A stretch of DNA of 39,701 nt. It comes from Lentisphaerota bacterium (GTDB lineage Bacteria > Verrucomicrobiota > Kiritimatiellia > Kiritimatiellales > Pontiellaceae). The stretch is taken from the NCBI GenBank assembly GCA_012729265.1, contig JAAYDL010000194.1, forward strand, positions 1-39,701, read 5' to 3'. Position 1 is the first letter of the stretch. Each line of letters opens with the position of its first letter. Of the stretch, positions 1 through 39,701 are shown piece by piece. The notes under the pieces are model-generated. The model was not told the origin of the DNA. It worked only from the letters and a program-made list of their open reading frames with translations, and ran no database searches. A program made the position numbers and the translations under genes.

Positions 1-186
1 ACCGCCCGACGGATCACGGCTTCGCGACGTTCTGTCTTACGACGAACCAGACACGAATCGATCTCATCCGGGCGGGAACCGCCCCCGGTCTGCCAACTGG
101 GAGCGGCACTCCTCTTCGAGGATTGCAAAATCCATTTCACGGGAAAAAGGATTTCTCCGATGTAATAGAAATTCATTCTCAAAATC

Positions 187-302
187 CTTTTTAAACAGAT
201 TGCTTTTCTGGGGTGCCTGCTCAGCGACGTGGCCGCCAGGATGGCTGCGGTACGGGGACAAGGCAGCCAAGATGGCTGCGATACGGGAAAAGTAGCGCCG
301 CC
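187..302. repeat. Palindromic repeat, copy A (with internal duplication)
   Basis: Direct repeat shared with 619-704. Both copies start with a T-rich segment (TTTAAAnAGATTG), continue with GGGGTG-CTGCTCAGCGACG and end with AGCGCCGCC. Copy A carries the core module twice (about 231-257 and 262-287), copy B once. The core GCAGCCA-AGA-TGGCTGC is a perfect 7-bp inverted repeat with a 3-base loop. No coding capacity is seen. The design resembles REP or MITE-like dispersed elements; the family is not identified. Confidence 0.75.
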
Positions 303-423
303 TCTATGCCGGTGGCGTTTTCCGGGAATGGCCGAAGGTGCATGAACCGGCGCATAGCGCAGGCTGTACTGGATCGCTTGTCTGGAGATCAGATTGCAAC
401 GAATGGATGAAAAGCAACGAATG

Positions 424-455
424 GGAATCATTCTGCCACCAAATCATTTTGCCTG
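424..455. repeat. Short AATCATTTTG-type repeat
   Basis: The stretch contains AATCATTCTGCC and AATCATTTTGCC in tandem. It aligns with the right half of the element at 15760-15833 (ATCATTTTGTTCC followed by AAATTATTTTGTC), so the same repeat type occurs at two distant places in the window. It is noncoding and its function is unknown. Confidence 0.5.
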
Positions 456-511
456 AGATAAAGCCTCCGAGCCCGCTGTGTCCTCCAGTGCAGCGGGTGG
501 TGAATAATTTT

Positions 512-547
512 GACCGCGAAGAAGGGACGACGCGAAGTGCGCAAGGG
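512..547. repeat. Degenerate CGAAG-rich repeat
   Basis: A degenerate run of ACCGCGAAG, GACGCGAAG and GCGCAAGGG units. Related purine-rich GAAACGAAG/GAACGAAG units appear on the minus strand of 26983-27020, inside a broken gene. It is noncoding and probably a short dispersed repeat. Confidence 0.4.
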
Positions 548-618
548 CATGAATTCATGCAGGATAATTTTTCGATTGGAGGAGTCGAAAATGGATCAAT
601 GATTTTGTCCTAATTATT

Positions 619-704
619 CTGTTTAAATAGATTGTTTTTCCGGGGTGACTGCTCAGCGACGTGGCCGCCAAGATGGCTGCGATACGGGAAAAGGTAGCGC
701 CGCC
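619..704. repeat. Palindromic repeat, copy B
   Basis: Second copy of the repeat at 187-302, with a single core module (GGCCGCCAAGATGGCTGCG). Its right end coincides with the point where the SDR reading frame loses similarity to its family; the last roughly 17 codons of that frame are repeat sequence. This suggests that insertion of, or recombination at, this repeat removed the 3' half of the gene. Confidence 0.75.
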
Positions 705-1072
705 GCATGCTTGGCGCAAAGGAATGTGCCGGTCAGGTTGGTTCCGATCACGCGGTTCCATTCGTCCATCGCAAGCTGCTCCATCGGACGGTTGATGCCG
801 ATGCCAGCATTGTTGACCAGCGCGTCCAGCCGGCCAAAGGCTTGCACGGTTTTATCGACGGCTTCTGCAACCTCGGTTTCTGAGGCGACATCGCAGCGGA
901 CAAAGAGCTGGTTCGGCGGGAGCGCTTTGGGTTCTTCGATATCGAACACGGCGACATTCCAGTCCGCTTCCAGCAACTGGTCGACGATCGCCTTTCCAAT
1001 ACCCCGGGTTCCGCCGGTCGCGATCGCCGCACGGCGGCGTTCATCGGATGGTCTGTAAAAGGTGCTATTCAT
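653..1072 (-). pseudogene. Truncated short-chain dehydrogenase/reductase (N-terminal half only)
   Basis: Encodes the NAD(P)-binding half of a classical SDR: the glycine motif TGGTRGIGKAI near the N-terminus, the conserved D in RCDVASE, and the NNAGI motif. Similarity stops near residue 122 (GTFLCAKHA). The remaining residues are read from a repeat element. Classical SDRs have about 250 residues with a catalytic Ser and YxxxK in the second half; these are absent and are not found downstream. The protein should therefore be inactive. The ATG overlaps the end of the GHMP kinase gene by 8 bases, so it was once translationally coupled to it. A short regulatory product cannot be excluded, but loss of function is far likelier. 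Confidence 0.8.
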
Positions 1073-2003
1073 AAAGCGTCACGCCCTCCGGAGAAACATT
1101 TAGGTGATAAACCGAATAGGCCAGCTCCGGCAATTCCGCATGGCCGATTCCGACGGCACAATCCCCCATTCCCGAACCTGAAATTTTTGCGCCGTACACG
1201 CCGTCCGCCTGCTGAAGTGCCGTAACAATTTCTGCCAGCTCCGGCGTATTTACGCCCATGGCATTCATCAGCTCCTGATTCCGATTCAAAACCGCGCCGA
1301 AGCCGTCGAAATCGTGTGCACGCAGAGCCTCAACGGCACGCAGCGCGCTCCGGCCAATCTCCTCATAGATCTGTTCATACTTCTGCGGATCAGCTGCGCG
1401 CAGCGCCTCCACCCGCTGAATTACTTTCGGCGTGGGTGTTTTGTATCCGCAATAAACCGCCGTCAGCGGAAGCGACAGCGCCACGGGATCGAAAGAAGGT
1501 TTGGTTGTGTAGCCCACCACGCCGCCGAAAACCGCCGCCGCCAAATCCGCTCCGGAGCCTCGCCCCTGCACCGCATGGACGGTTTCCAGCGCCGCTGAAA
1601 AAAGAGCTTCCCGATCAAACGGGCAACCGCAGTAGCGCGCAAGCGCAGCGTGCGTTGCGACGGTTACCGCCGCCGAGGAACCGAACCCGATATCGCTCGA
1701 AAACTCAGACTCGATTTCTAAATCGAAACCGTCCGGCAGCGTTTTTGCATGTTGTCGGATCGCCTGAAGCACAAAGCGGAACGAGGGATGATCGGCCAGC
1801 GCACCGAGCGGAGCTTCGTATTGCCCCAGCGCGGAATGGATCGTCAAACGGTTATCCGCGCGCGGAGTCAATCGAACCCTGATGGAGCGATCTATCGCGC
1901 AAACCAGCGCCGGATGGCCGTGGAGCACCGCGTGCTCACCAAGCAGCATTAAACTGCCGGGCGCGGTTGCGGTGATGGACGTTGACGGTTTCATCGGCGA
2001 CAT
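1065..2003 (-). CDS. GHMP-family kinase, mevalonate kinase-like
   Basis: Predicted cytoplasmic small-molecule kinase of 312 residues. All three GHMP motifs are visible: APGSLMLLGEHAVLHG at the N-terminus, the phosphate-binding DIGFGSSAAVTVA near residue 107, and KISGSGMGDC near the C-terminus. The first motif is typical of mevalonate kinase (isoprenoid synthesis by the mevalonate route). The GRGSGADLAAAVFGG segment, however, also recalls phosphomevalonate kinases, so the exact substrate is uncertain. No other mevalonate-pathway gene is in the window. The gene begins 6 bases after rsmB and overlaps the truncated SDR at its 3' end. A second ATG lies three codons in; the ribosome-binding site is weak for both. 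Confidence 0.75.
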   Translation of the reverse strand: MSPMKPSTSITATAPGSLMLLGEHAVLHGHPALVCAIDRSIRVRLTPRADNRLTIHSALGQYEAPLGALADHPSFRFVLQAIRQHAKTLPDGFDLEIESEFSSDIGFGSSAAVTVATHAALARYCGCPFDREALFSAALETVHAVQGRGSGADLAAAVFGGVVGYTTKPSFDPVALSLPLTAVYCGYKTPTPKVIQRVEALRAADPQKYEQIYEEIGRSALRAVEALRAHDFDGFGAVLNRNQELMNAMGVNTPELAEIVTALQQADGVYGAKISGSGMGDCAVGIGHAELPELAYSVYHLNVSPEGVTLYE

Positions 2004-2009
2004 GCAGCG

Positions 2010-3278
2010 CTACTTTCGTTGAAGCAAAGCGGCGAAAGCTCCGTCGGTTTCAGATTCAGGCGGGAAACACTTACTGGTTTTAATCAAACGGAACTCGGGA
2101 TGCGCACTCATCCAGCGGGCGACCAAATCTTCGTTTTCTTCGGTTTCAAGACTGCACGTGCTGTAAACGATTCGACCGCGCGGCTTCAGCAATTCCGCGC
2201 AGGCGGAAAGGATCTCAAACTGCAACTGCGTAATGGTTTCAATCCGCTCCGGGTCAATCCGCCAGCGCGCATCGGCCCGACGGCGGAGCACGCCGGTATT
2301 CAGGCAGGGGACATCGACCAAAACGGCATTAAACTGACGGTCGCCCAGCACCGCCTTTGGATCGCGCGCATCGCCCTGAACAATTTCGAGGCCGTCCAGT
2401 TTCATTCGTTTCTGATTTTCCCGCAGTACCGCGATTCGGTCTTCGTGCAGGTCCATCGCAACCAGCTCACCGCGACCCTTCATTCGCCCCGCCATCATGG
2501 CGGTTTTACCGCCCGGTGCGGCGCACGCATCGAGCACGACCTCGCCGGGGCGCGGAGCCAGCAGATCAACAGAGATGGAAGTCGCCGGATCCTGAACCGT
2601 AAAACAGCCCTCTTCATAGCCCGGCACCTTTTTCACGGCAACGCCGCGCGGCAGCACCAAAAAGATTTCGCGGTCCGAAAACGGGTGCAACAGCGGCTCG
2701 ATATCCGCCGCACGCAGCCGATCGATAAACTCGGCGGCATCCACGGCCGACTGCTCAATCCGCAGCGTCGTGGAAGGCGGGAGATTATTCCACTCCGCCA
2801 GCTTCAACGCGTCGGCCTCGCCGTATTGCTTGCTCCAACGATCCAACAATAACTTTGGGTGCGACAAACGAACATGCGGCGGTTGCTTTTCCAGATCGCT
2901 CAACACGACCTCGCGCTCGCGCTGAGCGCGTCGCAACACGGCATTCACCATCTTTGCTGCGCCGGGGCCGCCGGGTGGGATTTTGGCGGCTTCAACGGTT
3001 TCATTCAGCGCAGCATAGGGCTCCACGTCCATAAAGAGCAGCTGATAGAGGCCCACATATAAAACCGCCAGCACATATTCAACCGGAGCGTTTCTGATCC
3101 ACTTTTGTCCCAGCCATTCAAAGATCGCGCGGTTGCGTACAACGCCGTTCACCACCTCCAGAATGAAGGCATGGTTTTCCTGCACCTTGGCTAATTGTCG
3201 ATCTGGGAAACGGCCATCCGCCAGCCACTCAGAAATAATTTCGGCGGCCACTTGCCGACTGTTCTTCTTTTTTGCCAT
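2010..3278 (-). CDS. rsmB: 16S rRNA (cytosine-967-C5)-methyltransferase RsmB
   Basis: Methylates C967 of 16S rRNA (E. coli numbering) with S-adenosylmethionine. The N-terminal ~130 residues have the NusB-like RNA-binding fold (ALNETVEAAK, MVNAVLRR). The catalytic domain has the SAM motif DACAAPGGKT, the first catalytic cysteine in VDVPCLNTGVLRR (about Cys325) and the second in YSTCSLETEENE (about Cys375). The end DGAFAALLQRK is the usual C-terminal strand. I chose the ATG at 3278 because it follows AGAGGCG at a good distance; a longer frame starts 30 bases upstream without support. The product has 422 residues, normal for the family. It is the first gene of a small operon with the GHMP kinase and the broken SDR. 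Confidence 0.95.
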   Translation of the reverse strand: MAKKKNSRQVAAEIISEWLADGRFPDRQLAKVQENHAFILEVVNGVVRNRAIFEWLGQKWIRNAPVEYVLAVLYVGLYQLLFMDVEPYAALNETVEAAKIPPGGPGAAKMVNAVLRRAQREREVVLSDLEKQPPHVRLSHPKLLLDRWSKQYGEADALKLAEWNNLPPSTTLRIEQSAVDAAEFIDRLRAADIEPLLHPFSDREIFLVLPRGVAVKKVPGYEEGCFTVQDPATSISVDLLAPRPGEVVLDACAAPGGKTAMMAGRMKGRGELVAMDLHEDRIAVLRENQKRMKLDGLEIVQGDARDPKAVLGDRQFNAVLVDVPCLNTGVLRRRADARWRIDPERIETITQLQFEILSACAELLKPRGRIVYSTCSLETEENEDLVARWMSAHPEFRLIKTSKCFPPESETDGAFAALLQRK

Positions 3279-3304
3279 AAAAATCGCCTCTGTTCCTCTG
3301 TATT

Positions 3305-3336
3305 TCAATCGACAATCATCAATCGCAAATCGGCAA
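3305..3336. repeat. Short AATCG/AATC tandem run upstream of rsmB
   Basis: A short run of near-identical units (TCAATCG, ACAATCA, TCAATCG, CAAATCG) lies between the htrA-like stop and the rsmB start, in the presumed rsmB leader. It is noncoding. It may be a dispersed tandem repeat; no function is visible. Confidence 0.35.
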
Positions 3337-3352
3337 CCTGCTCCGAGGCCGC

Positions 3353-4426
3353 CTAATAGGGCCGTCCGGGGAATTGTTCCAACGTAAGGTCAACGGAGAA
3401 CGGAGTACCGCCCGCCCGTTGGAGCACCAACCGGATCTCGTTGCCGACCACATGATTAAAGATTTCGCGAAGCGCATCATCGGCTTTATGGATTGATTTA
3501 TCATTTACCGAAAGCACCTCATCGCCCGCCCGCAGTCCGACGCGAGCCGCCGGGGTATCGACATAGACATTTTCAATTTCCACCCGCCCCTCGTTCTCGC
3601 GGAAAAACGCCCCGATCCACGGCCATTCATGCTGCCCCGTCTTGATCAGCGAATTTGCCACCGCCATCGCCAGATTCGAGGGCACCGCAAAAGCAATCCC
3701 GGTTCCTTCGCCGAGAATCGCGGCATTGATGCCGACCAGCCGACCGTCCACATCCACCAGCGGTCCTCCGCTGTTGCCTTTATTCAGGGCCATATCGGTC
3801 TGGAGAAAATCTTCATAGGGCAAAATCTGCATGTGCCGCCCTTTTTGGCTGACGTGGCCCATCGAAACCGAACTCTGGAGGCTGTAAGGCGAACCGATGG
3901 CCATCACCATATGCCCCACACGCAGCCGGTCAGAATCGCCGGGCTCGACGGCGGGATAGGTCCGATTGCCGCCGTCGATTCTCAGCACGGCGAGGTCGGT
4001 GGCTTGGTCATGGCCCACGTAGCGAGCGGGAAGCTTTGTTTCATCGTTAAGCACCACTTCAATCCGTTGCGCCATTGCACCCTCAATCACGTGCCAACTG
4101 GTTAGGACATAGCCGCGTTCATCAATGATTACACCGGAACCCTCGCCCATCAGGTTTTCCCGTTCGCCATACCACGGATTTCCCAACAGGTCCCGATGGA
4201 TGGTAAACCTCACTTTTTCGGTGCGGATAACGACGACAGAGGATTTCACCTTATCCGCCACGTTCGCCATAATGTTGTTTAATTGATGGGCATAGTTTGT
4301 TGCATCATCCTGCGGAGAAATCTCAGGCTCAGCGGTATTCGAGGAGCGCTGCAGCGCCGAAATCAGCGCACTGCCGAACATCACCCCGCAGAACCCGATC
4401 AAAATCCATTTCCTGCGTCCGGTCAT
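3353..4426 (-). CDS. HtrA/DegQ-like serine protease with one PDZ domain
   Basis: Envelope protease for misfolded proteins, 357 residues, S1C family. A single N-terminal hydrophobic segment (WILIGFCGVMFGSALISAL, about residues 7-25) acts as signal or anchor. The trypsin-like domain has the triad His112 (SWHVIEG), Asp144 (ATDLAVLRI) and Ser219 (GNSGGPLVD). One PDZ domain follows, about residues 265-350 (VYVDTPAARVGLRAGDEVLSVN), so the layout is like DegS or short HtrA proteins rather than two-PDZ DegP. The ATG overlaps the xseB stop by 4 bases, so it is co-translated with xseB. The C-terminus is complete. Confidence 0.93.
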   Translation of the reverse strand: MTGRRKWILIGFCGVMFGSALISALQRSSNTAEPEISPQDDATNYAHQLNNIMANVADKVKSSVVVIRTEKVRFTIHRDLLGNPWYGERENLMGEGSGVIIDERGYVLTSWHVIEGAMAQRIEVVLNDETKLPARYVGHDQATDLAVLRIDGGNRTYPAVEPGDSDRLRVGHMVMAIGSPYSLQSSVSMGHVSQKGRHMQILPYEDFLQTDMALNKGNSGGPLVDVDGRLVGINAAILGEGTGIAFAVPSNLAMAVANSLIKTGQHEWPWIGAFFRENEGRVEIENVYVDTPAARVGLRAGDEVLSVNDKSIHKADDALREIFNHVVGNEIRLVLQRAGGTPFSVDLTLEQFPGRPY

Positions 4427-4656
4427 TCCTCCACCTCAAAGGGAGCTTCGACCAACTCGCCATCCTTCTTTACCAGCTTCTCAATCTTCTGCTCCACTTC
4501 ATTGAGTTTATTCGTGCACACATCGACCAACGCCGAGCCTTCTTCAAAGTGCTTGATCATCTCTTCCAGGCTCAGTTCGCCGCCTTCCATATCCGCAACC
4601 AACTTTTCCAGCCGCCCCAACGCCTGCTCAAAATCTGTAATTTTTGCATCTGCCAT
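4423..4656 (-). CDS. xseB: Exodeoxyribonuclease VII small subunit
   Basis: Small subunit of exonuclease VII, which degrades single-stranded DNA in both directions together with XseA. The 77-residue helical protein shows the family pattern: ITDFEQALGRLEKLVADMEG, then GELSLEEMIKHFEEGSAL and a charged C-terminal helix with LNEVEQKIEKL. A clear GGAGG-type site (CTGGAGG) lies about 8 bases before the ATG. It lies 15 bases after the ATPase gene that separates it from xseA, and overlaps the protease gene downstream by 4 bases. Confidence 0.95.
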   Translation of the reverse strand: MADAKITDFEQALGRLEKLVADMEGGELSLEEMIKHFEEGSALVDVCTNKLNEVEQKIEKLVKKDGELVEAPFEVEE

Positions 4657-4671
4657 TTTTTCCTCCAGTCC

Positions 4672-5898
4672 TCACAAACACTCAAATGGAATACCAACAA
4701 TTTTCTCTGTATACAATCGAGGAGCAAAATCATTGTTCACAACAATCCCGAAAGCACAGCCCCGTTCCTTTACAAAGCTGTTCAACCCCCGCAAGTCGCG
4801 TTGATCCACCCGCTGGCCCCGCTTGATCTCAATCGGCACCAACCCAAACATGCCCTCCAACACCAGATCCACCTCTGCACCGGCCGCTGTTCTATAATAA
4901 TATGGGTCATACGCGATGCCCAAAGCATTCAATTGCCGCAAAATCTCTTCCACCACCATGCCCTCCCAGGAACGCCCCACCATAGGATGCCCCAGCAAGG
5001 CCTGCAGATCAGGAATCCGCATCAAATAGTGCAGCAACCCCGAATCACGAAAATATCCTTTGGGAGCCTTCACAATACGCTTACGTGCATCCTTTTCATA
5101 AGCCGGAAGCTTGCGCCAAAGAAATGTTCCGTGAGCAATTTCAAAATAATCGCGAACCGTCGGCTGCGAAACCCCAAGCACTCGAGCCACCTCTGAATAG
5201 TTCAGTGTCTGGCCGGACAACCCCGCCAACACCTGAACAAATAACCGAAATTTTTCGCGATTCAGTCCAGGAAAAAGTTGCCCCACATCGCGCTGAAGAT
5301 AGGTTCGAACATAGTGATCCATCCACCGCTCTGAAAAACGAGCGTCATCTGTCAACCACGGTTCTGGATATCCCCCTTTGAACCAATAGTCGGCCACCCG
5401 TCCTGACATCGCCTCAATAATCTCAACCCCCGCCAAATCTCGCGGCGAGCAGGATCCTGAAGCAATCATCCGAATGGGTTGCCCGATCTCTCCCCTCAGC
5501 GTTTCCGCCCAAAGAAAAGGCGACATTTCAATAATTCCGACACGCCCCGCCAACGTCTCCGAAACCGAACGCATCAGTTCAGGCGAGCTTGATCCTGTGA
5601 TAATAAAGCGACCCTTCTTTGCCCGGTCTCGATCAACTTCAACCCTCAGAGCAGAAAACAGCCCCGGAAGCATCTGAGCCTCATCGATAATGGTCCGCTC
5701 AGAATATAAACGCAGAAACTGCTCAGGGTCCGGCTCAATCGCAGCCAGATCGCTCGCACGTTCAGCATCAAAATAGTGCCACGGCGTTCCCAACGATTTC
5801 ACCAGCGTGGTTTTCCCACACTGGCGCGGACCGACCACTGCAACGCAGGGAAACAGCTCCAGATATTCCTCCAAAAGCGATTGATAAATCCGTCTCAT
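4672..5898 (-). CDS. AAA ATPase of the DUF4143 type
   Basis: A 408-residue ATP-binding protein of a large family of unknown role found across bacteria and archaea. The AAA_14 domain has the P-loop GPRQCGKTTLVKSLG (Lys29) and Walker B-like TIIDEAQML. A DUF4143 region follows at about 195-355, with a winged-helix-like segment (NYSEVARVLGVSQPTVRDYF). The C-terminus (AEVDLVLEGMFGLVPIEIK) has the D...E-x-K pattern of a PD-(D/E)XK fold. I chose the ATG at 5898; a TTG at 5934 is also in frame. Neighbours make it an insertion between xseA and xseB, which are normally adjacent. A palindrome sits just upstream. Partner and function are unknown. Confidence 0.85.
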   Translation of the reverse strand: MRRIYQSLLEEYLELFPCVAVVGPRQCGKTTLVKSLGTPWHYFDAERASDLAAIEPDPEQFLRLYSERTIIDEAQMLPGLFSALRVEVDRDRAKKGRFIITGSSSPELMRSVSETLAGRVGIIEMSPFLWAETLRGEIGQPIRMIASGSCSPRDLAGVEIIEAMSGRVADYWFKGGYPEPWLTDDARFSERWMDHYVRTYLQRDVGQLFPGLNREKFRLFVQVLAGLSGQTLNYSEVARVLGVSQPTVRDYFEIAHGTFLWRKLPAYEKDARKRIVKAPKGYFRDSGLLHYLMRIPDLQALLGHPMVGRSWEGMVVEEILRQLNALGIAYDPYYYRTAAGAEVDLVLEGMFGLVPIEIKRGQRVDQRDLRGLNSFVKERGCAFGIVVNNDFAPRLYTEKIVGIPFECL

Positions 5899-5918
5899 GC
5901 AAAGCAAATTAAAACTCC

Positions 5919-5938
5919 AACCTTGAATATGCAAGGTT
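5919..5938 (-). promoter_or_regulatory. Palindrome upstream of the DUF4143 ATPase gene
   Basis: AACCTTG-AATATG-CAAGGTT on the plus strand: a perfect 7-bp inverted repeat with a 6-base spacer. It overlaps the xseA stop codon and ends about 20 bases before the ATPase ATG. Position and symmetry fit an operator for a dimeric regulator, or the edge of an inserted gene cassette. The ATPase has a winged-helix-like segment, so self-regulation is conceivable but unproven. Confidence 0.45.
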
Positions 5939-7313
5939 ATTTACTGTGAACATCGGACGCTACCTGCCCATCAGCAAACTGCGTAATAATGGTATCGCCC
6001 GATGCCAACACCGTAGCGCTCCGCACCACCGAACCATCCGGTCGCCGCGTCAGGCTGTAGCCGCGCCCCAAGACCGCCAACGGATTCAGCATCCGCAATT
6101 GCCCCTCAATCCGCTCCAACCGATACCGTTCGCGCTCCGCCTTCCGCTCCATCCGGTGCCGCATCAACACCGAACACTCATCCACCCGCTGATATCGCTG
6201 CTGCACCGCACCCTCCAGCGCATGTACCGCCCGCACATGGGCGTTTTCAATCCGCCGCTTCCCCTGCTGCACGCCCAGCTTCAGCAGATCGCCCATTCGC
6301 GTCTCCAGCGACCGCAACCGCTGACGATACTGCCGCACCAAATTTTCCGGCTCACGAAAGACATAACTGTGCGCCTGACGATTTAAACGCAAACGAAATT
6401 CCTGCACCATCGCCCGCAGCGCCTGACGCAGCTGTCGATCGCACCGCGCCACGGCTTCCACCAGCTCGCTCTTTTCCCGCACCGCCAGCTCTGCCGCCGC
6501 CGAAGGCGTCGGTGCGCGTACATCCGCCGTAAAATCCGCGATCGTAAAATCGATCTCGTGGCCAACCGCCGAAATCACCGGAATCGCAGAGCGTGCAATG
6601 GCCCGCGCCACCACCTCTTCGTTAAACGCCCACAAATCCTCAATACTGCCGCCGCCGCGCCCCACAATCAGCACGTCGATCGGCAACGTAGAGCATGCGT
6701 CCCGCTTGCCCCTCGTCAAGCGAGACGCTTGATCTACTTTATTCAAATAATCGATCGCTGCGGCGATGCTCTCTGCCGCGCCCGCACCCTGTACTTTTAC
6801 CGGTGCCAGGAGGATCTGAATATTCGGAAACCGCCGCGTCAGCACGTTGATGATGTCGCGAACCGCCGCCCCCGTTGGAGAGGTCACCACCCCGATTCGG
6901 CGCGGCAGCAGCGGCAACGGCTTTTTCCGATCCGCATCAAATAATCCCTCCGCAGCGAGCCTAGCCTTCAGCTTTTCAAACTGCTCCTGTAGATTGCCCT
7001 TGCCCGCCTCCTCCATCACCGAAGCGATCAGTTGATAGCGACCGCCTGATTCATAGAGACTCGGCCGCGCAAACAGCTGCACCTTCATGCCGTCCTTCGG
7101 GCGAAAGGTAACGCGCAGGTTATCCTTGCGGAACATCATGCAGGAAACCGCCGCACTCTCATCCTTCAGCGTAAAATACCAATGCCCGCTTGAATGGATC
7201 GTCACGCGCGACAGCTCGCCCTCCACCCACACTTCGCCGATGCCGCTCTCCAGCACCATCCGCGCCTTGCGGTTCACCTCCGCAACGGAATAAACTCTGC
7301 GTTTATCGCTCAT
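5937..7313 (-). CDS. xseA: Exodeoxyribonuclease VII large subunit
   Basis: Catalytic subunit of exonuclease VII, 458 residues. An N-terminal OB-fold (GEVWVEGELSRV, SGHWYFTLKDESA) is followed by the nuclease domain with IGVVTSPTGAAVRDI and the signature VGRGGGSIEDLWAFN, then SAVGHEIDFTIADF and APTPSAAAELAV. A coiled-coil stretch and the short C-terminal barrel (LGRGYSLTRRPDG) complete it. An unusual insert, QASRLTRGKRDACSTLP, sits just before the VGRGGGS motif and is encoded by a DNA hairpin (6697-6728). The frame is intact. The ATG follows AAGGA and overlaps the end of the RhuM fragment by 11 bases. The ATPase gene follows where xseB would be expected. Confidence 0.95.
   Translation of the reverse strand: MSDKRRVYSVAEVNRKARMVLESGIGEVWVEGELSRVTIHSSGHWYFTLKDESAAVSCMMFRKDNLRVTFRPKDGMKVQLFARPSLYESGGRYQLIASVMEEAGKGNLQEQFEKLKARLAAEGLFDADRKKPLPLLPRRIGVVTSPTGAAVRDIINVLTRRFPNIQILLAPVKVQGAGAAESIAAAIDYLNKVDQASRLTRGKRDACSTLPIDVLIVGRGGGSIEDLWAFNEEVVARAIARSAIPVISAVGHEIDFTIADFTADVRAPTPSAAAELAVREKSELVEAVARCDRQLRQALRAMVQEFRLRLNRQAHSYVFREPENLVRQYRQRLRSLETRMGDLLKLGVQQGKRRIENAHVRAVHALEGAVQQRYQRVDECSVLMRHRMERKAERERYRLERIEGQLRMLNPLAVLGRGYSLTRRPDGSVVRSATVLASGDTIITQFADGQVASDVHSK
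6697..6728. repeat. Palindromic element inserted in frame in xseA
   Basis: Two 12-base arms (GCGTCCCGCTTG and CAAGCGAGACGC) pair at 11 of 12 positions around an 8-base loop. The hairpin is read in the xseA frame as part of ASRLTRGKRDAC, a stretch absent from usual XseA proteins at this place, where a short variable loop precedes the VGRGGGS motif. It behaves like the Rickettsia palindromic elements that insert in frame at protein surface loops. No second copy was seen in the window. Confidence 0.6.
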
Positions 7314-7650
7314 TCAGATCCTTTGGTTTTTCAGCAATCTTCTTCTGAATCCCTTTCAAGCTTTCCAGATTGTAAAAATCCAGATTCCGCTGAACCTGCC
7401 GGGAACCCTCCTGACGAACCGACAAGAATTTCTTGTGAGTTGCCCCTTCGCCCAGCTCTCCTTCAGCATAAACATTTAGAATATGTTGACTTATGTTCTG
7501 CTGCGTCGTCTGAAAAAGCTCCGCCATCAGCGGCTGCGTCAACCAGACGGTCTCGTTTTCCAGTCGCACATCCAGCTTAATTTCTCCGTCTGGCGATTGG
7601 TATACCAGCAGCTCACCCTTCGGGGTTTCAGATTCACGTTTTTCACTCAT
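7303..7650 (-). pseudogene. N-terminal fragment of a RhuM-family protein
   Basis: About the first 90 residues match the N-terminus of virulence RhuM-family proteins: ELLVYQSPDGEIKLDVRLEN, TVWLTQPLMAELFQTT, EGELGEGATHKKFL and RQEGSRQVQRNLDFYNL. After FYNL, where the family continues with a long conserved domain, the frame switches to an unrelated tail (KGIQKKIAEKPKDLNER) that ends inside the xseA start. The product has 115 residues instead of roughly 330. The start ATG at 7650 has GAGGTG upstream. Probably a 3' deletion fused the fragment to the xseA leader. RhuM proteins are accessory genes of uncertain function, often mobile. Confidence 0.7.
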
Positions 7651-7711
7651 CCGACACCTCGTTCCTGCTTCCTGAAAGCGTAACAATTTGCAACGGTTTG
7701 GCCGCTTCCCG

Positions 7712-8368
7712 TCATTTTTTCCGTTGCCGCATTCGCTTTCGTTGATTTCGGGTTTTCCCCGACTGACACATTCGCTTCAACTGATCACTGCGGCGGGGAG
7801 GCAATGCGCGTTGGATGCCCGGCGGCTCGGAAGCGGTATTTGCAATGTGCTCGTTGTAGTACAACATAAACCGCTGCATATCGGCCTCATCCGTCATGTC
7901 GAACCCCATCTCCGTCCCCATCATCGCGAACGACTTGGCCATGCCGAAGCGGGAAGAATCGTTCATCATCCCATAAAACTCCGGCTCAAGTTCTTGAAGG
8001 AACGCCAGGATCGATGACGCATGAGAGAGCCGATGCTCCCTTTCCAGAAATCCCCAAAACGCCACCAGCTCCGAAATAACGACGGCGGTCTCTTCTTTCG
8101 ACGAAATGGCTACTTTTCGCGGAAACAAATCGGTCAGGATTTCCTTGGCCTCCACTCGCGTCATTCGGGTTGGAAGAACGCCAATATGCCAATAACCGTA
8201 ATCCAGAAACACCTTCACCCAGTGTCCCGAATCAGGATCGCGCAACAACAGCGCGGCCCCCTCCTCCGACTCATGGAAACGAGCCACCAATGCGTTTACA
8301 TATTTTTCAAAGTGCTTTTCATCAAGCTCGCCGTCCAGATGATCATATTGATGCAAATCAAAACCCAT
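7712..8368 (-). CDS. Hypothetical protein with basic C-terminal tail
   Basis: I do not recognise the family. The 218-residue soluble protein has an acidic, mostly helical body (HLDGELDEKHFEKYVNALVA, EAKEILTDLF, HASSILAFLQELEPEFYGMM) and a strongly basic tail (GKTRNQRKRMRQRKK) that could bind nucleic acid. There is no signal peptide or membrane segment. The ATG at 8368 is chosen over one six codons upstream because it follows GGAGGA at the ideal distance. It lies upstream of the RhuM fragment on the same strand, in an accessory-looking stretch. Coding quality (clear RBS, long frame) makes it likely real. Confidence 0.7.
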   Translation of the reverse strand: MGFDLHQYDHLDGELDEKHFEKYVNALVARFHESEEGAALLLRDPDSGHWVKVFLDYGYWHIGVLPTRMTRVEAKEILTDLFPRKVAISSKEETAVVISELVAFWGFLEREHRLSHASSILAFLQELEPEFYGMMNDSSRFGMAKSFAMMGTEMGFDMTDEADMQRFMLYYNEHIANTASEPPGIQRALPPRRSDQLKRMCQSGKTRNQRKRMRQRKK

Positions 8369-8404
8369 ACTTCCTCCGTTGTTCATAATCCTTACGCTCC
8401 GTTC

Positions 8405-8602
8405 CTAACGCAAAATCCCGCGCTTTTTCAATAAGCCGCCATTGTCTTTTCCTCCTGCGAAACGCGGCTGGAAGAGTTCGAGCGGATATTTGGCGTTGTG
8501 CATGGTTTCGACGGCCCCGAGATTGGAGTCACTGACGGAACAGAAGCATTCGGTCCGCGCCGTATCGCGAAAGGGTTTCAACAGTTTCTGCAGATTGCTC
8601 AT
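8405..8602 (-). CDS. Small hypothetical protein
   Basis: 65 residues starting MSNLQKLLKPFRDTARTECF, with no recognised domain. The ATG follows AAAGGAAG at a good distance, which is the main argument for a real gene. A perfect palindrome (TTACTCA-5-TGAGTAA) lies about 60 bases upstream. The Cys pair (ECFC) and a basic end (LLKKRGILR) are the only notable features. It could also be the surviving start of a longer gene cut short, like the RhuM fragment nearby. Confidence 0.4.
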   Translation of the reverse strand: MSNLQKLLKPFRDTARTECFCSVSDSNLGAVETMHNAKYPLELFQPRFAGGKDNGGLLKKRGILR

Positions 8603-8660
8603 TTAACTTCCTTTAAAAATTCACACAAATAACAGCTATTCCGACAGTATCGGTCAAAAT

Positions 8661-8679
8661 TTACTCAATGACTGAGTAA
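8661..8679. promoter_or_regulatory. Palindromic operator candidate
   Basis: TTACTCA-ATGAC-TGAGTAA is a perfect 7-bp inverted repeat with a 5-base spacer. It lies between the small hypothetical gene (start 8602) and the phosphoesterase gene (stop 8731), where a promoter for the small gene would sit. The size and symmetry suit a TetR- or MarR-like dimer, but no such regulator gene is adjacent. Confidence 0.4.
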
Positions 8680-8730
8680 TGCCGCGCGAAAAGGAACCGA
8701 TCACGGATCAATCGTCACGTTTCACGCCCT

Positions 8731-9510
8731 CTAAATCTGGATCCGGATCCGCTCAATGCCCCGCGCTTTACCGGTTTTCATATTCACATCAACGATGGCG
8801 CCTTCGAGCACGGGATCGCCCTTGGCGACATCAAATTTATGTGGAACACCGGTGAGAAATCTTTGAAGCACGGGCTCCACCTCGCGACCGAGCACGGAAT
8901 CTTTGGGACCGGTCATGCCGAGATCGGTAATGTAAGCCGTTCCCTTTGGAAAGATGGTTTCGTCGGAGGTTTGGCAATGCGTGTGCGTCCCAAAAACGGC
9001 GGAGACGCGCCCGTCCAGAAAACGCCCGAGGGCCATACGTTCCGAGGAGGCCTCGCCATGAAAATCGACGAAAATCACCTTATCTGCCCCGAGCTCTCCC
9101 TTGAGCATACGATCCGCCTGATGGAACGGGCAGTCATAGTTCGGCTGCATAAAAACGCGACCGATCAGCTGGAGCACCGTAATGTTCCCCTCCGGCGTTT
9201 CAACCCGCACGTAGCCCTTTCCCGGTGCCCCTTTGGAAAAGTTAGCCGGACGCACCACCCGCGTTTCCAAATCAATCCCGGCCACCATCTCTTTGCTGTC
9301 CCACGCGTGATCTCCCAGCGTCACCACGTCCGCCCCGGCGTTCAGCAGCGCATGAATCATGTCCGGAGCCGGCCCGCGTCCCGCAGCGGCGTTCTCGCCG
9401 TTCGCGACCACAAAATCAATCCGCCCCTCATTTTTCAGACGGTCCACCACCAGCTGAAAGGCATTTCGTCCCGGACGCCCAACAATATCCCCAACCAACA
9501 AAACCCTCAT
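8731..9510 (-). CDS. ymdB: YmdB-family metallophosphoesterase (TIGR00282 type)
   Basis: Predicted cytoplasmic phosphodiesterase; the Bacillus YmdB homologue acts on 2',3'-cyclic nucleotides. The 259-residue protein keeps all metal-binding motifs: GDIVGRPGR at the N-terminus, NGENAAAG, LGDHAWDSKE, DFHGEASSE and GTHTHCQTSD, and it ends with the usual ITDLGMTGP and IDVN-like segments. I start it at the ATG at 9510, preceded by GCGAGG, because the 31 residues of the longer frame are not family-like. The gene faces away from the hybrid kinase, leaving about 240 bases between them for divergent promoters. Confidence 0.92.
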   Translation of the reverse strand: MRVLLVGDIVGRPGRNAFQLVVDRLKNEGRIDFVVANGENAAAGRGPAPDMIHALLNAGADVVTLGDHAWDSKEMVAGIDLETRVVRPANFSKGAPGKGYVRVETPEGNITVLQLIGRVFMQPNYDCPFHQADRMLKGELGADKVIFVDFHGEASSERMALGRFLDGRVSAVFGTHTHCQTSDETIFPKGTAYITDLGMTGPKDSVLGREVEPVLQRFLTGVPHKFDVAKGDPVLEGAIVDVNMKTGKARGIERIRIQI

Positions 9511-9749
9511 AAACCCTCGCTTTCGGTAATTGCTGCAAAGTGTACATGAATACAACGGCGTGTCGAGTCTCCCTGAGCCTGCATGGAAGTTAAAAAATAC
9601 CACTCCAACACCTATCCTCTACCCCCAATCGAAACACTCAAAAATCAGTGGAACAGGCTTTACTTTAAATCCGCTTCCCTTATAGCATGAACCCCTTCAT
9701 GGACAGCTTTTCAGCGTCTACGTCATAGGATTTTGTTGGGCATCAGAAT

Positions 9750-12092
9750 ATGAATAAAGAAACGTATCAGAAGCAGGATTTTTTCCGCGTCGCATATCAG
9801 GGAATGCTTGATGCACTGATCATCGGAACCACACAGGGTGAACTGATTTATATAAATCCCGCCGCCACCGCACTCACCGGCTACCTCCCGGAAGAAACCG
9901 AAAACCTCAAGCTGAAACAACTGTTTCCCGACGAAGAACAGCCTAATGAAGGTACCGTGCGAAAAGAGCCCCACCAAACGGTTTTGATAGGAAAAGATGG
10001 AACAGCCCATAACTCCGAGCTTTATTGCAGTCTGCTTGATCTTCCCGGAGGTCCTTACATTCTTTATGTCTTTCAGCGGATCACTTCGACAACCGAAGAA
10101 CCTTCTTGGGACAGCGCCTCAACAAAATATAAGAGCAAGGACTCTACACTGACAACCGAACTGCTGCTTATGCATCTGATGGAAAGCAGTGCGGATTCGA
10201 TTTACTTTAAGGACCGAAATTCACGCATCATTATGGCGAATAAAGCCCTGTGTGATCGACTGCACCTTACCCCCGAAAAACTTTTAGGCAAAACCGATTT
10301 TGATTGGTTTGACGAGGTTCATGCACAGCAAGCCTTTAATGATGAGCAGAAGATTATAGAAACCCGCACCCCGTTGATCGGCGTTGAGGAAAAAGAAGTC
10401 TGGACAGACGGTAGTATGGCTTGGGTTTCTACCACGAAAATGCCTCTTTTAAATGATAATAATGAGGTTGTTGGAACATTCGGTATATCGCGCGATATCA
10501 CAAAATGGAAAACCATGGAAGAGGAACTGCGCGAAACTCAGAAACAGGCGGAAATAGCGGCTAAAGCTAAAAGCGAGTTTCTTGCAAACATGAGCCACGA
10601 AATCCGGACTCCGCTGAATGCAATCGTCGGCATGGGCGAGCTGCTGGGAGATTCATCGTTAACCCCGGAACAACGTGAGCTCGTCAGTGTTATTGGCACC
10701 AGCTCCGGCACGCTGATTGAAATTGTGAATAGTATTCTGGACCTTTCTAAAATTGAATCGGGCAAGCTTGATCTGGAATCCGTACCGTTTAATCTCGTAC
10801 AGACCATTGAAAAAACGGTGGATGTTGTTGTTCCCCCTGCCACAACCAAAGAACTGGAACTCATGCAGTTTTTTAAGTCAGATCTTCCAGATGTGGTCAT
10901 AGGAGATCCTACCCGACTGCGCCAAATTCTACTGAACCTGCTAAGCAACGCCATTAAATTCACTCCCATGGGAGGAGAGGTTCTGATTGAAGTTGAAGGT
11001 ATTCCGATCGACCAAGACCACTGCAAAATTTTTGTTAAAGTTAGCGACAACGGCATCGGCATGACCGAGCAAGAAGCATCGAGAGTATTCAATTCGTTTG
11101 AGCAAGCTGACACCTCCATCACGAGGAAATACGGAGGAACCGGCTTAGGTCTGTCCATTACCAGCAGACTCGTTGAGCTCATGGGCGGAACCTTAAATGT
11201 GGAGAGCAAAAAAGACGTCGGCTCCATCTTCAGCTTTTCCATTGTCCTTCCGGTTTTCAAAACGTCAGTGCAGTCCAACAGCGAAGTCGGACTTTTAGCG
11301 CTGGAAAACCGCCGCATTCTTGTGGTCGACGACAATGCAACCAACCTCAAGATTCTGAAATATGAACTTGAAAAAGTAAAAATGCAGCCCCTTCTCTTTT
11401 CATCTGGGCAGGAGACCGTCAACCAACTTGACTCCATGGATCCTGTAGACCTCATTCTGCTCGACTTCAACATGCCGGAGATGTTCGGTTATACATTGGC
11501 AGAGCGACTGCGGGCCCACGCGTCCACAAAAAATGTGCCGATCCTCATCCTTACCTCTAGCGGATCGCCTTGTAATGATCCGGGGAAAATCATCAATTCT
11601 TGGATGAATAAGCCGGCCAAAGGAGCTCGCCTGCGCAGAACCTTGGCCGACCTGCTTCAGCAAAAAAAAGAGAACGAGAAAAAAGACGGGAACAGCTTAT
11701 TCAGCGCAACCATGGCTGAAGAATATCCGCACAAAATCCTCTTGGTGGAAGATAATAAGGTAAACCAGATGGTTGTTCGGAAAATGCTTGCAAAACTGGG
11801 CTACACCGCAGATTTGGCAGAAAATGGAAAAGAGGCGGTAGATGCCGCGCTAAAAGGCTCGTATGACCTGATCCTGATGGACATCCAAATGCCGATTATG
11901 GACGGACTTGAAGCCACGCGCATCCTGCGCGAACGGTTTGGAGAAGGACCTCGCCCCATCATTGCCGGACTTTCAGCTCATGCTATGAAAGAAAATCGCG
12001 AAATTGCAATCCAATGCGGAATGGATAAATACATCACCAAACCGGTTCGAATGGATGGGTTGGTTTCGGTGTTGCGCGAAAAGGCCCATTAA
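9750..12092 (+). CDS. Hybrid sensor histidine kinase (PAS-PAS-HisKA-HATPase-REC-REC)
   Basis: A 780-residue soluble signalling protein with no membrane segment, so it senses a cytoplasmic cue or works with a partner. Two PAS domains (about 11-110 and 140-255) are followed by the HisKA dimerisation helix with His283 in NMSHEIRTPLNAIVGM. The ATPase domain has LRQILLNLLSNAIKFT, SDNGIGM and GGTGLGLSI. Two receiver domains follow: Asp572 in LLDFNMPEMFGY and Asp711 in LMDIQMPIMDGLEA, the second being the better conserved. Phosphate probably moves from His283 to a receiver and then to an Hpt protein, which is not encoded nearby. It is a single-gene unit, convergent with the VWA gene. The ligand is unknown. 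Confidence 0.93.
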   Translation: MNKETYQKQDFFRVAYQGMLDALIIGTTQGELIYINPAATALTGYLPEETENLKLKQLFPDEEQPNEGTVRKEPHQTVLIGKDGTAHNSELYCSLLDLPGGPYILYVFQRITSTTEEPSWDSASTKYKSKDSTLTTELLLMHLMESSADSIYFKDRNSRIIMANKALCDRLHLTPEKLLGKTDFDWFDEVHAQQAFNDEQKIIETRTPLIGVEEKEVWTDGSMAWVSTTKMPLLNDNNEVVGTFGISRDITKWKTMEEELRETQKQAEIAAKAKSEFLANMSHEIRTPLNAIVGMGELLGDSSLTPEQRELVSVIGTSSGTLIEIVNSILDLSKIESGKLDLESVPFNLVQTIEKTVDVVVPPATTKELELMQFFKSDLPDVVIGDPTRLRQILLNLLSNAIKFTPMGGEVLIEVEGIPIDQDHCKIFVKVSDNGIGMTEQEASRVFNSFEQADTSITRKYGGTGLGLSITSRLVELMGGTLNVESKKDVGSIFSFSIVLPVFKTSVQSNSEVGLLALENRRILVVDDNATNLKILKYELEKVKMQPLLFSSGQETVNQLDSMDPVDLILLDFNMPEMFGYTLAERLRAHASTKNVPILILTSSGSPCNDPGKIINSWMNKPAKGARLRRTLADLLQQKKENEKKDGNSLFSATMAEEYPHKILLVEDNKVNQMVVRKMLAKLGYTADLAENGKEAVDAALKGSYDLILMDIQMPIMDGLEATRILRERFGEGPRPIIAGLSAHAMKENREIAIQCGMDKYITKPVRMDGLVSVLREKAH

Positions 12093-12131
12093 GTCGCTTC
12101 TCTGCAATGCGATTATTATTTCCTGCTGGAG

Positions 12132-14078
12132 TTATTTATCCAGAGTACGGGCCTTTTCCACCAAGCGGACAAATTCTGAACGGAAGCCGTTAGAATCCCG
12201 TTCAGAAACCGTACGGACCCGATCAATAACCCGGTCATAGCTCGCATTCGCTCTATAGGCCGATTTCCGAAGCAAAAGCGAGAACTCCGCCACTTCACTC
12301 GCAAAACAGAAATCGTCTGAGGGAACCGCTGACACTTCATCCGGAGAGATCGAACAAACCAGCATTTCGGAACTATTATTTTCGGGTTTTTTATACTGGA
12401 GTTTGACCGTAAACAGTTCATCGCTGCCAATCAGCTCCGTCCGCTGATACTTCAACTCCTCATTCGGTGAAGGCGCATCAGAAACTGCGGAAACGATTTC
12501 ATAAAGCGCAGTCACTGTGTGCCCTTCACCCAAATCTCCGCCGCCGACTAAATTTTTAGCGTTCACACGCCCGATCGGTCGATTTTCATACCCGATGAGG
12601 CGATAGGCCTTCACCTGCGCCGGATTAAATTCAACCTGAATGTTTACCTCTTTAGCAATTGTTGCGAGCGTTGCGCCCATCTCGCTCACCAATGTTTTCC
12701 GAGCACTAAGAATATCATTCACGTAGCTGCAACTTCCATTGCCCGCAGCAGCCAGCTGCATAATTCTGGAGCGTTCCTCGTCCTCAGAACAGAACCCGAG
12801 AACCGAGAGAGCCAGACCCGATTCCTTTTGGCGCTCAACCAAACGAACCAGTTCACTCTCAGACATTCCGGAAATAGAAAAGTCACCGTCCGTCGCAAGA
12901 AGAACGCGGTTATTCCCTCCGGGAACAAACGATTCGCGTGCAACACGATAGGCTTCTACAAAACCAACATTTTGTCCGGCATTCCCTGCGGTATCCAGCA
13001 GATCAATCGCTGTAGCAATTTTCTGTTTATCGGCGGTCGGTTCGAGAACAACCTCGGCAGCTCCGGCGCAGGTCACAATCGACATGCGGTCCTCCGGACG
13101 GAGCTGCTCCACCATCAAACGCATGGCTCCTTTGAGTAGCGGCAATTTTTCGGGGGTGTTCATCGAACCCGACACATCCAGCAGGAAAACAATATTATTC
13201 GGCGGCAGCCCGGAGAAATTAACATCCGCACTCTTAAGGCCGATCATGGCCAGTTGGTGCCCCTCATTCCATGGGCAATCGCCAACCTCGAGCTCAATTG
13301 AAAACGGGTTATCGCCTTCGGGCTGCGGATAGTCGTAAACAAAATAATTAACCATCTCCTCCGGGCGGACAAGCTCCGGCGGGGGAAGCTGATCGTTATC
13401 CAAAAAACGCCGAACATCGGCATAGGACACCCGGTCCAAATCCAGCGCGAAGGTTGAAAGCGGACTCTCCAGCGCTGATTTAAAGGTGTTTTCCGCAACA
13501 ATCGTGTTGTAGACCCTCGCCGACCCAAAGAGCGTTAAATCGTCCGGATTGTCCAAAACCGCATACGAATTAGCAAACTCAGGATAGGTCAAATTATCTG
13601 GATTCGGAGGCAGACCAGAGAGACCGGGAGGGACAAAATGCGGAATTCGTCCCGAAGGCCGGATCGCAACTCGATCATTGCGTTCCTTCACATCCTCCAC
13701 GACAACAGAAACGGGTGTTTTACTCCCCTGAATATTGGTAAACACGACCACTCCGCCAAAAAGAAGAATGAACAGTGCCACCACAGCACCCGCTGTAACA
13801 AGGGAACGGAACTCAAGACTGTACCACACATCCAACAACGTCACCTTGCGCTCTGCGGCCATACGAGCCACCGCATTCCACGACCGCAGGCGCTCTGGGG
13901 CCGGAACCGTCTCCAGTGCATCATGGAGTACATCCAGCGTAGCCGTATGAAATTCATACTCCGCCCGACAGGCCTTGCACGATTCCAAATGGTTCTTCAC
14001 AGCTTCCGTCTGGCTTTCACTCAGCTCTCCATGAATATAAGCAACAATTTTTTTCTCAACAGATTTACATGTTTTCAT
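12132..14078 (-). CDS. Anti-sigma zinc finger fused to a YfbK-like VWA protein
   Basis: A 648-residue membrane protein. The N-terminus has a zf-HC2/ZAS-type zinc finger (His30-x3-Cys34-x2-Cys37, KNHLESCKAC), the usual sigma-binding part of anti-sigma factors. One membrane helix follows at about 93-113 (TAGAVVALFILLFGGVVVF). The outer part matches YfbK-type proteins: SPLSTFALDLDRVSYADVRR, a VWA domain with the MIDAS motif DVSGSM (Asp301) and a C-terminal DUF3520-like region. It overlaps the sigma factor gene by 4 bases, so the two form a regulator pair. Inference: the VWA part senses an envelope signal through metal-dependent binding and controls release of the sigma factor. Confidence 0.88.
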   Translation of the reverse strand: MKTCKSVEKKIVAYIHGELSESQTEAVKNHLESCKACRAEYEFHTATLDVLHDALETVPAPERLRSWNAVARMAAERKVTLLDVWYSLEFRSLVTAGAVVALFILLFGGVVVFTNIQGSKTPVSVVVEDVKERNDRVAIRPSGRIPHFVPPGLSGLPPNPDNLTYPEFANSYAVLDNPDDLTLFGSARVYNTIVAENTFKSALESPLSTFALDLDRVSYADVRRFLDNDQLPPPELVRPEEMVNYFVYDYPQPEGDNPFSIELEVGDCPWNEGHQLAMIGLKSADVNFSGLPPNNIVFLLDVSGSMNTPEKLPLLKGAMRLMVEQLRPEDRMSIVTCAGAAEVVLEPTADKQKIATAIDLLDTAGNAGQNVGFVEAYRVARESFVPGGNNRVLLATDGDFSISGMSESELVRLVERQKESGLALSVLGFCSEDEERSRIMQLAAAGNGSCSYVNDILSARKTLVSEMGATLATIAKEVNIQVEFNPAQVKAYRLIGYENRPIGRVNAKNLVGGGDLGEGHTVTALYEIVSAVSDAPSPNEELKYQRTELIGSDELFTVKLQYKKPENNSSEMLVCSISPDEVSAVPSDDFCFASEVAEFSLLLRKSAYRANASYDRVIDRVRTVSERDSNGFRSEFVRLVEKARTLDK

Positions 14079-14653
14079 GATACTACCCCCGCCCTACGCA
14101 GACGTTGGCCCATTTTCTTGGTTGCACTATGAATCAAAGACCCAACATAACCTTCCGAACGACGAATCACCTCGGCGATCTCCTTATACGACATCCCTTG
14201 CTCCAACCGAAGCACCAGCACCTCCCGCTCCTTTGCAGAGAGCGCTCCGAGATTCTGCAACACCAAAGCATGGCGCGAATCCAGTTCTTTCTGCGCTTCA
14301 TCGTCGGGCTGGCACAGCTCACTATAATCGGACTGCCGATCATGCAGATCTCGCAGTCTCGACTCCTTCCGAATATAGTCCACCGCCGCATTATGCGTGG
14401 TGCGATACAACCATCCTTGAATCGGGACCCCACGCGCCAGCACCTTTCTCCAGTTCCGATATAAGCGCACGAAAGCATCCTGAACAACATCCTGCGCCGC
14501 CTCGGCATTGTTCAGCACCCGGGTGGCATATCGCAGCAGCTGTGACTGATATTGCTCCATAATCTCCTCTATGGATTGCTCGCCGGATGATCCCTCGGCA
14601 TCTATCGGAGCCCGATCCAACATTTCTTTATCCTGTTTATTCCTCGTCTTCAT
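14075..14653 (-). CDS. ECF-type RNA polymerase sigma factor
   Basis: A 192-residue sigma-70 family factor with only regions 2 and 4. Region 2 is seen in LLRYATRVLNNAEAAQDVVQ and DAFVRLYRNW with WLYRTTHNAAVDYIRKESR. Region 4 is LSAKEREVLVLRLEQGMSYK and EIAEVIRRSEGYVGSLIHSA. It should direct transcription of a small regulon including itself. I chose the ATG at 14653 after AGAGGCG; a GTG nine codons upstream is also in frame. The next gene, overlapping by 4 bases, encodes its probable membrane anti-sigma factor. Confidence 0.9.
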   Translation of the reverse strand: MKTRNKQDKEMLDRAPIDAEGSSGEQSIEEIMEQYQSQLLRYATRVLNNAEAAQDVVQDAFVRLYRNWRKVLARGVPIQGWLYRTTHNAAVDYIRKESRLRDLHDRQSDYSELCQPDDEAQKELDSRHALVLQNLGALSAKEREVLVLRLEQGMSYKEIAEVIRRSEGYVGSLIHSATKKMGQRLRRAGVVS

Positions 14654-14701
14654 GGGCAATACGCCTCTCGCTGCTCGCACCTTTGTAAAATTTATAAAAT
14701 A

Positions 14702-14738
14702 GGCTCATTCCCAAAAACCGTGGGTGAGTTAGTGAGCC
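14702..14738. mobile_element. Possible left end of a decayed ISL3-like element
   Basis: The segment starts GGCTCATTCCCAAAAACCG and ends TGAGCC. The GGCTC start and the A-rich block resemble terminal inverted repeats of ISL3-family insertion sequences. It lies 59 bases before a short frame that resembles an ISL3 transposase start. No matching right end was found before 15266. Confidence 0.4.
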
Positions 14739-14796
14739 ATCGCTCTATTTCTGATTTACTGAGCTTATCAGAACCAGTGAACCGAAAGGAAAAGCG

Positions 14797-15129
14797 ATGG
14801 CTCAGAAAGAACTATGCACAGATTTGCTCGGCATTCAAGGAGGGGAAGTCGAGAGAAACGGCGTGAGAATTGGAACCGAGGAGGGGATTGTCTCGGTGAA
14901 GCCGAGCTGGCCCGACGTGGCCGGGATCGAGGGACTCGACAAGATGAAAGTGCTTAAGCGGAGAAGCTACGGGTTCACGACCACGAGTACTTCTTCCTTA
15001 AAATACTCAACATTTCCTGTTCAATATGTCTTTTACTGCGGGGGAAGTCTGACTACTGTGGGGCCATATTTTTGTGAGTCTCATGCAAAACCTCCGGGCT
15101 TGCTGAGGCGGTTATGCGTTATCATTTAA
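14797..15129 (+). pseudogene. Remnant of a transposase (ISL3-like N-terminus)
   Basis: The frame begins with a good ribosome-binding site (AAAGGAAAAGCG) and reads MAQKELCTDLLGIQGGEVER, then GIVSVKPSWPD. The LLGIQG-x-EV start and the VSVKPSW strand look like the beginning of ISL3-family transposases, where a zinc-finger (CxxC) segment and a long catalytic domain should follow. Neither is present; from about residue 40 the sequence is unrelated. With 110 codons against about 400-550 for the family it is a dead fragment. A non-IS small protein is the alternative. Confidence 0.45.
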
Positions 15130-15197
15130 ACGGTTATACACAAAAACGACAAAGGGAGGGCATCCTCTCCGACAACCAAAAACGGATAACTGATAAT

Positions 15198-15237
15198 CGG
15201 TTCTTTCGGAACCGGAGGTTTTTGCAGAAACCTCCGG
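15198..15237 (+). promoter_or_regulatory. Two overlapping hairpins in the stnA leader
   Basis: CGGTTC-5-GAACCG (15198-15214) and CCGGAGGTTT-6-AAACCTCCGG (15212-15237, a perfect 10-bp stem) share three bases, so they cannot both form fully. They end about 28 bases before the stnA ATG. There is no T-run, so they are not a simple terminator. They may control translation or be a repeat; no known riboswitch class is recognised. Confidence 0.35.
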
Positions 15238-15265
15238 CGTGCAGTAGTTAATGTGTGGGGTGAAT

Positions 15266-15739
15266 ATGGGGTGTGTTTGCGATATTAAAAAGTCGGTCGA
15301 TGAAATGATCGAACGGGTCGGATCGAGTGTGGAAATGGCGATTCCGCTGTTGCAGGCGGTTCAGAGCAAGTTTCGCTATATCCCAAAGGAGGCCATTGAG
15401 CATATTGCGTCTAAAACGGAAATGACGGAGACCAAGCTCTACGGCGTGGCGACCTTTTATTCTCAGTTCCGGCTGGAGCCGGTCGGCGAAACCATTATCC
15501 GCGTCTGTCATGGAACGGCTTGCCATGTGGCGGGCGCAGAGGGAGTGACCGAGGCACTGGAAAAACGAATGGGTATTAAGGACGGCGAAACCACGGCGGA
15601 TGGCAAGTATACACTGGAATCGGTGGCCTGTCTGGGCTGTTGCTCGCTCGCACCCGTGGTGTCGGTCGATGGTGAAATCCACGCGAAGGTCGATCGGGGC
15701 AGTGCTGTCGAGCTGATTGAGGAGAGGGAGAAGGCTTAA
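15266..15739 (+). CDS. stnA: NuoE/HydC-like [2Fe-2S] subunit of a transhydrogenase
   Basis: A thioredoxin-like [2Fe-2S] protein of 157 residues. The four ligands are visible: Cys81 and Cys86 (CHGTACH), Cys122 and Cys126 (CLGCC). The N-terminal helical part (IPLLQAVQSKFRYIPKEAIE, VATFYSQF) is standard for NuoE and HydC. In Stn, NuoE- and NuoF-like subunits form the flavin-based bifurcating core with NADH as one partner. I chose the ATG at 15266 after GTGGGGTG; a start five codons upstream is possible. It is the first gene of the operon; a repeat element lies between it and the next gene. The Stn name rests on the gene set, not on this protein alone. Confidence 0.85.
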   Translation: MGCVCDIKKSVDEMIERVGSSVEMAIPLLQAVQSKFRYIPKEAIEHIASKTEMTETKLYGVATFYSQFRLEPVGETIIRVCHGTACHVAGAEGVTEALEKRMGIKDGETTADGKYTLESVACLGCCSLAPVVSVDGEIHAKVDRGSAVELIEEREKA

Positions 15740-15759
15740 TTCGGTGACAAGCGATGCTT

Positions 15760-15833
15760 CGACAAAATGATTAAGGACATAATTATTTTCTCCAGACGAT
15801 ACTAATCATCATTTTGTTCCAAATTATTTTGTC
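15760..15833. repeat. Imperfect inverted-repeat element between stnA and stnB
   Basis: The 74-base stretch has perfect 8-base ends, GACAAAAT and ATTTTGTC, and weaker symmetry inwards (GACAAAATGATTAAGGA against TCCAAATTATTTTGTC). It is very A+T-rich compared with the flanking genes. A related sequence lies at 424-455. It separates the first two genes of an operon whose other genes are nearly contiguous, so it probably inserted there. Confidence 0.6.
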
Positions 15834-15874
15834 AAACCAGGCAGACGAGCTTGAATGTATTTGGAGGGTGTAGA

Positions 15875-17635
15875 ATGAAAAACAAGGGTTTGAAAATTGC
15901 GGTCGGTATGAGCACCTGCAATATGGCGGCGGGATCGCGCAAGCTGCTGGAACGGCTGGAAAAGGAGTCGCTGGATGCAGAGCTGAGTACCATGGGCTGT
16001 CTGGGCATGTGCCACGCGGAACCGCAAATTCGGGTGACGGATGCGGACGGACGCGAATCGCTCTATTGCGCCGTAAACCCCGCCAAACTGGAGCGGATTA
16101 TTAAGGAGCATCTGCGCGGCGGATCGCCCGTCGAAGCGTGGCTGTTTAATGCGAATGAGGGTGACGGCGCGGCGCTTCTGACCAAACAGCAGCGGATTGT
16201 TCTGAGAAACTGCGGACGAATTAATCCCGAGAGCATTGATGAATATTTGGCGAACGACGGCTATAAAGCGCTGGAGATGGTGCTGAAGCAGAATAATCCG
16301 TCCGAGGTTTGTGAGACGGTGCTGAGGTCCGGCCTGCGCGGTCGCGGCGGAGCCGGGTTCCCAACGGGCCTGAAGTGGAAGTTTGCGCTGAAGGAACGGC
16401 GGGATAAAAAATATGTGATCTGCAATGCGGACGAAGGCGATCCGGGGGCCTTTATGGACCGCAGTACGTTGGAGAGCGATCCGCACGCGGTGCTTGAAGG
16501 AATGACCATTCAGGCGTTTTCCACGGGCGCAAACGAAGGCTATATCTATTGCCGTGCGGAATATCCCTTAGCGGTGGCCCACCTGAAAAGAGCGATTGCA
16601 CAGTCTGAGGAGCGCGGTTTTCTGGGCGATAACATTTTGGGAAGCACTTTCTCGTTCCACCTGCACATTAAGGAGGGCGCCGGCGCATTTGTCTGTGGAG
16701 AAGAGACGGCGCTGATGGCATCGATCGAGGGCGAACGCGGAATGCCGCGGTTGCGCCCACCCTTCCCTGCGCAGTCGGGATTGTTCGGCAAACCGACGAC
16801 GATTAATAATGTGGAAACGCTGGCGAGCGTGCCGTGGATTATTCGCCACGGTGCCGAAAAATATGCGGCGATCGGAACGGAAAAATCGAAAGGCACCAAG
16901 GTTTTTGCCCTGGCAGGAAAGATTAAGCGCGGCGGCTTGGTCGAAGTACCAATGGGCATCACCATCCGCGAAGTGGTCGAAGAGATCGGCGGCGGAACGG
17001 GAACGCACCGCAAGGTGAAGGCGGTTCAGATGGGCGGTCCGTCCGGCGGCTGTATTCCTGCAGACCTGCTCGACACACGGATTGACTATGATGAAATCAA
17101 CCGCACCGGGGCCATTATGGGATCGGGCGGCATGATTGTGCTCGATGAAACCACCTGCATGGTGGACGTTGCACGCTACTTCCTCGGCTTTACTCAGTTG
17201 GAATCGTGCGGGAAATGTACCTTCTGCCGCATCGGCACCCGCCGTATGCTCGAAATTCTGACCCGTATCTGCGCAGGCGACGGCGTTCCGGAGGATATTG
17301 ACGAGCTGGAAGAATTGGCGGTTCAGATTAAGAACACCAGCCTCTGCGGACTCGGACAGACCGCTCCGAATCCGGTACTGACAACGCTGAAATATTTCCG
17401 CAAGGAATATGAGGAGCACATTAACGACAAAAAGTGCCGCGCCGGAAAATGCGTTAATCTTTGCAGCTATGAGATTTCCGAGGCCTGCACGGGCTGTACC
17501 GTCTGTGCGCACAAGTGCCCTGTCGGAGCGATCAGTGGCGAGCGTAAGGGACAGCACAAGATTGATCAGGAAAAATGTGTCCGCTGCGGCGTCTGCCGCG
17601 ATGTGTGTAAATTTGATGCGGTGAAGGTGATTTAG
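15875..17635 (+). CDS. stnB: NuoF/HydB-like NADH- and FMN-binding subunit
   Basis: Flavin subunit of 586 residues that oxidises or reduces NAD and feeds a bifurcating FMN. The N-terminal thioredoxin-like segment has Cys15, Cys42 and Cys46 (GCLGMC). The FMN/NADH core shows RGRGGAGFPTGLKW, CNADEGDPGAFMDR and GEETALMASIEGERG. The [4Fe-4S] site is SCGKCTFCRIGT with the later Cys in SLCGLGQTAPNPV. The C-terminus adds a two-cluster ferredoxin domain (CTGCTVCAHKCP and CVRCGVCRDVC). This layout is that of HydB and its Stn counterpart, not of plain NuoF, which lacks the C-terminal ferredoxin. The ATG follows GGAGGGTG. It ends 2 bases before stnC. Confidence 0.92.
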   Translation: MKNKGLKIAVGMSTCNMAAGSRKLLERLEKESLDAELSTMGCLGMCHAEPQIRVTDADGRESLYCAVNPAKLERIIKEHLRGGSPVEAWLFNANEGDGAALLTKQQRIVLRNCGRINPESIDEYLANDGYKALEMVLKQNNPSEVCETVLRSGLRGRGGAGFPTGLKWKFALKERRDKKYVICNADEGDPGAFMDRSTLESDPHAVLEGMTIQAFSTGANEGYIYCRAEYPLAVAHLKRAIAQSEERGFLGDNILGSTFSFHLHIKEGAGAFVCGEETALMASIEGERGMPRLRPPFPAQSGLFGKPTTINNVETLASVPWIIRHGAEKYAAIGTEKSKGTKVFALAGKIKRGGLVEVPMGITIREVVEEIGGGTGTHRKVKAVQMGGPSGGCIPADLLDTRIDYDEINRTGAIMGSGGMIVLDETTCMVDVARYFLGFTQLESCGKCTFCRIGTRRMLEILTRICAGDGVPEDIDELEELAVQIKNTSLCGLGQTAPNPVLTTLKYFRKEYEEHINDKKCRAGKCVNLCSYEISEACTGCTVCAHKCPVGAISGERKGQHKIDQEKCVRCGVCRDVCKFDAVKVI

Positions 17636-17637
17636 TC

Positions 17638-19731
17638 ATGAGTACGATTAACTTTATTTTAAACGGGAAACCGGCAACGGCGGAGACTGGAAATACGATT
17701 CTGGATGCGGCACGCGCAGCGGGCTATTCGATCCCGACGTTTTGCCACCGAGAAGATCTGAAGCCGTTTGCCTCCTGCTTTGTCTGTGCGGTTGAAGTGG
17801 AAGGGCGGCGTACGTTGGTGCCGTCGTGTTCCACCGAGGTGCTTGAAGGCATGGTGGTGAATACAGAGAATGAGCGGGTGAAACGCGCACGCAAAACGTG
17901 TCTGGACCTGCTGCTGTCGGACCACGTCGGCGACTGCCAGGGACCGTGCATGACCTCCTGTCCGGCGGGTATCGACATTCCGGGCTTTATAAACCACATT
18001 GCCGAAGGACGCGACCGCGAGGCATTGGAACTGATTAAAAACAATATGCCGCTGGCGGGCTGTCTGGGGCGTGTCTGCACCCGCCCCTGCGAAGACGCCT
18101 GCCGCCGGCAATTGGTGGAAGATCCAATTGCAATTTGTCAGTTAAAGCGGTTCGCCGCAGATCAGGCGGAAGAAAACAGCTGGGACATGGTCCCGGAACA
18201 GCTGCCTTCCACAGGGAAAAAAGTAGCGGTTGTGGGGGCGGGTCCGGCGGGGCTTTCGGCCGCCTATTATCTCCAGATGTTCGGCGTAGACTGTACCGTT
18301 TTTGATGCGCATGAAGCGCCCGGCGGTATGATTCGCTACGGCATTCCCTCCTATCGTCTGCCGCGCAACGTGATTGATCAAGAGGTGGAGATTATTGAAA
18401 AGCTGGGTGCCCGATTTGAATATAATACCGTGCTTGGCAAAGATATAACCTTCCCGCAGCTGCAGCGAAAATACGACGCGGTATTTCTCGGCATCGGTGC
18501 ACAAAAGGCGTCCGGCATGCGAACACCGGGCGAGGAGCTTGAAGGCGTACGCAGCGGCATTGAATTCCTCGGAGCGGTTTCACGGAACGAGTCGTTGCCG
18601 ATCGGAAACCGCGTGGTGGTGGTGGGCGGCGGCAATACGGCCATTGATGCTGCACGTACCGCTCTCCGGCTGGGTGCCGAGCGCGTGACCATTCTGTATC
18701 GCCGCGCACGCGAACAAATGCCCGCCTGGAACGAAGAGATTGAAGATGCACTCAAAGAGGGCGTTATGCTCGAAACGTTGGCGGCACCGATTCGAATTGA
18801 GAAGTCAAAAAACGGCTTGGCGCTGACCTGTATCCGCATGGAACTGGGAAAACCGGATGCCTCCGGTCGACGGAGTCCGCTTCCGATTGAGGGATCGGAA
18901 TATACCATTGAGGTGGACGAAATCATCGCAGCAATCGGACAAAACATAGACTCTTCCATGCTGCTTGACCTAGAGGTGACCTCTTGGGGATCGATCGTTG
19001 CGGATGAGCAGACCGGCCAGACAAAAATGAAAAATGTATTTGCCGGAGGCGACTGCGTTACCGGAGCCGACATTGCAGTAAACGCTGTGGCGGCGGGTCG
19101 GAGGGCGGCATTTTCGATCAAACAGTTTCTGCAAGGTGAACCGGTGGTCGGCGACCCCAAAATGTACAACCACTCTATGGGAAAACTGGACGAGGTGCCC
19201 CCGGCTGTTTTTGAACAGTTTAATCCGCAGGAGCGTACGGCGATGCCCCGTTTGGCACCCAAGCAACGGGCCGGCGGGTTTGATGAAGTGGAGGTTGGTT
19301 TCACGCCAGAGCAGGCCCGATCTGAGGCAGCACGGTGTATGGAATGCGGCTGCCGTGATGCTCATGAATGCGCGCTGAGAGACTTTGCAACGCGCTTCGG
19401 CGCTTCGGCGGAACGCTTTACCGGCGACAAACGGACCTACCGCCGTGATGATTCGCACGCAGTGCTGGTTTATGAAGAGCACAAATGCATACAGTGCGGG
19501 TGCTGTGTGCGCGCATGTGATGAACTGCTCAAGAGCCCCTGTCTCGGCTTTGCCGGGCGCGGGTTTGAAGCGCGGGTGAAGCCCGCGCTGGATCGGCGGC
19601 TCGCACTGATCAATGATGAAGAACTTCCGAAGGTGGCCGAATACTGCCCGGTCGGAGCGTTGACATTGAAGACCGATGCGGTGGCAACGCTTAAACCCGG
19701 CGCATTTTTAACCTCAAAAGGAGAATTGTAA
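17638..19731 (+). CDS. stnC: NuoG-like/GltD-like fused FAD and iron-sulfur subunit
   Basis: A 697-residue fusion. The N-terminal [2Fe-2S] domain has Cys36, Cys47, Cys50 and Cys64; a NuoG-like linker follows, then a GltD/NfnB-type Cys-rich region (CQGPCMTSCPAGIDIPGF, CLGRVCTRPCEDACRR). The FAD site is AVVGAGPAGLSAAYYL (about 196-211) and the NADP site VVVGGGNTAIDAARTAL (about 327-343); DVVTGADI-like GGDCVTGADIAVNAV closes the flavin domain. The C-terminus has CIQCGCCVRAC and one late Cys (YCPVGAL), so only one [4Fe-4S] cluster may form there. The domain order equals that of the Stn transhydrogenase subunit that handles NADPH. Glutamate synthase small subunit is excluded by the extra domains. 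Confidence 0.85.
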   Translation: MSTINFILNGKPATAETGNTILDAARAAGYSIPTFCHREDLKPFASCFVCAVEVEGRRTLVPSCSTEVLEGMVVNTENERVKRARKTCLDLLLSDHVGDCQGPCMTSCPAGIDIPGFINHIAEGRDREALELIKNNMPLAGCLGRVCTRPCEDACRRQLVEDPIAICQLKRFAADQAEENSWDMVPEQLPSTGKKVAVVGAGPAGLSAAYYLQMFGVDCTVFDAHEAPGGMIRYGIPSYRLPRNVIDQEVEIIEKLGARFEYNTVLGKDITFPQLQRKYDAVFLGIGAQKASGMRTPGEELEGVRSGIEFLGAVSRNESLPIGNRVVVVGGGNTAIDAARTALRLGAERVTILYRRAREQMPAWNEEIEDALKEGVMLETLAAPIRIEKSKNGLALTCIRMELGKPDASGRRSPLPIEGSEYTIEVDEIIAAIGQNIDSSMLLDLEVTSWGSIVADEQTGQTKMKNVFAGGDCVTGADIAVNAVAAGRRAAFSIKQFLQGEPVVGDPKMYNHSMGKLDEVPPAVFEQFNPQERTAMPRLAPKQRAGGFDEVEVGFTPEQARSEAARCMECGCRDAHECALRDFATRFGASAERFTGDKRTYRRDDSHAVLVYEEHKCIQCGCCVRACDELLKSPCLGFAGRGFEARVKPALDRRLALINDEELPKVAEYCPVGALTLKTDAVATLKPGAFLTSKGEL

Positions 19732-20186
19732 TGAGTTCGTTCGGAACAATAACCGCTGTTCTAGACTTTGCCATTAAACGCGAACAGGAAGCCATTGACT
19801 TTTATGGATCGCTCGCGGGGCAGGCAACCAATCCTTCTCTCAAGAAGGTATTCCTTTCGTTTGCCAAGGAGGAACAGGGCCATAAGGAAAAACTGCTGGC
19901 GGTAAAATCGAACAAGTCGATTCTTGTGGATAAAACTGAAGTAGCGGATCTTAAAATCAGCGACTATTTGGTGAGTGTAGATCCCCAAAATGTCATGAGT
20001 TTCCAAGACGCACTGGTGGTGGCCATTAAACGTGAAAAAGCAGCTATGGAACTCTATACCGTCATGTCAAAGCGGGTAGAAGATCCGGCATTGCGGGACC
20101 TGTTCAAAAAACTGGCCCACGAAGAAAGTGCCCATAAAACCCGATTTGAAACCATGTATGAGGAGCACTTTCTCCCCGAAAATTAA
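19731..20186 (+). CDS. Rubrerythrin-like ferritin-family diiron protein
   Basis: A 151-residue four-helix protein with two halves, each carrying a metal-binding pair: Glu18 then Glu48-x2-His51 (EEQGH), and Glu102 then Glu132-x2-His135 (EESAH). This is the erythrin/rubrerythrin pattern, without a C-terminal rubredoxin domain. Family members act on peroxide or oxygen, or store iron. The ATG shares one base with the stnC stop (TAATG), so it belongs to the same operon and is translated with it. Inference: it protects the oxygen-sensitive iron-sulfur complex, or takes electrons from it to reduce peroxide. Confidence 0.85.
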   Translation: MSSFGTITAVLDFAIKREQEAIDFYGSLAGQATNPSLKKVFLSFAKEEQGHKEKLLAVKSNKSILVDKTEVADLKISDYLVSVDPQNVMSFQDALVVAIKREKAAMELYTVMSKRVEDPALRDLFKKLAHEESAHKTRFETMYEEHFLPEN

Positions 20187-20270
20187 CCTGCATTCCAATT
20201 AAAATCGAGCGGACTCACCTCCTAATCTCCAGCGTTTTTATGAATGCAGCCAAAACGCTGCCGTTTGAAC

Positions 20271-20299
20271 TTGAGCACCCCCGTTTCGATCACTAGATT
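20271..20299 (+). promoter_or_regulatory. Promoter of tRNA-Leu(UAG)
   Basis: TTGAGC (20271-20276) and TAGATT (20294-20299) are 17 bases apart and match sigma-70 -35 and -10 boxes. The expected start near 20306 lies a few bases before the mature tRNA end at 20319. Confidence 0.5.
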
Positions 20300-20318
20300 G
20301 GTTTCTGTTTTTTTCAAT

Positions 20319-20402
20319 GGGCGAGTGGTGAAATTGGTATACACGCGAGATTTAGGTTCTCGTGCCACCGGCGTGCGGGTTCGAGTCCCGCCTCGCCCAC
20401 CA
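20319..20402 (+). tRNA. tRNA-Leu (anticodon UAG)
   Basis: A complete cloverleaf is visible. The acceptor arms are GGGCGAG and CTCGCCC; the anticodon stem CGAGA/TCTCG encloses the loop TTTAGGT with anticodon TAG; the T arm is CGGGTTCGAGTCCCG. The long variable region is normal for a leucine tRNA. CCA is encoded at 20400-20402. It reads CUN leucine codons, mainly CUA. Confidence 0.95.
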
Positions 20403-20430
20403 TATTTAATTTTCATTAGTATTGTATGAC

Positions 20431-20766
20431 ATGAGTTTAGCACATCGAGGTAAAGTTCCGCAGTTTTCATTGCGCCCCCATCCGGCGATTATCACGGGTA
20501 TGATTCTCGTTCCGGTGATCGGCCTGCTCATAGCGGGTGCCCTGTTCCAAAAAGATGCCGGAACGGGCGAGCTTAAACCGGCCGTAATTCTGGTTCTGAT
20601 TATAACAGGAATTCTCTTTTTCATGCTGCTGATCGGGGCAACCTATAAATTGTTTTTCCCGCATTTATGGAAAAGGAATTCCTCCCACTCACGCCTTCGG
20701 CAACACAGCAAACATCACCCTTATTACGGTGAAAAAGAAATCCACAACAAACATCGTCGCCATTAA
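20431..20766 (+). CDS. Small two-helix membrane protein, unknown function
   Basis: A 111-residue protein with two hydrophobic segments (AIITGMILVPVIGLLIAGAL at about 19-38 and AVILVLIITGILFFMLLIGA at about 51-70) and a basic, His-rich tail ending HNKHRRH. I do not recognise the family. The ATG at 20431 is taken instead of a TTG three codons upstream; neither has a strong ribosome-binding site. It may be cotranscribed with the tRNA, as no terminator is seen between them. The two helices would place both ends on the same side of the membrane. Confidence 0.6.
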   Translation: MSLAHRGKVPQFSLRPHPAIITGMILVPVIGLLIAGALFQKDAGTGELKPAVILVLIITGILFFMLLIGATYKLFFPHLWKRNSSHSRLRQHSKHHPYYGEKEIHNKHRRH

Positions 20767-20817
20767 TTTCAGTGATTCAGGCTTGAGCCGACGGCGACAA
20801 GCGCGAACTATACGCGC

Positions 20818-21966
20818 ATGAAGATTGTTTGCGCAGAAACTGTTTTATTGGGAGAAGAGGCTTTTTCAACCCTCGGCGAAACTGCAGTCATTCCTGACCG
20901 CGCCATTGGACGAGGAGATCTGCTTGATGCCGACGCGCTGATTGTTCGCTCCAAGACCAGAATTAACCGGGAACTGCTCGAGGGCACTCCGGTAAAATTT
21001 GTCGGAACCGCCACTGCGGGGAGCGATCATATTGTCGCCGCCGATCTGTCCGCACTGGAAATATATTGGTGTGCCTCCCCTGGCTGCAACGCCAACAGCG
21101 TTTCCGAATATATTACTGCGGCGCTGCTCACGCTGGCCCAACAGAACGATATTAAATTAGAAGGTAAAACCATCGGCGTCATCGGCTGCGGCAACGTCGG
21201 AAGTCGAACCGTTCAAAAGTGCGAGGCCTTAGGCCTTCGGGTACTCCGCAACGATCCGCCGCTGGCCGCTGTTTCAACCGACCCCGATTTTCTTCCGCTT
21301 GAAACGGTGCTTACGGAATCCGATATCGTCACACTTCATGTCCCGCTCGTAAAAAACAAACCGTGGCCGACGGAACACATGGCCGATTACCGCTTTTTTG
21401 AACAACTCAAACCCGGCGCGGTTTTCATCAATGCTGCGCGCGGAAACGTCTGCGACTACGACGCCCTGCTTGCCGCCCACCAAAATGATGTCGTTTCGCA
21501 TATGGTGATTGATGTCTGGACTCCGGAACCCGCCTTTCGCACGGATATACTTCAGCAAGCGGCGCTCGCTTCACCCCACATTGCCGGTCACTCTTACGAA
21601 GGAAAACTCAACGGAACCGTCACCTGCTATAATGAGCTTTGCCACTTTTTCGAAATAGAACCCTGCTGGGATATTGCGGCCTCGCTCCCGCCGTCAGCAA
21701 TCCCGGAAATCCGAATCGACTGTTCAGGGCGCACCGATAACGATGTCCTTTGCGACATTGTGCGGCAGGTATATGACATTCGAACCGACGACCAGCTCAT
21801 CCGCAAAGCGGCCGTTCACAACGACCTTGAGCGGGCAAAAAACTTTGATGCGCTGCGAAAAAACTACCGTATGCGCCGCGAATTTATGAACACCGTTGTG
21901 CACGCCGAGAACGCAGGAGAAGCATTGAAAAACAAAATTTCGACCCTGGGGTTTCGGCAACAATGA
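20818..21966 (+). CDS. pdxB: Erythronate-4-phosphate dehydrogenase
   Basis: Oxidises 4-phosphoerythronate in the DXP-dependent route to pyridoxal phosphate. The 382-residue protein is a D-2-hydroxyacid dehydrogenase with the NAD motif GVIGCGNVGSRTV, the catalytic Arg in INAARG, and the catalytic His in SPHIAGHSYEGK. The segment GTATAGSDHI and the C-terminal extension of about 90 residues (ending past MRREF) are typical of PdxB rather than of serA- or ldhA-type enzymes. No clear ribosome-binding site precedes the ATG; a GCGCG-7-CGCGC inverted repeat lies directly in front of it. A structured repeat element begins right after the stop. Confidence 0.9.
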   Translation: MKIVCAETVLLGEEAFSTLGETAVIPDRAIGRGDLLDADALIVRSKTRINRELLEGTPVKFVGTATAGSDHIVAADLSALEIYWCASPGCNANSVSEYITAALLTLAQQNDIKLEGKTIGVIGCGNVGSRTVQKCEALGLRVLRNDPPLAAVSTDPDFLPLETVLTESDIVTLHVPLVKNKPWPTEHMADYRFFEQLKPGAVFINAARGNVCDYDALLAAHQNDVVSHMVIDVWTPEPAFRTDILQQAALASPHIAGHSYEGKLNGTVTCYNELCHFFEIEPCWDIAASLPPSAIPEIRIDCSGRTDNDVLCDIVRQVYDIRTDDQLIRKAAVHNDLERAKNFDALRKNYRMRREFMNTVVHAENAGEALKNKISTLGFRQQ

Positions 21967-21971
21967 AACCT

Positions 21972-22118
21972 CCCCGCTGCAAGCAGACGGGGTATCAACG
22001 TAGACGATGGTTCTCTGTCGCAAGCTCCAGAATGGCTTCGCGCCAGCTTCGTTATGCACCATCTCAACGCACACAATGGACCTGGAAGTTCCATCTACAT
22101 TGAGCGCAGCAAGCTGCG
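21972..22118. repeat. Structured element bounded by CTGCAAGCAG/CAGCAAGCTG hairpins
   Basis: Four hairpins lie in a row. The first (21972-21992) is CCCCG-CTGC-AA-GCAG-A-CGGGG. The second (22006-22063) has three nested stems: GATGGT/ACCATC, AAGCT/AGCTT and GGC/GCC. The third is ATGGA/TCCAT (22076-22094). The fourth is CGCAGC-AA-GCTGCG (22105-22118). No coding frame is plausible. The outer hairpins share the GCAAGC core, as paired REP sequences do. It is either a BIME/RAYT-type mobile repeat or a structured RNA. Confidence 0.5.
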
Positions 22119-22143
22119 GGTATTTAACCCAACGCTTCGCAAT

Positions 22144-22178
22144 TAAAAAGGAAGCGATATGAAATCGAAACCGCTTCC
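22144..22178 (-). terminator. Terminator of the lemA operon
   Basis: Read on the minus strand, GGAAGCG and CGCTTCC form a 7-bp stem and are followed directly by TTTTTAA. It lies about 40 bases after the stop of the DUF3137 gene. A second hairpin (CTGATCG with CGATCAG, 22184-22212) stands between. Confidence 0.6.
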
Positions 22179-22219
22179 CGGATCTGATCGCATCGGAATT
22201 CCCGACGATCAGAACGCTT

Positions 22220-23209
22220 TTATTCCTTCGTCCAAATGCGGGTGTTGAGGTTGAGCTCATCGACAACCCCGATTGCGCTCTGGAGATCGTCGACAAATTC
22301 GCGGGCCAGTTCAATATCGAGCACGGTGTTGAAGAGCTTGGGTTCAAAGCGATCCTTATTACTGGAGATGGCAATGTTTACGTTACCCCCGCAGAAAGAG
22401 AAATAGACATTGCTTCCCGCCTTGCGCCTCAGCTCCAGCATCCGGCGCATGAGGGCCGGAGAGAGAATGTAGCGCGCCTCGACCTGATCGCTGCTGTACA
22501 CCGCGAATTCTTTTTCGAATACGGGATCTTCCAGCTTAACCAACTCCCCGTGGCTTTTTCCGATTCCCTGAAGCTTCTGCCCGAAACGACCAAACATTTT
22601 TTCCGCCGTGTCGGGCAGAATATAGGTTTTCCCATGGAAATGCTTGTTGAAGTCCGCAACAAAGAACAATCCCTTGAATATGGTGTGCCAGTGCGTTTGA
22701 CGATGCCCCTTGCTGTCGCGCGTTTCGGTTTTGTATTCGGCATGCAGTTCGCTGAAGGCAATGCGGGTTTTATCGACAGGACCTTGAACGAGGTCCTCGC
22801 AATGATAGCGGTCGATACTGTGATGAAAAATACCGCTGGACTGAAACTGCCCTTCCGAAATCCCGCTTTCCGGGCGATAGGTCAGTTGCGGGCCGACATA
22901 CCGCACAATCGGACCGACCACCTGATTCTTAAAATCCCTCACGTATCCTGAGGTCATTGCTTTGAAAATAAAAACACTGATTGCGATTCCGATAATAGCC
23001 GGAAAAGCCAGCACAAGAATACTGCCGGCCTGATTCAATAAAAAGAGGGCGATGAATACCGCAGCAAGCACTACGGCACCACAGGAAATCATCGCCTTTT
23101 GAACCACGCCTTTCCGGCGCTCTTCCAACGGACGGAGAGCGGGAACCAGTTCGGTTTGAAAAAACTGTTCGAAGGTCTGCTTTTCTTCCACTGGACTGCT
23201 CCTATCCAT
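22220..23209 (-). CDS. DUF3137 membrane protein
   Basis: A 329-residue protein with two close membrane helices near residues 35-80 (VVLAAVFIALFLLN and IIGIAISVFIFKAM) and a long C-terminal cytoplasmic part (FHHSIDRYHCEDLV, VADFNKHFHGKTYILPDT, LRRKAGSNVYFSFCGGNVNI). This matches DUF3137 proteins, which are often encoded next to LemA. Their biochemical role is unknown. The ATG at 23209 overlaps the lemA stop by 8 bases, so the two are translated together. The tail is acidic-neutral with no further motif. Confidence 0.85.
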   Translation of the reverse strand: MDRSSPVEEKQTFEQFFQTELVPALRPLEERRKGVVQKAMISCGAVVLAAVFIALFLLNQAGSILVLAFPAIIGIAISVFIFKAMTSGYVRDFKNQVVGPIVRYVGPQLTYRPESGISEGQFQSSGIFHHSIDRYHCEDLVQGPVDKTRIAFSELHAEYKTETRDSKGHRQTHWHTIFKGLFFVADFNKHFHGKTYILPDTAEKMFGRFGQKLQGIGKSHGELVKLEDPVFEKEFAVYSSDQVEARYILSPALMRRMLELRRKAGSNVYFSFCGGNVNIAISSNKDRFEPKLFNTVLDIELAREFVDDLQSAIGVVDELNLNTRIWTKE

Positions 23210-23759
23210 TAAACAGTGAGCCGACATCTACGTTTTTGCGTTCCGCCTCCACCGCTTCAAAAAGTTGGCGGCGGGTGTAATGCATCATTCCGGCCATAAT
23301 GCTGGTCGGGAACATTTCAACGGCGTTGTTGAAGTCGGTTACGGAGGCATTGTAAGCACGACGCGAGGCGCTGAGCTGTTCTTCGATTTCGTTCAGTGCG
23401 CGCTGCAGCTGCATAAAATTATCGTTCGCTTTGAGCTCGGGATAGGCCTCCACCTGCACCATCAACCCGCTCAGCGCGTGCGACAGCTGGTTGTTAAGCT
23501 GAACGGTTTCATCCGCCGAAAGATTGCCGGCGGAAGCCTGATTGCGCAGCGCCGTTACTTTTTCCAACGTTCCAGCTTCGTGAGCAGCATACTGCTTGAC
23601 CGTTGCAACCAGATTCGGAATCAGGTCGTAGCGCTTTTTACACATGACATCGATCGACCCAAATGCATTCTCAACGGCATTCTTCTTTCCTACCAGCGAG
23701 TTGTACATACTGACTGCAATCACCGCCAACACAACAAGAATAATTACTGCTATAATCAT
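23202..23759 (-). CDS. lemA: LemA family protein
   Basis: A 185-residue protein with an N-terminal membrane helix (IIAVIILVVLAVIAVSMY) and a helical body carrying the family pattern NSLVGKKNAVENAFGSIDV, KKRYDLIPNLVATVKQYA and YNASVTDFNNAVEMFPTSI. LemA proteins are membrane-anchored coiled helices of unclear role, commonly paired with a second membrane protein, here the DUF3137 gene. A GGAGG site lies a few bases before the ATG. Confidence 0.93.
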   Translation of the reverse strand: MIIAVIILVVLAVIAVSMYNSLVGKKNAVENAFGSIDVMCKKRYDLIPNLVATVKQYAAHEAGTLEKVTALRNQASAGNLSADETVQLNNQLSHALSGLMVQVEAYPELKANDNFMQLQRALNEIEEQLSASRRAYNASVTDFNNAVEMFPTSIMAGMMHYTRRQLFEAVEAERKNVDVGSLFNG

Positions 23760-23980
23760 AGATACCCTCCTGAACTAATTTTTACTGTTCATCATGAATG
23801 CAGCTTGACTCTTCTGCCGCCATCGCGCTCGCGACACATGCCTCCATAGCCGCCGTCAAAATTCATGAAATCTTCCACGAGAGATAACTAGCAAAAGCTC
23901 TCTGCACCTTCGATTATAAAATGCAAAGATGTTTGTAGGATGTCATGCAGGATGCACTTAAATCTTTTATTCAACCCATG

Positions 23981-26797
23981 TTACGCTAACAGATCCTTCA
24001 GATATTGCCCCGTGAATGATTTCTTACACTTCACCACCTCTTCCGGCGTTCCGGTGGCAACAATCGTGCCGCCGTTAATACCGCCGCCGGGGCCGAGGTC
24101 GATGATATGGTCGGCGCGTTTGATCATGTCGAGGTTGTGCTCGATAACAATCACGGTGTTGCCTTCATCGCGCAGGCGTTCGAGCACTTCGAGCAGCTTG
24201 TGCACATCGGCAAAGTGCAGCCCGGTCGTCGGCTCATCGAGAATATAGACGGTCTTTCCGGTAGAGCGTTTGCTCAGCTCGCTCGAAAGCTTTACGCGCT
24301 GGGCCTCGCCGCCGGAGAGCGTGGTGGCCGGCTGCCCGAGCTTGAGATACCCCAGTCCAACCTCGCAGAGCGTCTTCATCTTCCGCTGAATCTTCGGCAC
24401 CGGCTCAAAAAACTCCAGCGCCTCGCTGATGGTCATATCGAGCACGTCGGCAATGTTTTTGCCCTTATAGTGCACCTCCAGCGTCTCCTTGTTGTAGCGC
24501 TTTTCGTTACACTGCTCGCACGGCACATAAACGTTGGGCAGAAAATGCATTTCTATCTTCAGAATGCCGTCGCCTTTACAGCGTTCGCAGCGACCGCCCT
24601 TTACATTAAAACTGTAACGCCCCGGCTTGTAGCCGCGCACCTTCGACGCGGGCAGACCCGCGAACAGTGTCCGAATATCAGTGAACGCGCCGGTGTAGGT
24701 CGCCGGATTAGAGCGCGGCGTACGCCCGATCGGCGACTGGTCGATCACAATCATTTTGTCCACCTGCTCCAGTCCCTTGATCGACTCAAATGTCCCGGGC
24801 GCATCCTTGGATCCGTAAAAATGTCGCGCCAGCGCGCGCTTGAGCGTGTAATCGACCAGCGTACTCTTTCCACTTCCAGAAACGCCGGTCACGCAGGTAA
24901 ACAGCCCCAGCGGAAATTTTGCGCTGACCTTCTTCAGATTATTCGCCTCTGCGCCCTTCAGCTCAATCCAGCCCTTCGTCGGCGGCGTACGCACCTCCGG
25001 CACCTCGACCATTTTTTCGCCGCGCAGATAGTGCGCCGTCAGCGTATCGGCCTTCATCAGCTGATCGGTCGTTCCGGCAAAAACCACCTCGCCGCCGTGG
25101 CGTCCAGCGGCCGGGCCCATATCGACCACATAATCGGCGGTGCGGATCGTCTGCTCGTCGTGCTCCACCACAATCACCGTATTACCCAGATCGCGCAGCC
25201 CCTGCAGCGTATGAATCAGCCGATCATTATCACGCTGATGCAGCCCGATGCTCGGTTCGTCCAGCACATACACCACGCCGACGAGCCCGGCCCCAATCTG
25301 CGTGGCCAGCCGAATGCGTTGCGCCTCGCCGCCGGAGAGCGTTCCGCTCTCGCGGTCAAGCGTCAGATAATCGAGCCCCACATTCACCATAAAACCGAGG
25401 CGCGACCGAATCTCCTTGAGGATTTCCTTCGTAATCAGCGCCTCCTGCTCCGTCAGCGCCAACGACTCAAAAAAGACCTGCGCATCGGCCACCGAATCAG
25501 AAATCATTTCTCGGATATTCCGCCCGCTCACCGTACAGGCCAGCACCGACGGCTGGAGGCGTGCGCCGTTGCATTCCGGGCAGATGCGCCTGGTCATATA
25601 CCCGCGCAGCCAATGGCTCATCGCCTCGCTCTCGTTGCTCTCCACCCGCTCCATCAGCATATTGAACACGCCGCGGAACGGCTTCGAGATGAGCCGTCGG
25701 CGCATATAATAATCGATCGGCACGTCGCCCGTTCCATAAAAGACCTGCTCCTGCACCTTACGCGGCAGCTCATCGAACGGCGTACGCGGATCCATCCCGT
25801 TCAGCACCGCCACTGCCTGCAGCAGCTTCTTATGATAAATAATCATTCGCTGACCGCCATAGCGCCACGGATGCACACACGACTCGATCGGAATCGATTT
25901 ATCCGGCACCACCAAATCCTCATCGAACACCATCTGCGTGCCCAATCCATGACACGCCGGGCAGGCGCCGTACGGAGCGTTAAATGAAAAATGGCGGGCT
26001 TCCAGCTTATCAAAGCTGATTCCGCAATCAACGCAGGCATAGTGCTCCGAAAAAATGCGCTCCTCCCAGCCATCGCCAACCTCAATCAGCGCCGTCATCA
26101 AGCCGTCGCCCTGCCTCAGCGCCACCTCGACCGAATCGGTCATACGGCTGCGCACATCGTCTGAAATCATCAAGCGGTCCACCACCGCCTCGATCGTATG
26201 CTTATAGGTCTTCTTCAGCTTCGGCGCATTTTCAATCTCATACACCTCGCCGTCCACGCGCACGCGCACAAAACCCTGCTTGCGGATCTGCTCAAATACC
26301 TCCACGTGTTCGCCCTTGCGCCCCCGCACCAGCGGCGCCAACAGCATCAGCTTGGTGCGCTCCGGAAGCTGCATCAGCTGCTCTACCATCTCCTCCGCGC
26401 TCTGACTCGAAACCGGCTTGCCGCAGTGGTAACAATGCGCCTTTCCGATGCTTGCAAAAAGCAGGCGCAGATAGTCATAAATCTCCGTCGTGGTCGCCAC
26501 AATCGAACGAGGATTCGCCCCGGCCGTTCGTTGTTCAATCGACACCGCCGGCGACAGCCCCTCAATGTAATCGACGTCCGGCTTCTGCAGCTGACCCAAA
26601 AACTGCCGCGCATACGCCGAAAGGCTCTCCACATACTTGCGCTGTCCCTCTGCATAAATCGTGTCAAACGCCAGCGACGACTTACCCGACCCGCTCAGGC
26701 CCGTCACCACCGTCAGCGCATCGCGCGGAATCTGCACATGCACATTTTTCAGGTTATGCTCCCGCGCCCCCGCCACCTTGATCCATTGCTTTTTCAT
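23981..26797 (-). CDS. uvrA: Excinuclease ABC subunit A
   Basis: DNA damage recognition ATPase of nucleotide excision repair, 938 residues, full length. The two ABC modules have P-loops GLSGSGKSS and GVSGSGKST, signature sequences [12 protein letters not shown] and [12 protein letters not shown], and Walker B ends [10 protein letters not shown] and [10 protein letters not shown]. The zinc-binding CVDCGISF with CPACHGLG and the later [16 protein letters not shown] are visible. The UvrB-binding region is present near residues 130-250. Ribosome-binding site is weak. It stands alone, with uvrB not in the window; an XPB helicase operon lies just upstream. Confidence 0.97.
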
Positions 26798-26853
26798 AAA
26801 CCGAGTTTCATTTTAATTTCTTTTTTTTACAGAAGAAAACCAGGATAACGAAG

Positions 26854-27102
26854 TTACGTGTTGGCTCCCGATAACATCAAACGGTGCAAGCCATCGACCA
26901 ACGTCAACTCATGAAAATTCACCAACAACCCAACCGGAACATCCAACAACTTCATATCTGCTTTTTCGAATAGTGGATGCATCATCTCTTCTTCGTTCTC
27001 TTCGTTTCCTTCTGTAATATAAACACTCTCAACCAACCCCACCTTTGCAGCAGAAAACAACAAAGGTAATGAAGCTTTTGGTTTCTCGCATGCAGACTTC
27101 AA
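26854..27102 (-). pseudogene. GxxExxY protein remnant interrupted by a repeat
   Basis: The C-terminal part, DMKLLDVPVGLLVNFHELTL then DGLHRLML, matches the end of GxxExxY proteins. Further upstream GLVESVY recalls the family's signature near its N-terminus. Between them the family's core of about 70 residues is missing and is replaced by purine-rich DNA (GGAAACGAAGAGAACGAAG, read as EGNEENEEE), a short dispersed repeat. The product has 82 residues instead of about 125 and cannot fold normally. It lies between uvrA and the toxin gene. Confidence 0.55.
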
Positions 27103-27108
27103 GCCAGA

Positions 27109-27504
27109 TCATTTGTTAAGAAATTCAGAAGGAGTCCGGATCCGTATACCGTTCCATTCTTTGAGCGAAAGAAGGTGCTTGTCGCCGGACACAATGTAAT
27201 CCGCCTTTGCCGCCAAAGCAGCTTCCAGAATCCGATCATCATCTGGATCGTTTTCCACCACGCAGAGATGCACATCAGGAGAAACAAGCAGAAAAGTCTC
27301 GGCAAAGGTCTCGACGATGACGGAAACCTGTTCCTGCGTAAGGCCGAACTTCGGACGAATCAACACATCCTTCACCTCCGCTAAGATATCAATGCTGACG
27401 GCGTTCTCAAAATGTCCCCGTGCAATCCGCTCGAGAATGCGCCGGGGAGGCCCATTAAAGAGAACCCCTGACACCAGCACATTGGTATCGCAGACCATTC
27501 TCAT
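27109..27504 (-). CDS. PIN-domain toxin of a toxin-antitoxin pair (COG1569 type)
   Basis: A 131-residue PIN-domain ribonuclease. The acidic active-site residues are visible: Asp6 in CDTNVLVSG, Glu43 in LAEVKDVL, Asp90 in DPDDDRILEAAL and Asp108 in VSGDKHLLSL. Family members cut RNA when free of antitoxin. It overlaps the antitoxin stop by 4 bases (ATGA), so the pair is co-translated with the antitoxin first. The frame is complete. Confidence 0.9.
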   Translation of the reverse strand: MRMVCDTNVLVSGVLFNGPPRRILERIARGHFENAVSIDILAEVKDVLIRPKFGLTQEQVSVIVETFAETFLLVSPDVHLCVVENDPDDDRILEAALAAKADYIVSGDKHLLSLKEWNGIRIRTPSEFLNK

Positions 27505-27737
27505 TGTCCGTTCCGTACGGCAGCGATCTCATCCTCAACATCCTTCTGCGTAATCCCCTGCTTTTCTCGTACAGCATCTCCCATTGAAAACAGGGCATCT
27601 AAGCGCCGTTGGCGCTGGACATATTGCCGGGCAGCCTCCCGCAAGAGCTCGGAACGACTTCGAGATTCGCGTTTGGCCTCTGTATCAATCTCTCCCAACA
27701 ACGTATCCTGAAACGAAATATTCACGGTTACATTCAT
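27501..27737 (-). CDS. Ribbon-helix-helix antitoxin
   Basis: A 78-residue protein. The N-terminal strand and helices (NVTVNISFQDTLLGEI, RSRSELLREAARQYV) have the CopG/RHH DNA-binding pattern; the acidic C-terminal half (GITQKDVEDEIAAVRNG) would wrap the toxin. I chose the ATG at 27737, 10 bases after a perfect AGGAGG. It should repress its own promoter, as a palindrome overlaps the -10 region. Confidence 0.88.
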   Translation of the reverse strand: MNVTVNISFQDTLLGEIDTEAKRESRSRSELLREAARQYVQRQRRLDALFSMGDAVREKQGITQKDVEDEIAAVRNGQ

Positions 27738-27766
27738 ACCTAAATGACCTCCTGAAACAGCTGAAT

Positions 27767-27795
27767 CATATACAAACATTGTATGCCCATGTCAA
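27767..27795 (-). promoter_or_regulatory. Toxin-antitoxin promoter with overlapping operator
   Basis: On the minus strand TTGACA (27790-27795) and TATATG (27767-27772) are exactly 17 bases apart, a near-consensus sigma-70 promoter. The palindrome ATACAA-ACA-TTGTAT (27770-27784, plus strand) overlaps the -10 box and fits binding by the RHH antitoxin. The antitoxin start lies about 30 bases downstream. Confidence 0.7.
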
Positions 27796-27890
27796 CATCG
27801 GCTCTCTGATCCTTCACTTCGTTTTTCAACACAAAGCTCACGAAGACAACGTCCCAGCCGCTTCGTGAGCTTCTCTCCCTCGTGGTTTAA

Positions 27891-28151
27891 TTAAATACTT
27901 TTCTTCCCGCGATAGTTAAAAACCTGTTCAAAGGCATACGATTCCGGGTCCGAATATGCATTCAGCGCCTCCAGAATCTTGTCCTGCAGATTCGTCGTCA
28001 AGCGCCGCCCTTTGCGCGCCTTCTGCACCTGCTTATGATTAATATAGCCCGGCGTACACGCCGCCACCAGATCATGATTCTTAATCCCCTTCTCCGTCAT
28101 GATCGCATCCAGCGGCTGCACCCCAACATCCATTGAACTTTCTTCACTCAT
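27891..28151 (-). CDS. Small HTH-like protein at the end of the XPB operon
   Basis: 86 residues. The centre (LDAIMTEKGIKNHDLVAACT, KQVQKARKGRRLTTNLQDKI) has the spacing of a helix-turn-helix: a first helix pair, a basic recognition-like helix and a C-terminal helix (LEALNAY). I do not recognise a named family. The ATG overlaps the stop of the preceding helicase-associated gene by 4 bases (ATGA), so it is co-translated as last gene of the operon. It may regulate the operon or bind DNA with the complex. Confidence 0.7.
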   Translation of the reverse strand: MSEESSMDVGVQPLDAIMTEKGIKNHDLVAACTPGYINHKQVQKARKGRRLTTNLQDKILEALNAYSDPESYAFEQVFNYRGKKSI

Positions 28152-30136
28152 AGAATTCCTATTCCGTTCTCTCGTAACTTTTTCTTCATCGGCTCAAGCG
28201 TTTTTACGATTCCGTTTACGCGCACCAAGGTGTCGGTCAGGCACTCTGCCTTTTTGGGAAAGAGTCCGCAGACAAGCAGGGCGGTTTCGGCGTCGGGACA
28301 CTCAATCACCTGAATCTTCTGGAATGCGACACGCCGGAAGGCATTACTCCAACCCAAAATCTGCTTCCGCACGTTGGCCGGAACGCCTGTCGCGCAGAAC
28401 GCCTCCAGCACAGCAAGAATCTGATCGCCCGTCTGTTCGGAATTCAGTGCGCGCAGCACCGAGGCGCGGGTGATTTTAAAGAGCGCGCCCACCTGATTTC
28501 CGATTCGATCCGCAAAACGCGAAAACTCGCTCTCGGCCCCGGGATTCGGTGCGGTAAAAATGATTTCAAAATCGGGCTGAATCAGAATGCTGCCCTCGGC
28601 GACTTCGGCAGTATATTCAAATTCTTCGCGGGTTCCGATCAGATACGCGCCGGCGGGAGTGATAGAAAAGCGAATATCGCCCTGATCATCATAAGCCAGT
28701 TTTGCTCCGCCCAGCAGCAGCAACCGCTCATAAAGAAATCCGACCAGCACCTTGCGCCAGCGCTCTTCCCTGAACGCATCGCCGTCGATACCCTGCAGGC
28801 TTATATTTCTCAAGGGAATATTCGGATTCTGCAGCAGCGGATTATTGGATTCCGACTGCCAAAGAATGAACGCTTTCGCCTCGATCCATTCATCAACGGG
28901 ACAGTACGCAAAGGCTTCGGCAACACGGTCTTCGAGGTTTATTTCTCCCCTTCCGACATGGCCTTGCGGACTGAAGGGAACAAAATCCAATTGATCCCAC
29001 CCGCCCCACTTCCCGTCTGCAAAACGCCTTCGGGCGGCGCGCATATGATCGTGCAACGCCTTAAGCCGTTCGGCATCGCTCCCGGCGAGCCACGTACGCC
29101 CCTTTTTGAGCGCGACCCAATGTCGTTCCTTCTTACTTTCCCGGACGGAAACCATTTCCATATTCTTGAGCCAATTCCAGGCCTCATCGATTCGTCCCCA
29201 ATATGGAGGCTCATACCCGCATTCGCTCGGAGGATCGTCCAACAACGTTTCAGCCAGCCGCGCCTCCTCTTTTTTGTAAAGACCGGATCCATCCGCCTTC
29301 AGGCGGAGCCCCTCACCGCCGGCCGCCACCAAAACCGCCGTCATATCGTGCAGCAGCAGCGGAACATCGTAAACGGCGAAGCCTTTCGGCAAGGCTCCCG
29401 CCTTCGGGGCCTGCGCTTTGGGGCGGTTCATTCGGTCGTGAATCATCGGCCAGACGCCCACCACGGGAAGCAGATCCTCGCCGGACAACGCGGGAAACAG
29501 CAGCATAAAAAGAAGGCCGGCGCGCAGCGCATCCACCGCCTCCGCAACACTGTCCGCATTCTCCAGCAGCGCCGCAAGCGGAAGCGGGTTTTCGCCGGAG
29601 AGCATTCTTTCCACCCAGCGCCGCAGCAGGCGAAAACCTTCATCGCTCAGCCGAGGTCGATTATAGCCACCAACGGTTCGCCCATCCCATTCAAAGGCAG
29701 AACCGCAGTTAAGGAACGCCTTGAGCCAACTCGCATCAACCACCCCCTTCGCCACCGCCGATGATACTGAAGAGGTGCCACGGCAATAACGAGAAATTGA
29801 GAGACCGGGCAGATCGTTGCACTCGTACGAATTCAGGTGGTCAGAAACATAATCCACCGACAGCGTGGGACTCTTCTGATCAAAATGCCGGTGCCGATTC
29901 ATAGAACGCACCAGATTGCGGAATGGACGGATCGACTCCATCAGCCGCATTTTGTCCGACTCCATAAAACCCGCATCCATCAGCGCCTTTCTCGCCTCCG
30001 CAGAAAAAACCTTCGGATCGACTTTCAAATCCGATCCGATATGCTCCAGAAAGAGTCGCCTCGTTTCAACCGGCAGCTGTTCCCATTTCCCAAACCAGTC
30101 GAATGGATTAAGCCGCATATCCTTCCAAATCTTCAT
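28148..30136 (-). CDS. Helicase-associated-domain protein 2 (XPB partner)
   Basis: A 662-residue soluble protein. Its C-terminal module, from about 515, has GSILIQPDFEIIF, SRFADRIGNQVGALFKITRA, SVLRALNSEQTGDQILAVLE, ATGVPANVRKQILGW and the end LRENGIGIL. This is the Helicase_C_3-type module also found at the N-terminus of bacterial XPB and in the other partner gene. Winged-helix-like hairpins appear upstream (FSITPAGAYLIG, RLSDEGFRLLRRW). There is no ATPase or nuclease motif. The ATG follows GGAGAGC and shares one base with the XPB stop (TAATG). Probably a DNA-binding partner of the helicase. Confidence 0.82.
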   Translation of the reverse strand: MKIWKDMRLNPFDWFGKWEQLPVETRRLFLEHIGSDLKVDPKVFSAEARKALMDAGFMESDKMRLMESIRPFRNLVRSMNRHRHFDQKSPTLSVDYVSDHLNSYECNDLPGLSISRYCRGTSSVSSAVAKGVVDASWLKAFLNCGSAFEWDGRTVGGYNRPRLSDEGFRLLRRWVERMLSGENPLPLAALLENADSVAEAVDALRAGLLFMLLFPALSGEDLLPVVGVWPMIHDRMNRPKAQAPKAGALPKGFAVYDVPLLLHDMTAVLVAAGGEGLRLKADGSGLYKKEEARLAETLLDDPPSECGYEPPYWGRIDEAWNWLKNMEMVSVRESKKERHWVALKKGRTWLAGSDAERLKALHDHMRAARRRFADGKWGGWDQLDFVPFSPQGHVGRGEINLEDRVAEAFAYCPVDEWIEAKAFILWQSESNNPLLQNPNIPLRNISLQGIDGDAFREERWRKVLVGFLYERLLLLGGAKLAYDDQGDIRFSITPAGAYLIGTREEFEYTAEVAEGSILIQPDFEIIFTAPNPGAESEFSRFADRIGNQVGALFKITRASVLRALNSEQTGDQILAVLEAFCATGVPANVRKQILGWSNAFRRVAFQKIQVIECPDAETALLVCGLFPKKAECLTDTLVRVNGIVKTLEPMKKKLRENGIGIL

Positions 30137-31797
30137 TAAAGCTCTCCGTCGTGTGAAATGTGGTATTCATAGCCCTGCTCGCAGAGAAAAAGCTGGCGGT
30201 TCATTGCAAACTCCTGCTCCGTCGTTTCATGGCTGACCAACGAATAAAAGTGCGCTTGGTTCGCCCCCGGTTTCGGGCGCAGAATACGCCCCAGCCGTTG
30301 GGCCTCCTCCTGTCGCGACCCAAACGTGCCGGAAACCTGAATCGCCACCGCCGCATCCGGAAGGTCCACCGAAAAATTGGCAATTTTTGAACAGATCAGC
30401 ACCTTGGAGCGACCCGCCCGAAAATCGTCAAAAACAGCTTCGCGCCGCGCTTGCCCCGTCGAACCCGTCAACACGGGAACACCGAGGTCCTTCGCCAGCC
30501 CTTTGAGCTGATCGACATACATACCCAGAATCAGAATCCGTTCGCCCGCGTGACGCTCCAGCAACCGCTGCACCAGCTCCAGTTTGCGCGGATTTTCCGA
30601 GGCAATCCTGAACTTGGCCCGCTTCGACGCCACGGCATATTCCATGCGCAACGACGAATCCATCGTAACCCGAATCTCCTCGCAGCGGGCCTTTGCGATC
30701 CAGCCCTGCCGCTCCAGAATCTTCCACGGAACGTCATACCGCTTGGGACCAATCAGCGCAAATACATCGTCCTCGTGCCCATCCTCGCGCACCAGCGTCG
30801 CCGTAAGCCCAAGGCGCCGCCGCGCCTGAATCGAAGCGGTCACCTGAAAAATCGGCGCGGGCAGCATGTGAACCTCGTCATAAATCACCAGCCCCCAGTC
30901 GCGCTCATCAAACAGCTTCAAATGCTTAAACGGCGCATCGCGGTTTTCGCGGTGCGTCAGGATCTGATAGGTCGTCACCGTGATCGGCCGAATATCCTTC
31001 CGCCGCCCCGAATATTCGCCGATCTGATCTTCGCGGATCGTCGTCTTATCCAGAATCTCATCAATCCACTGGCGCACCGCCGTCACATTCGTCGCCAGAA
31101 TAAGCGTCGAAGCCTGCCGACGGTTAATGCAGTCCATACCGACAATCGTCTTACCCGCGCCGCACGGCAGCACCACCACGCCCGACCCCGCCGCACAGAA
31201 CGCATCCGCCGCATCCGTCTGATACCGGCGCGGCGCAAACAGTCCGCCCGACCGCATCTCCTGCCGCAGCTTTAACTGCAGACCATCGCCGTCGCAATAA
31301 CCCGCGCGGTCGTCCACCGGATAGCCGAACTTAATGAGCACCAGCTTCAGGCGACCTCGGAACAGCGGGCGCACCCGGAAACAGCCCGGCCCCGTCCGCT
31401 CGAGCAATTCCGCCGCCTCCTTATGGCGAACCAGCTCCTCGCACAGTGCCAGATCCTCCGAAACCAGCCGAAGCCAACCCTCATCCGCCGACTCCAGCAC
31501 CAGCCGCCCGTAACGCCGCGCAAAATCGTGCACCTCCGTCAGCACATGCTCCGGCGGCGGATATTTTGAGAACGACACCAGCACCTCAACAATCGCCTCC
31601 GCCGCATGGCCCGCTGCACAGGCGTTCCAGACTGAAAGCGGCGTGATCCGATAGGTATGAATGTGCTCCGGCGACTTTTCCAACTCGGCAAAAACCGCCA
31701 GCGCGTCGCGCGCCTCGCCGTAGCGTGGATTATCCACCTCCAGCAGAATGGCCCGGTCGCTCTGAATAATCAGTGGATTGGACGGATCATAATTCAC
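30136..31797 (-). CDS. XPB/Ssl2-like DNA helicase
   Basis: A 553-residue superfamily 2 helicase. The N-terminal helicase-associated module (PLIIQSDRAILLEV, HTYRITPLSVWNACAAGHAA, KYPPPEHVLTEVHDFARRYG) precedes the motor. Motifs are Walker A PCGAGKTIVG (Lys216), DEVH (Asp307), the TAT motif LGLTATLVREDG, and motif VI QRLGRILRPK (about 500-509). This is the layout of archaeal and bacterial XPB, with 3' to 5' unwinding known in the family. The start is GTG, overlapping the upstream stop by 4 bases (GTGA). Unlike archaea, no Bax1 nuclease is adjacent; two helicase-associated proteins flank it instead. Confidence 0.92.
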   Translation of the reverse strand: MNYDPSNPLIIQSDRAILLEVDNPRYGEARDALAVFAELEKSPEHIHTYRITPLSVWNACAAGHAAEAIVEVLVSFSKYPPPEHVLTEVHDFARRYGRLVLESADEGWLRLVSEDLALCEELVRHKEAAELLERTGPGCFRVRPLFRGRLKLVLIKFGYPVDDRAGYCDGDGLQLKLRQEMRSGGLFAPRRYQTDAADAFCAAGSGVVVLPCGAGKTIVGMDCINRRQASTLILATNVTAVRQWIDEILDKTTIREDQIGEYSGRRKDIRPITVTTYQILTHRENRDAPFKHLKLFDERDWGLVIYDEVHMLPAPIFQVTASIQARRRLGLTATLVREDGHEDDVFALIGPKRYDVPWKILERQGWIAKARCEEIRVTMDSSLRMEYAVASKRAKFRIASENPRKLELVQRLLERHAGERILILGMYVDQLKGLAKDLGVPVLTGSTGQARREAVFDDFRAGRSKVLICSKIANFSVDLPDAAVAIQVSGTFGSRQEEAQRLGRILRPKPGANQAHFYSLVSHETTEQEFAMNRQLFLCEQGYEYHISHDGEL

Positions 31798-33500
31798 GGC
31801 AGCAGAATCCCCATTTTACGCAGCCCGCCCTGAAACTTTTTCAGGTTTTTCGCACGGACAAACACTACCGCACCGTTTCGACCCAGCACGGTCGGCGCAA
31901 TCGACTGATCGCTCGCCACAAGCGCGGCCGTCGATTCTTCGTCAAACGCAACCGCTACGGCCTCCTCCCGCCCGGAGACTTTACCAGCGCGCGCTACCGT
32001 TTCTCGAATCAGCCGAAGCACCGGCTCAGGAATCGACGTCGCGCTGCCCGCCTCCAGTACCGACAGAATATCCGCTTCACTATCGCCATTTTCCAGTGCT
32101 GCAAAAATCGTCCGCCGATCCATCTTCCAGACCGCATCCGACACCTTTTTCGCAAAGCGTTCAAGCTGCGCGGCATCAGCGACGGAAAAGCCCGCCGGAT
32201 CAACCACGGCAATTTCATGGTTCGGCAGCACCTTAAACAACTTCCTCTGCTCCGCAGCGGGCGGCTCATAAAGCGTCTCCCCCTCGCCCAGACAAAACCG
32301 CCCCAGCGGGGTCAGACGAATGTACACAATCCCGTCGTAGCGCGTCAGTCCACCGGCGCCATCCAAGCCCCAAGTGCGCCCCAGATCCGAACGTTGGGCA
32401 TCCGCTTCCCGATGCAGCAAATCCACCAACCCAAGCGTCGCCAGCGACTCGCAGACCAACTGCCGAAAATAGACCTTCCCAATCTTCCACTCAGCGTCAT
32501 AAAGCGCCCCGTATTGCCGATCGCAAATATACAGCGCCCACCCCTCCAGCACCACCCGGCAGTCCCCGCCTTCCGCCATGAAAAAAGAATAGGCATCATC
32601 CATCGAAACCCATTCGTTCACGGGAAACCGACCCAACTCATTCAGAACATCCATGCGGCGGGCCGGTGCCGGATTCCAGTTCCGGCGCGCAGCCCTGCCC
32701 CGAAACCCTTTGATCTCCGAAACCTGCAGGATTTCGTCAAACGTATCATCGAACTTCAGTTCCGAAATCCCCCGTTTAAAAGCCTCCGCCGAAAAATCCT
32801 CCAGCAGCGCCTTCCCCGTCGGCGTCAACCCAAACTTTCCGGCGCGGAACCGCGCCCAACCGCACTGCTGCAGCAACACAGGCCAGATAAACGAACGATT
32901 CGGGCCGCGTTTATCCTCGGGAAAAACCAGTGCCGTTGACGCCGCCTTTATCGCCGCCGCTGTCGGCAACCCTGTCTTTTCCGAAACGTTCATCTTGCCC
33001 GCCCCTGCGAGCTGAAGCATTCGCTTCAGCTCGGGAAACGCCAGTGCTTCCGATTCAAACAACTTAAGATCATCCATGTCAGGACAACTCGTCGTTACGC
33101 TCAACGCCTCCGACTTGGGAAGATGCGTCATCAATGCCTCCCGGACATCCTCCAGCAATAAATATTCGCCGGGGTACTCTCGAGAGATAAACAACTGACT
33201 GTACTGAATAGAGGCGTCAGATCGATCGCGCAAATCGTACCCAAAGCGAAACGTCAATCCATGCCTCGCCTTCAACCGCTCCGGAAAAACTTCATCCTGA
33301 TCCTCATGAACACAATCCGAAAGCATCACCCGCTCCGCCTCACTCATACGATCCAGAATTTCCAGCGGCTCATTCAGCCAGATACGGTTCAGCTCCGCCA
33401 CCATTTCCGCCTTGCGAGTAGGGCACTTTCGCTTCAGTTCTCGAAAAACCCGTTGCAAAACACTCGTCGTAAATCCATTAATCCGCTCGATAAACTTCAT
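31794..33500 (-). CDS. Helicase-associated-domain protein 1 (XPB partner)
   Basis: A 568-residue soluble protein. The C-terminal module from about 422 (KVLPNHEIAVVDPAG, AAQLERFAKKVSDAVWKMDR, RTIFAALENGDSEADILSVL, ATSIPEPVLRLIRE, end LRKMGILLP) follows the same pattern as in the second partner and in the N-terminus of XPB. Upstream are winged-helix-like segments (FGLTPTGKALLEDF, YIRLTPLGRFCLGEGE). No catalytic motif is seen. The ATG follows GGTGGAGA and overlaps the dusB end by 23 bases. The two partners share little outside the module, so they are probably not simple duplicates. Confidence 0.82.
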   Translation of the reverse strand: MKFIERINGFTTSVLQRVFRELKRKCPTRKAEMVAELNRIWLNEPLEILDRMSEAERVMLSDCVHEDQDEVFPERLKARHGLTFRFGYDLRDRSDASIQYSQLFISREYPGEYLLLEDVREALMTHLPKSEALSVTTSCPDMDDLKLFESEALAFPELKRMLQLAGAGKMNVSEKTGLPTAAAIKAASTALVFPEDKRGPNRSFIWPVLLQQCGWARFRAGKFGLTPTGKALLEDFSAEAFKRGISELKFDDTFDEILQVSEIKGFRGRAARRNWNPAPARRMDVLNELGRFPVNEWVSMDDAYSFFMAEGGDCRVVLEGWALYICDRQYGALYDAEWKIGKVYFRQLVCESLATLGLVDLLHREADAQRSDLGRTWGLDGAGGLTRYDGIVYIRLTPLGRFCLGEGETLYEPPAAEQRKLFKVLPNHEIAVVDPAGFSVADAAQLERFAKKVSDAVWKMDRRTIFAALENGDSEADILSVLEAGSATSIPEPVLRLIRETVARAGKVSGREEAVAVAFDEESTAALVASDQSIAPTVLGRNGAVVFVRAKNLKKFQGGLRKMGILLP

Positions 33501-34536
33501 TTTTCTCCACCAAAATATCCACTTCCGCCATAATCAAATCCACGCTTATCAGCGACGACAACTTCATCAGCAACTGCTTCTTATCAAACATCCCCTTCAC
33601 GTAATAGGGAATATGCGTACGGAACTGAATACAAGCCGCCTCTTCCGGCGTGTAGCGTTTTACACGCACAGGACTGGCCTTCTGTTTGAATTCGTTTAAC
33701 TCCACCAACCGACGCAGATGCTCCGCCATCAGATCGCGCCATTTTGAAAGCCTGCAGGATGCAGGCGGTACGACTGTATCGCCCGCATCTTGCCGGCCCT
33801 GTCTGATCTCCTCAAAAATCCACGGATTTCCGATCGCCCCGCGACCGATCATTACGCCGTCAACCCCCGAAACCTGAACCATTCGCTGTGCGTCCGCTGC
33901 GGATACTACGCCGCCGTTACCAATGACCGGGATCGACAGTGCCCGCTTCATTTCTCCCAGCGTTTCCCAGTCGGGATCGCCGCCATGAAAGTCTTTCGCC
34001 AAGCGTGCGTGTACCGCAATCAGGTCCGCGCCGCTCTGCTCCACCACGTGCGCAATCTCCAGATGATCCGCCGTATCCCGATTAAACCCAATCCGCGTCT
34101 TGACCGACACCGGGAGCGAAACCGCCGACCTTACCGTCTCAATAATTCGCCCCATCAGCGGCAGATCCTTCAGCAGCGCCGCGCCCGCCCCGCGTGAAAC
34201 CACCTTCTTCACCGGGCAGCCGCAGTTCAGATCAATCCAGTCAAAGCGACCATCCTGCTCAATCATCCTCGCCGCCTCGGCCATCCGGTGCGGGTCCGCC
34301 CCGAAAATATGCGCGGCAATCGGATGTTCGTTCCACGGCAGATCCAGCACCTCGCTGAACGTTTTTCCGCCGTCTCGGCTCAACCCCTCTGAGCTCGCCA
34401 ACTCCGTATACACCGCGCCGGCGCCCTGCTCCAGACAGAGCGTACGCATCGCGGCATCTGTATAGCCCGCCATCGGCGCCAGCAGCACCGGAAAATCAAT
34501 TTCAACCGATCCGAATTTGAGAGGTAATAAATGCAT
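33478..34536 (-). CDS. dusB: tRNA-dihydrouridine synthase (DusB type)
   Basis: FMN enzyme that reduces uridine to dihydrouridine in tRNA, 352 residues. The TIM barrel shows VLLAPMAGYTDAAMR, the catalytic Cys107 in NCGCPVKKVV, VKTRIGF, IAVHAR, IGNGGV and MIGRGAIGNPWIF. A C-terminal helical tRNA-binding domain follows. An insert, GRQDAGDTVVPPASCRLSKW, lies after EEIRQ where relatives have a short loop; it is encoded by a 22-base-pair DNA hairpin. The frame is intact, so the enzyme is probably active. It is the first gene of the XPB operon and overlaps the next gene by 23 bases. Confidence 0.93.
   Translation of the reverse strand: MHLLPLKFGSVEIDFPVLLAPMAGYTDAAMRTLCLEQGAGAVYTELASSEGLSRDGGKTFSEVLDLPWNEHPIAAHIFGADPHRMAEAARMIEQDGRFDWIDLNCGCPVKKVVSRGAGAALLKDLPLMGRIIETVRSAVSLPVSVKTRIGFNRDTADHLEIAHVVEQSGADLIAVHARLAKDFHGGDPDWETLGEMKRALSIPVIGNGGVVSAADAQRMVQVSGVDGVMIGRGAIGNPWIFEEIRQGRQDAGDTVVPPASCRLSKWRDLMAEHLRRLVELNEFKQKASPVRVKRYTPEEAACIQFRTHIPYYVKGMFDKKQLLMKLSSLISVDLIMAEVDILVEKNEVYRAD
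33750..33797. repeat. Palindromic element inserted in frame in dusB
   Basis: Two 22-base arms (33750-33771 and 33776-33797) pair at 18 positions around a 4-base loop. On the minus strand it reads QDAGDTVVPPASCR in the dusB frame, at a surface loop between the barrel and the helical domain. It differs in sequence from the hairpin in xseA. Translated palindromes of this sort are known as Rickettsia palindromic elements; a relation is not implied. Confidence 0.65.
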
Positions 34537-34559
34537 ATCGTTTCACAAAGCTGGTCGTT

Positions 34560-34579
34560 CCGCCGACAGGCGGTTTTTT
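34560..34579 (+). terminator. Terminator-like hairpin facing into no known gene
   Basis: CCGCC-GACA-GGCGG followed by six T on the plus strand, upstream of dusB (which is on minus). It would stop plus-strand transcripts crossing dusB from the left. No plus-strand gene is known there, so it might be chance or stop antisense transcription. Confidence 0.35.
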
Positions 34580-34710
34580 GAAGCTGCAAGTTTAAACCGA
34601 CTGACGGCCGAACTGCAAAATAATCCTCCTGAGCATTTCGCGCCGTACCATTTGAGGGCGGCATACGCGAGAGCGGATAGACCTTCTATTTCGAGAAAAG
34701 CCGATCCCGC

Positions 34711-34748
34711 TAAAAAGAAACGGAGAGTTCTTTACCAGAACTCTCCGT
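34711..34748 (-). terminator. Terminator after tRNA-Leu(CAG)
   Basis: On the minus strand ACGGAGAGTTCT and AGAACTCTCCGT form a perfect 12-bp stem with a 5-base loop, followed by TTTCTTTTTA. It lies 12 bases after the tRNA end and should terminate its transcript, separating it from dusB. Confidence 0.9.
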
Positions 34749-34760
34749 ATACTTCAAGAA

Positions 34761-34847
34761 TGGTGCACCCGAATGGAGTCGAACCATCACGCCATTGCTG
34801 GCACAAGAACCTGAATCTTGCGTGTCTACCAATTTCACCACGGGTGC
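34761..34847 (-). tRNA. tRNA-Leu (anticodon CAG)
   Basis: A complete cloverleaf on the minus strand: acceptor arms GCACCCG and CGGGTGC, anticodon stem CAAGA/TCTTG with loop TTCAGGT (anticodon CAG), long variable arm, T arm GATGGTTCGACTCCATT. CCA is encoded. It reads CUG codons. Confidence 0.95.
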
Positions 34848-34859
34848 GATGAAGGGCGT

Positions 34860-34888
34860 AATGTATATATCCACCCCAGGAGAGTCAA
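34860..34888 (-). promoter_or_regulatory. Promoter of tRNA-Leu(CAG)
   Basis: On the minus strand TTGACT (34883-34888) and TACATT (34860-34865) are 17 bases apart, matching sigma-70 boxes. The tRNA begins 13 bases after the -10 box. Confidence 0.6.
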
Positions 34889-34900
34889 CGGCCTAATTCC

Positions 34901-34928
34901 AAAAAAACATGTTGGGCAAAATGCCCGG
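34901..34928 (-). terminator. Weak terminator after aspartate kinase
   Basis: On the minus strand GGGC-ATTTT-GCCC is followed by AACATG and seven T. The stem is short, so termination may be partial. It lies just after the aspartate kinase stop and before the tRNA promoter. Confidence 0.45.
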
Positions 34929-34932
34929 AAAA

Positions 34933-36282
34933 TCAGCTGAAAAATGCATTTCCCAGCGCCTGCACCGCGCGCTTTCGGTCCGATTCTTTCACGGCAAACA
35001 TCATACTGATTTCGGAGGCTCCTTGATTAATCATTTCAATATTCACCCCGGCAGCGCTCAATGCGCCGGTGGCGCGGCCGGCCATGCCGACGGCATAGTA
35101 CATACCCTCTCCCACGACCATCAGCAGGGAAAGACCGTGCTCGACCGTCACGTTATCCGGATTCAGTTCGCGAGTAATCCGATCCACCACAACAGTTTCT
35201 TTTTCGGCTCCCAGTTCTGAGGACTTAAGGATCACTGACATATTATCAATCCCTGACGGCGTATGCTCATAGGAAATATCCTCCTCCTCTAGAATCTGGA
35301 GGAGGCGACGCCCAAAACCGATTTCACGGTTCATCATATATTTATCGATGTAGATAGAGCAGAAGCCATCCGCGCTGGAAATCCCGGTCACTTCGGATTC
35401 GCCATACTCCCGATTCGGAACAATCAGGGTGCCCGGCAGCTCCGGTCGATTCGTGTTTTTGATGCAGATCGGAATTTCGGCTCTCACCGCGGGAATAATG
35501 GCCTCGTCGTGAAAGACCCCGAAGCCCGCGTAAGAAAGCTCTCGCATTTCGCGGAAGGTCATCACTTCAATTGCGGGCGCACTGGGCATAATGCGCGGGT
35601 CCATGGCGTACACCGAATCGACATCGGTAAAGTTTTCATAGACATCGGCCTTAACCGCTGCCGCCAGAATGGCTCCGGTAATATCCGATCCGCCGCGGGG
35701 AAACGTAGCGACCTCACCCGCCTGTGTGCAGCCGAAGAAGCCGGGAAAGATTACGATGCGCGACTCCTCTTTAAGTGCGGCCAAGCGCTCGTACGATTCG
35801 GGAAGCACTTCGGCATTTCCAAACTCATCGCTCAGCAGCATTCCTGCTTCGCCGGGGTTTACATAGACCGCCGGATATCCCCTCTTCGTAAAGGCTTCTG
35901 CAATAATTTTAGCGCTGTTATCCTCCCCGGAAGCCTTCATCAAATCCATAAACTGAAGAAAATTTTCTCCGCACGCATCAATGCGGGAACGCAGGTCAGC
36001 TTCAATCTGACTCACCACGGCTTCGGGTAAATCTAAATCGCGCTGAATCTCCGCATACCGGTTTACAACCGCCATCAGCGGCGCTTCATAGTCCCGTCCC
36101 TCGATTACCGTGTCGGCCAACGCAATGAGGAGATCGGTCACCTTCGTATCACCGCCGGAGCGTTTTCCCGGCGCCGAAACCACCACAATACGGCGATCAG
36201 CATCCGACGTCACAATATCAACAATCTTAGAAATCTGCCCTGCATCTGCGACGGACGAACCGCCGAATTTTACAACTTTCAT
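34933..36282 (-). CDS. Aspartate kinase (aspartokinase III-like)
   Basis: First enzyme of the aspartate family pathway (lysine, threonine, methionine, isoleucine); makes aspartyl phosphate from aspartate and ATP. 449 residues from the ATG at 36282, which has GAGG at the better distance; an ATG two codons upstream is also possible. The kinase core has KFGGSSVADA, VVVSAPGKRSGGDTKVTDLL and PRGGSDITGAI. Two ACT-type segments near the C-terminus (SIYIDKYMMNREIGFGRR, GVNIEMINQGASEISMMFAV) are the usual site of feedback inhibition. Length and sequence resemble Bacillus ThrD/YclM-type kinases. The homoserine dehydrogenase gene is directly upstream. Confidence 0.93.
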   Translation of the reverse strand: MKVVKFGGSSVADAGQISKIVDIVTSDADRRIVVVSAPGKRSGGDTKVTDLLIALADTVIEGRDYEAPLMAVVNRYAEIQRDLDLPEAVVSQIEADLRSRIDACGENFLQFMDLMKASGEDNSAKIIAEAFTKRGYPAVYVNPGEAGMLLSDEFGNAEVLPESYERLAALKEESRIVIFPGFFGCTQAGEVATFPRGGSDITGAILAAAVKADVYENFTDVDSVYAMDPRIMPSAPAIEVMTFREMRELSYAGFGVFHDEAIIPAVRAEIPICIKNTNRPELPGTLIVPNREYGESEVTGISSADGFCSIYIDKYMMNREIGFGRRLLQILEEEDISYEHTPSGIDNMSVILKSSELGAEKETVVVDRITRELNPDNVTVEHGLSLLMVVGEGMYYAVGMAGRATGALSAAGVNIEMINQGASEISMMFAVKESDRKRAVQALGNAFFS

Positions 36283-36363
36283 CCCCATTCCCTCACCTAG
36301 TACTGCGAACCATACTGCACATTAACTGCCTAGAAAAAAGCGACTTCCCTACCCGGACGGCTT

Positions 36364-37665
36364 CTATTCAAAATCTTCCAAACGCATACGAACGGGTACA
36401 TGGCGCGAAACAGCCAGAGCTGAAATCTCATCCATTGCCGCTGAAAACTCCGACTCCTTTGCCTCCTGCGTCAGAATTACAACCGGAGCATATCCCGCCG
36501 CGTGCCGTTCTTTCTGAACCACCGACGCAATACTGATATTATGCTTCCCAAAGATGGTCATTACCTGCGCCATCGCTCCCGGTTTGTCTTCCAGCGAAAG
36601 GCGGACATAGCAACGTTTTTCAATATTATCCGCCGAACAGTAGGTCAGCGAATCGCGCTGAAGCATCATCGTAACGCTTACCGGTACGCCGACATCATTC
36701 AGCTTATCTGCCGCAGCTTCCATGATATCGCCGATTACCGCGCTGCCCGTCGGAAGGCGTCCGGCTCCGCGACCGTAATACATCGTCTCGCCCACGATAT
36801 CGCCCTTTACAAAGACCGCATTAAACGAATCGGAAACCGAGGCAATCATATGCTCCTTCGGCACCAGCGTCGGCTCCACCGAAAGCTCCACTTCACCGGC
36901 ATTGTCTTTAATGATCGCCAACAGCTTTATGCGGTAGCCCAGCTCCTCCGCATTCGCAATTTCTGAAGCCGACATCCCGCGGATGCCCTTTGTCGAGCAG
37001 GCACTCATGGGCACGGGTGCACCGTACGCCATAGAGGCCAAAATGACGGCCTTGTGCGCGGTGTCGATCCCATCAATGTCCAGATCCGGCGGCGTCTCGG
37101 CATAACCCAACTGCTGCGCATCGGCCAGAATCTCAGCAAAGGGAAGGCCCTCGCGTTCCATACGCGTCAGAATATAGTTACAGGTACCGTTCAGAATCCC
37201 GAAAATGCTTTCAATGCGGTTACCGATCAACCCGGCACGCTGGGAACGAAGAATTGGAATCCCGCCTCCCACGGAGGCTTCATAATAAATTCCCGTGTTG
37301 TTTTCCTGTGCGGTCCGATAAATCTCTTTACCGTGATCCGCCAGCAGCGCCTTATTCGCCGTAATCACCCGTTTCCCCTGTCTCAACGCTTCAAGCGTAA
37401 AGGTACGCGCAAGGGTCGTTCCTCCGATCAGTTCAACAATCAGATCGATCTCGGGATCATTGATCACCGCCAGCGCATCCGTGGTTAAAACGCCGTCAGG
37501 AATCACCAATCCCCGATCCGTCTGGATATCGAGATCTGCAATTTTTGCCACCCTCGGAACAATGCCGGTTCGTTCCGCCATCAGCGCCCCGTTTTTCTGT
37601 ATACCTTCCACCACGCCGGCCCCGACCGTACCGAACCCAAGAATACCGATTTTGATCTCTCTCAT
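36364..37665 (-). CDS. hom: Homoserine dehydrogenase
   Basis: NAD(P)-dependent reduction of aspartate semialdehyde to homoserine, for threonine and methionine. 433 residues. The nucleotide motif is GILGFGTVGAGVV; the catalytic region has ANKALLADHG, YYEASVGGGIPI, and the signature GILNGTCNYILTRM with AETPPDLDIDGIDTAHKAVI. A C-terminal ACT domain (YVRLSLEDKPGAMAQVMTIF) suggests feedback control by threonine. AGGAAG stands before the ATG. It lies 81 bases upstream of aspartate kinase on the same strand, so they are probably one operon. Confidence 0.96.
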   Translation of the reverse strand: MREIKIGILGFGTVGAGVVEGIQKNGALMAERTGIVPRVAKIADLDIQTDRGLVIPDGVLTTDALAVINDPEIDLIVELIGGTTLARTFTLEALRQGKRVITANKALLADHGKEIYRTAQENNTGIYYEASVGGGIPILRSQRAGLIGNRIESIFGILNGTCNYILTRMEREGLPFAEILADAQQLGYAETPPDLDIDGIDTAHKAVILASMAYGAPVPMSACSTKGIRGMSASEIANAEELGYRIKLLAIIKDNAGEVELSVEPTLVPKEHMIASVSDSFNAVFVKGDIVGETMYYGRGAGRLPTGSAVIGDIMEAAADKLNDVGVPVSVTMMLQRDSLTYCSADNIEKRCYVRLSLEDKPGAMAQVMTIFGKHNISIASVVQKERHAAGYAPVVILTQEAKESEFSAAMDEISALAVSRHVPVRMRLEDFE

Positions 37666-37757
37666 ATTACTTCCTGTCGTAAAAAATGAAGCGCAACCAT
37701 AGAGGTTTGCCTTTCCGACTCAAGCCAAATCCCAACAGGAGATGGTGCCCTAAATAA

Positions 37758-37790
37758 TAAAAAACACCCCGGCCATACGGCCGGAGCGGT
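37758..37790 (-). terminator. Terminator after the SHD1-like gene
   Basis: On the minus strand CCGGCC-GTAT-GGCCGG forms a perfect 6-bp stem and is followed by GGTGTTTTTTATTA. It lies about 30 bases after the stop of the secreted protein gene and separates it from hom. Confidence 0.8.
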
Positions 37791-37819
37791 TTCATCAAAC
37801 AAAACTCAAAAACGGAAGC

Positions 37820-38638
37820 CTACTCACCACTCTTCACCGGTGTTGGGTGCACGCGAACGCATTTATCATCAATCCAGGCGTTCACCGGCAATTGTTCCAA
37901 TTGATCCAAATATTTATACAGCCACTCGCTCGTCGTATTATACGCAACAACATCTCCATTTTCATCACGAACCAAAACGAGCATATCACTATACTCCTCA
38001 CCACGTAAATACTCTGGGGTACTTGATCCTGCCTTTGGCAAATCATACTTTACTATGGTGTATACATCATCACTTACGTGCTCATACTTAAACTTTTTTT
38101 CTTCATTAAGTCTGAACGCACTGCTTTTGAAGTGCGCAATAATGTGTTTCTTCTTGGGGTCATACCGTTGCTTGGTTAGGGCATAAACCTCCAAAAACAG
38201 GTCATGATTATAGAGTTGCTTTCCCTCTTGAATCACTTCAGCTCCAAAGGTGGCTTCCGTGATATAAATCGGGTTGTTTTCATGTGACCCCCCGTTATCG
38301 TCAAACCACGTCTCTGCAACATACATTTTTGTTTTAAGTGAATTTCGATATCCGATTTTCAGCTTCGGCGGATTCTTGTACTCCAAATAAATCCGATCCT
38401 GATCAGACAATTGGCTTACTGGAACCGTAATGATCTGACCATTCGCCGCACGAATCCTTACCGAATCGCCGGATCCGGATACACTCGCATATTCCCCTTC
38501 AAACGTTTCTCCGCTTACAGACGTCCACGTCCGAATCTCTTTTTCTGGTTTAGATTTACTCTGGGCCATACTCGGAACATTTCCCCCGACCGCCACACAC
38601 ATCAAAAAAACAACTATGAATAGATTCTTCTTCATCAT
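37820..38638 (-). CDS. Secreted protein with SHD1-like domain
   Basis: A 272-residue protein with a signal peptide (KKNLFIVVFLMCVAVGGNV, cleavage probably after SMAQ). Residues 34-86 (RTWTSVSGETFEGEYASV, GQIITVPVSQLSDQDRIYLE) have the pattern of the SLA1 homology 1 (SHD1)-like domain common in secreted proteins of PVC bacteria. The rest, rich in charged residues, has no family I can name. AAGGA precedes the two neighbouring ATG codons (38638 and 38635). A clear terminator follows. It stands beside another secreted-type gene. The function is unknown. Confidence 0.8.
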   Translation of the reverse strand: MMKKNLFIVVFLMCVAVGGNVPSMAQSKSKPEKEIRTWTSVSGETFEGEYASVSGSGDSVRIRAANGQIITVPVSQLSDQDRIYLEYKNPPKLKIGYRNSLKTKMYVAETWFDDNGGSHENNPIYITEATFGAEVIQEGKQLYNHDLFLEVYALTKQRYDPKKKHIIAHFKSSAFRLNEEKKFKYEHVSDDVYTIVKYDLPKAGSSTPEYLRGEEYSDMLVLVRDENGDVVAYNTTSEWLYKYLDQLEQLPVNAWIDDKCVRVHPTPVKSGE

Positions 38639-38687
38639 TTATTCCTTAATACAGTTTATGATTCATAAGGTTGACACTTGAACAGCA

Positions 38688-39701
38688 CTATTCAACAATA
38701 AAAAAGTTAGTGATACTCGTAACGTTAAAATCATCCTCAATCATATTGAGTATGATACTATCTTGAGTATCCCACGAAAGTGGAGCCGTCGCAAACAGAG
38801 GCCATATCGGCATTCCCCGGTCATTTTTCTCGTAATATTCGCCCTGAATCTCCACCATTAGAACCGAATAAAATTCGCCTCCCGGTCCTTCTCCGGCGAC
38901 GGCGTCAAAATCATATTTTTTCCCCGGTTCCAGCGTAATCCAATCGCTGCCCATCAACGTATTCTGCGTGTCGCAAATCCAATACCTCCCATCATTGGCT
39001 CGCTGAGTTGTACTGCTCCCGGGGGCACCGCCCTGAAAATTCTCACAGATTTTATAGGCGGACATAGCAGACCACGGCGAGTTGGCCGCCAGCACCACTT
39101 CCTTATTAATCGCCACCGTCAACACGTCATCGCTCGCGCCCCAAAGACGGAACGTAACCCCGTCCTTATGCGTAATTTTTGCGCGATAATGCGCCGCCCA
39201 GCGGCTGGCGTTTGACAGATAATCAGACTCCCCGAAAGAGAGCGGACCCGCAATGGACATCACCTTGGGAATGGCGACACATTGAGCATACAGCTTCCCT
39301 GCAGAACGGTAATATTTCTTCAACATGTTGATATCAAAACCATTTTCCACAAATTCACGAATAATATTAAAATATTCCATTTCAGATATTTGTCGTTTCG
39401 CCCCACTGCGGGCTCGTCCTAAACTATAGAAGGTAACCTCTAAATCATTTCCGGTCGTTACTTCAGTGCCAAACAGGTAGGTTCCTCCGGGACCGGGCAA
39501 TCCAAAGGAACTGTTGCCCATTCCGCCCATTCCGCCCATCAGACCCTCCCCGGTTCCTGTCAGGTCAGGAATGGAAATTTCCGGCATTTTGGCCATTTTC
39601 ACCTTCGCCACAATGCGCGATGCCGGCGCGGGTGTGGAACTTCTCTTGACCTTCACAATCGGCTTTTTAAGACTCATCTTCGGTCGTTCCGGCGGCGGCG
39701 G
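38688..39701 (-). CDS. Secreted-type protein with Pro-rich N-terminus (5' end cut by the window)
   Basis: The frame stays open to the window edge, reading PPPPERPK before the first internal Met at 39677, so the true start lies outside. A Pro/Lys-rich segment (PPPPERPKMSLKKPIVKVKR) is followed by a Gly/Met-rich stretch (GLMGGMGGMG) and a globular part. The latter has a PA14-like pattern (YRAKITHKDGVTFRLWGASD, DVLTVAINKEVVLAAN). No catalytic motif is recognised. Such a Pro/Lys-rich start often spans the envelope; a membrane anchor or signal beyond the edge is likely. The product ends FFIVE. Confidence 0.65.
   Translation of the reverse strand, partial: PPPPERPKMSLKKPIVKVKRSSTPAPASRIVAKVKMAKMPEISIPDLTGTGEGLMGGMGGMGNSSFGLPGPGGTYLFGTEVTTGNDLEVTFYSLGRARSGAKRQISEMEYFNIIREFVENGFDINMLKKYYRSAGKLYAQCVAIPKVMSIAGPLSFGESDYLSNASRWAAHYRAKITHKDGVTFRLWGASDDVLTVAINKEVVLAANSPWSAMSAYKICENFQGGAPGSSTTQRANDGRYWICDTQNTLMGSDWITLEPGKKYDFDAVAGEGPGGEFYSVLMVEIQGEYYEKNDRGMPIWPLFATAPLSWDTQDSIILNMIEDDFNVTSITNFFIVE

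Follow-up and report, generated by a model that had tools for sequence, protein, structure and literature searches.

A three-gene bacterial cassette that joins an XPB helicase with two p52-like partners

The window analyzed here is a stretch of 39,701 nucleotides from a Lentisphaerota bacterium (contig JAAYDL010000194.1, assembly GCA_012729265.1). It holds five successive minus-strand open reading frames in the order dusB, partner 1, XPB, partner 2 and a small HTH-like gene, and their coordinates (Table 1) confirm the overlapping row described in the first-pass annotation, with overlaps of 23, 4, 1 and 4 bases. The small protein gave no significant Pfam match, the best being weak HTH-type matches (E 0.1-0.2).

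Table 1. Features of the XPB locus, with positions in the window.
Feature	Position	Strand	Remarks
dusB (tRNA dihydrouridine synthase)	33478..34536	-	PF01207, 1.5e-68; native flanking gene, outside the module
Partner 1 (568 aa)	31794..33500	-	p52-like; N-terminal part helical/winged-helix, followed by the clutch module and an alpha/beta C-terminal module
Clutch module of partner 1, residues 443-539	31884..32174	-	PF13625, 6.7e-10; profile aligned to human XPB 116-157, E 0.0097
XPB helicase (553 aa), GTG start	30136..31797	-	Two RecA domains after an N-terminal (clutch-partner) domain and a DRD-like region
XPB N-terminal domain, residues 9-132	31402..31773	-	PF13625, 1.9e-34; module common to both partners
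Partner 2 (662 aa)	28148..30136	-	p52/Tfb2-like; N-terminal part rich in winged helices, followed by the clutch and a CPD module at the C-terminus
Clutch module of partner 2, residues 517-618	28283..28588	-	PF13625, 5e-9; aligned to Tfb2 337-405
Partner 2 C-terminal module, residues 596-662	28151..28351	-	LxxCPDxETA ... GIF; aligns with XPB DRD-like region
Small HTH-like gene	27891..28151	-	Native flanking gene, outside the module
XPB cassette, 5,349 bp	28152..33500	-	Between dusB and the HTH gene; empty at the same site in relatives

XPB is the DNA-opening motor of the human transcription and repair factor TFIIH. The protein encoded in the window matches the NCBIfam equivalog DNA repair helicase XPB (NF045503) over residues 8-547 with 825.6 bits, the cut-off being 610. 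Its motor is intact, with the motifs GAGKT (Walker A, 213-217), DEVH (307-310), TAT (332-334), RED (337-339) and QRLGR (500-504), all of which are invariant across this XPB and 21 other XPBs.

It had been noticed by eye that XPB is accompanied by two helicase-associated proteins which both end in a module resembling its own N-terminus. Profile searches bear this out, as PF13625 exceeds its gathering score in XPB and in both partners (39.5 and 36.7 bits in partners 1 and 2, against 34.2) and the module was missing from neither partner. Comparison of the XPB N-terminus with the two partner families by hhalign agrees, aligning about 150 columns in each case (97.6%, E 4.5e-12 and 4.2e-12). The match does not stop at the end of the XPB N-terminal domain but continues to around residue 163 of XPB; the C-terminus of both partners aligns with the XPB N-terminus together with the DRD-like region. 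The position of human XPB Thr119 is occupied by Thr556 in partner 2 and by Asp461 in partner 1, the latter invariant in a four-member alignment. The module is homologous among XPB and both partners, and the partners are moreover paralogues of each other (hhalign 99.9%, E 6.4e-34 over 393 columns).

In TFIIH, XPB is held by the subunit p52. The TFIIH structure revealed that the p52 clutch (residues 306-399) shares its fold with the XPB N-terminal domain and that it recruits XPB through a pseudo-symmetric dimer (PMC6422496). When the partner-2 family profile was compared with all PDB chains, the top six were Tfb2/p52 chains; the best four matches (E 4.7e-5 to 9e-4) all fell at the clutch, the best of them being yeast Tfb2. 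The Pfam family Tfb2 (PF03849) was matched by nine of 30 partner-2 family members, at best with 2.9e-4. Partner 2 itself reached 10.3 bits, in the clutch region only and under the gathering score of 34.5, and for this reason we name the partners p52-like and do not file them as Tfb2. A direct search of the genome with Pfam Tfb2 likewise gave the partner 2 clutch as its best match, at noise level (E 0.55). Homology of the partners to p52/Tfb2 at the XPB-binding clutch is thus well supported by profile comparison.

The predicted structures suggest that this likeness reaches beyond the clutch. AF2 models of partner 1 (pLDDT 78.6) and partner 2 (pLDDT 86.6) were searched with Foldseek; all 17 matches of partner 1 below 1e-3 were p52/Tfb2 (E 1.3e-6 to 5.9e-4), as were the top 22 matches of partner 2 (best 1.6e-9). 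Next best was the XPB N-terminal domain, three to six orders of magnitude weaker, therefore more than the clutch contributes to the match. For both partners p52 is the best fold match over about 590-615 columns, with TM-scores of only 0.2-0.3 and an rmsd of ~20 A, which indicates a similar order of domains, not a rigid superposition. The crystal structure of the p52 N-terminal half alone matched partner 1 weakly (6tru, E 0.59). We conclude that p52 is the closest fold to either partner and that their architecture appears p52-like. A relationship of the partner 2 C-terminal module to p8/TFB5 had been suspected by eye; a profile search of the PDB with this module did not recover p8/TFB5 and gave the idea no support.

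The surroundings of the cassette were compared in 58 relatives. dusB was detected in 53 of them and the small HTH gene in 46, and in most relatives without the cassette the two lie side by side; the ancestral arrangement is dusB-HTH-uvrA in the genus and dusB-HTH across the order, in both cases without XPB. In empty sites (G004, G028, G024 and others) the junction could be resolved at base level, and partner 1, XPB and partner 2 are located exactly at it, in this species only among the 58. The XPB cassette is a three-gene unit inserted as a block, and dusB and the HTH gene are its ordinary neighbors. No compositional sign of recent transfer was found, the base composition of the cassette being that of the host.

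A scan of genome contigs with partner 2 as a single protein gave no matches; the alignment-based scan gave 80 loci, and at 52 of these, retrieved by partner-2 similarity alone, XPB lies within 1 kb. In the phylum XPB is present in six of 388 genomes, each time with a p52-like neighbor. The lack of linkage that would have spoken against the first-pass reading was not encountered; linkage of XPB and its partners is recurrent, with XPB-partner pairs found across species in Paenibacillus, Alicyclobacillus and Chloroflexota. Many phyla possess XPB with one partner, of the partner-2 type only, and one genome rated 100% complete (G162) has XPB with the partner-1 type only. The first-pass annotation had set the triple apart from known XPB systems with one partner. 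Two partners do accompany XPB here, but the arrangement is not unique, as the same triple with full-length relatives is present in a Victivallaceae, in Fermentibacterota and in a Gemmatimonadetes, and an analogous one in Chloroflexota. Trees of XPB and of partner 2 both group the window with the Victivallaceae locus (100/99 and 97/99). No XPB relatives were found in viral contigs, and the only copy of partner 2 in plasmids was a broken one, on a Singulisphaera plasmid. Protein A of genomes G170 and G352 is not p52-like.

Taken together, we favor the reading that the cassette is a three-gene bacterial XPB-p52 module in which XPB, clamped through the clutch, opens duplex DNA, probably in repair. 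In the manner of p52 in TFIIH, each partner would hold XPB through its clutch, which presumably meets its structural equivalent, the N-terminal domain of XPB, face to face to form a pseudo-symmetric dimer. This would place the C-terminal module of the partner near the XPB motor, while its winged helices may touch DNA or another protein. XPB clamped in this way, with its ATPase possibly stimulated, would pull or wrench the duplex open, the likeliest targets being damaged or stalled DNA, ahead of UvrABC or another nuclease. The two partners could build alternative XPB complexes, one each, or belong to a single complex with C-terminal modules paired like p52-CTD/p8. It is a more tentative idea, for which we see somewhat less than even chances, that this is a minimal TFIIH-like module in bacteria, represented in some lineages by two p52-like proteins (p52-p52') joined through their C-terminal modules in the way of p52-CTD and p8.

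The two partners might be used separately, each in an XPB complex of its own formed through the single clutch site and serving, for example, different lesions or substrates. XPB offers only one such site, at its N-terminus, and in TFIIH the dimer has a 1:1 stoichiometry (PMC6422496); either partner type also occurs alone, as described above, and the invariant Asp of partner 1 differs from the Thr found in XPB and partner 2. However, where both occur they adjoin XPB or each other and their frames overlap, pointing to equal dosage, and we regard separate use as a possible but rather unlikely arrangement. A helicase-nuclease pair resembling archaeal XPB-Bax1, in which one partner would be the nuclease, has a precedent in Bax1 as the established prokaryotic partner of XPB (PMC7293015, PMC13024598). 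No nuclease family was detected in either partner and Bax1 is absent from the 50 best PDB Foldseek matches of either model, which leaves this explanation very improbable.

The first-pass annotation had also raised defense as a role and had counted the HTH protein into the machinery. The patchy occurrence of the cassette, both in the phylum and among the 58 relatives, could be that of a horizontally moved anti-phage or mobile-element system; it entered cleanly at an operon junction where G014 carries a different insert, and this and a toxin-antitoxin pair nearby would fit such an origin. On the other hand, PADLOC models match neither the partners nor the HTH protein, and XPB only weakly through generic helicase models, while 40 inspected loci showed no recurrent defense neighbors. 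The viral contigs, the recurrence of pairs across species and the host-like base composition given above point the same way, and a defense or mobile-element function appears improbable. Even less can be said for a dedicated five-gene machine, to which the overlaps along the whole five-gene row had pointed. We rejected it because most relatives without the cassette keep dusB next to the HTH gene, and the HTH gene was not detected at any other XPB locus examined; it is refuted as an ancestral unit, and co-regulation in this one species is possible.

The function of bacterial and archaeal XPB is termed elusive in a 2026 review (PMC13024598). A 2012 report stated that p52 had not been found in bacteria. 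We found no paper that calls bacterial XPB neighbors p52-like in the literature covered, which excluded most subscription journals and all preprints. Partners that are indeed p52-like would make the clutch mechanism testable with two or three proteins, would let the origin of TFIIH be followed in bacteria, and would offer a direct genetic handle on the role of bacterial XPB. If the reading as a minimal module is true, the XPB-p52 partnership would not have arisen in eukaryotes, and the cassette with its two partners would amount to a DNA-opening machine that is mobile and self-contained.

Among known systems the cassette can be compared with XPB-p52-p8 of TFIIH, with which it shares the homology between the XPB N-terminal domain and the partner clutch, as well as, apparently, the series of winged helices, clutch and C-terminal domain; both partners have p52 as their best fold match. 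It differs in having two p52-like paralogues where TFIIH has one p52 and p8, in that p44, p34, p62 and XPD were not seen in the cassette, and in the larger size of its partners (568 and 662 aa), whose sequence similarity is confined to the clutch. Archaeal XPB-Bax1 is likewise a prokaryotic XPB with an operon-type partner, but the partners in the window are without a nuclease domain and Bax1 is not among their top structural matches. In related genomes a clutch-bearing protein of the same superfamily (hhalign 96.7%, E 3.9e-10) also adjoins an SF2 motor (L037-L040); there, however, the motor is a SNF2-type ATPase rather than XPB, and these ATPases align with XPB over the motor only, the clutch not being found. 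In Paenibacillus and Alicyclobacillus a single clutch-bearing PF13625 protein directly follows XPB, often with a 4-base overlap, and to this arrangement the window adds a second, paralogous partner before XPB.

The five minus-strand genes lie as the first-pass annotation had placed them, with overlaps of 23, 4, 1 and 4 bases, and the module that it recognised by eye in both partners and at the XPB N-terminus is real, since PF13625 scores above its gathering score in all three in the Pfam/NCBIfam scan. The genome contains no further PF13625 match. XPB is full-length (825.6 bits; cut-off, 610) and retains every motor motif, RED included; dusB was identified in the same scan.

The HTH-like protein and DusB were each used as query against 58 related genomes and were present in 46 and 53 of them, respectively. 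In most genomes of the same genus, family and order dusB directly adjoins the HTH gene (G001, G004-G006, G009, G024, G027, G028 and others), a pairing of dusB with a small DNA-binding-like protein that resembles the gammaproteobacterial dusB-fis operon. In the relative G004 the two genes share a 4-base ATGA overlap. The window counterpart of that dusB end is GAGAAAAATGAAGTTT, reading on into partner 1, while on the other side of the cassette partner 2 ends in CTATGAGTGAAG, in which the start ATGA of the HTH gene is preserved; the window thus carries 5,349 bp, exactly the three XPB genes, at a junction that is unoccupied in relatives. None of the 57 other relatives yielded partner 2, and among the genomes searched no other member of the genus yielded XPB. 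Base composition of the cassette does not differ from that of its neighbours. The assembly is a fragmented draft; a misassembly, which would need two breaks precisely at start codons, is considered unlikely. The earlier proposal that dusB and the HTH protein belong to a dedicated five-gene machine is therefore refuted as regards an ancestral unit, because relatives possess the dusB/HTH site without the cassette. In the window and in those loci of the same genus that were inspected, uvrA follows the dusB-HTH pair; in relatives it is native to the locus, and its proximity does not argue for a link. In another species (G014) a different gene occupies the dusB/HTH junction, at which insertions may therefore recur. 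A toxin-antitoxin-like pair similar to that of the window is present at the same place in G006 and G028 and absent from the other genomes inspected.

Coordinates of the features discussed (G, genomes of relatives or of the same phylum; L, individual loci examined in other genomes)
Feature	Location	Strand	Remarks
dusB	window 33478-34536	minus	
Partner 1	window 31794-33500	minus	568 aa
XPB	window 30136-31797	minus	553 aa
Partner 2	window 28148-30136	minus	662 aa
HTH-like gene	window 27891-28151	minus	
XPB cassette	window 28152-33500		
Toxin-antitoxin-like pair	window 27109-27779		ribbon-helix-helix / PIN-domain; between HTH gene and uvrA
Open frame	window 26854-27102		82 aa, TTG start; between PIN gene and uvrA; no Pfam or PADLOC match
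Gene at dusB/HTH junction, G014	L172 3118-4815	opposite	radical-SAM-like by eye
Third conserved protein, G170 and G352	L014 231-1595; L017 9220-10590		~455 aa; ahead of divergent partner and XPB
Upstream clutch-bearing protein, Chloroflexota	L103 4618-6669		weak SAP-domain match near N-terminus (E 0.002)
Clutch-superfamily protein (600-630 aa) directly adjoining SNF2-type ATPase	L037 7909-12524; L038 416-5269; L039 7424-12150; L040 3876-8599		
Partner-2 relative, Singulisphaera acidiphila plasmid pSINAC01	L012 3860-8687		split into two open frames by IS66 element
Partner-2 frame, Candidatus Sabulitectum	L075 7959-10037		opens with residues like XPB C-terminus

Elsewhere in the phylum XPB is rare (6 of 388 sampled genomes). 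A Victivallaceae MAG of a different class (G240, contig JAGYNC010000010.1) has the same order as the window, partner 1 (41.6% identity), XPB and partner 2 (32%). The window pairs with this locus in both the XPB and the partner-2 tree (100/99 and 97/99), as would be expected if the two genes move together. G060 and G162 carry partner 1 followed by XPB, the G060 contig stopping 309 bases beyond XPB, and G170 and G352 a divergent partner, grouping with partner 2 in profile comparison (96.3%, E 1.6e-9), followed by XPB. The third protein of the latter two genomes has no Pfam match and is not p52-like by hhalign.

A survey of named genomes with the partner-2 profile as sole query gave 80 loci, 52 of which have XPB within 1 kb although XPB itself was not a query; many of the others are on short contigs and some are solitary (e.g. 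Hydrogenedentota, Isosphaeraceae). Full triples including XPB were found in the window, Victivallaceae (L041), Fermentibacterota (L054, L074) and Gemmatimonadetes (L049, ordered XPB, partner 2, partner 1). Both partners are adjacent to each other in Planctomycetota (L056, L062), and four Chloroflexota loci (L088, L097, L103, L106) encode XPB together with two clutch-bearing proteins, one of them upstream; the PF13625 matches of L103 are at 2.6e-5 and 2e-18. The SAP-like region of the L103 upstream protein is a possible DNA-binding element. No XPB was present in the stretch read of the Singulisphaera plasmid, nor upstream of the Sabulitectum frame, which looks like an XPB deletion. The SNF2-associated pairs occur in related genomes without XPB, the same genus among them, and p52-like proteins may therefore serve a second kind of motor.

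An XPB with a single PF13625 partner is already visible in existing annotation. The two partners are, by their sequences, paralogues of each other, matching from the winged-helix region through to the end (hhalign, 99.9%, E 6.4e-34, 393 columns), and the last ~150 residues of each match the XPB N-terminal domain and the following DRD-like region (E ~4e-12 each). Against all PDB chains the partner-2 profile matched, always at the clutch (the PF13625 module), yeast Tfb2 (4.7e-5), Tfb2/p52 of 6trs (4.6e-4) and, with a weak score, human p52 (0.06); the partner-1 profile matched the human XPB N-terminal domain (0.0097). When 30 members of the partner-2 family were scanned singly, PF13625 was found in 29 and Pfam Tfb2 (E <1) in nine, at best 2.9e-4. 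AlphaFold modelling reached a pLDDT of 86.6 for partner 2, a good model, and of 78.6, a fair one, for partner 1. In Foldseek searches of the PDB, p52/Tfb2 made up all 17 matches below 1e-3 for partner 1 and, with a best value of 1.6e-9, the first 22 for partner 2; the XPB N-terminal domain came next, at 2e-3 and 5e-3. With p52 so far ahead, these models suggest that regions outside the clutch also contribute to the match. TM-scores are 0.2-0.3 with rmsd of ~20 A, the match to the N-terminal half of p52 on its own reaches only 0.59, and neither window partner attains Pfam's Tfb2 cut-off; the designation used here is accordingly p52-like rather than Tfb2. A literature search, with subscription journals and preprints outside its scope, found no paper naming bacterial p52 relatives.

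The patchy occurrence of the cassette and its insertion would fit a defence system, but beyond the helicase there were no defence-model matches, and we found neither recurrent defence neighbours in the 40 loci inspected nor copies in viral contigs. As for a Bax1-like nuclease, neither partner matched a nuclease family or a nuclease fold, the fold comparison covering the 50 best PDB hits of each model.

The p52 clutch (306-399) of human TFIIH is folded like the XPB N-terminal domain, XPB is recruited through a pseudo-symmetric dimer of the two, and its second RecA domain is cradled by p52 and p8 (PMC6422496); stimulation of the ATPase by p52 is among the work cited in PMC3353954. By analogy, each p52-like partner would clamp XPB through its clutch and position its C-terminal module near the XPB motor, while its winged helices might touch DNA or another factor. 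A role in repair is proposed from what is generally known about XPB. Human XPB Thr119, remarked on as conserved in XPB and p52 (PMC6422496), corresponds in the alignments to Thr52 in XPB of the window, Thr556 in partner 2 and Asp461 in partner 1, which hints at a difference in role between the partners. As XPB offers a single clutch site, the presence of two partners would reflect either two alternative complexes or one complex in which the C-terminal modules of both partners pair like p52-CTD/p8. The bacterial cassette supplies the counterparts of the XPB-p52 pair of TFIIH, on the XPB side as well as on the partner side.
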